This document shows positions 1 through 64,000 of a stretch of 64,000 nucleotides of DNA, one piece after another. A program made the position numbers and the translations under genes. The DNA is from Candidatus Eisenbacteria bacterium (GTDB taxonomy: Bacteria; Desulfobacterota; Binatia; DP-6), in assembly GCA_035577985.1 (NCBI GenBank), contig DATJZY010000045.1, forward strand, positions 1-64,000. Reading direction: 5' to 3'. Within the stretch, counting starts at the first letter, position 1, and the number at the start of each line of letters is the position of its first letter. The notes below the pieces were generated by a model that worked only from the letters and a program-made list of their open reading frames with translations, did not search any database and was not told the DNA's origin.

Positions 1-597
1 AACGTCCGCGGCCGCGAGCCGGAGGGCACGGTCGCTCGCGGCGACTACGAACGCGTGCGCGACGACGTGCTCTCGGCGCTCACGAGCTGGCGATACGACG
101 ACGGCAGGCCGGTCGTGGCGCGCGCGTGGCGTCGGGAGGAAATCCTCTCCGGCCCGTTCGTCGACCGGGCGCCCGACGTCCTCGTCGATCTCGCGCTCGT
201 CGAGGGCTACAGCCCCTCGTGTCTGCGCAGCGGCGGCGCGGGGCCCGCGATTCGGACCCTCGATCGCCGCGGGCACGGCGCGGGGAAGGGCGCGGGCATG
301 AACGGCGCCCATCGGCCCGACGGGCTCTTCGTGCTCGCGGGGGACGGCGTCCGCGCGGGCGCCCTCGCGCGGTGTCACGTCACCGACGCCGTGCCGACGC
401 TGCTCGCCGCAGCCGGCGTTCCGATCCCGCACGGCCTCGACGGCACGGTCCGGACGGCCGCCCTCGTGCGAACGCCCTTGTACGAGGAGGACACGGTGCC
501 GCCGCCGACGGGTGAGCGGGCGCCCTACGACGCCGCTGCTGCCCGCGAGGTGGCCGATCGCCTGGCGGCGCTCGGCTACGTGGAGGCGGCGCGCTGA
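1..597 (+). CDS. C-terminal part of an alkaline-phosphatase-superfamily phosphohydrolase (5' truncated by the window)
   Basis: The reading frame is open from base 1, so the start lies outside the window. The first residues (NVRGREPEG) and the later GAHRPDG, DAVPTLL and DGT motifs match the C-terminal third of type I phosphodiesterase/nucleotide-pyrophosphatase-like members of the alkaline phosphatase superfamily, where a metal-binding His follows a short Gly-rich stretch and a D-x-x-PT-L segment precedes the closing DGT. The N-terminal catalytic Thr/Ser and the other metal ligands are not visible. The stop overlaps the start of the next glycosyltransferase gene (TGATG), so the two are probably co-transcribed; a role in modifying surface glycans or lipids is inference only. 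Confidence 0.75.
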   Translation, partial: NVRGREPEGTVARGDYERVRDDVLSALTSWRYDDGRPVVARAWRREEILSGPFVDRAPDVLVDLALVEGYSPSCLRSGGAGPAIRTLDRRGHGAGKGAGMNGAHRPDGLFVLAGDGVRAGALARCHVTDAVPTLLAAAGVPIPHGLDGTVRTAALVRTPLYEEDTVPPPTGERAPYDAAAAREVADRLAALGYVEAAR

Positions 598-1733
598 TGC
601 GGGTCGCGCTCGTCGTCGCCGGCCCGTATCCGGCCTTCCGCGGGTCGCAGGTGCTCGTGGGGCACGTGGCCGACGGCCTGCGCAGCCGCGGCCACGAGGT
701 CCGGCTCGTCACCTACGGCACGTGGCTCGCGCATCGACCGGGCGTGCATCCGGCACGCATCGTCCTCGACGCCGCCCTCGTCGCGCGGCTCGCGTGGATC
801 GTGTGGCGCGACGGCATCGACGTCGTCCACGCGCACAACTACGAGGCGGCGATCGCGGGACTCGCCGCCGGACGTCTCACGGGCCGCCCAGTCGTCTATC
901 ACGGCCACAGCGCCCTGGCCGACGAGCTGCCGACGTACGCCCGCTCGCCGCAAATGCGGCGGCTGGCCGCACGGATCGGCCGTGCACTCGACGCACACGT
1001 CCCGCGGCGTGCCGACTTCTGCATCGCCGTCACCGACGAGCTCGGCGCGCGGCTCCGGCAGGTAGGCGTGCGCGAGGAGGCGCTCGCGTGCATCGAGCCG
1101 GTCGCCGTTCCAGGCGAGCTACGGCCCATGGCGGCCCGTCCCGGCGAGGAGCCGCTGGTGTGCTACGCCGGCAACCTCGACGGCTACCAGAACCTCGAGT
1201 TCCTGCTGGGCGCCTTCCGCCAGGTGCGGGCGGCGGAGCCGCGCGCCCGCCTGGTCCTCGTGACCCATGCGGACGCGCAGGCCGGCGCGGCACGCCTCGC
1301 GTCGGGGGTGGCCGAGAGCGGGGTGGAGATCGTCCACGCGGCGTCCTACGATGAGGTCCGGGCGCGACTCGGGCGGGCGGCCGTCGCGGTCTGTCCCCGC
1401 ACCGAGCGCTCCGGCTTCCCGATGAAGCTCCTCAACTACATGGCCGAAGGAAAGGCGATCGTCGCCTCGGCAGGCTCGGCCAAGGGGCTCGTCGACGGCG
1501 TCACGGGACGCGTCGTCCCCGACGGGGACGCGGACGCGTTCGCGCGCGCCGTCGTCGCGCTGCTCGCCGACCCCGAAGGTCGCGCCCGCCTCGGACGCGC
1601 CGCGCGCGCCAGCGTCGAGGACACGCGCGCGTGGGAGAACGTGCTCGATCGGCTCGAAGCCGTCTATCACCGGGTGGTCAGCCGGGCCGGCGTGCGGCCG
1701 GCCCACGCACCCGTCACGGGAGTACGACCATGA
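597..1733 (+). CDS. GT4-family glycosyltransferase
   Basis: This 378-residue protein has the GT-B layout of family 4 retaining glycosyltransferases. The N-terminal Rossmann-like half opens MRVALVVAGPYP and contains VVHAHNYEA. The C-terminal nucleotide-sugar domain contains CPRTERSGFPMKLLNYMAEGK, which corresponds to the family's donor-binding E-x7-E region, followed by GLVDG and a C-terminal helix. The ATG overlaps the stop of the preceding phosphohydrolase (TGATG), and its own stop overlaps the next start (ATGA), showing translational coupling. Donor and acceptor cannot be read from the sequence. It is separated from the main glycan locus at 7365-13185 by catabolic genes. Confidence 0.85.
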   Translation: MRVALVVAGPYPAFRGSQVLVGHVADGLRSRGHEVRLVTYGTWLAHRPGVHPARIVLDAALVARLAWIVWRDGIDVVHAHNYEAAIAGLAAGRLTGRPVVYHGHSALADELPTYARSPQMRRLAARIGRALDAHVPRRADFCIAVTDELGARLRQVGVREEALACIEPVAVPGELRPMAARPGEEPLVCYAGNLDGYQNLEFLLGAFRQVRAAEPRARLVLVTHADAQAGAARLASGVAESGVEIVHAASYDEVRARLGRAAVAVCPRTERSGFPMKLLNYMAEGKAIVASAGSAKGLVDGVTGRVVPDGDADAFARAVVALLADPEGRARLGRAARASVEDTRAWENVLDRLEAVYHRVVSRAGVRPAHAPVTGVRP

Positions 1734-2773
1734 CCCAACGACCCCGCGTCGGCATCACGATGGGCGACGCCGCCGGCATCGGCCCCGAGATCACCGTGAA
1801 GTCGCTCGCCGACCCGCGCGCGACCGAGTGGTGCGTCCCGCTCGTGCTCGGCGATGCCCGCGTGCTCGAGAAAGCGATGGACGCAACCGCCGTGCGGCTG
1901 CCCATCCGGCGCATCGCGGGCCCCGCCGACGCGCAGGGCACGCCCGGCACGATCGAGGTGATCGACTACGCGAACATCGACATGGGCCTCCACCGCTGGG
2001 GCGAGGTGAAGCCCAGCTTCGGCGACGCGGCCGTGCGCTACACGAAGGATGCCGGCGCGATGTGCCTCTCGGGCGCGATCGACGCCATGGTGTCGGCGCC
2101 CCTCAACAAGGAAGCCATGCACGAGGCGGGCCATCCGTACGAGGGACAGACGGAGATCCTGGGCGAGCTGACGCACAGCCGGCCGGCGATGGTGATGGTC
2201 GTCGACAAGATGCGCCTCATGCTGTTCACGAATCACATGGCGCTGCGCGCGGTGTGCGACTACGTCACCAAGGAGCGGATGCTCGACCGCATCGTGCTGG
2301 CGGATGCGGCGCTGCGCGACATGGGGATCGCGAAGCCGAAGATCGCCGTGGCGGGCCTCAACCCCCACGCCGGCGAGGCCGGCGTGTTCGGGCTCGAGGA
2401 GGTCGACCACGTGGCGCCCGCCATCGAGGCGGCGCGCTCGCGCGGCATCGACGCGCAGGGCCCGTTCCCTGCCGATACGGTCTTCTTGAAGTCGCGCGAC
2501 GGCGTCTACGACATGACCATCGCGCTCTATCACGATCAGGGTCTCATGGCGGTCAAGCTGGTGGGCTTCGGGCGCGTCGTGACGCTCCTCATCGGCCTGC
2601 CACTCATCCGGACGTCCACCGGACATGGCACGGCGTTCGACATCGCCGGCAAGAACGTCGCCGACCACGTGAACCTGCTCGAAGCGATCCGGGTGGCGGC
2701 GGAGGTCGCGCGTGGCAAAGCAGGCTCGGGCGAGCGCGGTCTCGCCGCGGCGTACGGGCGCAAGGCGGCCTGA
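1730..2773 (+). CDS. pdxA: PdxA-family dehydrogenase, probably PdxA2 (4-phospho-four-carbon-acid 3-dehydrogenase)
   Basis: The 347-residue protein carries the whole PdxA signature: GITMGDAAGIGPEI at the N-terminus, metal-ligand histidines near residues 135 (AGHPYEGQTE) and 169 (TNHMALRAV), and a C-terminal YHDQGLMAVK followed by GLPLIRTS and HGTAFDIAG. PdxA proper oxidises 4-phosphohydroxy-L-threonine in vitamin B6 synthesis. The PdxA2 branch oxidises 4-phospho-D-threonate or -erythronate after a DUF1537 kinase. Because a DUF1537 kinase gene lies 650 bp downstream in the same operon, PdxA2 is the likelier role. The chosen ATG overlaps the previous stop as ATGA; an upstream in-frame GTG would only add residues overlapping the glycosyltransferase. 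Confidence 0.85.
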   Translation: MTQRPRVGITMGDAAGIGPEITVKSLADPRATEWCVPLVLGDARVLEKAMDATAVRLPIRRIAGPADAQGTPGTIEVIDYANIDMGLHRWGEVKPSFGDAAVRYTKDAGAMCLSGAIDAMVSAPLNKEAMHEAGHPYEGQTEILGELTHSRPAMVMVVDKMRLMLFTNHMALRAVCDYVTKERMLDRIVLADAALRDMGIAKPKIAVAGLNPHAGEAGVFGLEEVDHVAPAIEAARSRGIDAQGPFPADTVFLKSRDGVYDMTIALYHDQGLMAVKLVGFGRVVTLLIGLPLIRTSTGHGTAFDIAGKNVADHVNLLEAIRVAAEVARGKAGSGERGLAAAYGRKAA

Positions 2774-2780
2774 GGATCGC

Positions 2781-3419
2781 ATGACGAGCCCGCGCCGCGT
2801 GATCGACGTGTCGGTGCCGAACGGGCCCGGCCAGCACGTGTATCCGGGCGATCCCGAGCCGCGCGTCGAGCCGGTGCGCCGGATCGCGAACGGCGACCCG
2901 TGCAACCTCTCGCTCCTCGGCATGGGGAGCCACACGGGCACGCACGTCGACGCCCCGTACCACTTCCTGGCCGACGGCCCGCGCCTCGGCGAGGTCCCGC
3001 TCGATCGCATGGTGGGCCCGTGTCTGGTGGCCGATCTGCGGGGGCGGCGCGCCGTCGACGCGGCGTCGCTCGCGGGCGTGCCGCTCGAACGCGGCGACAT
3101 CCTCGTCTGCCTCACCGACAACTCGGCGCGCTGGAGCGCGCCGAGCTTCCAGCGCGACTTCACGTTCATCACGCGCGATGCCGCCGATCTGATGGTCGAG
3201 CGCGGCGTGCGCGCGGTCGGCATGGACTACCTCTCGATCGAGGAGTTCGGCAGCCCGGACTTCCCGGTGCACCATCGCCTCCTCGGGGCGGGGATCTTCG
3301 TCATCGAAGGACTCGATCTGCGCCGGGTCGCGCCGGGCCGCTACTATCTCGTGTGCCTGCCGCTCAAGTTCCCCGACCTCGACGGCGCGCCTGCGCGCGC
3401 GGTGCTGCTGGAGTACTGA
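2781..3419 (+). CDS. Cyclase-family (kynurenine formamidase-like) metal-dependent hydrolase
   Basis: The product has 212 residues. It has the hallmark motif HTGTHVDAPYHF at residues 51-62, whose histidines and aspartate bind the two metal ions in the cyclase/KynB fold. An early DVSVPNGPG and a late GAGIFVIEGL also fit the family. These enzymes hydrolyse N-formylkynurenine, isatin or lactone-like bonds. Its position between a PdxA2-like dehydrogenase and a DUF1537 kinase suggests a lactone or amide hydrolysis step in the same four-carbon sugar-acid pathway, but that substrate is inference. The ATG at 2781 follows the pdxA stop by 7 bases. Confidence 0.85.
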   Translation: MTSPRRVIDVSVPNGPGQHVYPGDPEPRVEPVRRIANGDPCNLSLLGMGSHTGTHVDAPYHFLADGPRLGEVPLDRMVGPCLVADLRGRRAVDAASLAGVPLERGDILVCLTDNSARWSAPSFQRDFTFITRDAADLMVERGVRAVGMDYLSIEEFGSPDFPVHHRLLGAGIFVIEGLDLRRVAPGRYYLVCLPLKFPDLDGAPARAVLLEY

Positions 3420-3425
3420 CGGGGC

Positions 3426-4637
3426 ATGGAGCCCCTCTGCGTCATCGCCGACGATCTGACCGGGGCGTGCGATGTCGGCGCCGCGCTGCTGCCGTGGCCC
3501 GAGTCCGTCCTGGTCGACGTGGGGACCGGCGACCCGGTGCGCCCGCCCGTGCCCGGGCTTCACGTTCGCAACACGCAGAGCCGCGCGCTGCCCGCACCGC
3601 GCGCCGCCAAGGCCGTGACGAGCGTGCTGCGGACGCTGCCGCGGCCGTGGAAGGGCATCCTCGTCAAGAAGATCGACACGGGGCTGCGCGGCTCGCTCGG
3701 GGCCGAGCTCGACGCCGCCATCGAAGCCGTCGGCGCCGCCGAAGCGTTCGTGCTCCCGGCGATCCCCGACACTGGGCGGACGACGGTCGGCGGAATCCAG
3801 CGCATCGACGGCGTGCCGGTCGATCAGACGGCCTTCGCGACCGATCCCGAGAACCCGGTGCGCGACGCGCGGGTCGGCGCGGCGATCGAGGTGACGAGCC
3901 GCCGCCGCACGGGCATCCTCGAGTTGACCCACGTGCGCCGGGGCGCGGTGGCGGCGGCCGTCGACCGCCTGCGGGCCGAGGGCACCCAGGTCGTCGTGTG
4001 CGACGCCGAGACCGAGCAGGATCTCGAACGGACGCTGCAGGTGCTGGCGGCACGCGCACGGCCGCTCGTGCTCGCGGGTTCGACCGGCCTCGCCCACGCG
4101 CTTCGTCGAGTGCTCGGCGCGCCGGCGGAGGGCGCAGCGCCCGGCAACCGCACGCCCGCGCCCGGGAAGGGTGGCGTGCTCGTGGTCGTCGGCAGCGCAC
4201 ACCCCGTGGCGCGCGTCCAGCTCGCGCGTGCCGAGGCGCTGGCCTGGCTCCGTGTGATCGTGGTGGCCAAGGACGCGGACGTGTCCGGCGCGGCGACGGC
4301 GGCTGCGGCCGCGATCGCGACGGGCGGCAACGTCGCGCTCGTGACGCCCAACGAGCGCGCGAAACCCGGCGCCGTGCTCCCGGTCGCCGCGGCGGCGGAG
4401 ATGGCGCTCGCCGCGGCGCTTCCGGCGGGGCTCGTGCTCGTCGGCGGCGAGACCGCCTTCCGCACGCTGGTGGCGATGGGTGTTCGATGGCTCGCGGTCG
4501 ACGCCGCACCGGCGCCGCTGTGCGTGCGCGGCCACGTCGCGAGCGGCGCACGCGCGGGACTCGCCGTCGTGACCAAGGGCGGGTCGAGCGGGCCACCCGA
4601 GCGCGTCGCGGATCTCATCCGGGAGTTGACGGCGTGA
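3426..4637 (+). CDS. Four-carbon acid sugar kinase (DUF1537 family)
   Basis: This protein has 403 residues. It begins CVIADDLTGACDVGAALL, the N-terminal substrate-binding signature of the DUF1537 family (DtnK/OtnK/DenK-type kinases), and has KKIDTGLRGSLGAEL further on. The C-terminal nucleotide-binding half contains LVLAGSTGLAHALRR, VLVVVGSAHP and VTKGGSSG. Known members phosphorylate D-threonate, L- or D-erythronate or related C4 acids, feeding a PdxA2 dehydrogenase such as the one upstream. Exact substrate cannot be assigned. It sits 6 bases after the cyclase gene, and its stop overlaps the FKBP gene's GTG start (GTGA). Confidence 0.85.
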   Translation: MEPLCVIADDLTGACDVGAALLPWPESVLVDVGTGDPVRPPVPGLHVRNTQSRALPAPRAAKAVTSVLRTLPRPWKGILVKKIDTGLRGSLGAELDAAIEAVGAAEAFVLPAIPDTGRTTVGGIQRIDGVPVDQTAFATDPENPVRDARVGAAIEVTSRRRTGILELTHVRRGAVAAAVDRLRAEGTQVVVCDAETEQDLERTLQVLAARARPLVLAGSTGLAHALRRVLGAPAEGAAPGNRTPAPGKGGVLVVVGSAHPVARVQLARAEALAWLRVIVVAKDADVSGAATAAAAAIATGGNVALVTPNERAKPGAVLPVAAAAEMALAAALPAGLVLVGGETAFRTLVAMGVRWLAVDAAPAPLCVRGHVASGARAGLAVVTKGGSSGPPERVADLIRELTA

Positions 4638-5107
4638 GCGACGACCTCACCGTCGCTCCCGACCGCGTGGTGACGGTCGAGTACACCGTCCACCTGGAGA
4701 ACGGGCGCCTGCTCGACTCGACGGGGCACTGCGGTCCGATCGCGATCATGGTCGGCGCGGGGCAGCTCTTTGCGGCGCTCGAGGATCGCATCATCGGCAT
4801 GCGGCCGGGCGAGACGCGCGAGCTCCGCATCCCGCCCGAGGAGGCATACGGCGTCGGCCACGACGAGCTGGTGCGGACGATCCCGCGCGATCTCCTGCCG
4901 CCGGACCTCGAGCTGGTGGTCGGCGAGGAGTACCGGTTGAAGAGCCCGGACGGAAAGCCGCTGCGCTTCCGCGTCGTCGAGATCGCCGGCGGGGCGGTGC
5001 GCGCCGACTTCAACCCGCCGTTCGCGGGTCAGGCCCTCTTGGCCACCGTCACCGTGGTCGCCGTCCGGATGCCGACCCCCGAGGAGGAGCGGCGCGGGCG
5101 GGTGTAG
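4634..5107 (+). CDS. FKBP-type peptidyl-prolyl isomerase, SlyD-like
   Basis: This 157-residue protein has the split FKBP fold: VVTVEYTVHLENGRLLDST at the N-terminus, then GAGQLFAALEDRIIGMRPGE and IPPEEAYG. An inserted flap (about residues 75-125) in the SlyD/FkpB position probably binds unfolded client proteins. There is no signal peptide and no His-rich metal tail like that of E. coli SlyD, so a cytoplasmic folding helper is likely. The GTG start overlaps the kinase stop (GTGA). The last 59 bases overlap the tail of the opposite-strand gene at 5049-7298. Confidence 0.85.
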   Translation: MSDDLTVAPDRVVTVEYTVHLENGRLLDSTGHCGPIAIMVGAGQLFAALEDRIIGMRPGETRELRIPPEEAYGVGHDELVRTIPRDLLPPDLELVVGEEYRLKSPDGKPLRFRVVEIAGGAVRADFNPPFAGQALLATVTVVAVRMPTPEEERRGRV

Positions 5108-7298
5108 GCGCCGGCGCGGGCTCGACCGCGAGCGGGCCCAGGATGCGGAATCCGCACCGCCCCGAGATGGCGAGGGTCTTGCCCCAGTCGCCGATCTCCA
5201 TCCGGTCGACCGTGGCGAGCCCGAGCCGCCGATAGGACGCGTTCTTCGTGAGCACGGCGAGGTAGCCGAGGGGCAGCGCGTAGCGCGGATCTTCGAAGCG
5301 CGACGCCTCGGCGACCAGCGCGTCGGCGTACCGTACGAGCCAGTCGCGGATCCGTGGCTCGCCCGTGATCGCGTGCACCGCCGCGAGCCCGTCGGCGAGG
5401 ATGCCCATCTTCCAGTCGCCGGCCGCCGGGGTCGCCTGGTGGGCGCCGAGCGCCGTGTCGGCATAGCTCTTCGCGGCATCGCGGTAGCGCCCGTCGCCCG
5501 TGGCGTCGTAGGCGGCCGCGAGCGCGATCATGGGCCAGCCGAACTGGCGCGGGTTGCCGGCCTTGTAGCGGCGCCGCACGAGCACGTCCGCGATGCCGCG
5601 CGCGGCGTCGAGCGAGCGCACCTCGCCCGTGAGCCGATAGTGCGTCACGAGCCCTTCGAGCCACGTGTGGCCGAGGTCGATCGTGTTCGGCGATTCGACG
5701 GCGAAGTGCTTCACCTTGTGCGGGTGGTTGATGCCGACCACGTCTTCGTGGCCGGGCGCGAAGTGGATGATGTCGACGTCGCGATAGTGGCGCCCGGCGG
5801 CGATGAACGCGTCCCAGTCCTCGCGCGCTCCGGTTCCCGCCCAGGCGAGGCCCAGGACCTGGGTCAGGTCGTATTCGAGGTTGCCCCAGGCGTCGCATCC
5901 CTCGCTCCGATCGCGATAGCCGGGAAAGTTCCAGTCGCCCCAGTTGAGCGCGCCGTAGGTCCCGACGCGTTCGCGCTCGCTCGTGCGCTGATCGCACGGC
6001 ACGGGCGGCCCGTCGTCCCATCGCTCGGCGCGGCCGCGGGCGAGGTAGCGACCGATCCCGATCTGGAGGCGGGAGAAGAAACTCGCGGCGCCCGGCGAGG
6101 CGGCGGCGAGCGCGTTCGGGAGCGCGCGCGACGCGACGATCCAGGCGGCATCCGGCCGCGCGACCAGCGGATGCTGCAGCCGGGTTGCGAGTGCGGCGGG
6201 GTCGGCGGCGTGCGCGGGATCCTCGATCGCGATCCAGAGGTCGAAGGTCTTGGCGGCGCCGATGCCGAGGTCCACCGTCTCGTCGCCGTGTCCGGCGAGG
6301 AGATCGACCGTCAGCTCTCCCGGGCCGACACGAAGCGCCTGCGGCCACTCCTCGCGCAGGTAGCGACGGACGAGCGTCACCGCCACGCCGTCGCCGGCGG
6401 CGCGCAGCCATCCGTCGGCCTGCTGCGCGAGCGGGGTGCCGTCGAGCGCCGGCGCGCCCGCGTCCCACTGTGCGAGCGTGTGTGCCTCCTTCAGGTCCTC
6501 GAAGCGCCGCGCGCCCCCGCCGACGCCGACGGCGCCGCTCGCAAAGCGCCCGCGAACGGTGAACGGGAACGACGTGATGCGGCTGTAGGAGCGCGACGAG
6601 AAGCTCGTCAGCGTGAGCTGCACGCGGACCCACGGTTGGCCCGCGAAGGCGGCGATGCGGAGCTCGAAGGTGAGGTCGCTCGGGTAGCGGCCCTGCAGGA
6701 GGACCTCCGTGCGCACCGGACCCTCGGTCTCGATGCCGGAACGCAGGTCACGCAGAGCGCCGGGGGATTGCTCGGCGACCGCCGGGTCGGGGACGGGCAC
6801 TTCGCCCAGCGCCGGACGGCCCTTCAGGCGAGCCGAGCGAAGCGTGGCGGTCGCGTCGCGCGGGACGGTGAGCTCGAGCGGCCCGCTCGTGAGGACGATG
6901 TCGGTCGCGGTCCGGGCCGTCCGCACGGCGTCGGGGAAGGCGGCGGCCTTCCCGCCACCGTCCCGCAGCGTGTAGGTGACGGTCTCGTCCGCGCCGGCAC
7001 TGGCGAGGAAGTCCAGCAGGAGCCAGCGTATCGATCCATCGGGCCAACGCTCGAGGATGTGCGTCTGCGAGAGCGCCGGATGGTCGCTCGGGTCCGCGAT
7101 CCAGAGGCCGGCGGTCGTGCGCACGCGCCCCGCGGGCAGCGGCACGCCGACGGTCACCGGCTCGGCCTTGCGCGCGACGCCGGCCGGCTCGGCGATCGCG
7201 AGCGGTACCCGGAGCGGCGCGGCCGTTCCCCGCCAAGCGCACAGCAGGAGCAGGGCGACGGCGAAGCGGAGCGCGCGCACGAGACGGCAGCGTGCCAC
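5049..7298 (-). CDS. Large secreted protein resembling exo-rhamnogalacturonan lyases (PcRGLX/YetA-like)
   Basis: 749 residues with an N-terminal signal peptide (basic MARCRLVRALR, then a Leu/Ala core ending near GTAAPLR). The region after it (VTVGVPLPAG to ERWPDGSIRWLLLDF, about residues 45-95) resembles the RIFT-barrel domain of PcRGLX/YetA-type exo-rhamnogalacturonan lyases. The last third (LEGLVTHYRLTGEVRSLDAARG and repeated helical pairs) looks like an alpha/alpha toroid. Family assignment is from pattern memory and needs a profile search; substrate is unknown. The GTG start has GAGGAG about 12 bases upstream. It is transcribed divergently from the epimerase and its 3' end overlaps the FKBP gene by 59 bases. 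Confidence 0.55.
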   Translation of the reverse strand: MARCRLVRALRFAVALLLLCAWRGTAAPLRVPLAIAEPAGVARKAEPVTVGVPLPAGRVRTTAGLWIADPSDHPALSQTHILERWPDGSIRWLLLDFLASAGADETVTYTLRDGGGKAAAFPDAVRTARTATDIVLTSGPLELTVPRDATATLRSARLKGRPALGEVPVPDPAVAEQSPGALRDLRSGIETEGPVRTEVLLQGRYPSDLTFELRIAAFAGQPWVRVQLTLTSFSSRSYSRITSFPFTVRGRFASGAVGVGGGARRFEDLKEAHTLAQWDAGAPALDGTPLAQQADGWLRAAGDGVAVTLVRRYLREEWPQALRVGPGELTVDLLAGHGDETVDLGIGAAKTFDLWIAIEDPAHAADPAALATRLQHPLVARPDAAWIVASRALPNALAAASPGAASFFSRLQIGIGRYLARGRAERWDDGPPVPCDQRTSERERVGTYGALNWGDWNFPGYRDRSEGCDAWGNLEYDLTQVLGLAWAGTGAREDWDAFIAAGRHYRDVDIIHFAPGHEDVVGINHPHKVKHFAVESPNTIDLGHTWLEGLVTHYRLTGEVRSLDAARGIADVLVRRRYKAGNPRQFGWPMIALAAAYDATGDGRYRDAAKSYADTALGAHQATPAAGDWKMGILADGLAAVHAITGEPRIRDWLVRYADALVAEASRFEDPRYALPLGYLAVLTKNASYRRLGLATVDRMEIGDWGKTLAISGRCGFRILGPLAVEPAPAPTPARAAPPRGSASGRRPR

Positions 7299-7328
7299 TC
7301 ACCATGCTCCTCGGCAAACCGTCTGAGC

Positions 7329-7357
7329 TTGCGGCTCACGTCGGCCTTGCATAGAGT
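7329..7357 (+). promoter_or_regulatory. Promoter of the glycan operon, leaderless type
   Basis: TTGCGG (7329-7334), 17-bp spacer, TAGAGT (7352-7357), then 7 bases to the GTG start of the epimerase at 7365. Transcription starting about 7 bases after the -10 would begin at the start codon, leaving no room for a Shine-Dalgarno sequence. Confidence 0.5.
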
Positions 7358-7364
7358 CCGGCGG

Positions 7365-8330
7365 GTGAGCCAGGAAAAGGTATACCTCGTCACCGGCGGC
7401 GCGGGCTTCATCGGATCGAACATCGCGGAAGCGCTCGTGAAGCGAGGCGATCGCGTCCGTGTGTTCGACAACTTCGTGACCGGCCGCCGCGAGAACCTCG
7501 AGGCCGCGGGTCGCGTCGAGCTGATCGAGGGCGACCTGCGCGACCCGGTCGCGGTCCGGCGCGCCGTCGCAGGCGTCGACGGCGTCTTCCACGAGGCCGC
7601 GTTGCGCTCGGTGCCGCGCTCGGTCGACGACCCCACCAGCTCGAACGAGGTCAACATCACCGGCACGCTGAACCTCCTCATGGCGTGTCGCGAGGCGAAG
7701 GTTGGGCGCGTCGTGTACGCGTCGTCCTCGTCGGTCTATGGCGACGACCCGGCGCTGCCGAAGGTCGAGACGCTGCCGACCAATCCCATCTCGCCGTACG
7801 CCGTCTCGAAGCTCGGGGCCGAGAACTACTGCCGCACCTTCGCGCGGCTGTACGGCCTCGAGACGGTGAGCCTGCGCTACTTCAACGTCTTCGGGCCGCG
7901 CCAGAACCCGGAGTCTATCTACTCCGCGGTGATCCCGCGTTTCCTCGAGCAGGCGCTCAAGCGCGAGCCCCTCGAAGTCCACGGCGACGGCCTCCAGTCG
8001 CGCGACTTCACGTACATCGACAACGTCGTGCAGGGGAACCTCCGCGCCATGCAGGCGCCCGCCGCGGGCGTCTCGGGCGAGGTGTTCAACATCGCGTGCA
8101 ACACCCGGCACTCGCTCATCGACATCGCCGACGAGATCGGACGCTTCCTCGGCCGCACCCTCGAGCGCAAGCACGTCGCCGCGCGGGCGGGCGACGTGAA
8201 GCACACCCTCGCGGACATCTCCAAGGCGGAGCGCCTGCTCGGCTACAAGCCGACGGTCGACTTCGCGGAGGGGATGCACCGCACCTGCACCTACTTCGTT
8301 CAGCGCTTCGGCACCGGAGCGGCCGCCTAG
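7365..8330 (+). CDS. NAD-dependent UDP-sugar epimerase (SDR family, GalE/WbpP-like)
   Basis: This extended short-chain dehydrogenase/reductase has 321 residues. The NAD-binding GGAGFIG lies at residues 11-17, the catalytic YAVSK at Tyr145-Lys149, with ASSSSVYGDD before it. The RYFNVFGPRQNPES and GDGLQSRDFTYIDNVV motifs are typical of UDP-N-acetylglucosamine/UDP-glucose 4-epimerases. It probably supplies an activated sugar to the glycosyltransferases downstream. Precise substrate (UDP-Glc, UDP-GlcNAc or a uronate) is not settled. The GTG start is chosen because the NAD-binding strand begins four residues later and the promoter ends 7 bases upstream; a much longer upstream extension of the frame is antisense to 5049-7298. 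Confidence 0.85.
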   Translation: MSQEKVYLVTGGAGFIGSNIAEALVKRGDRVRVFDNFVTGRRENLEAAGRVELIEGDLRDPVAVRRAVAGVDGVFHEAALRSVPRSVDDPTSSNEVNITGTLNLLMACREAKVGRVVYASSSSVYGDDPALPKVETLPTNPISPYAVSKLGAENYCRTFARLYGLETVSLRYFNVFGPRQNPESIYSAVIPRFLEQALKREPLEVHGDGLQSRDFTYIDNVVQGNLRAMQAPAAGVSGEVFNIACNTRHSLIDIADEIGRFLGRTLERKHVAARAGDVKHTLADISKAERLLGYKPTVDFAEGMHRTCTYFVQRFGTGAAA

Positions 8331-8364
8331 CAGAGCGCGCGCGGCGCGCCGTGGGGGGACGGAC

Positions 8365-8631
8365 ATGAGCGTCGACATCCACCGCGAAGCAGACGAGCTC
8401 TGGCGCTACTACAGCGAGCTCGGCCGGCGGCTCTCGCAGGCCGGCGTGCGCGACGTCCCCGATCTCCTGGGGCTCTACGAGCAGTTGAAGCGCGCCCTGG
8501 ACGCCGTCAGCGCACAGGAGATCCAGTGGGCGCTCGACCAGGCGCAGGGACTGATCGAGACCCTCGTCCGCATGGCGTCGGACCTCCAGGCGCTGCGGGC
8601 GCTCAAGGGGGCGCTCGAGAAGCAGGGCTGA
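8365..8631 (+). CDS. Small all-helical protein of unknown function in the glycan locus
   Basis: I do not recognise a family for this 88-residue protein. It is predicted almost entirely helical (ELWRYYSELGRRLSQAG, LGLYEQLKRALDAVS, ALDQAQGLIETLVRMA), acidic, with no Cys, no signal peptide and no membrane segment. A purine-rich GGGGGGACGGAC precedes the ATG. It lies 34 bases after the epimerase gene and 5 bases before a glycosyltransferase gene, so it is probably part of the same operon. A regulatory or scaffolding role is speculation. Confidence 0.7.
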   Translation: MSVDIHREADELWRYYSELGRRLSQAGVRDVPDLLGLYEQLKRALDAVSAQEIQWALDQAQGLIETLVRMASDLQALRALKGALEKQG

Positions 8632-8636
8632 GGCGC

Positions 8637-9788
8637 GTGGCGGGCGACCCGGTCCGCATCGCGTACGTCATCGGCGAGCTCGGCACGGGCGGCGCCGAGT
8701 ACCAGCTCTACGAGCTCGTGCGCGGCCTCGATCGCCGCCGCTATCTGCCGCGCGTGTTCGCGCTCGCGACCGGCGGATACTGGGCGGCCCGGCTGCGCGA
8801 GCTCGGCGTCGACGTGCGGGAGCTTCGCCACGTGCGCTCGGCGGATCTCTCGCGCCTCCTGACGCTGCGACGCGGTCTCGCGGAGTTCGCCCCGCAGATC
8901 CTGCATACCGTGCTCTGGTCCGGCAACGCATACGGACGCCTGGCATCGGTCGGGCTCCGGATTCCGGTCGTCATCACCGCCGAGCGAAACGTCGTACGGC
9001 GCCCGGCCTGGCAGATCGTCTTCGAGCGTGCGCTCGATGTCGTCACCGATCGCTACCTCGTGAACTCGCAGGCGATCGTCGGCGAGCTGGTGGACCACGG
9101 CCGGCTCCCGCGCCGCAAGATGCAGGTGATCCACAACGGCATCGATCTCGGCCGGCTGCCCGCGTTCGATCCCGACCGGCGCGTTGCCCGCGCGGCGCTC
9201 GGCTTCGACCCGGTGCGCCGGCTGGTGGTGCAGGTGGGCCGGCTGGAGGCGCAGAAGGACTATCCGACGTTCCTCGCCGCCGCCGCCCGCGTCGCGGCGC
9301 GCTTCCCGGACGTCGACTTCCTGGTCGTCGGCGAGGGGGGGCTGCGCGCCGACCTCGAGGGCGTGGCGCGCGGGCTCGGGATCGCCGAGCGCGTGCGCTT
9401 CACCGGCGTCCGGCACGACGTCCCGGCGCTGCTCGCGGGCTGCGACGTGTGCACGCTGACCTCGCTCTACGAGGGCCTCCCGAACGTCGTGATCGAGGCG
9501 ATGGCGACGGGAGCCGTGGCGGTCGCGACCGACGTGGGCGGCGCGCGCGAGCTGGTCGCGTCGGGCGAGACCGGCTACGTCGTGCCGGCGCGCGACGTCG
9601 AAGCCGTGGCCTCCGCCACGACGGCCGTGCTCGCGGATCCGGAGCGGGCGCGCGCGATGGCGGTCGCCGCCCGGCGGCGGATCGAGGCCGGATTCACGGT
9701 CGAGGCCATGGTGCGCGACACGAGCGCGGCCTACGACGAGCTGCTGCGGGCGGCCGGCGCGGGCGCGCCGGTCCGGCGCGCGGCGTGA
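8637..9788 (+). CDS. GT4-family glycosyltransferase
   Basis: 383 residues with a clear GT-B fold. The N-terminal acceptor domain begins RIAYVIGELGTGGAEYQLYEL, and the Gly-Gly-Ala-Glu turn is typical of family 4 enzymes that assemble polysaccharides. The donor domain has VIHNGID, VVQVGRLEAQKDYPTFL, VGEGGLRADLE and SLYEGLPNVVIEAMATG, the last containing the E-x7-E nucleotide-sugar motif. It follows the small helical protein by 5 bases and precedes another GT4 by 10. The GTG start at 8637 is two codons before the conserved first strand's beginning. Linkage and sugar are unknown. Confidence 0.9.
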   Translation: MAGDPVRIAYVIGELGTGGAEYQLYELVRGLDRRRYLPRVFALATGGYWAARLRELGVDVRELRHVRSADLSRLLTLRRGLAEFAPQILHTVLWSGNAYGRLASVGLRIPVVITAERNVVRRPAWQIVFERALDVVTDRYLVNSQAIVGELVDHGRLPRRKMQVIHNGIDLGRLPAFDPDRRVARAALGFDPVRRLVVQVGRLEAQKDYPTFLAAAARVAARFPDVDFLVVGEGGLRADLEGVARGLGIAERVRFTGVRHDVPALLAGCDVCTLTSLYEGLPNVVIEAMATGAVAVATDVGGARELVASGETGYVVPARDVEAVASATTAVLADPERARAMAVAARRRIEAGFTVEAMVRDTSAAYDELLRAAGAGAPVRRAA

Positions 9789-9798
9789 GGCGGACGAC

Positions 9799-11031
9799 GT
9801 GCGCATCGCCTACGTGATCCCCGCGTATCCGCCGCTGCCGTCGCAACCGTTCGTCGTGAACGAGATGGTGGAAGTGCAGGACGCGGGACACGAGCTGACG
9901 ATCGTGGCGCTCTACAGCCGTCCGGCGGAGGCGGTCCCGCACGCCACGTTCGCCCGGCTGCGTCCCGCGCACGTCCTGCCGCCGGCCCTGGTCGACCCCG
10001 TGAGCCTTCTCCTCGCGCTGTGGGTCGCGCTCATCCATCCCGTGCGCACCGTGCGGACGCTGGGCGGCCTGCACCGTGCGGCGGGCCTCAACCCGTGGGC
10101 CCACGCGAAGCTCTTCGCCGTGACGCCGAAGGCGCTCTCGGCGGCGTGGCGACTCTCGCGCCTCGGCGTCGAGCACATCCACGCCCACTTCGCGAACCAG
10201 ATGGCGGACTGCGCGGCGATCGCCGGCGAGGTCGCGGGGATTCCGTTCTCGTTCACGGCCCACGCCTACGACATCTACTCGACGACGTCGCAGCAGCGGA
10301 ACGAGACGCTCGGCTGGAAGCTCCGGCACGCCGCGCGCGCCGTCGCGGTCAGCGAGTACGGAGCGCGCCTCATGCGCGCGCATCTGCCGCCCGATGCCGC
10401 CGACCGGGTGCAGGTGGCGTACGTGGGGATCCCGATGGAGCTCTTCCGTGCCGAGCCGCCGTCGCCCGAACGTGAGCCGTTGCGCCTGCTGGCGGTCGCG
10501 CGCCTGTGCGAGAAGAAGGGCATCGACACGCTCCTGTCGGCCTGTGCGCTGCTGCGCGATCGGCGGGTCGCCGTCGAGCTGGCCGTCTTCGGCGACGGCC
10601 CGCTGCGAGGAGCGCTCGTCGCGCAGGCCGAGCGCCTCGGGCTCGGCGCCGCGGTGCGCTTCGGCGGGGCGGTGCCGCAGGAGGAGATCGCGCGCCAGAT
10701 GCGCGCCTGCCACGCCTTCGTGCTGCCGTGCCGCCGCGATCGGCACGGCGACATGGACGGGATCCCCACCGTCTTCATGGAGGCGATGGCCACGGGCCGC
10801 CCGGTCGTCAGCTGCGCCGTCTCCGGAATCCCGGAGCTCGTGCGGGACGGCGAGACCGGACTCCTCGTTCCTCCCGACGATCCACCGGCGCTGGCCGACG
10901 CGATCGCGCGGCTGGCGAGCGATGCCGCGCTGCGCGCCCGTCTCGGGGTGGCGGCGCGCGCGCTGGTCGAGCGCCAGCACGATCAGCACACGAACGCGCG
11001 CCGGACCGTCGCGCTCGTCGCCGGCGCCTGA
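9799..11031 (+). CDS. GT4-family glycosyltransferase, exopolysaccharide type
   Basis: 410 residues, starting GTG with RIAYVIPAYPPLPSQPFVVNEM. This opening, together with HIHAHFANQMADCAAIAGEV and FTAHAYDIY, is characteristic of the GT4 subgroup seen in exopolysaccharide and colanic-acid-type loci (WcaL/EpsF-like). The donor domain has LLAVARLCEKKGIDTLL, VFGDGPLRGAL and DMDGIPTVFMEAMATG with the E-x7-E motif. It is the second transferase of the locus, 10 bases after the first. The product is likely soluble or peripheral. Its specific sugar is not deducible. Confidence 0.9.
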   Translation: MRIAYVIPAYPPLPSQPFVVNEMVEVQDAGHELTIVALYSRPAEAVPHATFARLRPAHVLPPALVDPVSLLLALWVALIHPVRTVRTLGGLHRAAGLNPWAHAKLFAVTPKALSAAWRLSRLGVEHIHAHFANQMADCAAIAGEVAGIPFSFTAHAYDIYSTTSQQRNETLGWKLRHAARAVAVSEYGARLMRAHLPPDAADRVQVAYVGIPMELFRAEPPSPEREPLRLLAVARLCEKKGIDTLLSACALLRDRRVAVELAVFGDGPLRGALVAQAERLGLGAAVRFGGAVPQEEIARQMRACHAFVLPCRRDRHGDMDGIPTVFMEAMATGRPVVSCAVSGIPELVRDGETGLLVPPDDPPALADAIARLASDAALRARLGVAARALVERQHDQHTNARRTVALVAGA

Positions 11032-11060
11032 TCGACCGCACGCGCCGTGCCTGGTACGGT
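11032..11060 (+). promoter_or_regulatory. Promoter of the DUF983-ABC exporter genes, leaderless type
   Basis: TCGACC (11032-11037), 17-bp spacer, TACGGT (11055-11060), then 6 bases to the GTG at 11067. The -35 is weaker than others in the window (T-C-G-A-C-C), but spacing and -10 fit the recurring pattern. Confidence 0.4.
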
Positions 11061-11066
11061 CCGCTG

Positions 11067-11474
11067 GTGGCGACGCGTCATCTCCCGACCCGGGTGTCGA
11101 TCCCGGAGACGCTCCGGCGCGCCCTCCTGCTTCGCTGCCCGCGCTGCGGGCAGGGCGAGATCTTCTCGGGGTGGTTCGCGATGCGCGAGGCGTGCCCGCG
11201 CTGCGAGCTGCGCTTCGAGCGCGAGCAGGGCTACTTCGTCGGCGCCATCTACGTGAACTACGCGCTCACGGCGGTCCTGTCCCTCGGCGGGGCCATTCTC
11301 CTCGACGTGCTGTTCGGCCTCCCCGTGTGGGCGCAGCTCGCCGTCGCGTTCTCGCTCGCCGTGCTGGTCCCAGTCGTGTTCTTTCGCTATTCCAGGAGCC
11401 TGTGGCTGGGGATCGACCACTTCGTGACGGCGGCGGACGAGTCGGCGGAGCGGCGCAGCAGGCGGGCGCCCTGA
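11067..11474 (+). CDS. DUF983 family zinc-ribbon membrane protein
   Basis: 135 residues. An N-terminal zinc ribbon (CPRCGQG and, 20 residues on, CPRCELRF) is followed by two hydrophobic segments (NYALTAVLSLGGAILLDVLF and WAQLAVAFSLAVLVPVVFF) and an RYSRSLWLGIDH loop, the standard DUF983 arrangement. DUF983 proteins have no settled function and are often encoded near cytochrome oxidase or lipid genes. Here it begins the exporter end of the glycan locus. The GTG start matches the promoter placed 6 bases upstream. Its stop overlaps a CTG that probably starts the ABC ATPase. Confidence 0.85.
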   Translation: MATRHLPTRVSIPETLRRALLLRCPRCGQGEIFSGWFAMREACPRCELRFEREQGYFVGAIYVNYALTAVLSLGGAILLDVLFGLPVWAQLAVAFSLAVLVPVVFFRYSRSLWLGIDHFVTAADESAERRSRRAP

Positions 11475-12409
11475 CGACCGCCGCCATCCAGGTGGAGGGG
11501 CTTCGCCGCAGCTACGGCGAGCGAGAGGCCCTCGCCGGCGTCAGCTTCGAGGTGCGGCGCGGCGAGCTGTTCGCGCTCCTGGGGCCGAACGGCGGGGGCA
11601 AGAGCACGCTTTTCCGCATCCTCGCCACGATCCTGCCGCCGAGCAACGGCACGGCGCGCGTGCTCGGCCACGACGTCCGTACCCATCCGCAGGAGGTGCG
11701 CCGACACATCGGCGTCGTCTTCCAGCACCCGAGCGTCGACGGCAAGCTCACGGTCGAGGAGAACCTCCGCCACCAGGGTCACCTCTACGGCATGCGCGGC
11801 CACGACCTCGCACAACGCATCGAAACGCTGCTCGATCGCTTTGGACTGACCGAGCGGCGCGGTGAGCTGGTGGATCGGCTCTCGGGCGGTCTCGCCCGCC
11901 GCTGCGAGCTCGCGAAGGGGCTCCTGCCGCGCCCGTCGGTGCTGCTCCTCGACGAGCCCAGCACCGGCCTCGATCCGGGCGCGCGCCGCGACCTGCTGCA
12001 GTACCTGCGCCGCCTGCGGGACGAGGACGGCATGACCGTCGTGATCACGACGCACTACCTCGAGGAGGCCGAGCGCTGCGATCGGGTCGGCGTCATCGAT
12101 CGGGGCCGGCTGGTCGCCCTCGACACGCCGACGGCGCTGACGGCCGCCGTCGGCGGCGACGTCGTCGTCGTGCAGCCGACCGACGTCGACGCGCTCCGCG
12201 ACAAGGTGCGGGCGCGCTTCGGCCTCGAGGGCGTGCGCGTCGACGGCACGTTGCGCCTGGAGCACGCGCACGGCCACGAGCTGGTACGCGATCTGGTGAA
12301 CGCCTTTCCGGACGACGTCCACAGCATCACGTTCGGCAAGCCGACGCTCGAGGACGTGTTCGTGCGGCTCACCGGCCGCCGGCTGTTCGCCGACGAGGCG
12401 GAGGCGTAG
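11471..12409 (+). CDS. ABC-2 type transporter, ATP-binding protein (probable CTG start)
   Basis: 312 residues, a NodI/DrrA-type ATPase. Walker A is GPNGGGKST, the Q-loop VVFQHPSVD, the signature LSGGLARRCEL, Walker B LLLDEPSTGLD and the switch His ITTHYLEEA, with a C-terminal accessory domain of about 85 residues. It energises the permease encoded 2 bases downstream, probably exporting a glycan or lipid. Start choice: the first strand AIQVEGLRRSYG is complete only with CTG at 11471, which overlaps the preceding stop (CTGA). GTG 11492 would cut into that strand, and GTG 11402 would overlap DUF983 by 73 bases. Confidence 0.85.
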   Translation: MTTAAIQVEGLRRSYGEREALAGVSFEVRRGELFALLGPNGGGKSTLFRILATILPPSNGTARVLGHDVRTHPQEVRRHIGVVFQHPSVDGKLTVEENLRHQGHLYGMRGHDLAQRIETLLDRFGLTERRGELVDRLSGGLARRCELAKGLLPRPSVLLLDEPSTGLDPGARRDLLQYLRRLRDEDGMTVVITTHYLEEAERCDRVGVIDRGRLVALDTPTALTAAVGGDVVVVQPTDVDALRDKVRARFGLEGVRVDGTLRLEHAHGHELVRDLVNAFPDDVHSITFGKPTLEDVFVRLTGRRLFADEAEA

Positions 12410-12411
12410 CA

Positions 12412-13185
12412 ATGCTCGCGGTGATGACGCTCTGGCAGCGGGAGATCGTGCGCTTCGTGCGGCAGCGCAGCCGCGTCGTCGGGGCGCTCGTGCAGCCGAT
12501 CGTGTTCTGGATCCTCCTCGGCGGCGGGCTCTCGGCGTCGTTCCGCCCGCCCGGGACACCCGCGGGGACGGGCTACCTCGAGTACTTCTTTCCGGGGACG
12601 ATCGCGCTGGTGCTCCTCTTCACGGCCATCTTCGCGACCATCGCCGTCGTCGAGGACCGGCGATCGGGGTTCCTGCAGGGCGTACTCGTCGCGCCGGTCC
12701 CCCGGCGCAGCATCGTCCTCGGCCAGACGCTGGGCGGTACGACGCTGGCGGTGGTGCAGGGGCTCCTCTTCCTCGCGATCGCGCCGCTGGCCGGCATGCC
12801 GCTCACGGCGCTCCGCGTGCTCGCGACGACCGGCACGATGGCCCTCGTCGCCTTCGGGCTCACGAACCTCGGCCTCCTGATCGCGTGGCGCATGGAATCG
12901 ACGCAGGGATTCCACGCCATCATGAACCTCATCCTGCTTCCGATCTGGTTCCTCTCCGGCGCGTTCTTCCCGGCCACCAACGCACCGACGATCCTGCGCT
13001 GGCTGATGCAGCTCGACCCGCTGACGTACGGCGTCGCGGCGGTGCGCTCGTGCATGTACCTCGGCGGCGACGCCGGCTTCGGGGAGCTGCCGGGGCTCGG
13101 CGTCTCGCTCGCGATCACCGCGGCGTTCGGGCTCGTCACCTTCGTGGCGGCGACGGCGGTGGCCGAGCGCAGCGCCACGCTCTGA
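12412..13185 (+). CDS. ABC-2 type transporter permease
   Basis: 257 residues with six hydrophobic segments, beginning MTLWQREIVRFVRQRSRVVGALVQPIVFWILLGGG, the usual cytoplasmic coupling helix and first membrane span of ABC-2 permeases. The family's conserved LPIWFLSGAFFPATNAP is followed by LDPLTYGVAAVR. It partners the ATPase just upstream (2-base gap) to form an exporter. Clustering with an epimerase and two glycosyltransferases suggests a surface polysaccharide or glycolipid as cargo, though NodJ/DrrB-like drug or lipid export cannot be excluded. It is the last gene of the plus-strand locus and converges on the oxidase operon. Confidence 0.88.
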   Translation: MLAVMTLWQREIVRFVRQRSRVVGALVQPIVFWILLGGGLSASFRPPGTPAGTGYLEYFFPGTIALVLLFTAIFATIAVVEDRRSGFLQGVLVAPVPRRSIVLGQTLGGTTLAVVQGLLFLAIAPLAGMPLTALRVLATTGTMALVAFGLTNLGLLIAWRMESTQGFHAIMNLILLPIWFLSGAFFPATNAPTILRWLMQLDPLTYGVAAVRSCMYLGGDAGFGELPGLGVSLAITAAFGLVTFVAATAVAERSATL

Positions 13186-13218
13186 GGAACGTCTTCGTAG
13201 CAGCGCAGCGTCGGTGCC

Positions 13219-13339
13219 GCGAGGCTGGGGGCGAGGCTTCGGCTTCGGCTCCGCCGCGCGACAAGACAATTGCGTCGTCACGGCCCTTGCACTTCGTCGC
13301 GCCGCTTCGCAGGCGCCTCCGCCTCGCCCCCAACCTCGC
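13219..13339. repeat. Inverted repeat 1 (19-bp arms, 83-bp loop)
   Basis: Left arm 13219-13237 (GCGAGGCTGGGGGCGAGGC) pairs with right arm 13321-13339 at 18 of 19 positions. Total length is 121 bp. The loop contains CAATTG and shorter complementary segments. Confidence 0.7.
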
Positions 13340-13431
13340 GACAAACGACGCCCGCCACGACTGCTCTCCCTCAACGGTGACGCGGGCGAGCCAGCGGCGA
13401 CGCCCAACGTGACGTCGGCCGGGCCGGCGGT

Positions 13432-13555
13432 GCGCGGGGCGGGCGGCGAGGGCGGAGCGCCCTTGAGCCGCGCCGGCGCTCCGTCGTGGCGATGCTCGGC
13501 AGGCTGGGATCGCCGCGCGGCGAATTAAGCGGAGCCCTCGCCGCCCGCCCCGCGC
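13432..13555. repeat. Inverted repeat 2 (21-bp perfect arms, 82-bp loop with two inner hairpins)
   Basis: Left arm 13432-13452 is the exact reverse complement of 13535-13555 (21 bp). Inside the loop a perfect 9-bp hairpin (13453-13461 with 13475-13483) directly abuts the outer stem, and a 6-bp hairpin (13488-13493 with 13509-13514) follows. A transcript of either strand could fold into a three-way junction of 124 nt. Confidence 0.75.
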
Positions 13556-13581
13556 TCCACGCCCGCGGCCAAGCGAAGACA

Positions 13582-14109
13582 CTACGGCTGGATCGCCAGG
13601 TGACGATGCCCGCGCCAGAACGTCATGGCCATCGCGCCCGCCGCGAGCAGGTTGCCGACCACGATGGCGGGCCAGGCGACGGCCTGGAGGACGGGCTCGG
13701 CGAACAGCATGCAGGCGCCGACGAAGCCGAACTCGAAGACGAAGAAGAGGAGGAGGATACCGAAGCCGGCGTGCGAGTTGTGCTCGGCGAGGAGCAGCAG
13801 GCGCGCGGCCACCATGCCGACGCACAGGAACACCAGCATGTGGATCCAGGTGAAGCTGAGGACGACCTCCAGCGACGGCGCGAGCGTCGCGGGATTCTCG
13901 AGCCCCGCGCCGCCGCGGAAGATGGCCATCCCGAGCACCGTCGGCGTGTAGAGCCAGCGGCCGCTCAAGCCGTCGAGGAGGGCGAACCAGAGGGCGATCG
14001 TCGCGGCGCCGATCAGGCCCGCGCGAATGCCTTCGGAGTAGGCGGTGACGAACTCCCGGTCCCGGACTTCGATCGTGACGGGATCGAGCGCACCGGTCTG
14101 CGTGGCCAT
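13582..14109 (-). CDS. Four-span membrane protein of the oxidase operon, unknown function
   Basis: 175 residues, with an N-terminal soluble segment of about 25 residues and then four hydrophobic spans (around AGLIGAATIALWFALLDG, WIHMLVFLCVGMVAARLLLL, GFGILLLFFVFEFGFVGACM and AVAWPAIVVGNLLAAGAMAM). I do not recognise a named family. The ATG is well supported by AAAGGAG about 8 bases upstream. It is the last gene of the oxidase block, 184 bases after sco, with its own promoter candidate. Proximity suggests a role in oxidase assembly or membrane organisation, but nothing in the sequence shows it. Confidence 0.75.
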   Translation of the reverse strand: MATQTGALDPVTIEVRDREFVTAYSEGIRAGLIGAATIALWFALLDGLSGRWLYTPTVLGMAIFRGGAGLENPATLAPSLEVVLSFTWIHMLVFLCVGMVAARLLLLAEHNSHAGFGILLLFFVFEFGFVGACMLFAEPVLQAVAWPAIVVGNLLAAGAMAMTFWRGHRHLAIQP

Positions 14110-14125
14110 CGGGCGACTCCTTTCA

Positions 14126-14144
14126 GGCGCCCCGGCGGGGCGCC
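14126..14144 (-). promoter_or_regulatory. GC hairpin just upstream of a Shine-Dalgarno
   Basis: GGCGCCCC and GGGGCGCC form a perfect 8-bp stem with a 3-base loop, ending 2 bases before the AAAGGAG of the gene starting at 14109. No U-tract follows on the minus strand, so it is more likely a leader or mRNA-end structure than a terminator. Confidence 0.45.
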
Positions 14145-14164
14145 GGTCATCGAGCCTGGGTCGA

Positions 14165-14193
14165 CCACTACGCTCGCACCGCGGGGCCGTCAA
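14165..14193 (-). promoter_or_regulatory. Promoter candidate for the membrane protein gene ending at 13582
   Basis: On the minus strand TTGACG (14193-14188), 17-bp spacer, TAGTGG (14170-14165). Transcription would start near 14158, giving a leader of about 50 bases that contains the GC hairpin and the AAAGGAG ribosome site. Confidence 0.45.
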
Positions 14194-14293
14194 CGGTAGT
14201 GCCAGCGCGCAGGCGGGGCGGTTCTGGGCGCGATCGGCAGCCGGCGCGAAGCGCGACCGGTATCGCCGCACAGCAGGTGCCAGGACGCGGCGC

Positions 14294-14884
14294 TCAGCGG
14301 CCGGGGCCGGTGGCGAGTCGTGTGGCGTCGTCGGCGAGACGCCGCAGATCGTCGGGATCGGAGCCGTGGTAGTAGCCGCGGATTCGCAGGTCGGCGTCGA
14401 CCAGGACGAAGCGATCGCTGTGGGTGATCGGCCCCGACGGCGGCCCGTCGTCCGCGAACGCGACGTGGAAGCCGTCCTTCAGGAGCGTCGAGACGTCGTC
14501 GCGCGGCCCGGTCGCGAACTGCCAGCCGGGGCCCGCGTGGTGGGCCGTGGCGTAGCCGCGCAGGACCTCCGGTGTGTCGTACCCCGGATCGACGCTGAAC
14601 GAGACCAGCGTCACGGGTGCGGCGGACGCAGCGAGGGTCTGCTGGAGATCGCGCATCCGCGACGTCAGCAGCGGACACACGTCCGGACAGCGGGTGAAGA
14701 TGAAGTCGGCGATCCAGACCTTGCCGCGGAGATCGTCCTGCGTGAGCGGGGTCCCCGCGCGCTCGGTCATGTGGAACGCGGGGACGGTGCCGAGCACCGG
14801 GAGCGCGGGCGTCCCGCAGGCTGCGAGGGCGACCGCGAGGGCGACGAGCCGGCGCCGCCGAAGCGAGCGAATCGCCGCCGTCAG
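14294..14884 (-). CDS. Sco1/SenC-type copper chaperone lipoprotein (CTG start)
   Basis: 196 residues. Sco proteins insert copper into the CuA centre of cytochrome oxidase subunit II. The copper-binding TRCPDVCP (CxxxC) motif and the distal His in THSDRFVL are present in a thioredoxin-like fold. From CTG 14884 the protein begins MTAAIRSLRRRRLVALAVALAAC, a textbook lipoprotein signal with the lipobox Cys. The nearest GTG (14797) would delete the signal, and no ATG, GTG or TTG exists in frame between it and the upstream gene. The CTG overlaps the cox4 stop (CTGA), so coupled initiation is likely. Confidence 0.85.
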   Translation of the reverse strand: MTAAIRSLRRRRLVALAVALAACGTPALPVLGTVPAFHMTERAGTPLTQDDLRGKVWIADFIFTRCPDVCPLLTSRMRDLQQTLAASAAPVTLVSFSVDPGYDTPEVLRGYATAHHAGPGWQFATGPRDDVSTLLKDGFHVAFADDGPPSGPITHSDRFVLVDADLRIRGYYHGSDPDDLRRLADDATRLATGPGR

Positions 14885-15225
14885 TGCTCCGCCGCCGCCG
14901 GCGCGTCGACCACCGCGTGGGTCAGGATGCGCGTCAGCGCGCCCAGGTCGGGCGTCAGCATGAGCAGGAGGAAGACGCAGAGGATGGCGGGCGTGAGCGC
15001 GATCCAGGTGAGCGTGTTCCGCTCGTTCGCGAGGTGCATGTAGTAGAGCGCGACGAGCGCGGCCTTGGTCGCCGCGAAGATCACGAGCGCCATCGCGATC
15101 AGGAAGTGCGGGATCGGCATGTAGATGACGCCGATCTCGACCACCGTGAGGATGCCGAGGATGAGGAAGATCTGCAGGTAGCGGCGCTCTTCGTGCGCGA
15201 GCGCTTCGGGATCGTGGTGTGCCAT
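14881..15225 (-). CDS. Cytochrome c oxidase subunit IV-like protein (CtaF/COX4 family)
   Basis: 114 residues with three hydrophobic spans (IFLILGILTVVEIGVIYM, FLIAMALVIFAATKAALVALYYMHL and WIALTPAILCVFLLLMLTP). The VEIGVIYM...AATKAALVALYYMHL pattern is the prokaryotic subunit IV signature seen next to caa3/aa3 oxidase subunit III genes. The ATG at 15225 has GGAGAT upstream. It lies 23 bases after cox3, and its stop overlaps the CTG start of sco. It is a small structural subunit of the oxidase, with no cofactor ligands. Confidence 0.85.
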   Translation of the reverse strand: MAHHDPEALAHEERRYLQIFLILGILTVVEIGVIYMPIPHFLIAMALVIFAATKAALVALYYMHLANERNTLTWIALTPAILCVFLLLMLTPDLGALTRILTHAVVDAPAAAEH

Positions 15226-15248
15226 CGGAGAATCTCCTCGATCGCTCG

Positions 15249-15851
15249 TCAGAGCAGATAGACGAAGGTGAACACGAGAATCCAGATCAGGTCGACGAAG
15301 TGCCAGTAGAGCGCGGCGATCTCGATCTCGTTGTTGTGCGGGTCGGTGTACTTCCCCAGGAGCGCGCGGGCGAGGATCACCGAGAGGTAGACGACGCCCG
15401 AGAAGACGTGCATGCCGTGGAAGCCGGTCAGGATGAAGAACGTCGCGCCGAAGTTGTCCTTCCGGATCGACTGACCGTGCTCGATGAGATGCGTCCACTC
15501 GTAGGCCTGGCAGGACAGGAAGAGGACGCCGCCCAGGATGGTGAGGCCGAGGAATTTGCGGATCTTCGCCTGATTGCCGGCGCGGAAGCCGGCGAGCGCC
15601 TCGACCATGGTCACGCTGCTGCACACGAGCAGGAACGTCATCGCGGCAGTGAGCTGGATGCCGAGGATCGACGACGGGCGCGGCCAGTGGGGATCGCCGT
15701 AGCGGAGCGCGCCGTAGGCGGCGAGCAGCCCGCCGAAGCTCATCGCGTCGGCGGCCAGGAAGTTCCACATGCCGAGCTTGCCCCAGCTCTCCGGGGTGAG
15801 CGGCGACTCGGCCGGTTCGACCAGGTGGTGCTCTGCGACGGCGGTGCTCAC
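15249..15851 (-). CDS. coxC: Cytochrome c oxidase subunit III
   Basis: 200 residues, five hydrophobic spans, in the short heme-copper oxidase subunit III form. Family features include KLGMWNFLAADAMSFGG, CQAYEWTHLIEHG, FFILTGFHGMHVFSGV (the conserved His-Gly-x-His) and YWHFVDLIWILVFTFVYLL at the C-terminus. Subunit III stabilises proton uptake by subunit I. The GTG start overlaps the preceding gene's stop (GTGA), and a purine-rich GGAGGT lies just before. A second subunit-III-like protein is encoded at 16152-16754; this copy, next to subunit IV, looks like the canonical one. Confidence 0.9.
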   Translation of the reverse strand: MSTAVAEHHLVEPAESPLTPESWGKLGMWNFLAADAMSFGGLLAAYGALRYGDPHWPRPSSILGIQLTAAMTFLLVCSSVTMVEALAGFRAGNQAKIRKFLGLTILGGVLFLSCQAYEWTHLIEHGQSIRKDNFGATFFILTGFHGMHVFSGVVYLSVILARALLGKYTDPHNNEIEIAALYWHFVDLIWILVFTFVYLL

Positions 15852-16147
15852 GGGGTGACCTCCTTGGGACCGTCGGCCGGCGCGTCGGTGCGCCGGCGCG
15901 ACAACGGAATGATGGTGGCGCGACGTCCAGCCATGGCGCGCCGATAGAGCAGCACGACGCAGGCGGCGCCGGCGAAGAAGATCGAATACGGGGCGGCCAT
16001 GAGGAAGAGCACGCTCGTGTTGAAGGCGGTGACGGTCGGGTCGTTCTGGCCGAACGAGTTCCCGCACATGGCGCACTGGGCGAGCGCGTAGGGCGCCCAT
16101 CCGGCGAGGGCAGCGAGCACGAGCACGATGATGGCGCGCGTCCTCAT
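15848..16147 (-). CDS. Small secreted or membrane CxxC protein in the oxidase operon
   Basis: 99 residues, not a family I can name. An N-terminal signal or anchor (RAIIVLVLAALAGWAPYALA) is followed directly by QCAMCGNSFGQND, a CxxC motif that would lie outside the membrane. A second span (VLFLMAAPYSIFFAGAACVVLLYRR) and a basic tail complete it. The external CxxC and position between two subunit III genes suggest copper or heme delivery, or thiol chemistry during oxidase assembly; this is inference. The ATG is 4 bases after the upstream gene's stop, and its stop overlaps the cox3 GTG. Confidence 0.7.
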   Translation of the reverse strand: MRTRAIIVLVLAALAGWAPYALAQCAMCGNSFGQNDPTVTAFNTSVLFLMAAPYSIFFAGAACVVLLYRRAMAGRRATIIPLSRRRTDAPADGPKEVTP

Positions 16148-16151
16148 GGTC

Positions 16152-16754
16152 TCAGTATAGATACACCAGCGGGAACAGGAACGCCCACAGCCCCGCGACG
16201 AAGAACCAGTAGATGGCGCACATCTCGAGCCCGGCGTAGGCCTCCGCACGGAAGCGCCCGCGGCGCGCGAGCAGGGTCACGACCACGAGCCACACGACGG
16301 CCCCGAGCACGTGCACGGCGTGGCAGCCGATGAGGACGTAGAAGGCGGCGCCGTAGATGGAGCTGCCGAGCGTGAGGCCGTGGTGAACGAGGCGGGTCCA
16401 CTCTCCACCCTGGACGGCGAGGAAGACGATGCCGAGGAGCGTGGTGACCCCGAGCGCGGCGGCCGCGCGCGGGCGGTCGTCGCGTCGGATCGCACGCAGC
16501 GCGGCGGTCATCGGAACGACACTCGCGAACAGGACGAGCGAATTGATGGTCGTCACCAGCAGGGGAAGCCGCGGCTGATCGGCCGGCGGCCAGACCGCGT
16601 GCGAGAGCCGCACGACGACGTACATGCCGACGAGGCCCGCGAACAGCATCAGCTCGGACGTGACGAGGGCGATCATCGCGATCCGCGTGCTCGCGACGGG
16701 CGGCACGCGTTCGACCGGCTGGCGCTGCGGCATCGTGAGGCTTCCAGTGTTCAT
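16152..16754 (-). CDS. Second cytochrome c oxidase subunit III-like protein
   Basis: 200 residues with five hydrophobic spans, homologous in layout to the canonical subunit III in this operon. It has IAMIALVTSELMLFAGLVGMY, VQGGEWTRLVHHGLTLG, FYVLIGCHAVHVLGAVVW (conserved His-x-x-His) and YWFFVAGLWAFLFPLVYLY. The N-terminal span and the linker differ strongly from the copy at 15249, so this is an old paralogue rather than a recent duplicate. The ATG overlaps the ctaB stop (ATGA). Whether both are assembled into one complex or serve alternative forms cannot be told. Confidence 0.85.
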   Translation of the reverse strand: MNTGSLTMPQRQPVERVPPVASTRIAMIALVTSELMLFAGLVGMYVVVRLSHAVWPPADQPRLPLLVTTINSLVLFASVVPMTAALRAIRRDDRPRAAAALGVTTLLGIVFLAVQGGEWTRLVHHGLTLGSSIYGAAFYVLIGCHAVHVLGAVVWLVVVTLLARRGRFRAEAYAGLEMCAIYWFFVAGLWAFLFPLVYLY

Positions 16755-17659
16755 GGGAGCGTCGGCAGCTTGTCGAACGCCATGACGGCGAGGAGAACCG
16801 GCAGGTAGACGAGCGAGGTCAGCATCAGTCGCCGCGCATCGGCGGGCGCACCGGAGCGCTTGAGCGCGAACGCCGCCCACAGGAAGGCGAGGGAGAGGAC
16901 GAGCGCCGCGACGAAGTAGACCGCGCCCGCCATGCCCACGAGCGTCGGCATGAGCGCCACGGGCAGCAGGGCGAGACAGTTGACGACCGAGTGCGTACCG
17001 GTGCTGGCGCCACTCCAGTCGACGACCGGCAGCACCCGGATGCCGGCGCGCGCATAGTCGTCGCGATACAGCGTCCCGATCGCCAGCGTGTGCGGCACCT
17101 GCCACAGGAACATGATGGTGAAGAGCAGCCAGGCCTCGAAGCCGACCTCGCCACGGGCGGCAGCCCAGCCGACGACGGGCGGCAGCGCGCCCGGAATGGC
17201 GCCGACCAGGGAGCAGAGCGACGTCACCGGCTTCAGCGGCGTGTAGACGAGCAGGTAGGTGACGGCGATCGTCGCCGTGAGCGCGCCCGCGAGCGGGCCC
17301 ACGAACGCGAACAGGTAGGCGAGGCCGGTGCTCGCGAGGGCGAGGCCGAAGACGAGGGCTTCCACCGGCGCGAGGCGGCCGTCGGGAAGCGGACGGTGGC
17401 GCGTGCGCAGCATCCGGGCGTCGCGACGGCGCTCCATGAACTGGTTGAGCGTCATGGTACCGCCGGCGGCGAGTGCCGTGCCGACGAGCGTGTGCAGGAG
17501 CTGTGCGGTGTCGAACGTGCTCGTCGAGCCGAGGTAGTAGCCGACCAGGGTCGTGATGAGGACCATCAGCACGACGCGCGGCTTGGTGAGCGCGAGGTAG
17601 TCCGACAGACGTTGCCGGACGACCATGCCCTGCGCGGTGATCGGCGCGGACGGCGTCAT
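16751..17659 (-). CDS. ctaB: Protoheme IX farnesyltransferase (heme O synthase)
   Basis: 302 residues of the UbiA prenyltransferase superfamily with about eight membrane spans. Converts heme B to heme O by farnesylation, the first step to heme A. Visible signatures are YLALTKPRVVLMVLITTLVGYYLG, the first Asp-rich motif region NQFMERRRDARMLRTRHRPLP (the RTxxRPLP element is diagnostic) and LYRDDYARAGIRVLPVV carrying the second. The next enzyme, heme A synthase, is encoded immediately upstream with overlapping stop and start (ATGA). Substrate: farnesyl diphosphate and protoheme in the inner membrane. Confidence 0.93.
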   Translation of the reverse strand: MTPSAPITAQGMVVRQRLSDYLALTKPRVVLMVLITTLVGYYLGSTSTFDTAQLLHTLVGTALAAGGTMTLNQFMERRRDARMLRTRHRPLPDGRLAPVEALVFGLALASTGLAYLFAFVGPLAGALTATIAVTYLLVYTPLKPVTSLCSLVGAIPGALPPVVGWAAARGEVGFEAWLLFTIMFLWQVPHTLAIGTLYRDDYARAGIRVLPVVDWSGASTGTHSVVNCLALLPVALMPTLVGMAGAVYFVAALVLSLAFLWAAFALKRSGAPADARRLMLTSLVYLPVLLAVMAFDKLPTLP

Positions 17660-18600
17660 GCGGGCACCGCGTGCCGGAGACCCGGCGCCATGGATGTCGC
17701 GACCGCCGAGCGGCCTGCCCGCAGCGTCACGACGAGGCACGTCGCGAGGAGGCCGGCACCGATCACGAGATGGGTGGTGGTCGGCACGACCGCGCGACGC
17801 GTCCAGACGATGAGCGCGCCGAGCGTCACCTGCGCGGCGAGCAGCCCGAGCGAGAGCACGGCGAGGCGAACGAGGCGGTCGTCCGCGGGACGATGCCGAA
17901 CGGCCGCGATCGCCAGGGTGATCACGAGCGCGGACACCACCGCGGCGCCCACCCGATGCGCGAAGTGGATCGCGATGAGCGAGGTGTCGAAGGGCGGCAC
18001 GAGTCGCCCGAACGCGAGCGGGAAGTCCGGAATCGCGAGCCCGGCGCCGGAGTGGCGGACGAGCGCGCCCAGGACCAGCTGCACGAAGATGGCGGCCGTC
18101 GTGCACGCCGCGAGCGCGGGCAGCGGCGCGCCGAGCTCGAGCGGGCGACGGCGGGGCGCACCCCACGCCGGGGCCGTCACCACGGCCATCGTCACCGAGA
18201 GGCAGAAGAAGATCTGCGCCAGGCACGCGTGCGTGACCGAGACGGCTAGCGGCAGCTTGTAGAGGACGGTGACGCCACCGAGCACGCCCTGGAGGATGAC
18301 GGCGAGCATCATCAGCATCGCCAGCAGGCGCACGCCCGGGCGCGTCTCGCGCATCACCGTCCAGACGGTGAGGATCACGGTGAGGAGGCCGACCGTCGAC
18401 GCCGCCAGACGATGTCCGTGCTCGAAGAGGACGCCGCCCACCATGGCCGGGAACACCTGGCCGAACGACAGCGGCCAGTCGGGCACCGCGAGGCCGGAGC
18501 CGGTGCTCGTGACGAGGCCGCCGATGAACAAGAGGACGTACGTCGCCGCCGCGGTCGCGACCGCGAAACGATGCCGCCCGATGCTCGAGGCCTCCGCCAT
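17656..18600 (-). CDS. ctaA: Heme A synthase (COX15/CtaA family)
   Basis: 314 residues, eight hydrophobic spans in two four-helix halves. Oxidises heme O to heme A for the oxidase encoded next door. Each half carries the family's His pair: FEHGHRLAAS and VTHACLAQ in the first half, IHFAHRVGA and TTHLVIGAG in the second. The GLVTSTGSGLAVPDWPLSFG opening and the matching SGAGLAIPDFPLAFG in the second half are the internal-repeat signature. It follows subunit I by 3 bases and overlaps ctaB. The ATG start begins just before the first span. Confidence 0.93.
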   Translation of the reverse strand: MAEASSIGRHRFAVATAAATYVLLFIGGLVTSTGSGLAVPDWPLSFGQVFPAMVGGVLFEHGHRLAASTVGLLTVILTVWTVMRETRPGVRLLAMLMMLAVILQGVLGGVTVLYKLPLAVSVTHACLAQIFFCLSVTMAVVTAPAWGAPRRRPLELGAPLPALAACTTAAIFVQLVLGALVRHSGAGLAIPDFPLAFGRLVPPFDTSLIAIHFAHRVGAAVVSALVITLAIAAVRHRPADDRLVRLAVLSLGLLAAQVTLGALIVWTRRAVVPTTTHLVIGAGLLATCLVVTLRAGRSAVATSMAPGLRHAVPA

Positions 18601-18603
18601 CGT

Positions 18604-20361
18604 TCAGTGTGCCGAGCCGGCCACCTGCGGATCGAGCCGCCGCGCCTGCGGCAGGTAGTCCTCCTCGACCAGCGGCGAGGAATACTCGTACGGCCCGCGA
18701 TAGACGGTCGGCAGCGGTCCGGGGAAGTTGCCGTGCGGGGGCGGCGTCGGAGCCTCCCACTCGAGCGTGTTCGCCTTCCACGGGTTCTTCTCGGCCTTCG
18801 GCCCCGCGATGAGCGTCCAGAAGACGTTCGCGAAGAAGATGAGCTGCGAGATCCCGAGGCAGATCGCGCCGATGGTGATGAACACGTTGATCGGCTGCAG
18901 CGGCTTCAGGAAGTCGTACTGCGTCGGGTTGTAGATGCGCCGCATGTGGCCGCCGACGCCGAGGATGTGCATGGGGAAGAACGTCATGTTGAAGAAGATG
19001 AGCGTCAGCCAGAAGTGCACCTTGCCGAGCCCCTCGTTCAGCATGCGGCCGAACATCTTCGGGAACCAGTAGTAGATCCCCGCGAAGATGCCGAAGATGC
19101 TCCCGCCGAAGACGACGTAGTGGATGTGCGCGACGATGTAGTACGTGTCGTGGATGAAGATGTCGACGGGCGTCGACGCCATGAAGATGCCCGAGAGGCC
19201 GCCGATCACGAACATCGACACGAAACCGAGCGCGAACAGCATCGGCGTCCGGAACTGGAGGTTGCCGCCCCAGATCGTGCCGAGCCAGTTGAACGTCTTG
19301 ATGGCCGAGGGGACGCCGATGACCATGGTCGTCATCATGAAGCTCATCCCGAGCATCGGGTTCATGCCGCTCTGGAACATGTGGTGGCCCCACACGATCC
19401 ACGACAGGAACGCGATCGCGATCATCGAGAACGCCATGGCGTGGTAGCCGAAGATGGGCTTGCGCGAGAACACCGACAGGATGTCGGACGAGATGCCCAT
19501 GGCGGGAAGGATCAGGATGTAGACCTCGGGGTGGCCGAAGAACCAGAAGAGGTGCTGCCACAGGAGCGGCTCGCCGCCGAGGGCGGGGTTGAAGAAGTGG
19601 GTGCCGGCCATCCGGTCGAAGAGCAGCATGCCGAGCGCGGCCGTGAGGACGGGCAGGGCGAGCAGCAAGAGGATCGCGGTGATGAAGAGCGACCAGATGA
19701 CGAGCGGCATCCGGAACCAGGTCATGCCGGGGGCGCGCATGTTGATGATCGTGGTGATGTAGTTGACCGAGCCCATGAGCGACGAGGCGCCGAGGATGAT
19801 GAGGCTGATGCACCAGAGGTTCTGGCCCATGTCGACGCCGCTGTAGGCGGGGTTCGCGGACAGCGGCGGATATGACGTCCAGCCCGCGGAGGCGGCACCG
19901 CCGGTCACGGCGAAGCTCGCCAGCATGAGGATGCCGGCGGGGACGGAAGTCCAGAACGAGAGCATGTTGAGGAACGGGAACGCCATGTCGCGCGCCCCGA
20001 TCATGAGCGGGATGAGGAAGTTCCCGAAGCACCCGACCAGGATCGGCATGACCGCGAAGAAGATCATGATCGTCGCGTGCATGGTGAAGAACGCGTTGTA
20101 GGTGTCGGGCGGGATCACGCCGTCGAACATGAGCGGCTCGGGGACCCACTTCATGCCGGGGACCGCCGTCTCGGGCCAGGCGAGCTCCCAGCGCACGAGC
20201 AGCGCCAGGATGCCACCCAGGACCAGCATCGAGAGTCCCATGCCCAGGAACTGCTTTCCGATCACCTTGTGATCGCGCGAGAAGACGTACGTCGACCAGA
20301 AGCCCGCCTCGTGGTGTTCCACGTGCTGGTGGGCTTCCGCGTGAACCATGGGCTTGCTCAT
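18604..20361 (-). CDS. coxA: Cytochrome c oxidase subunit I
   Basis: 585 residues with about twelve membrane spans, the catalytic subunit holding heme a and the heme a3-CuB centre. Visible ligands and channel residues: FTMHATIMIFF (low-spin heme His), WFFGHPEVYILILP (CuB His, the D-channel-end Glu and the His-linked Tyr of A-type enzymes), WGHHMF (two CuB His), SAIKTFNW (K-channel Lys) and the C-terminal HIHYVVFGGS. The GHPEVY Glu places it in type A1. It is flanked by subunit II upstream (28 bases) and ctaA downstream. No fused subunit III or cytochrome c domain is present. Confidence 0.95.
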   Translation of the reverse strand: MSKPMVHAEAHQHVEHHEAGFWSTYVFSRDHKVIGKQFLGMGLSMLVLGGILALLVRWELAWPETAVPGMKWVPEPLMFDGVIPPDTYNAFFTMHATIMIFFAVMPILVGCFGNFLIPLMIGARDMAFPFLNMLSFWTSVPAGILMLASFAVTGGAASAGWTSYPPLSANPAYSGVDMGQNLWCISLIILGASSLMGSVNYITTIINMRAPGMTWFRMPLVIWSLFITAILLLLALPVLTAALGMLLFDRMAGTHFFNPALGGEPLLWQHLFWFFGHPEVYILILPAMGISSDILSVFSRKPIFGYHAMAFSMIAIAFLSWIVWGHHMFQSGMNPMLGMSFMMTTMVIGVPSAIKTFNWLGTIWGGNLQFRTPMLFALGFVSMFVIGGLSGIFMASTPVDIFIHDTYYIVAHIHYVVFGGSIFGIFAGIYYWFPKMFGRMLNEGLGKVHFWLTLIFFNMTFFPMHILGVGGHMRRIYNPTQYDFLKPLQPINVFITIGAICLGISQLIFFANVFWTLIAGPKAEKNPWKANTLEWEAPTPPPHGNFPGPLPTVYRGPYEYSSPLVEEDYLPQARRLDPQVAGSAH

Positions 20362-20389
20362 ACCCGACTCCTCAATCCCTTCGGTGTGA

Positions 20390-21073
20390 TCAATTGTAGG
20401 CTGGGGTGCTGACCGCGGCGCCGACGCCCCGCTCCTTGGCCCAGGCGTCGTACGCGGTCTGCTCGTCGACGTAGACTGAGCCCTGCATGCCCGAGTGACC
20501 GAACCCGCAGAGCTCGGCGCACGGGACCTCGTACTTCCCCGCCGCCGTCGCCTTGAACCACACCGGAATCTCGCGGCCGGGAACCGCGTCCTGCTTCAGG
20601 CGGAACACCGGGACGAAGAAGCTGTGGATCACGTCCTTCGATCGCAGCGTGATGCGCACGGTCTTGTTGACCGGCACGTGGAAGTCGTTGTCCATGGAGA
20701 CGTCGTCCTCGGTTCCGAGCTTCCCGTCCGGACCGGGGTACGTGATCTCCCAGTTGAACTGCTTCGCGGTCACCCAGATCGTGTAGTCGCTCGGCGGCAT
20801 GCGCCACTTGATGTCGGCCCAGGTCGTCCGGCTCATGATGGCGAGGGCCGCGAGCATGAGCGCCGGGATGACCGTCCAGACGATCTCGAGCGTCGTGTTG
20901 CCGTGGGTATAGGTCGCGCGCCGGTTCGGGTTGTAGCGATACTTGAACGCGAACCAGAGCAGCGTGATCTGGACCGCGAAGAACGTGAACGTGGTGATGT
21001 AGTAGATGAGGTAGAACAGCCAGTCGATCTGTCCCGAGTACGTCGAGACGCCCGGAGGCAACCAACCCATCAT
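20390..21073 (-). CDS. coxB: Cytochrome c oxidase subunit II (CuA)
   Basis: 227 residues with two N-terminal membrane spans (IDWLFYLIYYITTFTFFAVQITLLWF and IVWTVIPALMLAALAIM) and a periplasmic cupredoxin domain. The CuA ligands are seen in VIHSFFVP (His) and CAELCGFGHSGM (two Cys, Glu, His, Met). WVTAKQFNWEITYPGPDG carries the conserved aromatic pair for electron entry. There is no cytochrome c domain at the C-terminus, so it is aa3 rather than caa3 type. It is the first gene of the minus-strand oxidase operon. The ATG at 21073 is preceded by a poor ribosome site. Confidence 0.94.
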   Translation of the reverse strand: MMGWLPPGVSTYSGQIDWLFYLIYYITTFTFFAVQITLLWFAFKYRYNPNRRATYTHGNTTLEIVWTVIPALMLAALAIMSRTTWADIKWRMPPSDYTIWVTAKQFNWEITYPGPDGKLGTEDDVSMDNDFHVPVNKTVRITLRSKDVIHSFFVPVFRLKQDAVPGREIPVWFKATAAGKYEVPCAELCGFGHSGMQGSVYVDEQTAYDAWAKERGVGAAVSTPAYN

Positions 21074-21166
21074 GGCTCGGATCCGCCTACTTTCCTCGCC
21101 GCTCCGCGCGTTCGCGACATCGAAGCGGGCTGCATGTTCGAAAAGCCCGACACCTAAAGCGGAAGG

Positions 21167-21196
21167 CTCTTAGCGCGAAGGGTGCGGCCGGTGCAA
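21167..21196 (-). promoter_or_regulatory. Promoter candidate for the cytochrome oxidase operon
   Basis: Minus strand TTGCAC (21196-21191), 18-bp spacer, TAAGAG (21172-21167). It would give a leader of roughly 85-90 bases before coxB, unlike the leaderless promoters nearby. Confidence 0.35.
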
Positions 21197-21213
21197 GCAA
21201 TGACCGTGCGGCG

Positions 21214-21242
21214 TTGACAGCCCGGTGGGCCTTCGGTACGCA
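21214..21242 (+). promoter_or_regulatory. Promoter of the 58-residue membrane protein gene, leaderless type
   Basis: TTGACA (21214-21219, consensus -35), 17-bp spacer, TACGCA (21237-21242), then 6 bases to the ATG at 21249. Confidence 0.5.
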
Positions 21243-21248
21243 TCGGTC

Positions 21249-21425
21249 ATGGAGGCCTTCTGGCAGTTCGTCGACATCCTCGTGAAGCCGGACAACATTC
21301 CGATCGTCTTCATGATGGTGCTCGTGCTGTTCTTCACCTGGCTCGGCTTCAAGCAGGCGCTCCGCAACGACCGCCTGATCGAGCAGGGGCGTGAGGACGA
21401 GATCCTGAAGGAGATGCAGCGCTAG
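21249..21425 (+). CDS. 58-residue single-span membrane protein
   Basis: One strong hydrophobic span (IPIVFMMVLVLFFTWLGF) with a short N-terminal segment (MEAFWQFVDILVKPDN) and a charged cytoplasmic tail (RNDRLIEQGREDEILKEMQR). I know no family function. The ATG at 21249 is preferred over an upstream in-frame GTG (21225) because it fits a consensus promoter ending 6 bases before. It is divergent from the oxidase operon and lies 47 bases upstream of a four-cluster ferredoxin gene. A membrane anchor for the ferredoxin or an oxidase accessory peptide is possible but unproven. Confidence 0.7.
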   Translation: MEAFWQFVDILVKPDNIPIVFMMVLVLFFTWLGFKQALRNDRLIEQGREDEILKEMQR

Positions 21426-21436
21426 ACCCACGGGGT

Positions 21437-21465
21437 TTGTCGCACCCGCACCCCTCTGGTACGGT
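21437..21465 (+). promoter_or_regulatory. Promoter of the ferredoxin gene, leaderless type
   Basis: TTGTCG (21437-21442), 17-bp spacer, TACGGT (21460-21465), then 7 bases (all pyrimidine) to the ATG at 21473. No purine-rich ribosome site is present. Confidence 0.5.
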
Positions 21466-21472
21466 TTCCCCC

Positions 21473-21958
21473 ATGCCCTTCACGATCGTCGCCGAGAACT
21501 GCACCGGGTGCACCGCCTGCGAGAAGCGGTGCCCGACGCGTGCCATCAGCGGCGAGCCCAAGAAGGCGTTCCTGATCGAGCACACCCTGTGCATCGACTG
21601 CGGGGCCTGCGGTGTCATTTGCCCCGACGAGGCGATCCTCGACACCTACGGCAACGTCACCAAGGTCCTGAAGCGCCAGGAGCGGCCGATCGCGATCGTC
21701 CACCCGGACAATTGCAACGGCTGCGGCGTCTGCGTCGACGTGTGTCCGTTCGACTGCATCTACCCGTCGCCCGGCAACCAGGCGAACTACCTCGGGCGCG
21801 TCGAGGTCGACGAGAAGACCTGCGTCGGCTGCAAGCTGTGCGAGGAGGTCTGCGGCTGGGAGGGCATCTACATCATGCCCGGCAAGGAGAAGGAGGCGTT
21901 CCTCGCCTCCCTCGGATACGACGCTGCCCCCGACGCCGGCGACTCCGACGCCGCGTAG
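21473..21958 (+). CDS. Ferredoxin with four [4Fe-4S] cluster motifs
   Basis: 161 residues containing four complete CxxCxxCxxxCP/G motifs: CTGCTACEKRCP, CIDCGACGVICP, CNGCGVCVDVCP and CVGCKLCEEVCG, evenly arranged as two tandem 8Fe-8S units. There is no signal peptide or membrane span, so it is a soluble cytoplasmic electron carrier or a subunit of a larger redox complex. Internal electron transfer along four clusters is expected from the fold. The partner is not evident; neighbours are a tiny membrane protein upstream and hisG converging downstream (13-base gap). An in-frame ATG at 21437 is rejected because it overlaps the promoter. Confidence 0.85.
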   Translation: MPFTIVAENCTGCTACEKRCPTRAISGEPKKAFLIEHTLCIDCGACGVICPDEAILDTYGNVTKVLKRQERPIAIVHPDNCNGCGVCVDVCPFDCIYPSPGNQANYLGRVEVDEKTCVGCKLCEEVCGWEGIYIMPGKEKEAFLASLGYDAAPDAGDSDAA

Positions 21959-21971
21959 CGCCCCGCGGACG

Positions 21972-22853
21972 TCAGCCGACGATCTTGTTGAGCGGGTACT
22001 CGATGATGCCGACGGCCCCGGCGCGCAGGAGCTGGGGGATCAAATCGCGGACCGTCGCCTCGGCGATCACGCTCTCGACCGCGCACCAGTCCGTTCCATA
22101 GAGGTTCGAGACCGTCGGCGACGTGATCGCCGGTAGGAGCGCGATCACCGTCTGCAGCTTCGCGGTCGGCACGTTCATCTTGAGGCCGACCTGGGCCTCG
22201 GCGCGCAGGGCGCCCTGCAGGAGGAGGCCGATCTGCTCGATCTTCTCCCGCTTCCACGCCGTCTTCCACGCGCTCTTGTTCGCGATCAACTGCGGCACCG
22301 ACTCGAAGAGCTCGGCGACGATGCGCAGGCCGTGGGCGCGGATCGTCGAGCCGGTCTCCGTCACCTCGACGATGGCGTCGACGAGCCCCTCGGCCACCTT
22401 CGCCTCCGTCGCGCCCCACGAGAACTCGATGTGCACGTCGATGTTGCGCTGGGCGAACCAGCGCTTCGTGTAGCCGACGAGCTCGGTGGCGATCCGCTTG
22501 CCGCGCAGATCCTCGGGTTTCTTCACCGGCGAATCGCCGGCCACGACCAGCACCCAGCGCGTCGGGCGGAGGCTCGTCTTGGAGTAGACCAGCTCCTGCG
22601 CGACCTCGACCTGCGCGTCGTACTCGAGCACCCAGTCGCGTCCGGTGATGCCGGCGTCGAGCGTGCCGCCCTCGACGTAGCGTGCCATCTCCTGCGCGCG
22701 CACGAGCAGGCAGCGCAGCGCCGGATCGTCGACGCGCGGGAAGTAGCTGCGCTCGTCGACGCTGATCTTCCACCCCGAGCGGCGGAAGAGCTCGACCGTC
22801 GCGTCCTGGAGGCTGCCCTTCGGGACGCCGAGCTGGAGGATGCGCTCAGCCAC
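21972..22853 (-). CDS. hisG: ATP phosphoribosyltransferase, long form (histidine biosynthesis step 1)
   Basis: 293 residues, the long HisG_L form that carries its own C-terminal ACT-like regulatory domain (about residues 215-290) and needs no HisZ. Makes phosphoribosyl-ATP from ATP and PRPP. Features: [20 protein letters not shown] at the N-terminus, [16 protein letters not shown], and [19 protein letters not shown], which is the PRPP-binding region. Feedback inhibition by histidine is expected for the long form. The ATG overlaps the end of hisI by 8 bases, so the two form an operon. Confidence 0.95.
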
Positions 22854-23211
22854 GGTTCGGCTCCGCGATCCGCTCGGCGACGACCCGCCACTCGCCGTTC
22901 TCGACGCGACGGAAGAAGCAGTTCCGATATCCCTCGTGGCAGGCGGCGCTCGTCTGCTCCACCTTCAAGAGCACGCAGTCGGCGTCGCAGTCGACGTAGA
23001 TCTCCTTCACGTGCTGCACGTGGCCGGAGCTCTCGCCCTTCACCCACAGGGCGTTCCGCGACGTGCTCCAGTAGGTCGCCCGGCCGGTCTCGAGCGTATG
23101 CCGCCACGCCTGCTCGTTCATGTAGGCGACCATGAGGATCTCGCCGTTCGTGGCATCCTGCGCGATCGCCGTCACGAGGCCGCCACGCTTGGCGAAGTCG
23201 GGCTGCGGCAT
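22846..23211 (-). CDS. hisI: Phosphoribosyl-AMP cyclohydrolase
   Basis: 121 residues, a stand-alone HisI domain without HisE. Opens the adenine ring of PR-AMP in histidine synthesis; a Zn/Mg enzyme. Metal-ligand motif [14 protein letters not shown] and the downstream Zn-binding [12 protein letters not shown] are present, as is [16 protein letters not shown]. The first two steps (hisG, hisI) are paired here, with other his genes elsewhere. [11 protein letters not shown] is the family's usual start (23211); an in-frame ATG at 23229 would add six residues. A possible -10 (TAACGA, 23225-23220) lies 8 bases before 23211 but has a poor -35. Confidence 0.92.
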
Positions 23212-23262
23212 GACGCGGTTCGTTAGCATGCGCCCCGGAGCAAGGCGAGCGCGGGCGCGGAG

Positions 23263-23292
23263 TTGGACGCCTCGGAGGGGGTGGGCTAAACG
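23263..23292 (+). promoter_or_regulatory. Promoter of lpxD, leaderless type
   Basis: TTGGAC (23263-23268), 18-bp spacer, TAAACG (23287-23292), then 7 bases to the ATG at 23300. Confidence 0.45.
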
Positions 23293-23299
23293 TCCGCGC

Positions 23300-24313
23300 A
23301 TGCGGCTCGCCGACATCGCGGCGCGCGTCGGCGGTACGCTCGACGGTGACGGCGACGTCGAGGTGCGCGGCGTCTCGTCGATCGAGGAGCCCCGCCCGGG
23401 GACGCTCACGTTCCTCGCCGACCCGAAGCACGCGCCGCTCCTGCGCTCGACGACGGCCGCGGCGGTGCTCCTGCCACCCGATGCCCCGCGGCCCGGCGTC
23501 CCATCGGTGCGCGTGCCGAATCCGCAGCTCGCGTTCGCCGAGGTCGTGGAGCTCTTCCATCCCGCCGAGCGGCCGGCGCCTGGCATCCATCCGACGGCCG
23601 TCGTCGCGCCGAGCGCTCGCCTCGGCGCGAACGCGTCGATCGGACCGCACGCGATCGTCGGCGACGGCGTCGTGCTCGGCGACGACGCCGTGCTGCACGC
23701 CGGCGTGGTCCTCTACCCGCGCGTGCAGGCGGGCCGCCGCTTCACTGCCTTCGCGCGCGTCGTCGTGCGCGAGGACGTGCGCATCGGCTCCGGCGTCACG
23801 ATCCACGCGGGCGCCGTCGTCGGGAGCGACGGCTTCGGCTACGTCCCGGCACCCGACGGCATCCGCAAGATCCCGCAGGTGGGAACGGTCGTGATCGAGG
23901 ACGACGTCGAGATCGGCGCCAACGCCACGATCGATCGGGCCGCGCTGGGTGCGACCACGATCGGCCGCGGCACCAAGATCGACAACCTCGTCATGGTCGC
24001 GCACGGCTGTCAGATAGGCCCGTACTGCCTGCTGGCTGCGCAGACGGGCCTGGCCGGAGGGACGACGCTCGGGACCGGCGTCATGCTCGGCGGCCAGGTC
24101 GGATCGGCAGGGCATCTCACGATCGGCGACGGTGCGAAGGTCGCGGCCAAGTCGGGCATCCACGGCGACCTCGGCGCGGGTGGCACGTACGGCGGCATTC
24201 CCGCGATCGAGATCCGGCAGTGGCGTCGCGGCATGACGGCGCTGACGCGTCTGGCCGAGCTGCTCCGCCGCGTCCGCCGCCTCGAGCGCAAGGCCGGCAT
24301 CGACGACGAATGA
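23300..24313 (+). CDS. lpxD: UDP-3-O-acylglucosamine N-acyltransferase
   Basis: 337 residues. Adds the second (N-linked) hydroxyacyl chain from acyl-ACP to UDP-3-O-acyl-GlcN in lipid A synthesis. An N-terminal uridine-binding domain ([16 protein letters not shown]) is followed by a long left-handed beta-helix of hexapeptide repeats (for example [20 protein letters not shown]). The catalytic His is in [13 protein letters not shown] short C-terminal helix ends the trimeric fold. It stands alone, away from lpxA/lpxB/fabZ, divergent from hisI. Its presence shows an LPS-type outer membrane. A longer upstream frame is antisense to hisI. Confidence 0.94.
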
Positions 24314-24326
24314 GGGCCGAGGCGGG

Positions 24327-24355
24327 TTTGCCCCGCCCATCCCCGTAGTTATACT
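24327..24355 (+). promoter_or_regulatory. Promoter of the DUF177-rpmF-fab operon
   Basis: TTTGCC (24327-24332), 17-bp spacer, TATACT (24350-24355). The ATG at 24379 is 23 bases further on; the short leader is pyrimidine-rich and has no Shine-Dalgarno sequence. Confidence 0.5.
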
Positions 24356-24378
24356 CCCGCTTTCTTCCCGACCCCGCC

Positions 24379-24927
24379 ATGAAGATCGCTCTCGACAAGA
24401 TCACGGCCGTGTCGACGCCGCTCGTGTACCGGGAGGACGCCGAGTCGCTGAACGCGCGCCTGCACGAGGGCGGCGGTACCGACGACTTCCGGTTTCCCGC
24501 CGGCCTCGGCGCCGACCTCCGTCACTATCGCGCGGGGCTCGACGTCGTGTTCGAAGGGCGGCTGCGCGGCGAGGCCGAGGGCACGTGCGGTCGCTGTCTC
24601 GAAGCGTACCGGCTGCCGTTCGATGCACCGCTGCGGGTCGTGCTCGCGCCTCGCGCCAGCGCCGGGGAGGGTGAGGGCGACGACGATCTCGGCCTCGGCT
24701 TCTACGACGGCGAGGAGATCGACGTGACCGGGCTCGTCGTCGAGCATGCGATTCTCGCGCTGCCGACGATCCCGCTCTGCCGGGAAGACTGTCGCGGGCT
24801 CTGCCCGCACTGTGGTGTCAATCACAACCTGCGTCCGTGCACCTGCGCGACGGAGACGAGCCCCCGCATCGGCGGGCTCGCGGCGCTCGCGAATCTGAAG
24901 GTCACCGACGTACGAGGAGGAAGGTAA
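24379..24927 (+). CDS. DUF177 (YceD) family protein
   Basis: 182 residues. DUF177 proteins are encoded just before rpmF across bacteria and have been linked to 23S rRNA accumulation or ribosome assembly; their chemistry is not known. Two Cys motifs are visible: CGRCLEAYRLPF in the middle and CREDCRGLCPHCGVNHNLRPCTC near the C-terminus, which probably bind zinc. The central acidic EGEGDDDLGLGFYDGEEIDVT is typical. The last codon runs directly into the rpmF ATG with the ribosome site GAGGAGG in its final codons, so the two are tightly coupled. Confidence 0.9.
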   Translation: MKIALDKITAVSTPLVYREDAESLNARLHEGGGTDDFRFPAGLGADLRHYRAGLDVVFEGRLRGEAEGTCGRCLEAYRLPFDAPLRVVLAPRASAGEGEGDDDLGLGFYDGEEIDVTGLVVEHAILALPTIPLCREDCRGLCPHCGVNHNLRPCTCATETSPRIGGLAALANLKVTDVRGGR

Positions 24928-25110
24928 ATGGGTCTCCCCAAGCGCCGAACGTCGTCGACGAAGCGGGACAAGCGGCGCGCACACGATGCGCTCGTGGCGC
25001 CGCACGTGATCACGTGCTCGCAATGCGGCGAACGCACCCTGCGGCATCGCGCCTGCGCCCACTGCGGGACGTATCGCGGCCGCCAAGTGATCGCTGCGAA
25101 GGAAGCCTGA
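24928..25110 (+). CDS. rpmF: 50S ribosomal protein bL32
   Basis: 60 residues, complete. Begins MGLPKRRTSSTKRDKRRAHD, the bL32 N-terminal signature, and has the zinc ribbon CSQCGE with CAHCGTY 13 residues later. This is therefore the Cys-containing, zinc-binding (C+) form. GAGGAGG lies 7 bases before the ATG. In most bacteria rpmF is followed by plsX and fabH; here fabD follows at once. Confidence 0.95.
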   Translation: MGLPKRRTSSTKRDKRRAHDALVAPHVITCSQCGERTLRHRACAHCGTYRGRQVIAAKEA

Positions 25111-25118
25111 CCCTGGGC

Positions 25119-26048
25119 GTGCCCGCGGTCTGCGTATTCCCTGGCCAGGGAGCACAGCGGGTAGGGATGGGCCGCGATCTCGCGGAGGGCTTTGCCTGCG
25201 CGCGGTCGGTGTTCGACGAGGTGGACGAGCGCCTCGGCTTCGTGCTCTCGCGGCTGTGCTTCGAGGGGCCGGCCGAGACGCTGGCGCTCACCGAGCATGC
25301 GCAGCCGGCGATCCTCGCGGTGAGCATCGCCGCGTGGCGGGTCCTCGGCGAGACGACCGGCGTGCGGCCGGTCGCGGTCGCCGGCCACAGCCTCGGGGAG
25401 TGGAGCGCCCTCGTCGCCGCCGGCGCGCTCCAGCTCGGCGACGCGGCCGAGGGGGTCCGCGCGCGCGGCCGTCTCATGCAGGAGGCGGTACCGGTCGGCG
25501 TCGGCGCGATGGCCGCCGTCATGGGGCTCGCGCTCCCGGTCGTCGAGGAGCTCTGCGCCGAGGCGGCCGAGGGCGAGGTCCTCGCGCCGGCGAACCTGAA
25601 CGGCGGGGGACAGATCGTGGTCGCCGGCCACGCGGCGGCGGTGGAGCGCATGGTGGCGCTGGCCGCGACGCGCAAGGCGCGCGCGCAGCGGCTCGCCGTG
25701 AGCGCGCCGTTCCACTGCGCGCTCATGCGTCCCGCGGGCGAGGGGCTCCGTCCGGTGCTCGCGCGCTGCCGGTTCACGGAGCCCGAGATGCCGGTCGTGT
25801 CGAGCGTCGACGCGCGCGCGGTGACCTCGGCGGCGGAGCTTCCGGAGCTGCTCGAGCGCCAGGTGACCGCGCCGGTGCGCTGGGAGGAGACGGCGCGAAC
25901 CCTCGCCAGCTACGGGGCGCCGATCGCGCTCGAGGTGGGGCCCGGGCGAACCCTCTCGGGGCTCATGAAGCGCATCGTGCCCGACATGCGCGGCATTCCG
26001 GCCGGCGACCTCGAAGGCCTCGCGATGGCCAAGGAGGCGCTCGCGTGA
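25119..26048 (+). CDS. fabD: Malonyl-CoA:ACP transacylase
   Basis: 309 residues. Transfers malonyl from CoA to acyl carrier protein for fatty-acid elongation. Signatures: VCVFPGQGAQRVGMGRDL, the nucleophile motif GHSLGEW (Ser), the Arg region RGRLMQEAVP, and the His-containing SAPFHCALMRPA. The GTG at 25119 is 8 bases after the rpmF stop and two codons before the first strand. It precedes fabG with a GTGA overlap. Substrate supply genes are not in the window. Confidence 0.94.
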   Translation: MPAVCVFPGQGAQRVGMGRDLAEGFACARSVFDEVDERLGFVLSRLCFEGPAETLALTEHAQPAILAVSIAAWRVLGETTGVRPVAVAGHSLGEWSALVAAGALQLGDAAEGVRARGRLMQEAVPVGVGAMAAVMGLALPVVEELCAEAAEGEVLAPANLNGGGQIVVAGHAAAVERMVALAATRKARAQRLAVSAPFHCALMRPAGEGLRPVLARCRFTEPEMPVVSSVDARAVTSAAELPELLERQVTAPVRWEETARTLASYGAPIALEVGPGRTLSGLMKRIVPDMRGIPAGDLEGLAMAKEALA

Positions 26049-26794
26049 GCACGCCGCTCGCGGGCCAGGTGGCGCTCGTGACCGGCGGCTCGCGCGGCAT
26101 CGGGCGGGCGATCGCGGCGCGCCTCGCGCGCGACGGTGCGGCGGTCGCGCTCACGTACGTCGCGCAGGAGGCCGCCGCCGCGGACGCCGTTCGCGCGATC
26201 GAGGCCGCGGGCGGTACGGCGGCGGCCTTCGGCTTCGACGTGACGCAGGCCGATGCGGTCGCGGCAGGCGTCGACGCCGTCGTCCAGCGCTTCGGGCGCC
26301 TCAACGTGCTGGTCAACAATGCGGGAGTCACCGGCGACGGGCTCGTCCTGCGCTGCAAGGAGGCCGACTGGCGCCGCGTGCTCGATACGAACCTCACGGG
26401 GGTGTTCTTGTGCACGAAGGCGGCCCTGCGCGGCATGGTCCGGGCGCGTTACGGGCGCATCGTCAACCTCACGTCCGTCGTCGCCGAGATGGGCAACGCG
26501 GGGCAGGCGGCCTATGCGGCCGCCAAGGCCGGGGTCGTCGGGTTCACGCGCTCGGTGGCGCGCGAGGTCGGCTCCCGCGGCATCACCGTCAACGCAGTCT
26601 CCCCCGGCTTCATCGAGACCGACATGACGGCGGCGTTGACGGACCCACAGCGCGCAGCCTACACGACCCTGATCCCGGCCGGCCGGCTGGGGGCGGTAGA
26701 CGACGTGGCGGCGGCGGTGGCTTTCCTCGCCTCGCCGGAGGCGGGATACGTGACCGGGCACGTCCTGGACGTGAACGGCGGCTTGTACATGTGA
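26045..26794 (+). CDS. fabG: 3-oxoacyl-ACP reductase
   Basis: 249 residues, a classical short-chain dehydrogenase. Reduces 3-ketoacyl-ACP with NADPH in fatty-acid elongation. NADP-binding TGGSRGIGRAIA near residue 15, NNAGV, catalytic Ser in LTSVV, Tyr-x-x-x-Lys in YAAAKAG, and the conserved SPGFIETDMTA loop are all present. GTG start overlapping the fabD stop (GTGA). It ends 12 bases before acpP with AAGGAGGAA between them, which serves acpP. Confidence 0.94.
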   Translation: MSTPLAGQVALVTGGSRGIGRAIAARLARDGAAVALTYVAQEAAAADAVRAIEAAGGTAAAFGFDVTQADAVAAGVDAVVQRFGRLNVLVNNAGVTGDGLVLRCKEADWRRVLDTNLTGVFLCTKAALRGMVRARYGRIVNLTSVVAEMGNAGQAAYAAAKAGVVGFTRSVAREVGSRGITVNAVSPGFIETDMTAALTDPQRAAYTTLIPAGRLGAVDDVAAAVAFLASPEAGYVTGHVLDVNGGLYM

Positions 26795-26806
26795 AGGAGG
26801 AACGGG

Positions 26807-27043
26807 ATGGCAACCAGCGTGGAGCAGCGGGTCAAGGAGATCATCTGTGAGCAGCTCGGAGTGAGCGAAGATCAGGTGACCCCGCAGGCGTCGTTCATCG
26901 AAGACCTGGGCGCCGACTCGCTCGACATCGTCGAGCTGGTGATGGCGCTCGAGGAAGAGTACGACATGGAGATCTCGGACGAGGAGGCGGAGAAGATCCG
27001 CACCGTCCAGGACGTCGTGAACTACATCGAGAGCCACAAGTGA
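26807..27043 (+). CDS. acpP: Acyl carrier protein
   Basis: 78 residues, acidic four-helix protein that carries growing acyl chains. The phosphopantetheine attachment site is the Ser in [17 protein letters not shown]. The ATG has a strong AAGGAGG ribosome site about 8 bases upstream, one of the best in the window, fitting its expected high expression. Its stop overlaps the GTG of glyA (GTGA). The ketosynthase gene fabF that normally follows acpP is absent here. Confidence 0.95.
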
Positions 27044-28290
27044 CCTCACCGCTCGCCGCCGCCGACCCGGCCGTCTTCGACGCGATCCGCAAGGAAACCG
27101 AGCGGCAGGAGTACGGCCTCGAGCTGATCGCGTCCGAGAACTACGTGAGCGAGGCCGTGCTCGAAGCCCAGGGCTCGGTGCTCACGAACAAGTACGCCGA
27201 GGGCTATCCCGGCAAGCGCTACTACGGCGGATGCGAGTTCGTCGACGACGTCGAGGTCCTCGCGCAGGATCGCGCGAAGCAGCTCTTTGCCTGCGAGGCC
27301 GTGAACGTCCAGCCCCACTCGGGCTCGCAGGCGAACATGGCCGTGTACTTCTCCCAGCTCCAGCCGGGCGACACGATCCTCGCCATGAACCTGCAGCACG
27401 GCGGGCACTTGACGCACGGCAACCCGGCCAACTTCTCGGGTAAGTTCTTCAAGGTCGTGCCGTACGGCGTGCGCGAGTCCGACGGCCGCATCGACATGGA
27501 GCAGGTCGCCCACCTCGCGCGCACCGAGCGGCCGAAGATGATCGTCGTCGGGTACTCGGCCTATCCGCGCCAGCTCGACTTCGCCGCCTTCCGCAAGATC
27601 GCCGACGAGGTCGGCGCGCAGATCATGGCGGACGTCGCCCACTTCGCGGGGTTGGTGGCGGCCGGCCTCCATCCGTCGCCCATCCCCCACTGCGAGTTCA
27701 CGACCACCACGACCCACAAGACGCTGCGCGGCCCGCGCGGCGGCATGATCATGGGGAGCGAGGCGAAGATGAAGGCCGTCAACGCGTCGGTCTTCCCCGG
27801 CAACCAGGGTGGGCCGCTCATGCACGTGATCGCCGCCAAGGCGGTCGCCTTCGGCGAGGCCCTGCGCCCGGAGTTCGCGGCCTACCAGCGCCAGATCGTG
27901 AAGAACGCCAAGGCCCTCGCCGAGGGGCTCATGAAGCGCGGCCTGCGCCTGTGCTCCGGCGGGACCGACAACCACCTCATGCTGATCGACCTGCGCGGCA
28001 CCGAGCTCACCGGCAAGCTCGTCCAGGAGTCGCTCGACAAGGCGCACATGACGGTCAACAAGAACACCGTGCCGTTCGACCCCCGTTCGCCGTTCGTCAC
28101 CAGCGGCGTGCGCATCGGGACGCCGGCGGTGACCACGCGCGGCATGAAGGAGGCGGAGATGGACGTCATCGCCGACCTCATGGTGCGTGCCTTCGGCGTG
28201 GTCGGGGACGACGGGAAGCTCGCCGCCATCGCCGCCGAGGTGCGCGACCTCTGCAACCGCTTCCCGATCTACCGCCGCCGCCTCGCCTGA
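27040..28290 (+). CDS. glyA: Serine hydroxymethyltransferase
   Basis: 416 residues, PLP enzyme interconverting serine and glycine with tetrahydrofolate. Family marks: [38 protein letters not shown], the PLP-Lys in [16 protein letters not shown] and [14 protein letters not shown]. The length is typical of bacterial enzymes. The GTG start overlaps the acpP stop; [16 protein letters not shown] is a normal N-terminus. It links one-carbon supply with the purine genes further along, although they are a different transcription unit. Confidence 0.95.
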
Positions 28291-28296
28291 CGCGCC

Positions 28297-28824
28297 ATGC
28301 AGTGCCCGATGTGCCGGGCTCCGGACAGCCGCGTGATCGACTCGCGCCTGGGGAAGGAAGGCGACATGATCCGTCGCCGGCGGCACTGCGACGGCTGTGG
28401 GCATCGCTTCACGACCTACGAGCGCGTCGAGGTCGCGCTCCCGATGGTGGTGAAGAAGGACGGCCGCCGGCAGCCGTTCGACCGCGGGCGCATCGTCTCG
28501 GGCCTCCGGCGGGCCTGCGAGAAGCGGCCGGTCTCGGTCGACACGATCGAGGAGGTCGCGAGCCAGATCGAACGCCAGACGCTCGAGCGCGGCGAGAGCG
28601 AGGTCACGAGCCGGCAGATCGGCGAGGCGGTGATGGCCGCCCTGCACGACCTCGACGCCGTCGCCTACGTGCGCTTCGCGTCGGTCTATCGCGAGTTCCG
28701 CGACGTGCACGAGTTCATGCACGAGCTCGAAGAGCTGATCGCAGCCCGCAGCGCCGGCGCGCGGCGACCCAAAGCGGGGCGAACGTCGCCGACCACGCAG
28801 CGGCGCTCGCGGTCGCGCGCGTGA
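28297..28824 (+). CDS. nrdR: Transcriptional repressor NrdR
   Basis: 175 residues. Represses ribonucleotide reductase genes when its ATP-cone senses dATP. Zinc ribbon [17 protein letters not shown] with CDGCGHRF, then the ATP-cone ([30 protein letters not shown]), ending in the usual [11 protein letters not shown]. The C-terminal 25 residues (basic and Ser/Arg-rich) extend slightly beyond the family core. Lies 6 bases after glyA and overlaps ribD (GTGA), the common glyA-nrdR-ribD order. Confidence 0.94.
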
Positions 28825-29975
28825 GCCCGCGGACGAGGTCGCGCGACACCGACGCGCGCTGGATGGCGCGCGCGGTCGCGCTCGCAGGGCGCGCGCTCGG
28901 ACGGACGTTTCCCAACCCCCCGGTCGGCGCGGTGTTCGTGAAGCGCGGGCGCGTCGTGGGCGAGGGCTGGACGGCGCCGGCGGGCGGCCCGCACGCCGAG
29001 ATCGCCGCGCTCCGTCGCGCCGGCGCTCGCGCCCGCGGTGCCGATCTCTACGTCACGCTCGAGCCGTGCGCGCACGTCGGACGGACGCCGCCGTGCGTCG
29101 ATGCGCTGCTGCCGCTCGGCCTGCGACGCGTCGTCATCGCGGCCGTCGATCCCAACCCGCGGGTTCGGGGCCGCAGCATCCGCCGCCTGCGCGCGGCCGG
29201 CGTGCGCGTCACCGTCGGGATCGGGAGGGACGAGGCGGATGCGCTCACCGCCGGGTACCGGTCGCGCCTCCTGCGCGGTCGTCCGCTCGTGACGCTGAAG
29301 CTCGCGACCTCGCTCGACGGGCGCATCGCCGCGCGCTCGGGCGACGCGCGCTGGATCACGGGACCCGCCGCGCGACGCCGGGCCCACGTCCTGCGCGACG
29401 TGCACGACGCGGTCGTGGTCGGCGCGGGGACGGTGCGCGCCGACGACCCCCGCCTCACGTGTCGCATCGCCGGCGGGCGCGACCCGATCCGGGTCGTCCT
29501 GTGCGGCGCGGGGGTGTCGTTGCCGGCGAAGGCCCAGGTGCTCGCTCGCGGCGGCGCGCCCACGTGGATCGTGGCGCCGCGCGGCGCGAGCCCGTCGCGC
29601 GTCGAGCGCCTGCGACGGCGAGCGGCCCAGGTGATCCTCATCCCCGCGCGGCGGGGGCGGATGGCGTTCGGTGACGTCGTGGGGGCGCTCGGCGCGCGCG
29701 GGATCACCTCGGTGCTGGTCGAGGGCGGCGCGGTCGTCGCGCGCGATGCGCTACGCGCCGGCGTCGTCGATCGCGTCGTGTGGTTCCTGGCGCCGGCGCT
29801 GCTCGGGGGCGACGCGGTGCCGGCCGTCGCCGGGCTCGGCATCGATCGGGCGCGCGATGCCGTGCGCCTGGTCGACGCCCGCGTGGCGCGCCTCGGCGGC
29901 GACCTCGTGCTCACGGCCTCGGTGGCCGGCCGGAACGGGCGGCGACCCTTTGCCTCCTCGTGGCCACCGCGGTAG
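28821..29975 (+). CDS. ribD: Bifunctional riboflavin deaminase/reductase
   Basis: 384 residues. The N-terminal deaminase domain has the zinc site HAEIAALR and [11 protein letters not shown]. The C-terminal reductase domain (from about residue 155) has [41 protein letters not shown] and [14 protein letters not shown]. Acts second and third in riboflavin synthesis after GTP cyclohydrolase II. Several upstream codons in this frame belong to nrdR antireading; the GTG at 28821 overlaps the nrdR stop and starts 15 residues before the deaminase core. The TAG stop lies inside the -10 box of the next promoter. Confidence 0.93.
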
Positions 29976-29978
29976 GCT
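29950..29978 (+). promoter_or_regulatory. Promoter of ribBA, leaderless type, inside the end of ribD
   Basis: TTGCCT (29950-29955), 17-bp spacer, TAGGCT (29973-29978), then 7 bases to the ATG at 29986. The ribD stop codon TAG forms the first three bases of the -10. Confidence 0.45.
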
Positions 29979-29985
29979 CGCGCCG

Positions 29986-31203
29986 ATGACCGCGGCGGAT
30001 CGCAGCCGAGCGACGCTCGAGCGGTTGCGCACCGGTGGTGTCGTGCTGATCGTCGACGACGCGACCGATCCGGCGCAGGCGTCGCTCGTGTGCGCGGCGG
30101 CTCGCGTGACGCCGTCCGCCATCAACTTCATGGCGACGCACGGGCGCGGGCTCGTCTGTCTCACGATGGCACGCGAGCGGATGCGCCAGCTCGGGATCCC
30201 CCTGATGACGTCGGAGCTCAGCCACGGGCCGGTGCGCTACGGCGCGTCGATCGAGGCGCGGCGGGGCGTGTCGACCGGCATCAGCGCCGCCGATCGCGCC
30301 ACGACGATCCTCGCCGCCGTGGCGCGCGACGCGACCCCGGCCGAGCTCGTCATGCCGGGGCACGTGACGCCGATCCAGCTCACCGCGGGCGGCTCGCTGG
30401 TGCGTGCGGCCACCGCCGAGGCCGCGAGCGATCTCACGCGCCTCGCCGGCGCCGGGGTCGAGGCCGTCCTGTGCGAGGTGCTCGGGCGCGACGGCGACCT
30501 CGCGGGCGAGGCCGAGCTGGCGGCGCTCGCGCGCGAGCAGGAGCTGCCGCTCGTCACGGTGACCGACGTGATCCAGATGCGCTTGCGCTCCGACACGCTC
30601 GTGCGCCGCGTCGCCGAGGCGATGCTGCCCATGGGTGACGGACCGACGTTCCGCGCCATCGTCTACGACAACAGCATCGATCAGCACCAGCACATGGCGC
30701 TCGTCCTGGGCGACGTGCGCGACGGCGACGATGTGCTGGTCCGCCTGCACTCGGAGTGTCTCACCGGCGACGTGTTCGGCTCCGAGCGCTGCGATTGCGG
30801 CGACCAGCTCCAGCAGGCGATCGACCTCATCGTCGCCGAAGGGCGCGGCGTGCTCGTGTACCTCCATCAGGAGGGACGCGGCATCGGCCTCGCGAACAAG
30901 ATCCGCGCCTACGCCCTGCAGGACCGCGGTCGCGACACGGTCGAAGCGAACCTCGAGCTCGGCTTCCGCGAGGACCTGCGCGACTATGGCATCGGTGCAC
31001 AGATCCTGCGCGACCTCGGCGTCGAGCGCGTGCGCCTGCTCACCAACAACCCGCAGAAGATCGCGGGTCTCGAGGCGTACGGCGCGACGGTGGTCGCGCG
31101 GACGCCGCTCGAGGTGGCGCCGCACGCCGGCAACATCGAGTACCTGCGCACCAAGCAGGCGAAGCTCGGCCACCTCCTCTCCGGCCTGGCGCCGCGCGGC
31201 TGA
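29986..31203 (+). CDS. ribBA: RibBA: active-looking GTP cyclohydrolase II fused to a degenerate DHBP synthase domain
   Basis: 405 residues. The C-terminal RibA half (from about residue 205) looks intact: [13 protein letters not shown] with Zn ligands CxxxxxxxxxxCDC, [16 protein letters not shown] and LTNNPQKI. The N-terminal RibB half keeps the fold ([33 protein letters not shown]) but has lost catalysis-critical sites. Where DHBP synthases read DDEDRENEGD it reads [10 protein letters not shown] (residues 24-33), and GHTEA is ATAEA (142-146), removing both the metal-binding Glu and His. This half is predicted not to make 3,4-dihydroxybutanone phosphate. GTP cyclohydrolase II activity is expected. 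Confidence 0.9.
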
Positions 31204-31213
31204 CGGTCGAGCG

Positions 31214-31687
31214 GTGCCCCGAACGTTCCACGCCGAGCCCAAGGGCCACGGGCTCCGGATCGGGATCGTGGTTGCCCGCTTCAACCAGGCGGTGACCGAC
31301 GCGCTCCTCCACGGCGCGGTCGGCGCGCTCACGGCTGCGGGCGTCGCCGACGACGCCATCGACGTGACCGTCGTGCCCGGCGCCTACGAGCTGCCGCTCG
31401 GCGCGCAGCGCCTCGCATCGACGGGGCGGTACGACGCAATCGTCTGCCTGGGTGCGGTCGTGCGCGGCGGCACACCGCACTTCGACTACGTTGCCTCGGC
31501 GGCGACCCTCGGGATCGGCGAGGTGGCGCGGCGCTTCGATCTCCCGGTGGCGTTCGGCGTCCTCACGACCGACACGATGGACCAGGCGCTCGCGCGCGCC
31601 GGGGGCGATCACGGCAACAAGGGGCACGACGCGGCCGTCACGGCGCTCGAGATGGCGCAGGTGCTGCGCCTCCTGAACCGGTACTGA
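31214..31687 (+). CDS. ribH: 6,7-dimethyl-8-ribityllumazine synthase
   Basis: 157 residues. Condenses ribitylaminouracil with 3,4-dihydroxybutanone phosphate, the penultimate step of riboflavin synthesis. GIVVARFNQAVTDALL, VVPGAYELPLGAQRL, GAVVRGGTPHFDYVASA (catalytic His) and FGVLTTDTMDQALARAG with GNKG are present. The GTG start is 10 bases after ribBA; an ATG would only be found well inside the domain. Its butanone substrate must come from an enzyme other than the neighbouring RibB domain if that domain is dead as it appears. Confidence 0.93.
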   Translation: MPRTFHAEPKGHGLRIGIVVARFNQAVTDALLHGAVGALTAAGVADDAIDVTVVPGAYELPLGAQRLASTGRYDAIVCLGAVVRGGTPHFDYVASAATLGIGEVARRFDLPVAFGVLTTDTMDQALARAGGDHGNKGHDAAVTALEMAQVLRLLNRY

Positions 31688-31690
31688 GCC

Positions 31691-32140
31691 ATGGGGGGCC
31701 GTCGGTTCGGACGCGAGCTCGCGCTGCAGGCGCTCTACAAGCTCGACATGCTGGGCGACGCGGCCGGGCCGGGGTCGCTCGGCCTCTTCTGGGAGCACCT
31801 GGTTCCGGAGGACGCCGCGCGCGGCGGCGAGAGCGAGACGTTCGCACGCGAGCTCGTCGAGGGAGTGCTGGCCCATCGCGAGCGGATCGACGAGCTGATC
31901 GCGGCGGCCGCGGAGCACTGGCAGCTGCCGCGCCTGTCGCGGGTGGACCTCAATCTCCTGCGCGTGGCGACGTTCGAGCTGATGGAGCGCCCCGACATTC
32001 CGGCCGCCGTCACGATCGACGAGGCGATCGAAGTGGCGCGGCGATTCGGGAGCGAGGACTCGCCCGCCTTCGTCAACGGCGTGCTCGATCAGATCGCGGG
32101 CGTCGTGGGCGCAAAGGATCGGGCCGGGAGGACGCCGTGA
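31691..32140 (+). CDS. nusB: Transcription antitermination factor NusB
   Basis: 149 residues, all helical. Binds boxA RNA with S10 during rRNA transcription. GRRFGRELALQALYKLDML at the N-terminus (the family RxxARExAxQxLY helix) and VDLNLLRVATFELMERPDIPAAVTIDEAIEVARRFGSEDSPAFVNGVLD at the C-terminus are diagnostic. Follows ribH by 3 bases in the usual ribH-nusB order. Its stop overlaps the lptE GTG (GTGA). Confidence 0.93.
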   Translation: MGGRRFGRELALQALYKLDMLGDAAGPGSLGLFWEHLVPEDAARGGESETFARELVEGVLAHRERIDELIAAAAEHWQLPRLSRVDLNLLRVATFELMERPDIPAAVTIDEAIEVARRFGSEDSPAFVNGVLDQIAGVVGAKDRAGRTP

Positions 32141-32715
32141 CACGCCGGGGCGTACTGGCCGTGTGGCTGCTCGTGAGCGGGTGCGGCTACCACTTCGCCG
32201 GCGCCGGCACGACCGTCCCGAGCGGCGCGCGCACGCTCAGCATCGCGCTCTTCGGCAACCGGACGCGCGAGCACGGGCTCGAGGTGAACCTCCGCCGCAA
32301 GCTCGCCGAGGAGTTCCGTCGCCGCGGGCCGCTGGAGCTCGTATCGGATCGCGACGGCGACGTCCTCCTCGCGGGCACCATCCGGCACTTCTCCACCATT
32401 CCGGTGGCGTCGACCGCCAACTCGGAGGCCGTGCAGTTCCAGGGCGTCATCCAGATCAGCTTCCGCCTGACGGAGCGTACGACGGGCCGCCTGCTCTACG
32501 AGAACAAGCTGCTGCAGGAGAGCCTCGACTTCGGAGCGGTCAACACCGTGGTCGTGACCAGCTCGCCGCGCTTCCAGCGCGGCACGATCGACTCGCGCGA
32601 CCTCGCCCAGATGACGAACGTGCAGCTGGGCGAGACCCGCCGCCGCGAGACGCTCGACGATCTGCTCGAGCTGCTGGCGCGCGACATCTACCTCCAGAGC
32701 ATGGAGGGGTTCTGA
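32137..32715 (+). CDS. lptE: LPS-assembly lipoprotein LptE
   Basis: 192 residues with a short lipoprotein signal (TRRGVLAVWLLVSGCGYHF; lipidated Cys in VSGC). GYHF after the Cys, followed by TLSIALFGNRTREHGLEVNLRRKLAEEF, is the LptE N-terminal signature. It plugs the LptD barrel that places LPS on the outer leaflet. The C-terminal half continues with the usual strands and helix. The GTG start overlaps the nusB stop. It is followed by holA in the common lptE-holA order; leuS, often upstream, is not here. Confidence 0.85.
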   Translation: MTRRGVLAVWLLVSGCGYHFAGAGTTVPSGARTLSIALFGNRTREHGLEVNLRRKLAEEFRRRGPLELVSDRDGDVLLAGTIRHFSTIPVASTANSEAVQFQGVIQISFRLTERTTGRLLYENKLLQESLDFGAVNTVVVTSSPRFQRGTIDSRDLAQMTNVQLGETRRRETLDDLLELLARDIYLQSMEGF

Positions 32716-33728
32716 GCGCCTTTCGGCGCGGTGCGGCCGCCGCGGGCCCCGATCCGGCGGTCGCGATCGAGCGCGAGCCCCTCCGACCCTTCTATCTCCT
32801 GCACGGCGAGGAGACGTTCCTGCTCGAGCGCGGCCTCGATCGCCTGCGCGCGCGCGTGGTCGGGTCCGGCCGCACCGACGCCGTCGCCGTCGTGTGGGGC
32901 GACGACCCGGACGAGCGGGTGTCCGCGGCGCTCGTCGACCTCGCGTCGCCGTCGCTCTTCGGCGGCGTCTCGCTCCTCGTCGTGCGGCGGGCCGAAGCCC
33001 TGGCGGCCGCGCAGGACGACGAGGTGCTGGCGTTGCTCCCACGCCTCGGCGACGGGGCGCGCCTGGTGCTCGTCGCGAAGGCGCTCGATCAGCGCCGACG
33101 TCTGCACGCGACCTGTGCGAAGGGCGGAGCCGCGCTCGGGTTTTCGCGCTTGCCGGACCTGCGAGCCGCGGGCGGCTGGGTGACGGCGCTGGCGCGCGAG
33201 CGCGGTCACGCGATCGCGGCGCCCGCGATCGAGATGCTGCTCGCGCGCGTCGGCGTCGATTGCGCGCGTCTCGACGACGAGATCGAGAAGCTCTCCCTCC
33301 ACGTCGGCCCGCGTGCGACGATCGAGCAGCGCCACGTGGAAGACCTCGTCGCCGCGAGCCGGGCCCACGCGATCGAGGAGCTGACCGATCGCCTCGCGCG
33401 ACGTGATGCCGCAGGCGCCATTCGCACGCTGCGCGGGCTCGTCGCCTCCGGCGAACCGCCGATCCGTGTCCTCGCGTTCCTGGCCGCGAACCTGCGTCGC
33501 GCGCTCCACGTGGCGGAGCTGATGGCCATGGGGCTCCGCGAGGAGGAGATCGCGGCCCGTCTCGGCATGCCCGCCTGGCTCGTCGGCCGCAACGCGCGGC
33601 GCGGCGCGCCGGCGGACCTGGAACGTGCGCTCGACGTGCTGCTCGAGCTGGACGCCGCCCTCAAGTCGTCACGACCGGAGGCCGCGGTTTTCGAGCGGAG
33701 CCTGCTGGCGATCGCCGGCGCGGCCTGA
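32712..33728 (+). CDS. holA: DNA polymerase III subunit delta (CTG start)
   Basis: 338 residues. Delta opens the beta sliding clamp in the clamp loader. Core starts RPFYLLHGEETFLLERGLDRL, then the degenerate AAA+ region (SLFGGVSLLVVRRAEAL) and the C-terminal helical collar (NLRRALHVAELMAMGLREEEIAARLGM...). The only possible initiation codon before the conserved start is CTG 32712, overlapping the lptE stop (CTGA); no ATG, GTG or TTG occurs in frame until about residue 48, which would remove the first strand and helix. It converges on rpsT with a 5-base gap. Confidence 0.88.
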   Translation: MSAFRRGAAAAGPDPAVAIEREPLRPFYLLHGEETFLLERGLDRLRARVVGSGRTDAVAVVWGDDPDERVSAALVDLASPSLFGGVSLLVVRRAEALAAAQDDEVLALLPRLGDGARLVLVAKALDQRRRLHATCAKGGAALGFSRLPDLRAAGGWVTALARERGHAIAAPAIEMLLARVGVDCARLDDEIEKLSLHVGPRATIEQRHVEDLVAASRAHAIEELTDRLARRDAAGAIRTLRGLVASGEPPIRVLAFLAANLRRALHVAELMAMGLREEEIAARLGMPAWLVGRNARRGAPADLERALDVLLELDAALKSSRPEAAVFERSLLAIAGAA

Positions 33729-33733
33729 GCGGA

Positions 33734-33997
33734 TCAGCCCTTCAGGGCGTGGGCCGCGCGCGCGAGACGCGAGATCTTGCGCGCGGCGGTGTTGCGGTGG
33801 ATCAGCCCCTTGCTGACGGCCTTGTCGAGGGCCCGCGTCGCTGCGGCGACGGCGTCGCGCGCAGCGGCGGCCTTCTGGTCGACCAGCTCGCGCGCGGAGC
33901 GGACCTCGTGCCGGAGCCGGGTCTTGAGGGCCTTGTTCCGGACCCGCCGCTTTTCGCTCTGGCGGTGCCGCTTCAATGCAGATGCATGCTGAGCCAC
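33734..33997 (-). CDS. rpsT: 30S ribosomal protein bS20
   Basis: 87 residues, very basic, helical. HASALKRHRQSEKRRVRNKALKTRLRHEVR is the bS20 N-terminal helix signature and NTAARKISRLARA closes it. GTG start at 33997; six further upstream codons to another GTG (34015) overlap the -10 box and are rejected. It lies in the usual place after holA but on the opposite strand. A leaderless promoter precedes it. Confidence 0.95.
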   Translation of the reverse strand: MAQHASALKRHRQSEKRRVRNKALKTRLRHEVRSARELVDQKAAAARDAVAAATRALDKAVSKGLIHRNTAARKISRLARAAHALKG

Positions 33998-34005
33998 GGG
34001 GGCGC

Positions 34006-34034
34006 GACCTACCACGCAGGTACGGACCGGTCAA
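34006..34034 (-). promoter_or_regulatory. Promoter of rpsT, leaderless type
   Basis: Minus strand TTGACC (34034-34029), 17-bp spacer, TAGGTC (34011-34006), then 8 bases to the GTG at 33997. The -35 overlaps the mazG stop codon. Confidence 0.5.
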
Positions 34035-34858
34035 ACTTGCGACGCGGACTTTCGCGACACGGCATCGGTCGCCGTCTTCGCGTCACGCCACAAGCGATCC
34101 CGCTCGTCCGGATCGAGCGCGGCGAGCGTCCGGCCGGCGGCGGCCGCGGCCTGCTCGACATGGCGCACGCGGGCTGCCAGCCGGTCGGTCGCCTCGCCGA
34201 GCGCCAGCTCGGCGGACACGTCGAGGTGACGCGCCACGCTCGCGAGCGTCAGCAGGAGATCGCCCACCTCGCGCCGCGCCGCGACCGTGTCGCCCGCCGC
34301 CAGGGCCGCGGCCAGCTCGGCCCGCTCGTCGTCGAGGACTTCCAGCACGGCACCGACGTCGCGCCAGTCGAAGCCCACGTGCGAGAGGCGGTCGCCCACC
34401 TTCTGCGCGCGGGCGAGGGCCGGTAGCGCGCGCGGCACGCCGCCCAGCACGCCGGCGTCGCCGCCGCCCGCGCGGCGCTCCTCGGCCTTGATCGTCTGCC
34501 AGTTCCGCATCACGTCGTCTGCGCCCCCGACCCGGACGTCGCCGAAGACGTGCGGGTGGCGGCGCTCGAGCTTGTCGGCGATCGCCGTCGCCACGTCGGC
34601 GATCGTGAACTGCCCCGCCTCGCGCGCGATCTCGGCGTGGAAGACGATCTGGAGGAGGAGATCGCCGAGCTCGTCGCGCAGTGCCGCGGGGCTGCCGTGC
34701 TCGATCGCGTCGAGCACCTCGTACGTCTCCTCGAGGAGGTAGGGGCGCAGGGTCTGCGGCGTCTGCTCGCGATCCCAGGGACAACCCCCGGGCGCGCGCA
34801 GGCGCGCCATGATGTCGACCAGTCGGCCCAGCGCGCGTGTCGTCGTGGCATCGGCCAT
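34031..34858 (-). CDS. mazG: Nucleoside triphosphate pyrophosphohydrolase MazG
   Basis: 275 residues with two MazG domains. Hydrolyses NTPs to NMP and diphosphate, clearing abnormal nucleotides. First domain: GCPWDREQTPQTLRPYLLEETYEVLDAIE with the EE-x-x-E metal ligands and DELGDLLLQIVFHAEI. Second: DERAELAAALAAGDTVAARREVGDLLLTL, where the E-x-x-E/E-x-x-D pattern is retained. ATG at 34858 with no Shine-Dalgarno, placed 6 bases after a -10 box. It is divergent from the glutaredoxin gene. Confidence 0.92.
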   Translation of the reverse strand: MADATTTRALGRLVDIMARLRAPGGCPWDREQTPQTLRPYLLEETYEVLDAIEHGSPAALRDELGDLLLQIVFHAEIAREAGQFTIADVATAIADKLERRHPHVFGDVRVGGADDVMRNWQTIKAEERRAGGGDAGVLGGVPRALPALARAQKVGDRLSHVGFDWRDVGAVLEVLDDERAELAAALAAGDTVAARREVGDLLLTLASVARHLDVSAELALGEATDRLAARVRHVEQAAAAAGRTLAALDPDERDRLWRDAKTATDAVSRKSASQV

Positions 34859-34864
34859 GCGCCC

Positions 34865-34893
34865 GCGCTATCGGCCGACCGGGCTGGAGTCAA
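34865..34893 (-). promoter_or_regulatory. Promoter of mazG, leaderless type
   Basis: Minus strand TTGACT (34893-34888), 17-bp spacer, TAGCGC (34870-34865), then 6 bases to the ATG at 34858. Confidence 0.5.
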
Positions 34894-34904
34894 CGCCGCT
34901 CGCC

Positions 34905-34933
34905 TTGCGTCACGGACGGCCAGTGATTAACCC
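34905..34933 (+). promoter_or_regulatory. Promoter of the glutaredoxin gene, leaderless type
   Basis: TTGCGT (34905-34910), 17-bp spacer, TAACCC (34928-34933), then 8 bases to the ATG at 34942. Back-to-back with the mazG promoter. Confidence 0.45.
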
Positions 34934-34941
34934 TGGGCGGG

Positions 34942-35199
34942 ATGGCTCGCGTCGAGATCTACACGGCCCCGTCGTGTCCGTATTGCGTACAAGCGAAGCG
35001 CCTGCTCGCCGAGCGCGGGATCCCGTACGAGGAGTTCGACGTCGCCGGCGACGCCGAGCTGCGAGCAGGCATGATGGAGCGCAGCGGGCGGCGGACGGTG
35101 CCGCAGATATTCATCGACGGCCGGTCGATCGGGGGGTTCGAGGAGCTGGCGGCGCTCGACGCGGCGGGTGAGCTCGGCGGGCTCACCGGCGCGAGCTGA
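34942..35199 (+). CDS. Glutaredoxin (GrxC-like, dithiol)
   Basis: 85 residues, the whole thioredoxin-like Grx fold. VEIYTAPSCPYCVQAKRLLAERG carries the active-site CPYC; TVPQIFIDGRSIGGFEEL carries the cis-Pro and the GG glutathione-binding turn. Reduces disulfides and ribonucleotide reductase using glutathione, which suggests glutathione is made in this organism. The stop overlaps the CTG start of the next gene (CTGA), so the two form a pair. Confidence 0.94.
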   Translation: MARVEIYTAPSCPYCVQAKRLLAERGIPYEEFDVAGDAELRAGMMERSGRRTVPQIFIDGRSIGGFEELAALDAAGELGGLTGAS

Positions 35200-35951
35200 C
35201 GACGTCCGCGACCCGGGCGCGACGATCGCGGCGGCCGACCACGTCCGCAGCGATCGTCGTTCTGGCGAAGCATCCCACCCCGGGCCGCGTGAAGACGCGT
35301 CTCGCCGCCGCGATCGGGGCCGTGGCGGCGTGCCGCCTCTACCGAGCCTTCGTGCGCGATCTCGCACGACGCCTCGGCAAGGGGGGATTCGGTGTCTGGT
35401 GGGCGTTCACGCCCGCCCGCGCGCCGTTCCGGTCGCTGGTGGCGACGCCCCGCTGCTTCCCGCAGCGCGGCCGCGACCTCGGCGCGCGCATCCACCACGC
35501 GCTCGCGCACGTGGCGCGCGAAACCGGCGCGCCGGCCATCGCCCTCGGCGCCGACGCGCCGCATGTTCCGCTGCGAGCGCTGGCGCGGGCGTCGCGCGCC
35601 CTCGCCGCCGGTGGCGACGTCGTGCTCGGGCCTGCGCGCGACGGGGGCTACTACCTGATCGGCGTTCGCCGTCCGGCGCGTGCCGCGTTCGAGGGGATCC
35701 CGTGGAGCACCGACCGGGTGCTCGGGGCGACCCGCCGTCGCTGTCGCGCGCTCGGCCTTCGCCTCGTCGAGGTCGCGCCCTCGTTCGACGTCGACGACGA
35801 GCACGACCTGCGGGCCCTCGCGCGATTGATCGCGCGCCGGCCGCACGAGTTTCCCGCCACGCGCGCCGCCCTGCGGCGGCTCGGCCTCACTCGCCGAGGC
35901 GGATGGCTTCGGCCTGGGGCTTCCCCTTCTTCGGGTTGTGCCCGACGATGA
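35196..35951 (+). CDS. TIGR04282-type glycosyltransferase (GT-A fold, CTG start)
   Basis: 251 residues from CTG 35196, which overlaps the glutaredoxin stop. Residues 20-37 (AIVVLAKHPTPGRVKTRL) are the nucleotide-binding P-loop-like motif of the TIGR04282/DUF2064 family (consensus K-x-P-x-PG-x-VKTRL), related to arsenosugar-biosynthesis glycosyltransferases and CofC-like guanylyltransferases. The GTG at 35289 falls within this motif and would destroy it; no other ATG, GTG or TTG precedes. ALGADAPHVPL and LGPARDGGYYLIGVR are further family motifs. Substrate unknown. Its last 65 bases overlap the opposite-strand gene ending at 35887. Confidence 0.8.
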   Translation: MTTSATRARRSRRPTTSAAIVVLAKHPTPGRVKTRLAAAIGAVAACRLYRAFVRDLARRLGKGGFGVWWAFTPARAPFRSLVATPRCFPQRGRDLGARIHHALAHVARETGAPAIALGADAPHVPLRALARASRALAAGGDVVLGPARDGGYYLIGVRRPARAAFEGIPWSTDRVLGATRRRCRALGLRLVEVAPSFDVDDEHDLRALARLIARRPHEFPATRAALRRLGLTRRGGWLRPGASPSSGCARR

Positions 35952-37335
35952 AGCTGACCGACGTGCCGGGCTCGATGCGCGTCACGCCGTCCGGACACTG
36001 CGTCACGTGGAAGAAGAGCGTCTGCCCGTCGCCGTAGCGCACGAACCCGAAGCCCTTCTCGGCGAAGAACCGATCGACGACGCCGCTCACGCGGTCGCGC
36101 ACGCGCATGTCGACGCGCGCGTCATTGAGCGGTGCCAGCGCTTCGGGCAGGGGCGGGTCGGCGGGCGGGGTCAGAACGCTCGCCACCTGGCCCTCGAGTG
36201 CTTCGGCGCGACCCAGCAGCGTCGAATCGTCGGAGAGCAGGCGTCCGAGCTGCCGCAGATGGGCGGCCGCCTCGGTGGGACGGCCCAGACGCTCGGCCAG
36301 ATCGGCGGCCAGGCGCAGCCCGTCGGCGAAGCCGCCCTCGTGCCGGCACGCGAGCGCCTGCTGGACCTGCTCGTAGGCGGCGAAGGGACGGTTGCAGGCG
36401 ACCTGGAGACGCGCGATCTCGAGCCGGACGATGGGCTCGGCGCTCTGAACCTGGCGGAGCGCTTCGGCGAGGGAGAGGGCGGCGGCGTGGTAGTCGTGCG
36501 TCACGTGGGTGTGGAAGCGCCCCAGCGAGAGGTAGGCGAACGCCCCGCGCGGTAGCGAGATCGCGCGCCGGTAGGCCGCCTCGGCGGCGTCGCGCTCGCC
36601 GAGCAGCTCGTGGACTCGTCCGAGCCGTTCCCAGACGTAGCTGGAGGTGGGGTCGAGCTCCTTCGCCTGCTCGAAGAGGTTGCAGGCGCCTTCCTGATCG
36701 CCGCGGCGCAGGAGCAGCTCCCCATGGCATGCGAGCAGGTGCTCCGGACGGATCGCCGGCGGCTCGGTCTCGCCGTCGAGCGTCCGGCAGACGTCGAGCG
36801 CTTCGTGCGCCGCGTCGAAGTCGCCGAGATCGCGAAGCACGCGCGAGAGGTGGAACAGCACCTGAACCTGGACGCCGCGCCCGCGTGCACGCTGGTCCGG
36901 GCCCGCCTCCTCCCAGACCCCGCGGGCTCGGGCGAGCGCTTCGACCGCTTCCCGCGGGCGGTGGAGCTTCTCGAGGCAGTAGCCGCGCCGGAACAGACAG
37001 AGGTGGTAGGTGGGGAAGGACTGGAGCGCGCGATCGTACCAGCGCAGCGCCTTGGTCCACTTCTTCTTGCGCTGGAAGTACCAGCCGATGGCGCAGTGGA
37101 AGACGGCGGCGCGGCGCGGCGCCAGGTCGGCACAGCGCAGCAGGTAGCGCTCGACCTTGTCCTCGTTGCCGAGCATCCCGAAGGCCCGGCCGATCTCGTA
37201 GAGCAGCTCGGTCGAGCTCCAGGTCTCCTCTTCGGGCAGATCGTCGAGGTGCCCGTAGCGGGCGACGATCGTGTGATGATCGCCTCGGCTCGCCAAGGCA
37301 CGGATCTCGGCGAGCATCCGATCGATGTCCCCCAT
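35887..37335 (-). CDS. TPR-repeat protein with C-terminal cold-shock domain
   Basis: 482 residues. Roughly residues 1-400 are tandem helical hairpins with TPR character (for example WTKALRWYDRALQSFPTYHL, GACNLFEQAKELDPTSSYVWERLGRVHELLGERDAAEAAYRRAI). The last 70 residues form a cold-shock domain (VSGVVDRFFAEKGFGFVRYGDGQTLFFHVTQC) with RNP1-like KGFGFV and RNP2-like LFFHV nucleic-acid-binding motifs. This fusion suggests an RNA-binding protein that gathers partners through TPRs. The ATG at 37335 has GAGGAGG-like purines upstream; a GTG at 37368 would add 11 residues. Function unknown. Confidence 0.85.
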   Translation of the reverse strand: MGDIDRMLAEIRALASRGDHHTIVARYGHLDDLPEEETWSSTELLYEIGRAFGMLGNEDKVERYLLRCADLAPRRAAVFHCAIGWYFQRKKKWTKALRWYDRALQSFPTYHLCLFRRGYCLEKLHRPREAVEALARARGVWEEAGPDQRARGRGVQVQVLFHLSRVLRDLGDFDAAHEALDVCRTLDGETEPPAIRPEHLLACHGELLLRRGDQEGACNLFEQAKELDPTSSYVWERLGRVHELLGERDAAEAAYRRAISLPRGAFAYLSLGRFHTHVTHDYHAAALSLAEALRQVQSAEPIVRLEIARLQVACNRPFAAYEQVQQALACRHEGGFADGLRLAADLAERLGRPTEAAAHLRQLGRLLSDDSTLLGRAEALEGQVASVLTPPADPPLPEALAPLNDARVDMRVRDRVSGVVDRFFAEKGFGFVRYGDGQTLFFHVTQCPDGVTRIEPGTSVSFIVGHNPKKGKPQAEAIRLGE

Positions 37336-37479
37336 CTCCTCGGCCTCCTCCCCGCCGCGAGGCCACACTGCCCGCGCCCCCGCGACCGGCCCTCAACCAC
37401 CTCACCCGGTGCTCAGCCAATTCCCCGACTGATAAGCCGTGTACCAACAGGTTATGTTGCGAGCAAGCGCCGGTCCGGC

Positions 37480-38124
37480 TCAGGCGCGGCGGACGAGCGG
37501 CGGGGGCAGGGGAGGCCGGGTGCCGCCGATGCGCACGTGGCGCCCCTCGACGGTGAGCCGGCCCTCGGCGAAGAGCTGGATCGCGGCCGGGTAGATCTGG
37601 TGCTCGACCGCGAGGATGCGCGCCGTCAGCGTCTCGGGCGTGTCGTCCTGGTCCACCGGGACGGCGGCCTGCAAAATGATGGGTCCGTGGTCGACGTCGG
37701 CGTCGACGAAGTGGACGGTGGCGCCCGCCACACGCACGCCGTACTCGACCGCCTGCCGCTGGGCGTGGAGGCCCTTGAACGCCGGCAGCAGGGCGGGGTG
37801 GATGTTGATGATCCGCCCGGGAAACGCGGCCAGAAGGACCTGGGTCACCAGCCGGTCGAAGCCGGCCAGGACGACCAGCTCGATGCCGGCCGCCCTCAGC
37901 CGCGTCGCGAGAGCCGTCTCGAAGCTCGCGCGGTCCGCGAAGGCGCGGTGGTCGATCACCTCGGCGGCAATCCCGGCGGCGCGGGCACGCTCAAGGCCCC
38001 GCACGTCCGGGCGGTTCGAGATGACCACGCCGATGCGGGCATCCAGCGAGCGGTCGGCGATGCGATCGATGATCGCCTGCAGGTTCGTCCCACTGCCCGA
38101 GATGAGCACGCCCAGGGTGATCAC
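37480..38124 (-). CDS. purN: Phosphoribosylglycinamide formyltransferase
   Basis: 214 residues. Transfers formyl from 10-formyl-THF to GAR, the third step of purine synthesis. LGVLISGSGTNLQAIIDRI (phosphate-binding loop), NIHPALLPAFKGLHAQRQAVEYG (catalytic His, with the preceding N) and VDADVDHGPIILQAAVPV (catalytic Asp) are intact. GTG start at 38124, 19 bases after comF. It lies apart from the purB-purF cluster and appears to have a promoter inside the 3' end of comF. Confidence 0.94.
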   Translation of the reverse strand: MITLGVLISGSGTNLQAIIDRIADRSLDARIGVVISNRPDVRGLERARAAGIAAEVIDHRAFADRASFETALATRLRAAGIELVVLAGFDRLVTQVLLAAFPGRIINIHPALLPAFKGLHAQRQAVEYGVRVAGATVHFVDADVDHGPIILQAAVPVDQDDTPETLTARILAVEHQIYPAAIQLFAEGRLTVEGRHVRIGGTRPPLPPPLVRRA

Positions 38125-38130
38125 GGCGCC

Positions 38131-38160
38131 GCTCTACCGCGCCTCAGGGGGTGCGTCCAA
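38131..38160 (-). promoter_or_regulatory. Promoter of purN, leaderless type
   Basis: Minus strand TTGGAC (38160-38155), 18-bp spacer, TAGAGC (38136-38131), then 6 bases to the GTG at 38124. The -35 lies inside comF. Confidence 0.4.
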
Positions 38161-38863
38161 CCGTGTAGAGGACGACGCGCGTGGCGCCGGCGGCGTGCAG
38201 CGCCGCGGCGCACGCGTCGGCCGTCGCGCCGGTGGTGAGGACGTCGTCGACGAGCACGATCTCGCGGTCCCACACCGCCCCGGGCTGGCGGACCGCGAAG
38301 GCGCTGCGCAGATTCATGCGTCGCGTGTGGGCGTCGAGGCCCGCCTGCGGCGGGGTCGGACGCACGCGGGCGAGCGCGCGCACGGCGACGGGCAGGGCGC
38401 TCGCCCGCGCGAGTGCGCGGGCGAGCAACGCCGCTTGGTTGTAGCCGCGCTCGCGGAGGCGGCTCCGGTGGAGCGGGACCGGCACCACGACCGCACCAGG
38501 CGGAGCGGGGTGGCGCCGGCCGAGCTCGGCTCCGAGACAGCGGGCGACCGGCCGCGCCCCGCGGTACTTCAAGGCTCGCACGGCCACCGCGAGCGGATTG
38601 AGACGGGTATCGTCCGCGATGTACAATCCGAGTGCGCAGGCCGCATCGAAGACGGGGGGATGGGTCGCGCATCCGGAGCAGGTCCGCGACGCAGGGGGTG
38701 TGGGAATGCCGCAGCGAGGGCAGAGGGCGTGGGTGGGCATGCGGAGGCTCGCCCAGCACGCGTCGCACAGGGCTCGCTCGTGCCCGACGGGCAGCGGTGC
38801 ATCGCACGCGGCACAGTCCCGCGGAAACAGGACGTCCGCCACGATCGTGCCGACTCCGCCCAT
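38144..38863 (-). CDS. comF: ComF-family phosphoribosyltransferase-like protein
   Basis: 239 residues. An N-terminal double zinc ribbon (CAACDAPLP with CDACW; CPRCGIP with CSGC) is followed by a phosphoribosyltransferase fold whose PRPP loop is IVLVDDVLTTGAT. VVPVPLHRSRLRERGYNQAALLARALA is a ComF hallmark. In competent bacteria ComF helps pull transformed DNA across the inner membrane, but ComF-like genes are widespread and the function here is unknown. The ATG at 38863 has no clear ribosome site. It is divergent from the 45-residue peptide gene. Confidence 0.9.
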   Translation of the reverse strand: MGGVGTIVADVLFPRDCAACDAPLPVGHERALCDACWASLRMPTHALCPRCGIPTPPASRTCSGCATHPPVFDAACALGLYIADDTRLNPLAVAVRALKYRGARPVARCLGAELGRRHPAPPGAVVVPVPLHRSRLRERGYNQAALLARALARASALPVAVRALARVRPTPPQAGLDAHTRRMNLRSAFAVRQPGAVWDREIVLVDDVLTTGATADACAAALHAAGATRVVLYTVGRTP

Positions 38864-38928
38864 GACGACGGCCGGATGTGGCGACCCGAGCGATCTGATG
38901 CAACGGATGCGATGAGGAGGATGGGACG

Positions 38929-39066
38929 ATGCGAGCGTTTCTGTTCGGCATAGCGGTGGGAGCGATCGGGATGTATCTGAACCTCATGGGCTTCGGCCCG
39001 ATCGTCGAGCACTTCCGGGGCTGGTGGTATCGCGCGTCGGCCCCGCACGCCACGACTTTACAATAG
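38929..39066 (+). CDS. 45-residue single-span membrane peptide
   Basis: ATG preceded by GAGGAGG (9 bases upstream), a good ribosome site in a region otherwise intergenic. The product starts MRAFLFGIAVGAIGMYLNLMG, one membrane span, then a short amphipathic tail (PIVEHFRGWWYRASAPH). Frame ends TAG 39064. No family recognised. Because the ribosome site is strong and the hydropathy pattern coherent, I consider it a real small gene, but the evidence is limited to that. Its final codons overlap the -35 of the next promoter. Confidence 0.5.
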   Translation: MRAFLFGIAVGAIGMYLNLMGFGPIVEHFRGWWYRASAPHATTLQ

Positions 39067-39085
39067 GAATGCTTCTGCTTACCGT
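39057..39085 (+). promoter_or_regulatory. Promoter of the YqeY-greA unit, leaderless type
   Basis: TTTACA (39057-39062), 17-bp spacer, TACCGT (39080-39085), then 6 bases to the GTG at 39092. Confidence 0.5.
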
Positions 39086-39091
39086 ACGTCG

Positions 39092-39547
39092 GTGCCTCTC
39101 ACCGAGGAAGGGCTGGGCGCGGATCTCACGGCCGCGATGAAGGCGCGCGACATGCCGCGCGTCTACGTGCTGCGCGGGCTGATCACGGCGGCCAAGAACC
39201 TGAAGGTCGAGCGCCGGGGCGCGGCGCTCGCCGAAGCCGACCTCGTGCAGCTCGTCCGCAAGGAGATGCGCAAGCGCGAGGAAGCCGAGGAGTTCGCGAC
39301 CAAGGCCGGGCGCACCGACGTGGTCGAGCAGAACCGCGCCGAGCGGCAGTTGCTCGAGGTGTACGTGCCCGCGCTGCTCGCGCCCGAGGAGCTCGAGCGC
39401 ATCGTGCGCGCGATCGCCGGCGAGCTGCCGAGCCCGACCATCGGCGCGGTCATGAGCGCGCTGCGTGAGCGGCACGCGGGACGATTCGACGGGAAGCTCG
39501 CCAGCGACGTGGCACGTCGCGTGATCGCCGGAGCCGGCGGCGCCTGA
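39092..39547 (+). CDS. GatB/YqeY domain protein
   Basis: 151 residues, all helical, corresponding to the stand-alone YqeY protein, related to the tail domain of GatB amidotransferase. LGADLTAAMKARDMPRVYVLRGLITAAKNLKVE and AERQLLEVYVPALLAPEEL are the family signatures; the C-terminus has the GKLASDVARRVI motif. YqeY proteins probably touch tRNA but have no defined role. GTG start placed by the promoter 6 bases upstream. Precedes greA by 11 bases. Confidence 0.9.
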   Translation: MPLTEEGLGADLTAAMKARDMPRVYVLRGLITAAKNLKVERRGAALAEADLVQLVRKEMRKREEAEEFATKAGRTDVVEQNRAERQLLEVYVPALLAPEELERIVRAIAGELPSPTIGAVMSALRERHAGRFDGKLASDVARRVIAGAGGA

Positions 39548-39558
39548 GAGACGACGAC

Positions 39559-40047
39559 ATGGAACTGCCGATCCTGGCGAAGCTCAAGAAGGAGCTCGCG
39601 GACCTGAGGCACGAGCTCACGTTCAAGCTGCCGAAGGAGCTCCAAACCGCGGCCGCGCACGGCGATCTCTCGGAGAACGCCGAATACGAGGCGGCCAAGC
39701 ACCGCCAGGACTTCGTCCGCTCGCGCATCGCGCAGCTCGAGAGTCGCATCCGCGAGCTGGCGATGTACAACGTCGCGTCGATTCCGCGTGGTGTGGTGGC
39801 CTACGGGAGCCGCGTCACCGTCGCCGACGTCGATACGGGCGACGAGGTGCTCTACCGCATCGTCTTTCCGGAAGAGGTCGACGCGGCGCGCGGGCACATC
39901 TCCCTGTCGTCGCCGATCGGTCGCGCCCTCATGAGCAAGACCGAGGGTGACGAGGTCGAGGTGCAGACGCCGAGCGGCAAGCGCACCTACCAGATCATGG
40001 TGCTCGTCACCCTGCACGAGCAGGACGAGGGCACCGGCGAGGCGTGA
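39559..40047 (+). CDS. greA: Transcription elongation factor GreA
   Basis: 162 residues. The N-terminal coiled coil with the acidic tip (HGDLSENAEYEAAKHRQDFVRSRIAQLESRI) enters the RNA polymerase secondary channel to trigger cleavage of backtracked RNA. The C-terminal FKBP-like domain ends in ISLSSPIGRALMSKTEGDEVEVQTPSGKRTYQI. The catalytic acidic pair D-x-x-E is intact. Converges with galT, leaving a 3-base gap. Confidence 0.95.
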   Translation: MELPILAKLKKELADLRHELTFKLPKELQTAAAHGDLSENAEYEAAKHRQDFVRSRIAQLESRIRELAMYNVASIPRGVVAYGSRVTVADVDTGDEVLYRIVFPEEVDAARGHISLSSPIGRALMSKTEGDEVEVQTPSGKRTYQIMVLVTLHEQDEGTGEA

Positions 40048-40050
40048 GCG

Positions 40051-41067
40051 TCAGCGCGCCGGCTCGGTGCCGGCACGCCGCAGCGCATCGGCCGCCGCCT
40101 CGGGCGGCACGGGATTCGAGTAGATCCCGGTCGCCCACTCGATCCCGAGCTCGTGACCGAGGAGCGGGACGATCTCCCAGTGCCAGTGGAAGTCCACGCT
40201 GTCGGGCTGGTCGAGCGGCCCCGTGTGGAGCACCACGCTGTACGGGACGTCGTCGAGCACGCGACGCAGGCGCCCGACGACGTCCACCAGCAGCGTGCCG
40301 AGCGGCGCCAGGGCGTCGTCCTCGCTGCGGCCGAAGTCCGCCGCGTGTGCCGACGGTAGCACCCACACCTCGTAAGCATGCTCGGACGCGAAAGGTGCGA
40401 GGGCGACGAAGCCCGGCTGCTCGGCGACGACGCGGGTTCCCGCGTGTCGCTCCTCGGCGAGCTGATCGCAGAAGGCGCACCGCTCCTTGCGCCGGTAGTA
40501 CTCTCGCGCGCCGGCCATCTCGTCCTCCACACGCTTCATCGCGAACGGCGTCGCGACGACGTGGGAATGCGCGTGCGAGAAGCGGCTCCAGGCGGCGCCG
40601 CGATTCATCAGCACGAGGATGTGACGGAAGCGCGGGTCGCGCCGGAGGTCGCGCGAGCGGTCGCGGTAGACCCCCAGCAGGCACGCCATGTGTGCCGGGG
40701 TGAAGTCCGCCCAGCCGCACGCGTGGTCGGGCGTATCGATCACCAGCTCGTGCGCGCCCACGGCGTTCATGTAGTCGAACATGCCGACGGCCCGGCGGCC
40801 GAGCTCGCCCTCGATCCGCAGCAGCGGATGGCGATCGGGCGTGACGCGTACCGCCCAGCCGGCGCCGTCGCCGACCCGGGCGACCTCGATCGGGTTCATC
40901 GCCTCCTGCCCCGGACAGAAGGGACACTGGCCCGGCGCGGCGGCGTCGGCGGCGATGCGGCGAGGCGCGAGCTCGCTCGCGTGCTCGGGCGCGATGATCA
41001 CCCAGCGGCGCAGGATCGGGTCGCGCCGCAGCTCGGATGTGGTGGGACGATCGGAAGGGGTCGGCAT
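40051..41067 (-). CDS. galT: Galactose-1-phosphate uridylyltransferase-like protein with a variant active site
   Basis: 338 residues with the GalT fold of the HIT superfamily: RRDPILRRWVIIAPEHASE, zinc-site CPFCPGQE, NRGAAWSRFSHAHSHVVATPF, CAFCDQLAEE, and a second HIT half ending SVDFHWHWEIVPLL. The nucleotidyl-transfer motif normally reads H-P-H-x-Q; here it is H-A-H-S-H, with His in place of the family's Gln, as in HIT hydrolases. So the exact reaction (uridylyl, adenylyl or phosphorolysis) is open. ATG 41067 is chosen over GTG 41193, which would overlap the divergent promoter. Confidence 0.8.
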   Translation of the reverse strand: MPTPSDRPTTSELRRDPILRRWVIIAPEHASELAPRRIAADAAAPGQCPFCPGQEAMNPIEVARVGDGAGWAVRVTPDRHPLLRIEGELGRRAVGMFDYMNAVGAHELVIDTPDHACGWADFTPAHMACLLGVYRDRSRDLRRDPRFRHILVLMNRGAAWSRFSHAHSHVVATPFAMKRVEDEMAGAREYYRRKERCAFCDQLAEERHAGTRVVAEQPGFVALAPFASEHAYEVWVLPSAHAADFGRSEDDALAPLGTLLVDVVGRLRRVLDDVPYSVVLHTGPLDQPDSVDFHWHWEIVPLLGHELGIEWATGIYSNPVPPEAAADALRRAGTEPAR

Positions 41068-41074
41068 GGTCGGC

Positions 41075-41104
41075 TTGGCGGGTACGGGGCGCGTATTATA
41101 CGGT
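41075..41104. promoter_or_regulatory. Overlapping divergent promoters between galT and the acyl-CoA ligase gene
   Basis: Plus strand: TTGGCG (41075-41080), 18-bp spacer, TACGGT (41099-41104), giving a leader of about 48 bases with a GGAGGGGGG ribosome site. Minus strand: TATAAT (41100-41095), a consensus -10 but without a good -35, about 27 bases before the galT ATG. The two -10 boxes overlap by 2 bases, so polymerases would compete. Confidence 0.4.
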
Positions 41105-41158
41105 GCCTCCGCGTCGCGCCAGGCGCGGCGCGAGCCATCCGTTCGGAGGGGGGACGAC

Positions 41159-42955
41159 GTGGCGTACGCGAACCTCGCGCAGATGTTCTTCACGCGGGCC
41201 GACCAGCTCGCCGATCGCCCGCGCTACCGCTACCACGACGCTCAGGGCTGGCGCGAGGTCACGTGGGGCGAGATGCGCGATCGCGTGCGGGCCATCGCCG
41301 CGGCGCTCGTCGACGACGGCGTGCGACCCGGCGATCGCGTCGGGCTCCTTTCGGCGACGCGACCCGAGTGGATGGAGATCGACTTCGCGATCCTCGCGTG
41401 CGGCGCGCTCACCATCCCCGTCTACCACTCCGTGCTGCCCGACGAGTGTGGCTACATCGTGGCCAACGCCGGCGCCGATCGTCTCTTCGTCGAGAACGCG
41501 AAGCTGCGCGGAAGGGTCGAGGCGGTGGCACGCGACGGCTTCGAGCTGGACGGCGTGCGCCGTCCGGTCTCGATCCGGTCCATCACGACGGTCGAGGGCA
41601 CGGGTCCGCAGACGCTCGGCGATCTCCTCGAGCGCGGACGCTCGCTGCTCGGCCGCCACGGCGCCGAGATCGAGCGACGGATCGCGAAGCTCGGGCGCTC
41701 GGACCTCGCGACCATCGTCTACACGTCGGGCACGACCGGTCCGCCGAAGGGCGTCCCGCAGACGCACGGCAACCACCTGGCCACCGTCGAGGCGACGCTG
41801 CGCATCGGGACCCTGCGCGAGGGTGACGTCGACTTCTTCTTCCTGCCGCTTGCGCACTCGTTCGCCCGCCTGCTCGAGTACTGCGGCATCGCGGCCGGCA
41901 CGACGACGGCCTTCGCCCGCTCGATCGACACGTTGATCGAGGACATCCCGGCGGCCAAGCCCAACGTCGTCCCCGCCGTGCCGCGCGTCTACGAGAAGGT
42001 GTACGGGCGCATCCAGGCCAAGCGCGACGCGGGAAGCGGCGTCCAGCAGGCGATCTTCGACTGGGCGGTCGGCGTCGGACGGCAGCGCAGCGAGCTGCAG
42101 GCGGCCGGCAAGCCGATCCCGCTCTGGCTGCAGGTCGCCGACGCGATCGCGCACCGCCTCGTCTTCTCGCGCATCCACTCGGTGCTGGGCGGCAACATCC
42201 GCTTCATGCTCTCGGGCGGGGCGCCGCTCGCGCGCGACATCGCCGAGTTCTTCCACGCCGTGGGCATCCCGATCTTCGAAGGGTACGGTCTCACCGAGAC
42301 GACGCCGGCGCTGACGGTGAACCATCCCGACCGCTATCGCCTCGGAACCGTCGGCACGGTGCTCGACTGCTGCGAGATCCGGATCGCCGACGACGGCGAG
42401 ATCCTCGCCCGCGGCGCGAACGTGGCGAGCGGCTACTACGAGCGCCCCGACGCCACCGCCGAAGCCTGGGACGCGGACGGCTGGTTCCACACCGGGGACA
42501 TCGGCGAGATCGACGCCGACGGATTCCTGCGCATCACCGACCGCAAGAAGGACCTGCTCAAGACCTCGGGCGGGAAGTACGTGGCGCCGCAGAAGATCGA
42601 GAACCTGCTGAAGCTCCAGCCGCACGTCAGCCAGGCGGTCGCGATCGGCGACAACCGCAAGTACTGCACGGCTCTGGTCACCCTGGACCTCCCGGAGGTC
42701 GAGCGGTGGGCGGCGGCGCAGGGGCTCCAGGTCGACCCGGCCGACCTGCACGCCCACCCGGCCGTCCGGAAGCTGATCGAGTCCGAGGTGGCGGCAGTCA
42801 ACCAAAGCCTCGCGTCCTGGGAGTCGATCAAGTACGTGCGCATCCTTCCCGGGGACTTTTCGACCGAGACCGGCGAGCTGACGCCGAGCCTGAAGCTGAA
42901 GCGCAAGGTGATCGCGCAGCGCTACGCAGCCGACATCGAGTCGATGTACCAGTAG
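41159..42955 (+). CDS. Long-chain acyl-CoA synthetase (AMP-forming, FadD15-like)
   Basis: 598 residues of the ANL superfamily. Activates fatty acids through an acyl-AMP. The P-loop motif IVYTSGTTGPPKGV, the acyl-binding gate FLPLAHSFARL, IFEGYGLTETTPAL (A5 motif) and GWFHTGDIGEIDADGFLRITDRKKDLLKTSGGKYVAP (A7-A8, hinge Asp and Lys) are complete. The length and the KTSGGKYVAPQKIENLLK segment fit the FadD15 group. GTG start with GGAGGGGGG just upstream. It is single in its transcription unit, divergent from galT. Confidence 0.9.
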   Translation: MAYANLAQMFFTRADQLADRPRYRYHDAQGWREVTWGEMRDRVRAIAAALVDDGVRPGDRVGLLSATRPEWMEIDFAILACGALTIPVYHSVLPDECGYIVANAGADRLFVENAKLRGRVEAVARDGFELDGVRRPVSIRSITTVEGTGPQTLGDLLERGRSLLGRHGAEIERRIAKLGRSDLATIVYTSGTTGPPKGVPQTHGNHLATVEATLRIGTLREGDVDFFFLPLAHSFARLLEYCGIAAGTTTAFARSIDTLIEDIPAAKPNVVPAVPRVYEKVYGRIQAKRDAGSGVQQAIFDWAVGVGRQRSELQAAGKPIPLWLQVADAIAHRLVFSRIHSVLGGNIRFMLSGGAPLARDIAEFFHAVGIPIFEGYGLTETTPALTVNHPDRYRLGTVGTVLDCCEIRIADDGEILARGANVASGYYERPDATAEAWDADGWFHTGDIGEIDADGFLRITDRKKDLLKTSGGKYVAPQKIENLLKLQPHVSQAVAIGDNRKYCTALVTLDLPEVERWAAAQGLQVDPADLHAHPAVRKLIESEVAAVNQSLASWESIKYVRILPGDFSTETGELTPSLKLKRKVIAQRYAADIESMYQ

Positions 42956-42981
42956 CCCGCATTCCCTCGTTTTTCGCGACG

Positions 42982-43010
42982 TTGCGGCTCCGTGGGACGC
43001 ATGTTATATG
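42982..43010 (+). promoter_or_regulatory. Promoter of the rimP-nusA-infB operon
   Basis: TTGCGG (42982-42987), 17-bp spacer, TATATG (43005-43010). Start of transcription near 43017 gives a leader of about 69 bases with a terminator-like hairpin. Confidence 0.5.
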
Positions 43011-43041
43011 CTCACGGTTTCCCGGCTTCACTCACCAGCAG

Positions 43042-43064
43042 AAGTGGGCCCCGGCCCACTTTTT
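43042..43064 (+). terminator. Terminator-like attenuator hairpin in the rimP leader
   Basis: AAGTGGGCC and GGCCCACTT form a perfect 9-bp stem with a 2-base loop (CC, in practice a wider loop) followed by a T-run (43060-43064), 21 bases before the rimP ATG and after its promoter. It fits an intrinsic attenuator for this operon; whether it is read through under control is not shown by sequence. Confidence 0.65.
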
Positions 43065-43085
43065 CATTTGGAGGAACAGCGTTCG

Positions 43086-43583
43086 ATGGATTGGTCGGCG
43101 GTCACCCAGCGCGTCTGGGGGCTCGCGGAGCCCGTCGTCACGGCGGCGGGTCTCGAGCTCGTGGACGTTCAATGTCGTCCCGAGGGCGGGCGCGCGATCC
43201 TGCGCCTGCTGATCGACCGGCCGGCGGGTGGCGTCACCATCGACGAGCTCGCGCGCATCTCGCGCGAGCTCGGCAACGTCTTCGACGCGCACGACGCGGT
43301 GCACGGTCGCTATCACCTGGAGTGCTCCTCGCCGGGGCTGAACCGCCCCCTGGTACGGGCCGACCACTACCGCCGCGCGCTCGGAAAGCGCGTGTCGGTG
43401 CGCACGCGAACGCCGGTCGCCGGCCGGCGGCAGTTCCACGGCGTCCTCGAAGCCGCGACCGACGACGTCGTGACGGTCGCCGATCCCGACGCCGGCACGG
43501 TCGCGCTGCCGCTCGCGGACGTCGAGCGCGCCAACATCGAATACGACTTCACGCGACCGGCGCATGCGCCGGCACACGCCTGA
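43086..43583 (+). CDS. rimP: Ribosome maturation factor RimP
   Basis: 165 residues. Helps assemble the 30S subunit. LAEPVVTAAGLELVDVQCRPEGGRAILRLLIDRPAGGVTIDELARISRELGNVFDAHD and YHLECSSPGLNRPLVRADHYRRALGKRV are the N-terminal domain signature; the C-terminal Sm-like domain contains FHGVLEAATDDVVTV. ATG with GGAGGAA 12 bases upstream. First gene of the conserved rimP-nusA-ylxR-infB operon. Confidence 0.94.
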   Translation: MDWSAVTQRVWGLAEPVVTAAGLELVDVQCRPEGGRAILRLLIDRPAGGVTIDELARISRELGNVFDAHDAVHGRYHLECSSPGLNRPLVRADHYRRALGKRVSVRTRTPVAGRRQFHGVLEAATDDVVTVADPDAGTVALPLADVERANIEYDFTRPAHAPAHA

Positions 43584-43599
43584 GGGTGCGGAGGAACGA

Positions 43600-44940
43600 A
43601 TGCTTCCGGATCTGAACCGTGTGATCGAGCAGGTGAGCAAGGAGAAGGGGATCGACCGCCAGATCATCGTCGAGGCCCTCGAGCAGGCGATGCTGTCGGC
43701 GGCCAAGCGTACCTTCGGGCTCGACAAGAACATCGAGGCGAAGTTCAACCCCGAGGTCGGCGAGGTCGAGCTGTTCGAGATCAAGCGCGTCGTCGCCGTG
43801 ATCGAAGACCCCGAGAACGAGGTCATCCTCGCCGAGGCGCGAGCCCACCTCGACCCCGACGCCGAGGTCGGCGACGAGCTGCTGGCGAAGCTTCCGCCGG
43901 AGAAGTTCGGCCGCATCGCCGCCCAGGCCGCCAAGCAGAACATCATCCAGCGCGTGCGCGACGCCGAGCGCGACAGCATCTTCAAGGAGTTCAAGACGCG
44001 CAAGGGCGAGCTCGCCACGGGCACGGTGCAGCGCTTCGAGAAGAAGAACCTCATCGTGAACCTCGGCCGCGCCGACGCGATCCTGCCCGAGAAAGAGCAG
44101 ATCCCGCGCGAGCGCTATCGGCAGGGCGATCGCATCCGGGCCTACATCGTCGACGTGGAGCTCTCGAGCAAGGGTCCGCAGATCGTGCTCTCGCGCACAC
44201 ACCCGGGGCTCCTGATCGAGCTCTTCCGGCAGGAGGTCCCCGAGATCTACGAGGGCATCGTCGAGGTGAAGGGCGCGGCGCGCGAGCCGGGCGGGCGAGC
44301 GAAGTTCGCCGTCATGTCGCACGATCGCGACGTCGATCCCGTCGGCGCCTGCGTCGGCATGCGCGGCACGCGCGTGCAGGCCGTCGTGCAGGAGCTCCGC
44401 AACGAGAAGATCGACATCGTCGAGTGGACGGCGGACCCTGCCGAGTACGTCTGCCGGGCGCTGGCGCCGGCGAAGGTCTCGAAGATCATCCTCGACGAGG
44501 ACGAGCACGGCATGGAGGTGATCGTTCCCGACGACCAGCTCTCGCTCGCGATCGGGAAGAAGGGCCAGAACGTCCGCCTGGCATCGCGCCTCACGGGCTG
44601 GAAGCTCGACGTGCGCAGCGAGTCGGACGCCGAGGACGAGGCGCGGCGCGCCCGCGCGTCGCTCACGGCCATTCCGGACATCGGCGACGTCACCGCCGAG
44701 CTGCTCTACCAGAGCGGCTTCAAGTCGTCCGAGGACCTCGCGGCCTCGGACGAGGAGAGCGTCGCCGAGGTCGACGGCATCGGGCCCGAGCGCGCGCCCG
44801 GGATCATCGCTGCCGCGCGGGAGCACGTCGCCCGCCTGCAGGCCGAGGCGGCCGAGCTGGCGGCCGCGGCTGCGGCGGCCACGCCGCTTCCCACCGGCGA
44901 CGAGACGGCCGCCGACCGGCCGGCGGAGGAGACCGAGTGA
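43600..44940 (+). CDS. nusA: Transcription termination/antitermination factor NusA
   Basis: 446 residues. Domains in order: N-terminal polymerase-binding domain (LNRVIEQVSKEKGIDRQIIVEALEQAM), S1 domain (TGTVQRFEKKNLIVNLGRADAILP), KH1 (ILSRT region VVEVKGAAREPGGRAKFAV), KH2 (VIVPDDQLSLAIGKKGQNVRLASRLTGWKLDV) and a single helix-hairpin-helix tail (IPDIGDVTAELLYQSGF ... IDGIGPERA-like). Controls pausing, termination and antitermination. An ATG (43564-43566) upstream is rejected since the ATG at 43600 has GGAGGAA. Overlaps ylxR (GTGA). Confidence 0.95.
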   Translation: MLPDLNRVIEQVSKEKGIDRQIIVEALEQAMLSAAKRTFGLDKNIEAKFNPEVGEVELFEIKRVVAVIEDPENEVILAEARAHLDPDAEVGDELLAKLPPEKFGRIAAQAAKQNIIQRVRDAERDSIFKEFKTRKGELATGTVQRFEKKNLIVNLGRADAILPEKEQIPRERYRQGDRIRAYIVDVELSSKGPQIVLSRTHPGLLIELFRQEVPEIYEGIVEVKGAAREPGGRAKFAVMSHDRDVDPVGACVGMRGTRVQAVVQELRNEKIDIVEWTADPAEYVCRALAPAKVSKIILDEDEHGMEVIVPDDQLSLAIGKKGQNVRLASRLTGWKLDVRSESDAEDEARRARASLTAIPDIGDVTAELLYQSGFKSSEDLAASDEESVAEVDGIGPERAPGIIAAAREHVARLQAEAAELAAAAAAATPLPTGDETAADRPAEETE

Positions 44941-45194
44941 CGCCGGTGCGATCCTGCGTGGGATGCGGGGAGCGTGCACCGCAGCCGGGCCTGGTGCGCA
45001 TCGTGTGGCGTGACGGCGGGCTGCACACCGATCGCGCGCGGCGCGGCGGCGGTCGCGGAGCTTATGTGCACGAGCAGGCGGCGTGCTTCGACGCGTTCGT
45101 GCGACGGCGAGGGCCGGTGCGCGCGCTGCGTGCCTCGGTGCCGCGGCACGCCCGTGAGGCGCTCGTGGCAGCGCTTCGCGAGGGGAAAGAGTAG
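44937..45194 (+). CDS. ylxR: YlxR family (DUF448) RNA-binding protein
   Basis: 85 residues. Opens [23 protein letters not shown], the DUF448 signature with the GRG(A/T)Y-type motif [19 protein letters not shown]. YlxR is encoded between nusA and infB across bacteria, binds RNA (RNase P in some species) and may act as a regulator. GTG start overlapping the nusA stop. Ends 5 bases before infB. Confidence 0.9.
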
Positions 45195-45199
45195 GCACC

Positions 45200-47917
45200 A
45201 TGTCCAAACGCATCCACGAGCTCGCGAAGGAGTGGGCCGTCGAGCCGAAGGCCGTCGTCGCCGCGGCCGAGCAGATCGGTTTGAAAGGCAAGCGCTCGCA
45301 GAGCGTCGTCACCGAGGACGAGGTGCAGCGGCTGAAGCAGACTCTCGGCCTGGCGCCGCGCTCGCCCCAGGTGACGGTCGGCGCCGAGCGCGTCGTGGCC
45401 GAGCGTCTGGTCACGCAGCGCGAGGCGGGCGTCGAGCGGCTGGTGACGTCGCGCGAGCAGACCACCGAGACGCGCCTGCAGGCGAACGTGATCCGCCGTC
45501 GCGTCGCACGCGAAGTGCTGAAGCGCGAGGAGCTCCCCGGCGTGCCCGACGCCGAGGGCGGCGGTGCGATCCCGCCTTCGCTCGACTTCGACGAACCCAT
45601 TCCGCCGCCGCTCGACGTGCCGCCACCCGCGGATTCGCCGGCGCCCGAGCCGCGGACCGTCGTGGCCGACGCCCACCCGGCGCCCGCGCCCGTCCCGCCG
45701 CCCAAGCCCGCCGCGCGTCACGTCGAAGCAGCGCCGCCTCCGCCGGTGGCGAAGACGGCGAGGCCCGCTGGCGCGCCCGCTCGAGTCGCCGAGACACCCG
45801 CCGCGCCACCGCCGCCGAGCGCACCCGGGTTCGAGGAGCAGCGTGGGCCGAAGGTGCTCGGACGGATCGACCTCCGCAAGGCGACGCCGCCGCCGAGCGC
45901 TCCGGGATGGCGTCCGGGAGGCGCGCCGGCCGAGACCCCCGGGACCGCTCCCGCGGGCGACGCGGCGAAGAAGCGCAAGGGACGCAAGGTCATCCAGAAG
46001 GACGACCTCGCCAGCATGGCGGAGCGCGACTTCTCGCGCGGCGCCAAGCGCCCGATGAAGAAGCGGGCGCAGCCCGGCAAGGAGCTGAAGAAGCCGGAGA
46101 TCACGACGCCGCGCGCCTCCAAGCGCATCATCCGCATCTCGGAGGTGATCTCGGTCGGCGATCTCTCGAAGTCGATGGGCGTCAAGGCCAGCGAGGTCCT
46201 GAAGAAGCTCATCGACATGGGCATGATGGCGACCATCAACCAGATGCTCGACCACGACACGGCCGTGCTGGTCGCGAGCGAGTTCGAGTATCAGGTCGAG
46301 AACGTCGCCTTCGACGCCGAGCAGAGCCTCGAGGCGGAGCAGGAAGGCGTCGCCGGGGAAGCGGTGCCGCGCGCCCCGGTCGTGACGATCATGGGCCACG
46401 TCGATCACGGCAAGACGTCGCTGCTCGACGCGATCCGCGCGACCAACGTCGCGGAGGGCGAGGCCGGCGGCATCACGCAGCACATCGGCGCCTACACGGT
46501 CGACGTGCACGGGCGGACCGTCACGTTCCTCGACACCCCGGGTCACGAGGCGTTCACCGCCATGCGGGCCCGCGGCGCGAAGGTGACCGACATGGTCGTC
46601 CTCGTCGTGGCGGCCGACGACGGCATCATGCCGCAGACGGTCGAAGCCATCAACCACGCCCGCGCCGCCGAGGTGCCGATCATCGTCGCGGTGAACAAGA
46701 TCGACAAGCCGGGCGGCAACGTCGAACGCGTGAGGCAGGAGCTCGGCAACTACGGCCTCGCACCCGAAGAATGGGGCGGCGACACGATCGTCGTGCCGGT
46801 CTCGGCGAAGACGCACGAGGGCATCCCGCAGCTCCTGGAGATGCTCCTCCTCCAGGCCGACGTCCTCGAGCTGAAGGCCAGCCCGCAGCGCAACGCGCGC
46901 GGCACGATCGTCGAGGCGCGGCTCGACCGCGGGCGCGGTCCGGTCGCGACCGTGCTCGTGCAGGAGGGCACGCTCCACGTCGGCGACTCGTTCGTGTGCG
47001 GCGTCCAGTACGGACGCATCCGCGCCATGGTCGACGACAAGGGCAAGCGCATCGACGAGGCCGGGCCGTCCATGCCGGTCGAGATCCTGGGGCTGGGTGG
47101 CGTGCCCGACGCCGGCGACGTGTTCGTGGCCCTGCAGGACGACCAGAAGGCGCGCCAGATCGCCGAGCACCGCCGCGGCAAGCAGCGCGAGGCCGACATG
47201 GCGAAGACGGCCAAGGTCTCGCTCGACGACCTCTACAACCAGATCCAGACGGGTGACGTGAAGGAGCTGAAGGTCGTCCTCAAGGCCGACGTGCAGGGCT
47301 CGGTCGAGGCCCTGACGGAGGCGCTGGGGCGCCTGTCGACGAACGACGTCCGGCTGAACGTCATCCACGGCTCGGTCGGCGGCGTCACGGAGTCCGACGT
47401 GCTCCTCGCCACGGCGTCGAACGCGATCGTCATCGGCTTCAACGTGCGGCCCGAGCCGAAGGCCGCGGCGCTCGCCGAGCGCGAGGGCGTCGACCTCCGC
47501 ATGTACACCATCATCTACGAGGCGCTGAACGAGGTCCGTGAAGCGTTGGAGGGTCTCCTCGAGCCCGTGGAGCGCGAGAAGGTGCTCGGCCGCGTCGAGG
47601 TCCGCCAGGTCTTCACGATCAGCGGCATCGGCCAGGTCGCCGGCTGCTACGTCGTCGACGGGAAGCTCGTCCGCGGCGTGCGAGCGCGCCTCGTGCGGGA
47701 CAACATCGTCGTCTTCGACGGCAAGATCTCGAGCCTGCGTCGCTTCAAGGAGGACGTCCGCGAGGTGGCGGCGGGCTACGAGTGCGGCACCGGCTTCGAG
47801 AACTACCAGGACGTCAAGGTCGGCGACGTCATCGAGCCGTACGAGGTCGAGCAGGTGGCGCGGCGGCTCGCGGCTCCGGCGGGCAAGGGCGCGCAAGCGG
47901 CCGAGCGGTCGGTGTAG
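45200..47917 (+). CDS. infB: Translation initiation factor IF-2
   Basis: 905 residues. An N-terminal SAP-like IF2N domain ([31 protein letters not shown]), then a long disordered Pro/Ala/basic linker (about residues 120-290), a second IF2N module ([25 protein letters not shown]), the GTPase domain (G1 [10 protein letters not shown]3 DTPGHEAF, G4 NKID, G5 VSAKT), then domains II-III and IV. Places initiator tRNA on the 30S subunit. In leaderless initiation, IF-2 favours 70S or 30S start at the 5' end, so it is relevant to the promoter pattern described in the findings. Confidence 0.96.
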
Positions 47918-47935
47918 CCGCCGGGAGGCGCCGCC

Positions 47936-48223
47936 ATGGTGGTCGGCGTACTGCGGCTCGAGCTTCGCTTGCCGGAGACGCATTCGCTCAAGGGCAAGCG
48001 CAGCGTTCTGCGCTCGATCAAGGCCCGCGTGCAGCAGAAGTTCAACGTCTCGATCGCCGAGTGCGAGGACCACGACCTCTGGCAGCGCGCGATCCTCGGC
48101 GTGAGCCAGGTCGGCCCCGATCAGCCCCACGTCGACCGGTGCTTGCGCGAAGTGGTGATGTTCATCGACGACCTGCAGCTCGCCGAGCTGGGCGAGGAGC
48201 GGGTCGAGTTCCTGCACTACTGA
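47936..48223 (+). CDS. DUF503 (YlxP) family protein
   Basis: 95 residues, ferredoxin-like fold. VVGVLRLELRLPETHSLKGKRSVLRSIKARVQQKFNVSIAECEDHDLWQRAILGVSQVG is the family signature almost in full. DUF503 genes sit between infB and rbfA in many bacteria; they have no established function, though a link with ribosome maturation is assumed from position. GGAGGCG lies 7 bases upstream of the ATG. Confidence 0.93.
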   Translation: MVVGVLRLELRLPETHSLKGKRSVLRSIKARVQQKFNVSIAECEDHDLWQRAILGVSQVGPDQPHVDRCLREVVMFIDDLQLAELGEERVEFLHY

Positions 48224-48235
48224 GGCGGAGGACGG

Positions 48236-48601
48236 ATGGCCGACCATCGCCGGGAGCGCGTCGAGCACCTCTTGCGCGCCGAGCTCGCGTCGCTCCTCCA
48301 GCGCGAGGCGAGGGATCCCCGCCTCGCGACCGTGACGGTGTCCGCCGTGCGCATGACGGCCGACCTCCGGCAGGCGCGCGTCTTCTATCGCGTGCTGGGC
48401 GACCCCGCCGACGTGGCGCCCGTGCAGAAGGGCCTCGACCATGCGACCCCGTTCCTGCGGGCACGGGTCGCACGTTCGCTCGGCCTGCGCGTGACGCCCA
48501 CCCTGCGCTTCGAGTACGACACCACGCCGGACACGGCGCGACGTGTGGACGACCTCCTGCGCTCGGCTACGCCGGGGTCGTCGGAGGACGAGGAGACGTG
48601 A
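48236..48601 (+). CDS. rbfA: Ribosome-binding factor A
   Basis: 121 residues, single type II KH-like domain. Binds the immature 30S subunit near helix 1 of 16S rRNA. HRRERVEHLLRAELASLLQREARDPRLATVTVSAVRMTADLRQARVFYRVLGD is the family signature; the pair RTPTLRFEYD-like VTPTLRFEYDTTPDTARRVDDLL closes it. ATG start with GGAGGAC 7 bases upstream. Its stop overlaps the truB GTG. Confidence 0.94.
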   Translation: MADHRRERVEHLLRAELASLLQREARDPRLATVTVSAVRMTADLRQARVFYRVLGDPADVAPVQKGLDHATPFLRARVARSLGLRVTPTLRFEYDTTPDTARRVDDLLRSATPGSSEDEET

Positions 48602-49482
48602 ACGGCATCCTCCTCGTCGACAAGCCCGAGGGCATGACGTCGGCGGGCGTCGTTCGCCTGCTGAAGCGGCCGCTCGAGCCCGCGAAGATCGGTCACCTGG
48701 GTACGCTCGACCCGTTCGCGAGCGGGCTCCTGCCGCTGTGCGTGGGCGAGGCGACGAAGGTCGCCCGCTACCTCCTCCTCGAAGACAAGGCCTATACGGG
48801 ACGCATTCGCCTCGGCGCCGAGACCGACACGCTCGATCGGACGGGCGCTGTCACCGCGCGCGCGCCCGTCCCGGAGCTGACGCAGTCCGCGGTGGACGAG
48901 GTCGCGGCTCGCTTCCGCGGCCCGCAGCGCCAGACACCGCCGATGTACTCGGCGCTCAAGCGCGACGGCGTTCCCCTCTACAAGCTCGCCCGCAAGGGCA
49001 TGGAGGTCGAGCGCGAGGCGCGCGAGGTCGTGATCCACGCCCTCGCGCTGCGCCTCGTCGCGCCGGACGCACTCGACTTCGAGGTCCGGTGCAGCAAAGG
49101 GACGTACGTCCGGGTGCTCGCCGCCGACCTCGGCCTGGCCCTCGGAACGGTAGCGCACCTCGAAGAGCTCCGCCGCACGCAGGTCGGAACCTTTCGCGTC
49201 GAGGACGCCCGGGCCCCGGAGGCCCTTCGCGGCGAGCCGCTCTCGTCGTGGCCCGTCATCGGGATCCCACAGGCGCTTGCGGGGCTGCGTCGATTCACGC
49301 TGTCCGGCCCCGACGTGGCGACGCTCCGGCGGGGTCAGCAGGGGCCGCTCGGAGCCCTGCCGAAGGGCGAGGCGGGCGAGGCGGCGCTCGTCCTGACCCA
49401 GGAGGGCGCCGTCGCGGCCGTGATCGAGGTCGCCGACGCCGATCGGGGTTGGCGCATGGTGCGGGTCCTCGCGGCGGGGTGA
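48598..49482 (+). CDS. truB: tRNA pseudouridine-55 synthase
   Basis: 294 residues. Makes pseudouridine 55 in the T-loop of tRNAs. NGILLVDKPEGMTSAGVV opens, the catalytic Asp is in HLGTLDPFASGLLPLCVGEATKV, then KAYTGRIRLGAETDTLDRTG and RCSKGTYVRVLAADLG. The C-terminal PUA-like segment (about residues 235-294) is present. GTG start overlapping the rbfA stop (GTGA). Confidence 0.95.
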   Translation: MNGILLVDKPEGMTSAGVVRLLKRPLEPAKIGHLGTLDPFASGLLPLCVGEATKVARYLLLEDKAYTGRIRLGAETDTLDRTGAVTARAPVPELTQSAVDEVAARFRGPQRQTPPMYSALKRDGVPLYKLARKGMEVEREAREVVIHALALRLVAPDALDFEVRCSKGTYVRVLAADLGLALGTVAHLEELRRTQVGTFRVEDARAPEALRGEPLSSWPVIGIPQALAGLRRFTLSGPDVATLRRGQQGPLGALPKGEAGEAALVLTQEGAVAAVIEVADADRGWRMVRVLAAG

Positions 49483-49500
49483 GAATCGGGGCGGGCTCGC

Positions 49501-49529
49501 TTTACAACGCGGGACCCGCATGTTACGAC
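49501..49529 (+). promoter_or_regulatory. Promoter of rpsO-pnp
   Basis: TTTACA (49501-49506), 17-bp spacer, TACGAC (49524-49529). The leader of about 44 bases carries GGAGAGGGCGGG before the rpsO ATG. Confidence 0.45.
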
Positions 49530-49579
49530 CACGCGTCTAAACGGAAGAAGCGAGAAAGAACGGAATCGGAGAGGGCGGG

Positions 49580-49849
49580 ATGGCAGTGCTCCAGGAGCGC
49601 ACCAAGGAACTCGTGACGTCGTATCGCCGCCACGAGTCGGACACGGGGTCACCCGAGGTCCAAGTGGCGCTTCTGACCGATCGGATCACGTATCTGACCG
49701 AGCACTTCAAGGTTCACCAGAAGGACCATCACTCCCGTCGCGGTCTGCTCAAGCTCGTAGGGCAGCGCCGCCGCATGCTGGATTACCTGCGTCAGCGCGA
49801 TTTTCAGCGCTACAAGAGCGTGATCGAGCGCCTCGGTTTGCGGAAGTAG
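49580..49849 (+). CDS. rpsO: 30S ribosomal protein uS15
   Basis: 89 residues, complete. [61 protein letters not shown] is the full uS15 signature. ATG with GGAGAGGG upstream and its own promoter in the truB-rpsO gap. Its mRNA continues into pnp, the usual rpsO-pnp arrangement, through a leader with a large hairpin. Confidence 0.96.
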
Positions 49850-49875
49850 GGTAGAGGGCGCAAGCCTCCCCTCCT

Positions 49876-49930
49876 TCTCCCCGTAACGGCTCGCCAAATA
49901 ACAATGGCTGCGGTGTAAGCCGCGGGGAGA
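49876..49930 (+). promoter_or_regulatory. pnp leader stem-loop that sequesters its ribosome-binding site
   Basis: TCTCCCCG (49876-49883) pairs perfectly with CGGGGAGA (49923-49930), extended by CGGCT (49887-49891) with AGCCG (49918-49922) across a 3-base bulge, giving 13 base pairs and a 26-base loop. The 3' arm is the GGGGAGA ribosome site 6 bases before the pnp ATG at 49936. In known cases pnp is autoregulated through a leader stem cut by RNase III; this structure would fit but is not shown to act so. Confidence 0.6.
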
Positions 49931-49935
49931 GACGC

Positions 49936-52032
49936 ATGTCCGAACGCATCGAGATCGAGTTCCACGGTCGCCCACTGGTCGTCGAGACCGGCAAGGTCGC
50001 CAAACAGGCGGGCGGGTCCGCCTGGATCCAGTACGGCGAGACCGTCGTGCTGGTGACCGCGACCGCCAGCCGCAGCGCGCGGGAGGGCATCGACTTCTTC
50101 CCACTCACCTGTGACTACCAGGAGAAGACCTTCGCGGCCGGCAAGATTCCCGGCGGCTTCTTCAAGCGCGAGGGGCGCCCGGCGGAGAAGGAGATCCTCA
50201 CCTCCCGCCTCCTCGATCGCCCGATCCGCCCGCTGTTCCCGAAGGGCTTCAACTGCGAGACGCAGGTGATCGCGACCGTCCTCTCGCACGATCGCGAGAA
50301 CGATCCCGACGTCATCTCCATGCTCGGGGCGTCGGTGGCGCTCACCCTCTCTGATGTCCCGTTCAACGGCCCCATCGCCTCCGTCCGCGTCGGGCGCATC
50401 GGCGGCAAGCTGGTCGTGAACCCGACCGTCTCGCAGTTGCTCGACAGCGACCTCAACATGGTGGTCGCCGGCAGCCGGGACGCGATCGTCATGGTCGAGG
50501 GCGGCGCCCGGATGCTGCCCGAAGCGGACGTGCTCGAAGCGCTCTTCGGGGCCCACAAGGCCATGCAGCCCCTCATCGCGCTGCAGGACGACCTTCGCAG
50601 CCGCGCCGGGAAGCCGAAGCGCACGATCGTCGCGCCGCCGGTCGACGAGGCGCTCGCGTCCTCGGTGCGCGACTTCGCGCTGCCGAAGCTGCGCGCGGCG
50701 CTCGGCAAGACCGTCAAGCAGGAGCGCTACGCGGCGCTCGATGCCGTGCACGACGAGACCATCTCCACGCTCGGCGCCGGCGACGCCGAGAAGACGAAGC
50801 AGGTCGGCAAGCTCCTCGAGAAGGTCACGAAGGAGGTCGTCCGAGCCCAGATCATCAACGACCGCAAGCGCATCGACGGACGCGGCCTCGCCGACATCCG
50901 GCCGATCACCTGCGAGATCGACGTGCTGCCGCGGGCGCACGGCTCGGCCGTCTTCACGCGCGGCGAGACGCAGGCGCTGGTCGCGACCACGCTCGGCACG
51001 TCGTCCGACGAGCAGAAGATCGACGCCCTCATCGGCGAGTACTACCGGAAGTTCATGCTGCACTACAATTTCCCGCCGTACAGCACGGGCGAGACGAAGT
51101 TCCTGCGCAGCCCCGGCCGGCGTGAGATCGGCCACGGCGCGCTCGCCGAGCGCGCGATCCTGCCCGTCCTCCCGGACGAGAGCGCGTTTCCCTACACGAT
51201 CCGCGTCGTGTCCGAAGTGCTCGAGTCGAACGGGTCGTCGTCCATGGCCTCGGTGTGCGGCGGTACGCTCTCGCTCATGCAGGCCGGTGTTCCGATCAAG
51301 GCGCCGGTCGCCGGCGTGGCGATGGGGCTCATCAAAGAGGGCGGCGAGGTTCGCGTGCTGTCCGACATCCTCGGCGACGAGGATCACCTGGGCGACATGG
51401 ACTTCAAGGTGACGGGCACGCGGGACGGTATCACCGCCGTGCAGATGGACATCAAGATCGGCGGCGTCACGCAGGAGGTGATGTCGCAGGCGCTCGAGCA
51501 GGCCCGCCAGGGTCGCGTCCACATCCTCGAGGTGATGGCGAAGACCATCGGGGCACCGCGCGGCGAGTTGTCGGTCCACGCACCCCGGATCGTCACCGTC
51601 CACATCAAGCCCGATCGCATTCGGGACCTCATCGGCCCCGGCGGCAAGACCATCCGCGGCATCGTCGAGGAGACGGGCTGCAAGATCGACGTCGAGGACG
51701 ACGGCACGGTGCTGGTCGCGTCGAGCGACGGCGTCGCGATGCAGAAGGCGCTCGATCGCATCCGCGGCCTCACGGCCGAGGCCGAGGTGGGCAAGATCTA
51801 CCGCGGCACCGTGCGCCGCATCGTCGACTTCGGCGCCTTCGTCGAGATCATGCCGGGCACCGACGGTCTCGTGCACATCTCGCAGCTCGCCAACGAGCGC
51901 GTGCGCGCGGTTTCGGACGTCTTGAAGGAGGGCGACGTCATCGACGTGAAGGTCCTCGAGGTCGACAAGTCGGGCAAGATCCGGCTCTCGCGCAAGGAAG
52001 CGATGAAGCAGGCCCAGGAGGCCACCCGTTAG
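49936..52032 (+). CDS. pnp: Polyribonucleotide nucleotidyltransferase (PNPase)
   Basis: 698 residues, standard length. Domains: first RNase PH (residues about 10-140), helical linker, second RNase PH ([61 protein letters not shown] with the catalytic Asp), KH ([20 protein letters not shown]) and S1 ([34 protein letters not shown]). Degrades RNA 3' to 5' with phosphate. Its ribosome site lies inside a leader hairpin. Confidence 0.96.
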
Positions 52033-52035
52033 GGC

Positions 52036-53289
52036 ATGCGGGCCACCCGCCTCCCCAACGGTATCCGCGTTCTGTCCGAGGAGCTTCCCGACCTGGGATC
52101 GGTGACGGTCGGGATCTGGGTCGAGAACGGCTCGCGGTACGAGCGCGTCGACCAGGCCGGCATCTCCCATTTCCTGGAGCACCTCTTCTTCAAGGGGACG
52201 GAGCGGCGCACGGCCGCGCAGATCGCCGAGGAGATCGACGCCGTCGGCGGTGTGCTGAACGCGTTCACCGGCAAGGAGTACACCTGCTACTACGCGAAGG
52301 TCCTCGACGAGCACCTGCCGCTCGCCCTGGACCTCCTCGCCGACGTGTTCACGCACTCGCGCTTCGCCGAGGACGAGATCGAGCGCGAGCGGACCGTCAT
52401 CACGCAGGAGATCTCGCAGATCGAGGACACGCCGGACGACTACGTCCACGACCTCTTCGCTCTCGCGTTCTGGCCCGATCACCCGCTCGCGCGCCCGATC
52501 GCCGGCACGGCCGCCAGCGTGTCCGGCTTCCACCGCCCGCACTTCCTCGACTTCCTGGGTGCCCGCTACCGGCCCGATCGCATCATCGTCGCCGGTGCCG
52601 GCAATCTGCGCCACGACGCGCTCGTCGACGTGGTCGCGACGCAGCTGGGGCCGCTCCAGGGCATCACTCCCTCGCCCGACGGCGTGCCGCCCACGCCGCG
52701 CGCCGGTCTCGCGGTGCACGAGAAGGACTTGGAGCAGGTGCATCTCTGCCTCGGCACGCCGGGGCTCTCGCAGGGGGAGGAGGATCGCTACGCCGCGCAC
52801 CTCCTGAACCTCGCCCTCGGCGGGGGCATGAGCTCGCGGCTCTTCCAGGAGATCCGCGAGCGACAGGGCAAGGCCTACACCGTCTACTCGTTCCTCACCT
52901 CGTACCGGGACACCGGCTACCTCGGTGTCTACCTCGGCACGAGCCCGCAGTGGACGCGCGAGGTGGTGGCGACGGTGCGCGCCGAGCTCGCGCGCGTCAC
53001 GCGCGACGGTCTCGCACCGGCGGAGCTCGCCCGCGCCAAGACCCAGATGAAGGGCAGCATGCTGCTCGGTCTCGAGACGAGCGACAGCCGCATGAGCCGG
53101 ATCGCCAAGAACGAGATCTACTACGGCCGCGACGTTCCCATCGGCGAGGTCGCGGCCCGGTTCGACGCGGTCACGAACGACGACGTCGTGCGCATCGCCG
53201 AGCGGCTCTTCGGCACCGACGTCATGACGCTGACCGTGCTCGGGAACCTCAAGGGAGAGTCGCTCGACGCCGGGGTGCTCGTGGGATGA
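52036..53289 (+). CDS. M16-family zinc protease (processing-peptidase-like)
   Basis: 417 residues. Zinc motif [16 protein letters not shown] (HxxEH) with the third ligand Glu in the downstream helix ([14 protein letters not shown]). The second, non-catalytic half contains [30 protein letters not shown], typical of the PqqL/YmxG/mitochondrial processing peptidase group. Encoded right after pnp (3-base gap), as ymxG is in many bacteria; it probably degrades small peptides. ATG start at 52036; the stop overlaps dut (ATGA). Confidence 0.92.
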
Positions 53290-53735
53290 GCGCGGCGGTG
53301 CGGGTCGCCGTCGTGCGCGTGCGCGACCCGCGTACGCCGCTGCCCGCCTACCACAGCCCCGGCGCCGCCGGACTCGACCTCACGGCCGACACGGACGAGA
53401 TCGCGCTGCCGCCCGGCGGCCGCGCACTCGTGCCGACCGGCATCGCGGTGGCGATCCCGCCCGGATTCGAGGGGCAGGTGCGGCCGCGCAGCGGCCTCGC
53501 GAATCGCTCGGGCGTGACCATCCTCAACGCGCCCGGAACGATCGACAGCGACTACCGCGGCGAGATACAGGTCCTGCTCGTGAACCTGGGCACCGACACC
53601 GTCGCGGTCCGTCGTGGCGAGCGCATCGCCCAGCTCGTCGTGGCGCCGGTCGCCCGCGTCGTCTGGGACGAGGTCCAGCAGCTCGAGCCCACGTCGCGGG
53701 GCGACGGCGGGTTCGGGAGCACGGGGGCGCGATGA
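53286..53735 (+). CDS. dut: dUTP diphosphatase (trimeric)
   Basis: 149 residues with all five motifs of trimeric dUTPase: [51 protein letters not shown] and the C-terminal GDGGFGSTG that closes on the substrate. Converts dUTP to dUMP, keeping uracil out of DNA and supplying thymidylate synthesis. Overlaps both neighbours (ATGA at each end), so translation is coupled from the protease through to purB. Confidence 0.95.
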
Positions 53736-55018
53736 TCGAGCGCTACACCCGTCCCGCCATGGCGGCCGTCTGGACCGACGAGACGCGGCTCGGGCACTGG
53801 CTCGCGGTCGAGCTGGCGCTGGTCGACGTCCTCGCGGAGCGCGGCGAGGTGCCGGTCGACGCCGCGCGGCGCCTGCGCGCCGGCGCGCGCGTCAACGTGC
53901 GCCGCATGCAGGAGATCGAGGCCGAGGTGAAGCACGACGTCATCGCCTTCGTCTCCTCGGTCGCCGAGACGGTGGGCGACGAGGGACGGTTCCTGCACCT
54001 CGGGCTCACCTCGAGCGACGTGGTCGACAGCGCGTTCGCGCTGCAGCTCCGCGACGCCGCCGACCTGCTGCTCGCCGAGCTCGACCGCCTGCGCGGCGCC
54101 GTGAAGGCCCAGGCGCTCCGGCACAAGCACACGCCCATGATCGGGCGTACGCACGGGATCCACGCCGAGCCGATCACCTTCGGGCTCAAGTGCGCGAGCT
54201 GGTACGCCGAGCTGGGACGCGATCGGCGACGCCTCGCCGCCGCGCGCGACGAGATCCGCCACGGGAAGCTCTCCGGCGCGGTCGGGACGTTCGCGAACAA
54301 CGATCCGTCGGTCGAAGCGGCCGTGCTGGGCCGCCTGGGGCTCGTGCCCGAGCCGATCGCGACCCAGGTCGTGCCGCGCGACCGGCACGCCGTCTTCTTC
54401 ACGACCCTCGCCGTCCTCGCCGGGACGTGCGAGCGGATCGCACTCGAGATCCGGCACCTGCAGCGCACGGAGGTGGGCGAGGCCGCGGAGCCGTTCGGCA
54501 AGGGCCAGAAGGGCTCGTCGGCGATGCCCCACAAGCGGAACCCGATCCTCACCGAGAACGTGTGCGGGATCGCGCGCCTCGTGCGGGGCTATGCGATGGC
54601 GGCGCTCGAGAACATCGCGCTGTGGCACGAGCGCGACATCAGCCACTCGTCGGTGGAGCGCGTGATCGCGCCCGACGCGACGATCGCGCTCGACTTCGCG
54701 CTCGCACGGCTCGTGGGCGTCGTCGCCGACCTCGACGTGCGCCCCGAGACGATGGCCGCGAACCTCGCGCGCATGGGTGGCGCCATCTTCTCGGAGCAGG
54801 TGCTGCTCACGCTCGTGCGCAAGGGCGTCGCGCGCGACCAGGCGTATCGCTGGATCCAGCGTCACGCGCTCGCCGGCGGCGATCTGCAGGCGCGGCTGCG
54901 CGACGACGCCGACGTGCGACGCCATCTCGATGCCGACGAGCTCGCGAGTCTCTTTGACATCGCTCACCACCTCCGGCATATCGACGCTCTCTTCGCGCGA
55001 GCTCTGGAGGACGGGTGA
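53732..55018 (+). CDS. purB: Adenylosuccinate lyase
   Basis: 428 residues of the fumarase/aspartase superfamily. Cleaves SAICAR and adenylosuccinate. The signature loop [22 protein letters not shown] is intact, [14 protein letters not shown] and [14 protein letters not shown] supply further active-site residues, and [14 protein letters not shown] is present. First of the purB-C-S-Q-L-F cluster, overlapping dut upstream and purC downstream (TGATG). Confidence 0.95.
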
Positions 55019-55731
55019 TGGAGCGGCGTGAGCTTCTCTACGAAGGCAAAGCCAAGCAGGTCTATCGCACCGACGATCCCGGTCTGCTGATCCAGCGTTT
55101 CAAGGACGACGCGACGGCGTTCAACGCGCAGAAGCGCGGGACGATCGCCAGCAAGGGCGTGCTGAACAACCGCATGTCCGAGGTGCTGTTCAAGCTGCTC
55201 GAGGAGCAGGGCGTCGGCACGCACTTCGTCCGGCGCCTCTCGGATCGCGACATGCTGATCCGCGCCTGCGAAATCGTGAGAATCGAGGTCGTCACGCGCA
55301 ACATCGTCGCGGGGAGCCTCGCGGAGCGGCTGGGGCGCGCCGAAGGCGAGCTGCTGCCGGAGCCGATCGTCGAGCACTACTACAAGGACGACGCGCTCGG
55401 CGATCCGTTGATCAACGACGGACACATCGACCTGTTGCACCTTGCGACGCCGGCGGAGCTCCAGTTCATGAACCAGTGCGCGCTCAAGGTGAACGCGATT
55501 CTGCGCGAGTTCCTCGATGCGCGCGGCATCGTGCTGGTCGACATGAAGCTCGAGTTCGGGCGCCACGACGGCAAGATCCTGCTCGCCGACGAGATCTGCC
55601 CCGACACCTGCCGCTTCTGGGACAAGGAGACCGGCGAGAAGCTCGACAAGGACCGCTTCCGCCAGGACCTCGACAACGTCGAGGAAGGCTACCAGGAAGC
55701 GGCGCGCCGCATCTGCGGTATCGCGGCGTGA
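55018..55731 (+). CDS. purC: SAICAR synthase
   Basis: 237 residues. Joins CAIR and aspartate with [40 protein letters not shown], the [13 protein letters not shown] region and [31 protein letters not shown] are family signatures. The ATG at 55018 overlaps the purB stop; a GTG three bases upstream is the less likely start. It ends in the same GTGATG pattern before purS. Confidence 0.95.
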
Positions 55732-55991
55732 TGGCGGGCGTGCGGGCACGGGTCTACGTCACCCCGAAGCGCGGCATCCTGGATCCCCAGGGCAAGGCGG
55801 TGCAGCAGGGCCTGCACGCGCTCGGCTTCGTCGAGGTGGGCGACGTCCGGGTCGGCAAGTACCTCGAGATGCGGCTGAAAGACGTCAGCCGCGACGCCGG
55901 CGCGGAGCGCGTGCGCGCGATGTGCGAGCGCCTGCTCGCCAACAAGGTCATCGAGGACTACCGGGTCGAAGTGGACGAGGAGGCGCGCTAG
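55731..55991 (+). CDS. purS: FGAM synthase subunit PurS
   Basis: 86 residues. Small subunit that bridges PurQ and the short PurL in the phosphoribosylformylglycinamidine synthase complex. RARVYVTPKRGILDPQGKAVQQGLHALGF and GKYLEMRL are family hallmarks. ATG overlapping the purC stop (TGATG). Followed by purQ 2 bases on. Confidence 0.94.
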   Translation: MAGVRARVYVTPKRGILDPQGKAVQQGLHALGFVEVGDVRVGKYLEMRLKDVSRDAGAERVRAMCERLLANKVIEDYRVEVDEEAR

Positions 55992-55993
55992 CC

Positions 55994-56731
55994 GTGCGGT
56001 GGGGCGTCGTCGTCTTCCCCGGCTCGAACGACGACCGGGACGTGCTGCGCGTGGCGGGACGCGTGCTCGGCGACGACGCGGTCGCGCTGTGGCACAAGGA
56101 GCGCGACCTGCGTGGCTGCGACGCCGTGGTGCTGCCCGGCGGCTTCTCGTACGGCGACTACCTGCGCTGCGGAGCCATGGCGGCGTGCTCGCCGATCATG
56201 GACGCCGTGAAGCAGCACGCGGAGCAGGGGGGCGTCGTCCTCGGCACCTGCAACGGCTTCCAGATCCTGTGCGAGGCGGGATTGCTGCCCGGCGCCCTGG
56301 TCGTCAACCGGAGCCTCAAGTTCATCTGCGAGATCGTGAACGTGCGGGTGGAGACGACGGACACGGCGCTCACGTACGGTTGCCGGACGGGCGAAGTCCT
56401 GTCGCTCCCGATCAAGCACGGCGAGGGGTGCTACGTCGCCGACGAGGCGACGCTCGCCGCTCTCGAAGAGCGCGGCCAGGTGGTGTTCCGCTACGCCGAT
56501 CGCAGCGGCCGCGTGACGGCCGAGAGCACCCCCAACGGCTCGCTCAACGGCATCGCCGGCGTCTGCAACGCGGGGCGCAACGTCGTCGGGCTCATGCCGC
56601 ACCCCGAGCACGCGAGCGAGCGGCTCGTCGGCTGCGAGGACGGCCTCAAGCTCTTCCGCTCGGTGCAGGCGTGGGTCGGCCGCGGCGCCCGCGTCCCGCG
56701 CCGCGAGCCCTCGGTCGTCTCCGGCCCGTGA
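55994..56731 (+). CDS. purQ: FGAM synthase glutaminase subunit PurQ
   Basis: 245 residues, class I glutamine amidotransferase. Frees ammonia from glutamine for PurL. VVFPGSNDDRDVLR at the N-terminus, nucleophile Cys in LGTCNGFQILCEAGLLPGAL, and catalytic His-x-Glu in MPHPEHA. The C-terminal 20 residues extend past the core. GTG start just after the purS TAG; the stop overlaps purL (GTGA). Confidence 0.95.
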   Translation: MRWGVVVFPGSNDDRDVLRVAGRVLGDDAVALWHKERDLRGCDAVVLPGGFSYGDYLRCGAMAACSPIMDAVKQHAEQGGVVLGTCNGFQILCEAGLLPGALVVNRSLKFICEIVNVRVETTDTALTYGCRTGEVLSLPIKHGEGCYVADEATLAALEERGQVVFRYADRSGRVTAESTPNGSLNGIAGVCNAGRNVVGLMPHPEHASERLVGCEDGLKLFRSVQAWVGRGARVPRREPSVVSGP

Positions 56732-58938
56732 CCCGCCCGGACGTCACGGTCGACACGGCCGTCGGGCAGGGGCTGACGGCCGAGGAGTACGCGAAGATCG
56801 TCGAGCTGCTCGGGCGCACGCCCACGTTCGAGGAGGTCGCCGTCTTCGGCGTCATGTGGTCCGAGCACTGCTCGTACAAGAGCTCGCGCCACTGGCTGAA
56901 GCAGCTCCCGACGACGGGGCCGCAGGTGCTCCAGGGGCCGGGCGAGAACGCGGGCGCCGTCGACATCGGCGACGGGCTCGCGGCCATCTTCAAGATCGAG
57001 AGCCACAACCACCCGTCGTTCGTCGAGCCGTTCCAGGGCGCGGCGACGGGAGTCGGCGGTATCCTGCGGGACGTCTTCACCATGGGCGCCCGGCCGGTCG
57101 CCATCATGGACTCGCTGCGTTTCGGGAGCCTCGACCACCCGCGCACCCCGTTTCTGACCCGCGGCGTGGTGGCGGGGATCGGACACTACGGCAACTGCAT
57201 CGGCGTGCCGAACGTCGGCGGTGACGCCGCCTTCGACGCCGCCTACGACCACAACATCCTGGTGAACGCGTTCACGCTCGGGATCGCGCCCGCCGACCGC
57301 ATCTTCCGCGCCAAGGCGGCGGGGCCGGGCAACCCGGTCATCTACGTCGGATCGCGCACCGGACGCGACGGGATCCACGGCGCGAGCCTTCTGGCGTCGG
57401 CGTCGCTCGACGCGCTCGCCGAGGAGAAGCGGCCCGCCGTCCAGGTGGGCGATCCGTTCACCGAGAAGCTCCTCCTGGAGGCATGCCTCGAGCTCATGCG
57501 GACGGAGCACGTGGTCGCCATCCAGGACATGGGGGCGGCGGGCCTCACGTCGAGCTCGGTCGAGATGGCCGGGCGTGGCGAGGTCGGCGTGGTGATCGAT
57601 CTCGACCAGGTGCCGCTGCGCGAAGACGGCATGACGCCGTACGAGATCCTGCTCTCCGAGTCGCAGGAGCGGATGCTCCTCGTCGCGAAGCAGGGCAGCG
57701 AGGACGCGATCGCCGAGATCTTCCGCCGCTGGGACCTGCAGGCGGTCGCCATCGGGCGCCTGACGGACGACGGAGTCTGGCGCTGTCGGTGGCACGGCAA
57801 GGAGGTCTGCGCCATCCCGGCCGGCGCGCTCACGGACGCAGCACCCGTCTACCGCCGGCCGGCCGAGGAGCCGGCGCGTCTGAACGAGGTGCAGCAGCTC
57901 GATCTGCGGGCCGTGCGCGAGCCCACCGACTGCACGCAGACGCTCCAGGCCCTGCTCGAGAGCCCGAACCTCTGCTCGCGCGAGTGGATCTATCGCCAGT
58001 ACGACCAGTTCGTGGGCGGCAACACGGTCGTGCGCCCGGGGGGCGACGCCGCGGTCGTGCGCGTCGAGGGCACCCGGCGCGGGCTCGCGCTCGCCGTCGA
58101 CTGCAACAGTCGCTACACGCGACTCGATCCCTACGTGGGCGCGGTCATCGCCGTGGTCGAGGCGGCGCGCAACTGCGTGGCCGTCGGCGCGCGGCCGCTC
58201 GCGCTCACCGACTGCCTCAACTTCGGCAATCCCGAGCGCCCCGAGATCATGTGGGAGTTCCAGCAGGCGATCGCCGGCATCCGCGACGCGTGCCTCGCGC
58301 TCGGCACGCCGGTGGTGTCGGGGAACGTGAGCTTCTACAACGAGACCGAGGGTCGCAACATTCCGCCCACGCCGACGATCGCGATGGTCGGCGTCATGGA
58401 CGACGTCGAGCAGTACCTGACGCCGTGGTGGAAGTCGGAGGGCGACGCCATCGTGCTGCTCGGCCGCACGCGCGAGGAGCTGGGCGGCAGCGAGTACCTG
58501 GCCGTGATGCACGGCCAGACGCGCGGTACGCCGCCGTGGATCGATCTCGAAGCCGAGCGGCGCCTCCATCGCGTCGTCCTGGCGGCGGTGCAGGAGCGCC
58601 TCCTGCGCTCGGCCCACGACGTGGCCGAAGGCGGGCTCGCCGTCGCGCTCGCCGAGTGCTGCTTCGGTGGCTTGCGGCTCGGGGCGCGCGTCGCCCTGGA
58701 GGGCGGCATGCGTACGGACGCGCTCCTGTTCGGGGAGAGCCAGTCGCGGATGCTCGTCTCGGTGCGTCGCAAGAGCGTCAACCAGCTGAAGGAGCTGGCC
58801 CGCCAGGAGGACGTCCCGTGCACGGTCCTCGGCGAGGTGCGCGGCCACAGCGTCGCCATCGACGGGCTCGTCGACCTGCCGATCGAGCCCGCGCGCGAGC
58901 GGTGGCGGCGCGCGCTCGAGCGACGCGTCGGTGGCTGA
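56728..58938 (+). CDS. purL: FGAM synthase subunit PurL (short form)
   Basis: 736 residues, the short form that needs PurQ and PurS, both encoded upstream. Two AIRS-type halves: GVMWSEHCSYKSSRHWLKQLP, ESHNHPSFVEPFQGAATGVGGILRD and MGAAGLTSSSVEMAGRG in the first; VDCNSRYTRLDPYVGAV, NFGNPERPEIMWEF and GTPVVSGNVSFYNET in the second. Makes FGAM from FGAR, ATP and glutamine-derived ammonia. GTG start overlapping purQ. Confidence 0.96.
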   Translation: MTRPDVTVDTAVGQGLTAEEYAKIVELLGRTPTFEEVAVFGVMWSEHCSYKSSRHWLKQLPTTGPQVLQGPGENAGAVDIGDGLAAIFKIESHNHPSFVEPFQGAATGVGGILRDVFTMGARPVAIMDSLRFGSLDHPRTPFLTRGVVAGIGHYGNCIGVPNVGGDAAFDAAYDHNILVNAFTLGIAPADRIFRAKAAGPGNPVIYVGSRTGRDGIHGASLLASASLDALAEEKRPAVQVGDPFTEKLLLEACLELMRTEHVVAIQDMGAAGLTSSSVEMAGRGEVGVVIDLDQVPLREDGMTPYEILLSESQERMLLVAKQGSEDAIAEIFRRWDLQAVAIGRLTDDGVWRCRWHGKEVCAIPAGALTDAAPVYRRPAEEPARLNEVQQLDLRAVREPTDCTQTLQALLESPNLCSREWIYRQYDQFVGGNTVVRPGGDAAVVRVEGTRRGLALAVDCNSRYTRLDPYVGAVIAVVEAARNCVAVGARPLALTDCLNFGNPERPEIMWEFQQAIAGIRDACLALGTPVVSGNVSFYNETEGRNIPPTPTIAMVGVMDDVEQYLTPWWKSEGDAIVLLGRTREELGGSEYLAVMHGQTRGTPPWIDLEAERRLHRVVLAAVQERLLRSAHDVAEGGLAVALAECCFGGLRLGARVALEGGMRTDALLFGESQSRMLVSVRRKSVNQLKELARQEDVPCTVLGEVRGHSVAIDGLVDLPIEPARERWRRALERRVGG

Positions 58939-58975
58939 AGCGGGGCGGGTGCGGTAGACTTCCTGTCGCGGAGCC

Positions 58976-60385
58976 ATGGTGGACAAGTTCCACGAGGAGT
59001 GTGGTGTCGTCGGCGTCTACGGACATCCGGAGGCGTCGACGCTCGTCTATCTCAGCCTCTATGCGCTCCAGCACCGGGGCCAGGAGAGCGCGGGCATCGT
59101 GGCGTCGAACGGCGAGGCCCTGATCGCGCATCGGGGCATGGGGCTGGTCGCGGACATCTTCCACCAGGACATCCTCGGGCGCCTCGAGGGACGGCTGGCG
59201 ATCGGCCACAATCGCTACTCGACGGCGGGATCGACGGTGCTGAAGAACTGCCAGCCCTTCGTCGTCGAGTGGGCGCAAGGCGCGCTCGCGATCGCCCACA
59301 ACGGCAACCTGGTGAACGCCGAGGCCCTGCGCGAGAAGCTCGAGCAGCGCGGGTCGATCTTCCAGTCGACGTCGGACACCGAGGTCATCATCCACCTGAT
59401 CGCGGCCTCCAGCGGAGCGACGCTCCTCGAGCGCATCGTCGACGCTCTCGCCCAGGTGCGGGGCGCCTACTCGCTCGCGTTCCTGACCGAAGACCGCCTG
59501 ATCGCGGCGCGCGACCCGAACGGGTTCCGGCCGCTCGTGCTGGGCCGCGTGGGCGACGGATGGGTGGTCGCGTCGGAGACCTGCGCGTTCGACCTGATCG
59601 GGGCCAAGTACGAGCGCGAGATCGAGCCGGGCGAGATCGTCATGATCGGCGAGCGCGGCATCGAGTCCGTGCGGCCGTTCCCGGCGGCGCCACGCCATCA
59701 CTGCGTGTTCGAGTACATCTACTTCGCGCGGCCGGACAGCCTCGTCTACGGCCGCAACGTCTACGACGTCCGCAAGGCGCTCGGCCGCCAGCTCGCGCGC
59801 GAGAGCGGCGTCCCGGCCGACATCGTCGTGCCGGTACCCGACTCGGGCGTGCCCGCCGCCATCGGCTACGCCGAGGAGGCGAAGCTCCCCTTCGAGATGG
59901 GGCTCATCCGCAACCACTACGTCGGGCGGACCTTCATCGAGCCGCAGAGCTCGATCCGGCACTTCGGCGTCAAGGTGAAGCTGAACGCGCTTCGCGAGGT
60001 GCTGGCCGGCAAGCGCGTCGTGGTGGTCGACGACTCGATCGTGCGCGGCACGACGAGCCAGAAGCTCGTCATGATGATCCGCCAGGCGGGCGCGCGCGAG
60101 GTGCACATGCGCATCAGCTCGCCGCCGACGACGAACCCCTGCTACTACGGGATCGACACGCCGACCAAGGGCGAGCTCATCGCGTCGTCACAGTCGCTCG
60201 AGGAGATCCGCCGGTTCCTGGGCGCCGATTCGCTCGCGTACCTCAGCATTCCGGGGATGTACGGCTTCGTCGGCGGTGAGGGCAACGGCTTCTGCGACGC
60301 GTGCTTCACCGGCAACTACCCGGTGGCCCTCAGCGACGACACGCGAGTGCGCCAGCTCCACTTGTTCGAAGCGCGCGATCGCTGA
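58976..60385 (+). CDS. purF: Amidophosphoribosyltransferase (Fe-S type)
   Basis: 469 residues. First step of purine synthesis. The N-terminal glutaminase has Cys9 ([16 protein letters not shown]), exposed after removal of an eight-residue propeptide. The PRPP loop is [14 protein letters not shown]. Cysteines in [18 protein letters not shown] and GFCDACFTG match the ligands of the Bacillus-type [4Fe-4S] cluster, so this is the oxygen-sensitive form. A -10-like TAGACT (58955-58960) with a weak -35 lies upstream. A perfect hairpin follows the stop. Confidence 0.95.
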
Positions 60386-60387
60386 GG

Positions 60388-60417
60388 GCCCGACCCGAGA
60401 GCCGCCTCGGGTCGGGC
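60388..60417. terminator. 12-bp perfect hairpin between convergent genes
   Basis: GCCCGACCCGAG (60388-60399) and its exact reverse complement (60406-60417) with a 6-base loop, 2 bases after the purF stop and 34 before the end of the opposing gene. No T-run on either side, so any termination would be Rho-assisted or the hairpin may protect mRNA ends. Confidence 0.55.
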
Positions 60418-60451
60418 GCCTGGCGATTCGTTCGGAGGGCGCGCTTCCCGG

Positions 60452-61669
60452 CTACCGGCAGGCGTGTCGGGCCTGCCGCATCTGCAGCCCAAGCCGACGC
60501 ACCTGCATACGACAGCTCTGTCGCCCGGCGCAGACCGCCCGTACGCGCGTCTTGATCGCCTGCTTCGCCGCCTTGAGGCACGCGCGCAGCTCGGCCCGGT
60601 TGGCGGGACAGCCACAGAGCTGCCCGAGGCTGCACCCGCTGCCGCTGACGACGGCGCTCGGCGGGGTCGCCGTACACGTGTCGCCATCGTCGGTGACGCC
60701 GTCACCGTCCTCGTCGTCGTGCTCGCCGTCGTCGTCGCTGCTCCCCGGCAGTTGCACGCCCACGACCGCGAAGGCGCCGGCCGCGTTGCTCACCGTCACG
60801 TTCTGGATCTCGAGGATCTCGCCCTCCGCCAGGGCGGGGAACGTACCCTGTCCGCTGCCCGCGCCGTCGGTCAGCGAGAACGCGACCGGGGGGATGGCGA
60901 AGGTGGCGCCGCCCTTGGTTGCTGCGACCGTGGCCGTGACGTCGCCGCTGGCCGGTAGCATGGTGGTGGGATCGATGACGCCGCGGAGGCGGACCCGTAC
61001 CGTGCCGTGCGGGCTGATCTGGACGAACGCGCTGCCGGCCGAGTCGAAGCTCCAGTCACCGGGGTCGGAGTCGGCGACGAGTGACGAGGAGTAGTTGCTC
61101 TCGGACTCGCCGTCGCCATGGTCGCCATGGTGATGCCGGGCAAGGCCGTCGTGGTCTCCCTCGTCGTCTCCCTGATCGCCGTCGCCCTCGCCGTGATCGC
61201 AGCTACTGCCGTCGCCGAGCACGCCGGGCACGAACGTCGTCGTATTGGCGACCACCAGGGTCACCTTGGTGATCTCGAGCACGTCGCCCACGCCCAGGCC
61301 GAGCGAGCCGCGAAAGCAGGCTCGACCGTCCTTGATGTCGATGGGCAGGAAGGGCGACGCCGGGACGAACGGTGCGCCGTTCAGCACGCCTGCGATCGTC
61401 AGGACGCCGCCACCCGTGAGGGTCAGTGGTGCGCCGGCGGAATCGACGAGGCCGCCGATCTTCATCTTCACCTCGCCGCCGTCCTGGGCTTCGATCTTGA
61501 TCCGCGCGATCCCCTGCGGGACGGCTGCGGGATCGGTCACGCCGGACGGAACGAGCGACGCGTTGAAGCGTCCGCCGCCCTCCTCGTCGCCGTCCTCGTG
61601 GTGAGCCCACCCCGGGGCCGAGAGCGTGAGGACCGCAACACCGATCGCGAGCACCTTCAGCATCCGCAT
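60452..61669 (-). CDS. Secreted two-domain protein with acidic/His-rich linker, unknown function
   Basis: 405 residues with a signal peptide (MRMLKVLAIGVAVLTLSAPGWAHH). Two related beta-rich domains follow: about residues 35-150 (NASLVPSG ... GGEVKMKIGGLVDSAG ... VGDVLEITKVTLVVANTTTFVPGVLG) and about 190-305 (YSSSLVAD ... HGTVRVRLRGVIDPTT ... EGEILEIQNVTVSNAAGAFAVVGVQLPG). Between them is a linker of Asp, Gly, Glu and His. After the second is a Ca-binding-like DDDGEHDDEDGDGVTDDGD, then a Cys-rich basic tail (ten Cys-containing turns). I do not recognise the family. ATG 61669 has GGAGGT 5 bases upstream. Confidence 0.75.
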   Translation of the reverse strand: MRMLKVLAIGVAVLTLSAPGWAHHEDGDEEGGGRFNASLVPSGVTDPAAVPQGIARIKIEAQDGGEVKMKIGGLVDSAGAPLTLTGGGVLTIAGVLNGAPFVPASPFLPIDIKDGRACFRGSLGLGVGDVLEITKVTLVVANTTTFVPGVLGDGSSCDHGEGDGDQGDDEGDHDGLARHHHGDHGDGESESNYSSSLVADSDPGDWSFDSAGSAFVQISPHGTVRVRLRGVIDPTTMLPASGDVTATVAATKGGATFAIPPVAFSLTDGAGSGQGTFPALAEGEILEIQNVTVSNAAGAFAVVGVQLPGSSDDDGEHDDEDGDGVTDDGDTCTATPPSAVVSGSGCSLGQLCGCPANRAELRACLKAAKQAIKTRVRAVCAGRQSCRMQVRRLGLQMRQARHACR

Positions 61670-61716
61670 CGTCCACCTCCATCCGGCCGCTGCGCGAGCA
61701 CGCCGGACATCCTTGC

Positions 61717-61758
61717 TCGAGTCCCTCCGAGTATACCGAGTCGGTCGAGGACTCGAAA
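61717..61758 (-). promoter_or_regulatory. Promoter with operator-like repeats before the secreted protein gene
   Basis: Minus strand TTTCGA (61758-61753), 17-bp spacer, TATACT (61735-61730). TCGAGTCC (61717-61724) and GGACTCGA (61749-61756) form an 8-bp inverted repeat enclosing the -10 and touching the -35. A direct repeat CCGAGT (61727-61732, 61736-61741) flanks the -10. This arrangement looks like a repressor site. Confidence 0.45.
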
Positions 61759-61844
61759 CCACGACGACCGCCGCGTGCAGCATGCGCGCCGACGCGAAGA
61801 GCGCGGCAGGCGCGCAGGATCACGTCAACGCGGAGGGCATCGCA

Positions 61845-63467
61845 CTAGCTGCGCGCGGACAGCAGCTCGGGCTCCTCGCCGTCGCGGCGCCGCACGATCG
61901 TGTCGTGGGTCCAGGCGGGATCGGGGTCCGGGTGGTCGACCGTGTAGTGCAGGCCACGACTCTCCTTGCGGCTGAGGGCGCAGGCGATGATGAGCTCGGC
62001 CACGGTGGCGAGGTTTCGCAGCTCGACGAGGTCGCTCGTCAGCAGGAAGTCCCAATAGTAGGCGCGGATCTCGTCCTGGAGGAGGGTGATGCGCTTGCGG
62101 GCGCGCTCGAGGCGCCGGTCGCTGCGCACGATGCCCACGTAGTTCCACATGAAGCGCCGGATCTCGTCCCAGTTCTGGTGCACGACGACGGACTCGTTGC
62201 TGTCGACGGCATGACCGGGATCCCACGGGCGAAGCGCCGGCGGTTGGCGGCGGTCCTCGCGCAGGCGGCCGAGCGCGTGGCGTCCAGCACGGTAGCCGAA
62301 CACGAGGCCTTCCAGGAGCGAGTTCGACGCCAGACGGTTCGCGCCGTGGAGCCCCGTGCACGCGACCTCGCCGGCGGCGTACAGCCGCGGGATCGACGTG
62401 CGGGCGTCGAGGTCGGTCGAGAGACCGCCGCACACGTAGTGCGCGGCGGGGACGACCGGAACCGGGCCCTTGGTCAGATCGAACCCGAAGCGCAGGCAGC
62501 GCTCGTGGACGGTCGGGAAGCGGTCGCGGATCCAGTCGGCCGGCTTGTGGCTGATGTCGAGGTACACGCACTCGAAGCCGCGCGCCTTCATCTCATGGTC
62601 GATCGCGCGGGCCACGATGTCGCGCGGTGCGAGCTCGGCGCGTTCGTCGTACTGCGCCATGAAAGGCTCGCCGTTCGGACGGCGCAGGACGGCACCCTCG
62701 CCGCGGAGCGCTTCCGTCAGCAGGAACGATTTGGCGTCCGGGTGGTAGAGGCACGTCGGGTGGAACTGGAAGAACTCCATGTTCGCGACCGTCGCGCCCG
62801 CCCGATAGGCCATTGCGAGGCCATCCCCCGTCGCGACGTCGGGATTCGACGTGTAGAGGTACACCTTGCCGGCGCCGCCCGTGCAGAGGACCGTGGCGCG
62901 CGCGGTGAAGCGGTGCACGGCACGGGTCGACAGGTCGAAGACGTACGCGCCCCAGCATTCGTGCGTCGGTCCCGAGCGGTCGAGCAGCAGGTCGATCGCG
63001 AGATGGTTCTCGAAGATCCGGATGGCGGGGTGCGCACGCACCGCCTCCGAGAGCGCGCGGATGATCTCGTGCCCGGTCGCGTCGAGAGCGTGCAGGATCC
63101 GGCGGTGCGAATGGCCGCCCTCGCGCCCGAGGTCGTACTCGCGATCCTCCTGGTCCCCACGCACGTCGAAGTTCGTGCCGAGCGCGATCAGATCGCGCAC
63201 GCGTGCCGGGCCCTCGCGCACGACCGTTTCGACGACGTCGCGGTGACAGAGGCCGGCCCCGGCGACGAGAGTGTCCTCGGTGTGCGATTGGAAGCTGTCT
63301 TCGGGGCTCCAGACCGACGCGATGCCGCCTTGCGCGTACTGGCTCGAGCTCTCCGGCAGGCGGTCCTTCGTGATGACGGCGACGGGGCCGAATGCCGCGC
63401 ACTGGAGCGCGCACGTGAGACCGGCTATGCCACTGCCGATGACGAGGACTTCCGTCTGGACCGCCAC
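61845..63467 (-). CDS. nadB: L-aspartate oxidase
   Basis: 540 residues, flavoprotein of the succinate dehydrogenase/fumarate reductase family. Oxidises aspartate to iminoaspartate for NAD synthesis. FAD-binding VLVIGSGIAGLTCAL at the N-terminus, SSQYAQGGIASVW (family mark), HSHRRILHALDATG, FFQFHPTCLYHP, GEVACTGLHGANRLASNSLLEGLVFG and the C-terminal helical domain are present. GTG start at 63467, just before the FAD strand; the longer upstream frame crosses the divergent promoter and is rejected. nadA/nadC are not in the window. Confidence 0.94.
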   Translation of the reverse strand: MAVQTEVLVIGSGIAGLTCALQCAAFGPVAVITKDRLPESSSQYAQGGIASVWSPEDSFQSHTEDTLVAGAGLCHRDVVETVVREGPARVRDLIALGTNFDVRGDQEDREYDLGREGGHSHRRILHALDATGHEIIRALSEAVRAHPAIRIFENHLAIDLLLDRSGPTHECWGAYVFDLSTRAVHRFTARATVLCTGGAGKVYLYTSNPDVATGDGLAMAYRAGATVANMEFFQFHPTCLYHPDAKSFLLTEALRGEGAVLRRPNGEPFMAQYDERAELAPRDIVARAIDHEMKARGFECVYLDISHKPADWIRDRFPTVHERCLRFGFDLTKGPVPVVPAAHYVCGGLSTDLDARTSIPRLYAAGEVACTGLHGANRLASNSLLEGLVFGYRAGRHALGRLREDRRQPPALRPWDPGHAVDSNESVVVHQNWDEIRRFMWNYVGIVRSDRRLERARKRITLLQDEIRAYYWDFLLTSDLVELRNLATVAELIIACALSRKESRGLHYTVDHPDPDPAWTHDTIVRRRDGEEPELLSARS

Positions 63468-63476
63468 GGCTCCGGA

Positions 63477-63505
63477 ACCTTCGCGGAGGGCGGTCGCTGG
63501 GTCAA
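63477..63505 (-). promoter_or_regulatory. Promoter candidate for nadB
   Basis: Minus strand TTGACC (63505-63500), 17-bp spacer, GAAGGT (63482-63477), then 9 bases to the GTG at 63467. The -10 lacks its first T, so this is the weakest of the set. Confidence 0.3.
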
Positions 63506-63525
63506 GGGCGGCGCGCCGTCCTCGA

Positions 63526-63554
63526 TTGACCTTCAGGAGGGCGGCCCGTATCTT
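63526..63554 (+). promoter_or_regulatory. Promoter of the transglycosylase gene, near-leaderless type
   Basis: TTGACC (63526-63531), 17-bp spacer, TATCTT (63549-63554), then 9 bases to the ATG at 63564. Back-to-back with the nadB promoter. Confidence 0.5.
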
Positions 63555-63563
63555 GACGAAGGG

Positions 63564-64000
63564 ATGCGACCACGGCGGGCGTGGAGCGGGGGATGGGTGG
63601 TGGCTGCGTTGGGGGTGCTCCTCGGCGTCGGGCCGGCCCACGCGCACATCTATTCGATGCGCGACCCCGAGACGGGTGCGATCATGATCACCAACGCGCC
63701 CTCCCAGGGCGCCGCACGCCTCATGGTGCGCGAAGCGCCGCGTCCGCTGCCGGTGTCGCCGATGAGTCCCTCGCGGCTGCCGCCCGGATCGACGAACCAG
63801 GCGTTCGACCCGCTCATTCGCGAGATGGCGCGCGTGTACGACGTCGACTACGCGCTGGTGAAGGCGATCATCAAGGCCGAGTCGGGCTTCAACCACCGCG
63901 CGGTGTCGCCGAAGGGCGCGCAGGGCCTCATGCAGCTCATGCCGGCGACCGCGGCGCAGCACCAGGTGCACGACGTCTTCAAGCCGCGGGACAACATCGA
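63564..64000 (+). CDS. Lytic transglycosylase, SLT family (3' truncated by the window)
   Basis: The first 145 residues are present. A signal peptide (MRPRRAWSGGWVVAALGVLLGVGPAHA) is followed by a short DUF4124-like segment (HIYSMRDPETGAIMITNAP), a Pro-rich linker and the start of an SLT domain: DPLIREMARVYDVDYALVKAIIKAESGFNHRAVSPKGAQGLMQLMPATA. The catalytic Glu is in AESGFN, and GAQGLMQLMP is the conserved substrate groove. It would cleave peptidoglycan glycan strands in the periplasm. The window ends before the domain finishes. Confidence 0.9.
   Translation, partial: MRPRRAWSGGWVVAALGVLLGVGPAHAHIYSMRDPETGAIMITNAPSQGAARLMVREAPRPLPVSPMSPSRLPPGSTNQAFDPLIREMARVYDVDYALVKAIIKAESGFNHRAVSPKGAQGLMQLMPATAAQHQVHDVFKPRDNI

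Follow-up and report, generated by a model that had tools for sequence, protein, structure and literature searches.

We propose that the two palindromes E1 and E2, which share one convergent spacer of the window (the whole 64,000-nucleotide stretch that was analysed), belong to a superfamily of oriented, non-autonomous REP-like palindromic elements of ~120-135 bp that are mobilised as folded single-stranded DNA, a reading that we hold with moderate confidence. The many copies, their fixed polarity with respect to upstream stop codons, their structure and their conserved core are all observed, and the superfamily has one build, in which a variable outer stem of 19-25 bp surrounds a conserved asymmetric core. 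Mismatches within the stems favour the antisense strand as the folded one.

E1, E2 and their relatives

The two palindromes face each other in the window, one for each of two convergent genes (Table 1). E1 begins 23 nt past the stop of the forward-strand gene and E2 approximately 23 nt past the stop of the reverse-strand gene, the 175-aa product of which had no Pfam match at E<=1e-5. For E1 the preliminary description gave arms of 19 nt that differ at one pair and a loop of 83 nt, exactly as we find them, the mismatch being a C opposite an A; for E2 it was right that the arms are perfect, although they measure 22 bp rather than 21 and enclose 80 nt rather than 82. Both strands of each element outdo all 200 of their dinucleotide shuffles in folding, with folding energy z-scores of -4.0 (+) and -7.8 (-) for E1 and -4.3 (+) and -5.0 (-) for E2. 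That neither is a product of chance follows from the dozens of E1 copies, the several E2 copies and the compensatory changes among copies described below; further copies and pairing conserved in relatives, on which the preliminary description had staked its proposal, are both present.

Table 1. Positions of the two elements, their parts and the flanking genes in the window
Feature	Positions	Strand	Basis or remark
Putative ABC-2-type permease gene (by context), upstream of E1	12412..13185	+	ORF, gene prediction, homologues
E1	13209..13344	+	covariance model R1 match
E1 outer stem, 5' arm (pairs with 13321-13339, one mismatch)	13219..13237	+	inverted repeat; compensatory changes in 20 copies
E1 5' core segment TTCGGCTTCGGCTCCGCCGCGCGAC, asymmetric internal loop and inner stem	13238..13262	+	near-invariant in 20 aligned copies
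E1 3' core segment GTCGCGCCGCTTCGCAGGCGCCTCC	13296..13320	+	near-invariant in 20 aligned copies
E1 outer stem, 3' arm	13321..13339	+	inverted repeat; compensatory changes in 20 copies
E2	13429..13558	-	genome copies, model R2
E2 outer stem, sense 3' arm	13432..13453	-	
E2 3' core GCCGGCGCGGCTCAAGGGCGCTCC	13454..13477	-	kept across genera
E2 5' core TCCGCTTAATTCGCCGCGCGGCG	13511..13533	-	in other copies, inserts at the point matching 13524/13525
E2 outer stem, sense 5' arm (22 bp, perfect with 13432-13453)	13534..13555	-	
Convergent gene preceding E2, 175 aa	13582..14109	-	gene prediction

The genome that holds the window (G000) is a draft assembly of 5.7 Mb in 191 contigs, and in it BLAST, with 40 of 176 candidates scored, returned at least 54 matches to E1. 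An alignment of 20 E1 copies (A2) was made into covariance model R1, which gave at least 83 matches, opposite-strand echoes of the palindrome included (150 of 15,879 candidates scored), and when run on 60 fetched stretches and the window it resolved these into at least 62 distinct E1 places, a lower bound that includes partial places at contig ends. E2 is rarer than E1, with about eight substantial copies and some fragments, and copies lie near an E1 on the same contig on C45, C133, C126, C176, C118, C181 and C136. Inverted pairs of E1, one per convergent gene, occur also on C42 and C167, and C184 carries a second, partial and inverted E1 at its end. Across ~464 kb of own sequence (the window and L250-L269), gene gaps of 20-600 nt yielded a single inverted repeat scoring >=18, in a convergent gap, so that the elements are uncommon and gene ends do not carry them as a rule across the genome.

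E1 and E2 are joined by two models of which neither holds an E1 row: R2, made from E2 and two elements of a relative (G004), and R3, made from 16 E2-type elements. As both nonetheless match E1 copies, and on the E1 sense strand (12 of 12 E1 rows compared for R3), E1 and E2 constitute one superfamily. The two palindromes are thereby related non-coding elements, as had been suggested, and both are real, but the independence also claimed for them falls. At E<=0.001 R3 has matches in five of the seven genomes of the family (17 in G000, 27 in G004, 5 in G003, 2 in G001 and 2 in G006), counts that include some opposite-strand echoes of the same place. Relatives of the elements were found in four further genera of this family and, beyond it, in a single genus from another family of the class (G054), where R2 matched a short relative of 82 nt, a minimal version made up of stem and core only. 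Within the class R2 matched 5 of 118 genomes, and within the phylum R3, under a strict filter that loses weak matches, matched 2 of 297 including the own genome. Most E2-type elements have CTCCGCTTCGRTTCG...CTCAYAGGCGCTSCG as their conserved core, which the subfamilies of G004 vary.

Four loci of G004 (L330, L332, L333 and L334) form a third subfamily with a GAGCGGGGCGCGGGG-like stem, whose flanks past the stem are also common, GTTCGTGGACGGG-like before and CCGT after, so that the unit of this subfamily may exceed the hairpin. One or two copies were seen in G001 (L302, L314) and G054 (L277), genomes that are otherwise without them. Searches with the E1 core pattern in genome_contigs, with the G004-type core in viral_contigs and with the G004 element L279 against plasmids gave no match, and a search of the open-access literature, with subscription journals mostly outside it, found no paper on these elements. 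In other genomes, homologues of the window permease were checked at 19 of 80 loci, and the 260 nt next to their stops hold no palindrome like these, which is weak evidence because these homologues are only 58-72% identical to it. Judged by the best hits of this permease, the organism may be close to Candidatus Binatia or 'Deltaproteobacteria' MAGs.

Compensated stems, polarity and insertion

Changes in the outer stem are nearly all Watson-Crick-compensated on both sides. Among the 20 E1 copies 98.9% of cells pair and 23 cells carry two-sided changes (4.5 in shuffles), with helix 3 contributing 16 two-sided changed cells and not one that is one-sided; among the 16 E2-type elements 97.1% of cells pair and 61 carry two-sided changes (15.9 in shuffles). 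Neither 23 nor 61 was equalled in any of 500 shuffles, and while these counts are non-independent, the copies being related, the near absence of one-sided intermediates is notable. Two-sided change reaches 16 of the 22 outer pairs of the E2-type elements, for which slid controls are only 38-54% paired. Furthermore, the two arms are 97.1% identical within a copy versus 84.9% between copies.

The position of E1 is equally regular. With genes called by a simple codon-usage predictor trained on the window, the upstream neighbour lies on the E1 sense strand in 54 of 62 places, at a median stop-to-E1 distance of 12.5 nt over those 54, and its stop is no more than 45 nt away in 53 of the 62. Stops within 45 nt are found on the sense side only in 31 places, on the antisense side only in 1, on both in 22 and on neither in 8. 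The gene context is convergent in 33 places, tandem in 9 and divergent in 3, the remaining 17 being at a contig edge, and E1 thus has the REP feature of lying at 3' ends between convergent or co-directional genes. Since the median convergent gap in our own sample is 6 nt, E1 greatly lengthens a spacer that would otherwise be tight. Where the 5' end of an E2 copy is readable, it lies 18-36 nt past a sense stop in six of seven cases, the exception being on C126, and the 34 places outside the own genome (from G001, G003, G004, G006 and G054) have a sense stop within 45 nt in 26, an antisense stop only in none and neither in 8. It follows from this polarity of the E1 and E2 copies that in the window E1 belongs with the forward-strand gene ending at 13185 and E2 with the reverse-strand gene ending at 13582. 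Counting against the model that we prefer are the 8 of 62 E1 places and the 8 of 34 places elsewhere where a facing stop is missing from the 45 nt to both sides. The genes upstream of E1 are ordinary chromosomal ones, of which 20 of 52 closely follow a gene of the same direction; from the 52 associated proteins extracted, 18 were tested, and the Pfam matches of 17 are varied (adenylosuccinate synthetase, SelB, transporters).

Pairing between flanks is better when both belong to one E1 copy than when they come from different copies. In the 55 places left after 7 of 62 lying too near a contig or locus end were dropped, the duplex energy rank of the flank pair is <0.05 in 12, and ungapped stems across E1 reach p <0.05 in 10, where 2-3 are expected (Mann-Whitney p 8e-5). 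About a fifth of E1 copies therefore top a locus-specific hairpin, as if inserted in a pre-existing loop. Stops of the own genome without elements have a hairpin (score >=9) in 11.0% of 60-nt stretches versus 0.8% of shuffles (73 stretches).

E2 is itself interrupted. On C118 (L041 1-122), C133 (L023 1599-1693) and C136 (L022 1-95) it runs into one common sequence, which opens a frame MKSMIWLGL, and on C56 (L149 end) and C147 (L148 1-140) the other E2 half runs into a second sequence; both joined sequences bear ATGAACGGC/GCCGTTCAT near their ends as subterminal inverted repeats. To judge from these ends they appear to be one IS110/IS1111-like element at a fixed E2 point, and one that is probably multicopy because contigs break inside it. 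Its transposase was not recovered, the single IS110 gene of the genome being a different one, and its ends had no match among plasmids. On C176 (L134 2700-3420) E2 is split at the same point, ~13524/13525 of the window, by 567 bp with junctions G^TTGGAC and G^TTCGCC, the GTCTAAC near one end matching the GTTGGAC of the other. This insert is a probable integron gene cassette with an attC-like end, and its 94-aa frame had no Pfam match.

The folded strand and the competing explanations

The mismatches that persist in the outer arms distinguish between the strands. Read on the sense strand, A.C mismatches outnumber G.T by 16 to 3 in 53 E1 copies (9 of 62 places, shorter than 128 nt, dropped). Outside the own genome the ratio is 10 to 2 over 30 elements, 4 of 34 having been dropped for a length below 114 nt. 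Pooled, they stand at 26 versus 5 and are spread across many positions; given the kinship of the E1 copies these counts are non-independent, and the ratio is ~18 versus 5 when each position and mismatch type is counted once. Since a sense-strand A.C corresponds to a G.T wobble in the antisense, this speaks for the antisense strand, as DNA or RNA, as the constrained molecule and against a sense RNA. For 48 of 53 E1 copies the antisense strand is also predicted to give the more stable fold, but the G004 elements have no strand difference in predicted stability (11 of 22). A mutation bias of the template strand could mimic the A.C excess.

In the model that we prefer, the elements would spread as DNA. 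The antisense strand would fold into a hairpin while single-stranded, and a recombinase would recognise the folded element through its core and insert it in a fixed orientation at gene 3' ends, in many cases where a native hairpin offers its loop. Once in place, the elements may separate neighbouring genes as a 3'-end barrier, an effect that selection could favour. The mobility, the enzyme and any role in termination are thus what we infer, and a search of the own genome for a partner recombinase among the Y1_Tnp, IS110 and integron-integrase families found none. More tentatively, and as an idea that we rate as rather unlikely, the superfamily might be a separate class of mobile DNA in which the core is the unit and the stem is free to vary if paired, with polar insertion after stops as folded antisense DNA by way of an unrecognised recombinase, often in native hairpins, and with templated copying, instead of selection on RNA, keeping the arms identical.

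The alternative that survives best, although we consider it doubtful, is that E1 and E2 encode a structured 3'-UTR RNA or a terminator without a U-tract, the sense hairpin of which ends or protects the upstream mRNA, such that copies spread because they are useful. This would account for the fixed sense polarity a few nucleotides past stops, for the strong stem covariation and for the excess of hairpins at own-genome stops over shuffles (11.0% versus 0.8%). Selection on a sense RNA would be expected to leave G.U wobbles, but these are rarer than A.C (5 versus 26), the opposite of that expectation. No Rfam family fits E1 or E2: there was no match at gathering score, and an E-value scan of six loci gave chance-level hits only. 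The structured RNA offered by the preliminary description is hence disfavoured in its stable sense-strand form, by the mismatches and by the better antisense fold of E1 alike. An intrinsic terminator with a U-tract is rejected, as TTTT occurs within 20 nt downstream in 0 of 55 E1 copies and the region 12900-14300 has no terminator-like site, in agreement with the earlier statement that these are not simple terminators.

It is improbable that the elements are classical REPs whose mobilising RAYT was lost or overlooked. Their location, their inverted pairing and the want of a dedicated transposase do fit the CGTC REPs as described in the survey of Di Nocera et al. 2013 (PMC3733652), and 21 of 62 E1 places start with CGTC (16) or TGTC (5), a start that is absent from G004 copies; most E2 copies have GGCGT before the stem. 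Against this, the elements are 121-135 nt long rather than 20-40, and Y1_Tnp (PF01797) had no match in the own genome, though control genomes matched. Y1_Tnp gene counts among relatives do not track the number of elements, and R3, even at E<=0.1, had no match in eight Y1_Tnp loci (L304-L311); on these grounds RAYT-driven REPs are rejected. Y1-transposase genes that look RAYT-like by eye are common in relatives (L307, L308, L310, L311), and none was found in G000.

The least credible explanation is that the elements are integron-like attC sites, hairpins past stops in which an integron-type integrase would act on the bottom strand to recombine it. The IS110/IS1111-like element at the fixed E2 point would accord with this, as members of IS1111 are described as targeting attC sites or REPs (PMC11187229). 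So would the C176 copy of E2, which holds its probable integron gene cassette at the core G^TT of that same point. An attC is an imperfect palindrome past a stop codon, with fixed polarity and a folded antisense strand, and has ends of the form RYYYAAC ... GTTRRRY. The position, polarity and antisense folding of our elements are alike, but this pair is absent from the element ends as read by eye, the upstream genes are ordinary chromosomal ones with a co-directional gene often close upstream, and the integron integrase (TIGR02249) had no match above cut-off in the draft own genome, which may lack one and gave partial sub-threshold matches, so that the explanation is rejected on the end sequences and the want of an integrase above cut-off.

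Comparison with known elements

REPs are the closest known kind. In the account of the 2013 survey, GTAG- and CGTC-tagged REPs are palindromes of 20-40 bp, with a stem of 8-9 bp in the CGTC class, and REPs and BIMEs are extragenic, lie mostly in convergent or unidirectional gaps near ORF 3' ends and form inverted dimers (PMC3733652). E1 and E2 resemble them in being dispersed, near ORF 3' ends and in inverted pairs, and resemble the CGTC REPs of that account in that no dedicated transposase was found and perhaps in the CGTC or TGTC with which E1 often begins. They differ from REPs as described there in being of a 120-135 bp type, with a stem of 19-25 bp and a conserved asymmetric core, and the tag is not kept across genera in this superfamily. 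The label REP/BIME-like, proposed in the preliminary description, therefore suits how the elements behave, as dispersed repeats that lie at the 3' ends of genes and often come as inverted pairs, but not a strict REP, for which they are 3-4 times too long, model matches spanning ~120-140 nt against 20-40 bp, and for which no RAYT was found.

The elements bear on the spread of REP-like repeats that have no transposase and on the reason for their position at gene ends. The CGTC class stood without an assigned enzyme in the 2013 survey (PMC3733652). The present superfamily spans genera with fixed polarity, and its conserved core could serve as bait for the missing enzyme. Furthermore, the strand bias of mismatches provides a test of DNA-level versus RNA-level function that is applicable to other REP families.

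The elements share with attC sites the form of an imperfect palindrome past a stop, the fixed polarity and, probably, the folding of the antisense strand, and differ from them in being without the core-site sequences and outside cassette arrays. Like the REP and attC targets described for IS1111/IS110 members, E2 carries an IS110/IS1111-like insert at one fixed point, although the target here is a different palindrome family (PMC11187229). Finally, by its description, YPAL, the Yersinia palindromic sequences of 130-169 bp, and other stem-loop repeat families are similar to E1 and E2 in length and in having a predicted conserved secondary structure (PMC2267715).

Follow-up and report, generated by a model that had tools for sequence, protein, structure and literature searches.

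By sequence, the RibBA-type gene of the window (the whole 64,000-nucleotide stretch analysed here), which we name RibXA, is one of two reciprocal half-pseudoenzymes in its genome, since RibXA (the A-type) fails the curated ribB cut-off and passes that for ribA, while its paralogue on contig C72 (RibBX, the B-type) passes ribB and fails ribA. In the sequences compared, the reciprocal loss is conserved across the class and goes together with purifying selection, a partition of cis and trans active-site residues between the two copies, a reversal of roles in one sub-clade and a second, independent case. We consider it rather probable that a duplication was followed by a division of labour and that RibXA and RibBX form a heterodimer in which loops 4 and 5 of RibXA would complete a prozyme-like split site for 3,4-dihydroxybutanone 4-phosphate (DHBP) synthesis; the pairing, the catalysis and any regulation are what we infer from these patterns.

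Architecture and fold of RibXA

29986..31203, + strand: RibXA, A-type RibBA gene of 405 aa, with a degenerate RibB half and an intact RibA half
29986..30600, + strand: RibB half, catalytically degenerate but folded (AlphaFold2 pLDDT mostly 84-96; alignment to 3ls6)
30595..31203, + strand: RibA half, intact (zinc Cys 258, 269 and 271; HQEGRGIGL)

Profile matches place PF00926 at residues 10-197 (E 5.7e-53) and PF00925 at residues 208-374 (E 1.8e-70). Scored against the NCBIfam curated cut-offs, the protein reaches 246 bits for ribA (cut-off 205.85) and 147 bits for ribB (cut-off 177.45). Its RibA half carries the three zinc cysteines, QEGRGIGL and TNNPxK and passes the ribA equivalog cut-off, as befits a GTP cyclohydrolase II (GCHII), so that the initial annotation was right to describe this half as intact. 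The features of a DHBP synthase (DHBPS), namely loop 1, Thr154 and a score above the ribB equivalog cut-off, are absent from the RibB half. Of the two sites that a bifunctional RibBA combines in one chain, the DRENEGD loop of DHBPS and the zinc-cysteine site of GCHII, RibXA has only the latter.

The AlphaFold2 model of RibXA has a mean pLDDT of 87, and the RibB half is well folded except at residues 78-80. When compared by VIA-align, the model superposes on the solved RibBX 6mnz (Z 32.9, rmsd 3.9 over 331) and on M. tuberculosis RibBA 4i14 (Z 32.2, rmsd 2.5 over 318). Taken by itself, the RibB half superposes on the solved RibB 3ls6 (Z 30.7, rmsd 1.7 over 201). The RibB fold is hence still present, as noted initially.

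Active-site residues of the RibB half

In V. cholerae DHBPS, loops 1 (34-41), 2 (82-98) and 3 (175-185) of the active site come from one monomer (cis), and loops 4 (103'-111') and 5 (132'-138') from its partner (trans) (PMC5228156). The RibB half of RibXA was aligned to E. coli RibB, whose numbering (V. cholerae minus 1) is used below for residues such as Thr107 and His136.

30055..30084, + strand: loop 1 (cis), DDEDRENEGD replaced (residues 24-33); Arg37, Glu38, Glu40 and Asp42 lost
30199..30246, + strand: loop 2 (cis) region, shortened; Thr93 and Thr96 lost
30259..30294, + strand: loop 4 (trans) and Asp113, intact; Thr97 is E. coli Thr107
30346..30366, + strand: loop 5 (trans), LVMPGHV; His126, which is E. 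coli His136, kept; Met123 nearly invariant among window-clade A-types
30409..30423, + strand: ATAEA (residues 142-146) instead of GHTEA or GQTEG; Thr154 lost
30475..30507, + strand: loop 3 (cis) region; Met182 and Arg184 lost, Glu174 equivalent kept

The Glu174 equivalent of the window copy (E164) is lost in nearly all other A-types. The alignment confirms that DRENEGD and GHTEA are gone and MPGH is retained; together with the failed ribB cut-off, the loss of catalytic residues supports the view, already taken in the initial annotation, that this half is a pseudoenzyme. That view had been argued from the loss of both metal ligands. The GHTEA motif has indeed disappeared, but His153 is no safe marker: GQTEG is the reading in 26 of 28 ordinary RibBA proteins whose RibA is intact (from named Deltaproteobacteria, Nitrospirota and other taxa), and the class's own B-types have GQTE as well. 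A Gln at 153 therefore does not mark an enzyme as dead, and we rejected His153 as the key loss because GQTEG is the usual form in ordinary deltaproteobacterial and Nitrospirota RibBA. Given the same count, the immediate ancestor of RibXA probably already had Gln at this position. Stronger sequence evidence for the death of the RibB half is the loss of Arg37, Glu38, Asp42 and Thr154, with that of Glu174 across the class.

A RibBX-type paralogue in the same genome

It had been expected that DHBP must come from elsewhere, and a search for a second ribB supports this. In the window's genome (5.7 Mb, 99.5% complete), a genome-wide family search detected a single further PF00926 domain, at G000:C72:24937-25512. 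The RibB half of this C72 paralogue contains DDEDRENEGD, Thr154 and Glu174; its loop 4 reads GVRTGISAID, and both Thr107 and His136 are present. Its RibA half reads IEYLPGDIFGYRERDTR, with all three zinc cysteines lost. With 253 bits for ribB, which passes, 104 bits for ribA against the required 205.85, and its cysteines replaced, the protein is of the RibBX type; as the carrier of the only other RibB in the genome, it is the apparent source of DHBP. The X half, as the RibA half of the B-types may be called, retains RVH, GDVF, GIGAQIL and LTN and has lost the GTP site.

The genome encodes a third PF00925 protein (G000:C22:55344-56288; L311, ORF 4496-6388), in which the motif SSCITSEVYGACDCDC, with its cysteines, is accompanied by a second stretch of weak resemblance to RibA. 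Its gene adjoins genes resembling a SIS-domain/creatininase protein and a c-type cytochrome, and it is probably a cyclohydrolase of another pathway.

Distribution, age and selection

RibB was found in all 148 genomes of the class that were examined (17 families), nearly always in two copies; outside the class, most sampled genomes of the same phylum gave one match. A-types and B-types each form one clade both in the tree of RibB halves (SH-aLRT 99 and 95) and in that of RibA halves (support 95 and 94), which indicates that the pair is ancient. Between families, the RibB halves of A-types share 43.5% identity and their RibA halves 64.1%; for B-types the figures are 65.8% and 55.2%. In close pairs, the median dN/dS is 0.107 for the dead RibB half and 0.096 for the intact RibA half; a value of about 0.1 shows that the dead half is kept by purifying selection. 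In the sub-clade of families f2 and f12, the dead half has a dN/dS of 0.12-0.18 (g6, g19).

The losses in the RibB half of RibXA are extensive, as would be expected from the neutral decay of a superfluous domain or from a sequencing error. We find this reading hardly credible, because the loss is common to the A-type genes of the whole class, selection on the two halves is nearly equal and no truncation is seen. An error in the sequence, which the initial annotation had proposed to check against close relatives, is ruled out by the conservation of the loop 1 loss in orthologues (103 A-type genes, 15 families).

Some genomes depart from the common pattern. One f4 genome (L270, G109:C163) has, in place of the B-type, an ordinary RibBA whose loop 4 and zinc cysteines are intact, through horizontal transfer or contamination. 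In two f6 genomes, a divergent standalone RibB containing DPDREGEGD and GHTEA occurs as a third copy (L307, G118:C440; L308, G117:C402). In an f17 genome (G120, 81% complete), the only copy found was an A-type split over two contig ends (L271 and L273), with no B-type.

Partition of cis and trans loops between the two copies

Thr-108' of V. cholerae DHBPS (E. coli Thr107) is strictly conserved (PMC5228156), and its exchange for Ser is described, for the M. jannaschii enzyme only, as inactivating (cited in PMC5228156). Inhibitor binding in a fungal DHBPS involves the equivalents of Arg37, Arg150, Thr154, Asp42 and His136 (PMC12268802). Thr107 and His136 occur in 80 of 80 outgroup RibB sequences. 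We scored sites that are invariant in at least 95% of outgroup RibB, with family-weighted retention and a cis/trans map taken from the literature and so independent of these data.

Within the clade that includes the window, retention in the 74 A-types is 0.31 for cis sites and 1.00 for trans sites, all 10 trans sites standing at 0.98 or above. For the 72 B-types the values are 0.98 (cis) and 0.67 (trans); Thr107 stands at 0.04, Val105 at 0.17 and Ile109 at 0.26. The cis versus trans contrast gives Fisher p values of 3.7e-7 and 0.009, for sites that are not independent. Position 107 of these B-types is occupied by Ser, Arg, Gly, His, Asn, Leu, Ala, Lys or Glu, and this variety points to decay and not to a new motif. 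In family f9, ten B-types have His136Tyr, and every gap-free window-clade A-type has His at this position.

The roles are reversed in the sister sub-clade (f2, f12 and probably f17), where Thr107 is retained at 1.00 in B-types with readable loops and at 0.00 in A-types, which have often lost His136 along with it. The intact loop 4 of the f12 B-type, NVTTGISASD, was predicted from the f2 rule before it was read. Both genes could be read in 95 genomes; at least one copy has Thr107 in each of these, and in three, the window's own among them, both copies have it. RibBX of two f15 genomes likewise has Thr107 and His136.

An unbiased scan of all RibB sites for reciprocal constraint ranked 107, 133, 109, 100, 136, 105, 104 and 106 at the top, and when the loop 4/5 mask was shifted circularly, only the true position among 187 shifts reached the score. 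In a 97-genome tree built without loops 4 and 5, one branch with a support of 99 splits the two sub-clades. The state of Thr107 changes once in A and three times in B (5 and 19 residue changes), never in A inside the window's clade and never in B inside the sister clade. Because a single branch separates the sub-clades, the class-wide correlation amounts to one reciprocal switch with lasting opposite constraint and not to many independent events. Met at position 133 (MPGH) stands at 0.97 in window-clade A-types and is variable elsewhere; it is perhaps a heterodimer contact.

Since loops 4 and 5 sit at the DHBPS dimer interface (PMC5228156), some constraint on them would be expected if they were kept for the fold or for a RibXA homodimer interface. 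We regard this as improbable: the kept His136 and Thr107 contact the substrate or the metal-binding Glu and not the core, and in f2 and f12 the dead half persists under purifying selection although both loops are lost, which indicates that the fold does not need them. It is more improbable still that the dead half has taken on a new ligand or a new reaction. Some residues, Pro81 and Met133 among them, occur specifically in A-types, as such a function might require, but loop 1 varies by family without any newly fixed motif, and Arg37 and Thr154, which bind phosphate, have been lost.

RibB copies outside the class

In members of the phylum outside the class, second RibB copies are mostly ordinary standalone RibB. 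Only two genomes there, G152 and G181, show a loss of Thr107, and each has a second RibB copy with this residue. In family f22, which belongs to another class, one copy (G152:C466; G223:C31) is dead in cis, with DNEDPDSEGD or DNEDQDSEGD in loop 1, Glu174Thr, Arg184Gln and a dead RibA half, and keeps the trans loops GVTTGISAAD and CPGHVFP. In the other copy (G152:C67) the cis residues are complete and the RibA half is of the working type, and the loops read GVTKGMSARD and PGQ, so that Thr107 and His136 are gone. Between G152 and G223 the cis-dead half has a dN of 0.023, a dS of 0.43 and a dN/dS of 0.05; in G223, which is 62% complete, only the cis-dead copy was found. Judged from these sequences, the cis/trans split arose independently in f22.

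In G181 (f51), a RibBX with all RibB loops intact is accompanied by a complete RibBA that has GIASGISPAD as its loop 4 (Thr107Ser; L379 and L380). This pair may represent an early step towards such a division. In other phyla, genomes that carry a lone RibBX (Myxococcales, Sandaracinus and others) have no further RibB copy.

A candidate heterodimeric DHBP synthase

We propose that RibBA was duplicated in the ancestor of the class and that the copies shared out the work, RibXA keeping GTP cyclohydrolase II and RibBX the residues needed to bind ribulose 5-phosphate and process it. In the sub-clade containing the window, the dead RibB half of RibXA would pair with the RibB half of RibBX and donate loops 4 and 5 (Thr107, Asp113, His136) to its site. 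Each heterodimer would thus hold one composite DHBP synthase site (half-of-sites), with GCHII on the donor subunit, and the first steps of both branches of the riboflavin pathway would be tied together. In f2 and f12, RibBX would be self-sufficient and the dead half only structural or regulatory.

There is, in our estimate, slightly better than an even chance that DHBP synthase is an obligate split-site heterodimer in most of the class and, independently, in f22, with cis residues from one paralogue and the lid loop and His136 from the dead RibB half of the other, and that in the class the RibA-bearing subunit gates DHBP synthesis and balances both branches. The dependence between RibXA and RibBX is less forced in the window's own genome, because RibBX there has both Thr107 and His136; a RibBX homodimer could be sufficient in this genome and in the two f15 genomes. 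Where position 107 is Ser, Arg or Gly, RibBX might still be active as a homodimer, in a manner unlike that of the model enzymes.

The initial annotation suggested that the degenerate domain serves the structure or regulation of RibA. Extended to the class, this would mean that the dead half only stabilises or regulates the RibA half and that RibBX homodimers make all DHBP despite their altered loop 4, which we think unlikely, if worth keeping in view. In f2 and f12, where the dead half has lost all its special residues, cis and trans, and is still kept, a RibA-support role is the obvious reading. Plant RIBA3 (DHBPS-dead, GCHII-active) offers a precedent, as does, according to PMC10012899, the regulatory X half of RibBX in Shewanella. 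Such a role leaves unexplained why the dead half of the window's clade fully retains trans but not cis residues, why Thr107 and His136 of RibBX decay only where the other copy keeps them, and why f22 shows the same split. The suggestion is thus natural for f2 and f12 and misses the retention of trans residues against partner decay in the window's clade.

Comparison with known systems

It is already known that RibBA-type proteins can show reciprocal loss and that a dead paralogue can activate an impaired enzyme. RibBX was described in Proteobacteria (Brutinel et al. 2013, Shewanella, as summarised in PMC10012899). Like the C72 partner, the RibBX of Shewanella, Aeromonas salmonicida and A. baumannii (6mnz) consists of a working-type RibB fused to a RibA half without zinc cysteines. 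The RibBX of other taxa examined keeps loop 4 and His136, whereas most partners in the class lack Thr107; moreover, the described RibBX works with a separate RibA, whereas in the class RibA is part of a chain whose RibB half is dead.

Plant RIBA3, a DHBPS-dead half fused to an active GCHII and kept since early vascular plants (Hiltunen et al. 2012, PMC3509567), appears from its matching sequence pattern to be a direct precedent for RibXA, and Arabidopsis RIBA2 has conversely lost GCHII (PMC3509567). Plants, however, keep a bifunctional RIBA1 beside RIBA3, and no cis/trans residue split is reported for them. In trypanosomatid deoxyhypusine synthase and the AdoMetDC prozyme, a dead paralogue activates an impaired enzyme in a hetero-oligomer (PMC3663545, PMC6221367). 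By analogy, these may be a works-like precedent for RibXA and RibBX; they are other enzymes, and eukaryotic, whereas RibXA and RibBX are both fusions, each carrying or having lost a second enzyme. The NCBIfam family PRK08815 (NF006456, GTP cyclohydrolase II RibA, 376 positions) is a curated RibA family with a profile that extends over much of the RibB region; the window protein is not a member (207 against a cut-off of 464).

The literature searched, which includes few subscription journals, contains no report of a DHBP synthase heterodimer or of a cis/trans partition between RibBA paralogues. If the proposal is true, a bacterial vitamin-pathway enzyme has been rebuilt from two half-dead copies, and the evolutionary steps are visible in the self-sufficient RibBX of f2 and f12, the dependent RibBX elsewhere and the second origin in f22. 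It would offer a concrete answer to the frequent retention of dead RibBA halves (RibBX, plant RIBA3). For annotation, it should be noted that both genes are called bifunctional RibBA by homology and that neither is.

Gene neighbourhood

28297..28824, + strand: nrdR, first gene after glyA in a conserved cluster
28821..29975, + strand: ribD (approximate start), directly upstream of RibXA
31214..31687, + strand: ribH, lumazine synthase, DHBP user (approximate start), directly downstream of RibXA
31691..32140, + strand: nusB, after ribH in the conserved order

The order glyA-nrdR-ribD-RibXA-ribH-nusB is complete in 33 of 55 loci checked, and subsets of it occur in nearly all others. Neither an FMN riboswitch nor any other Rfam family was found in the window at gathering score. 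Open frames of 730-825 aa in some relatives suggested a RibD-RibXA fusion, which was rejected because the upstream part is a different reading frame. The riboflavin synthase gene ribE (PF00677) lies outside the ribD-RibXA-ribH cluster (junction 29975-29986) and was found at G000:C10:14148-14690.
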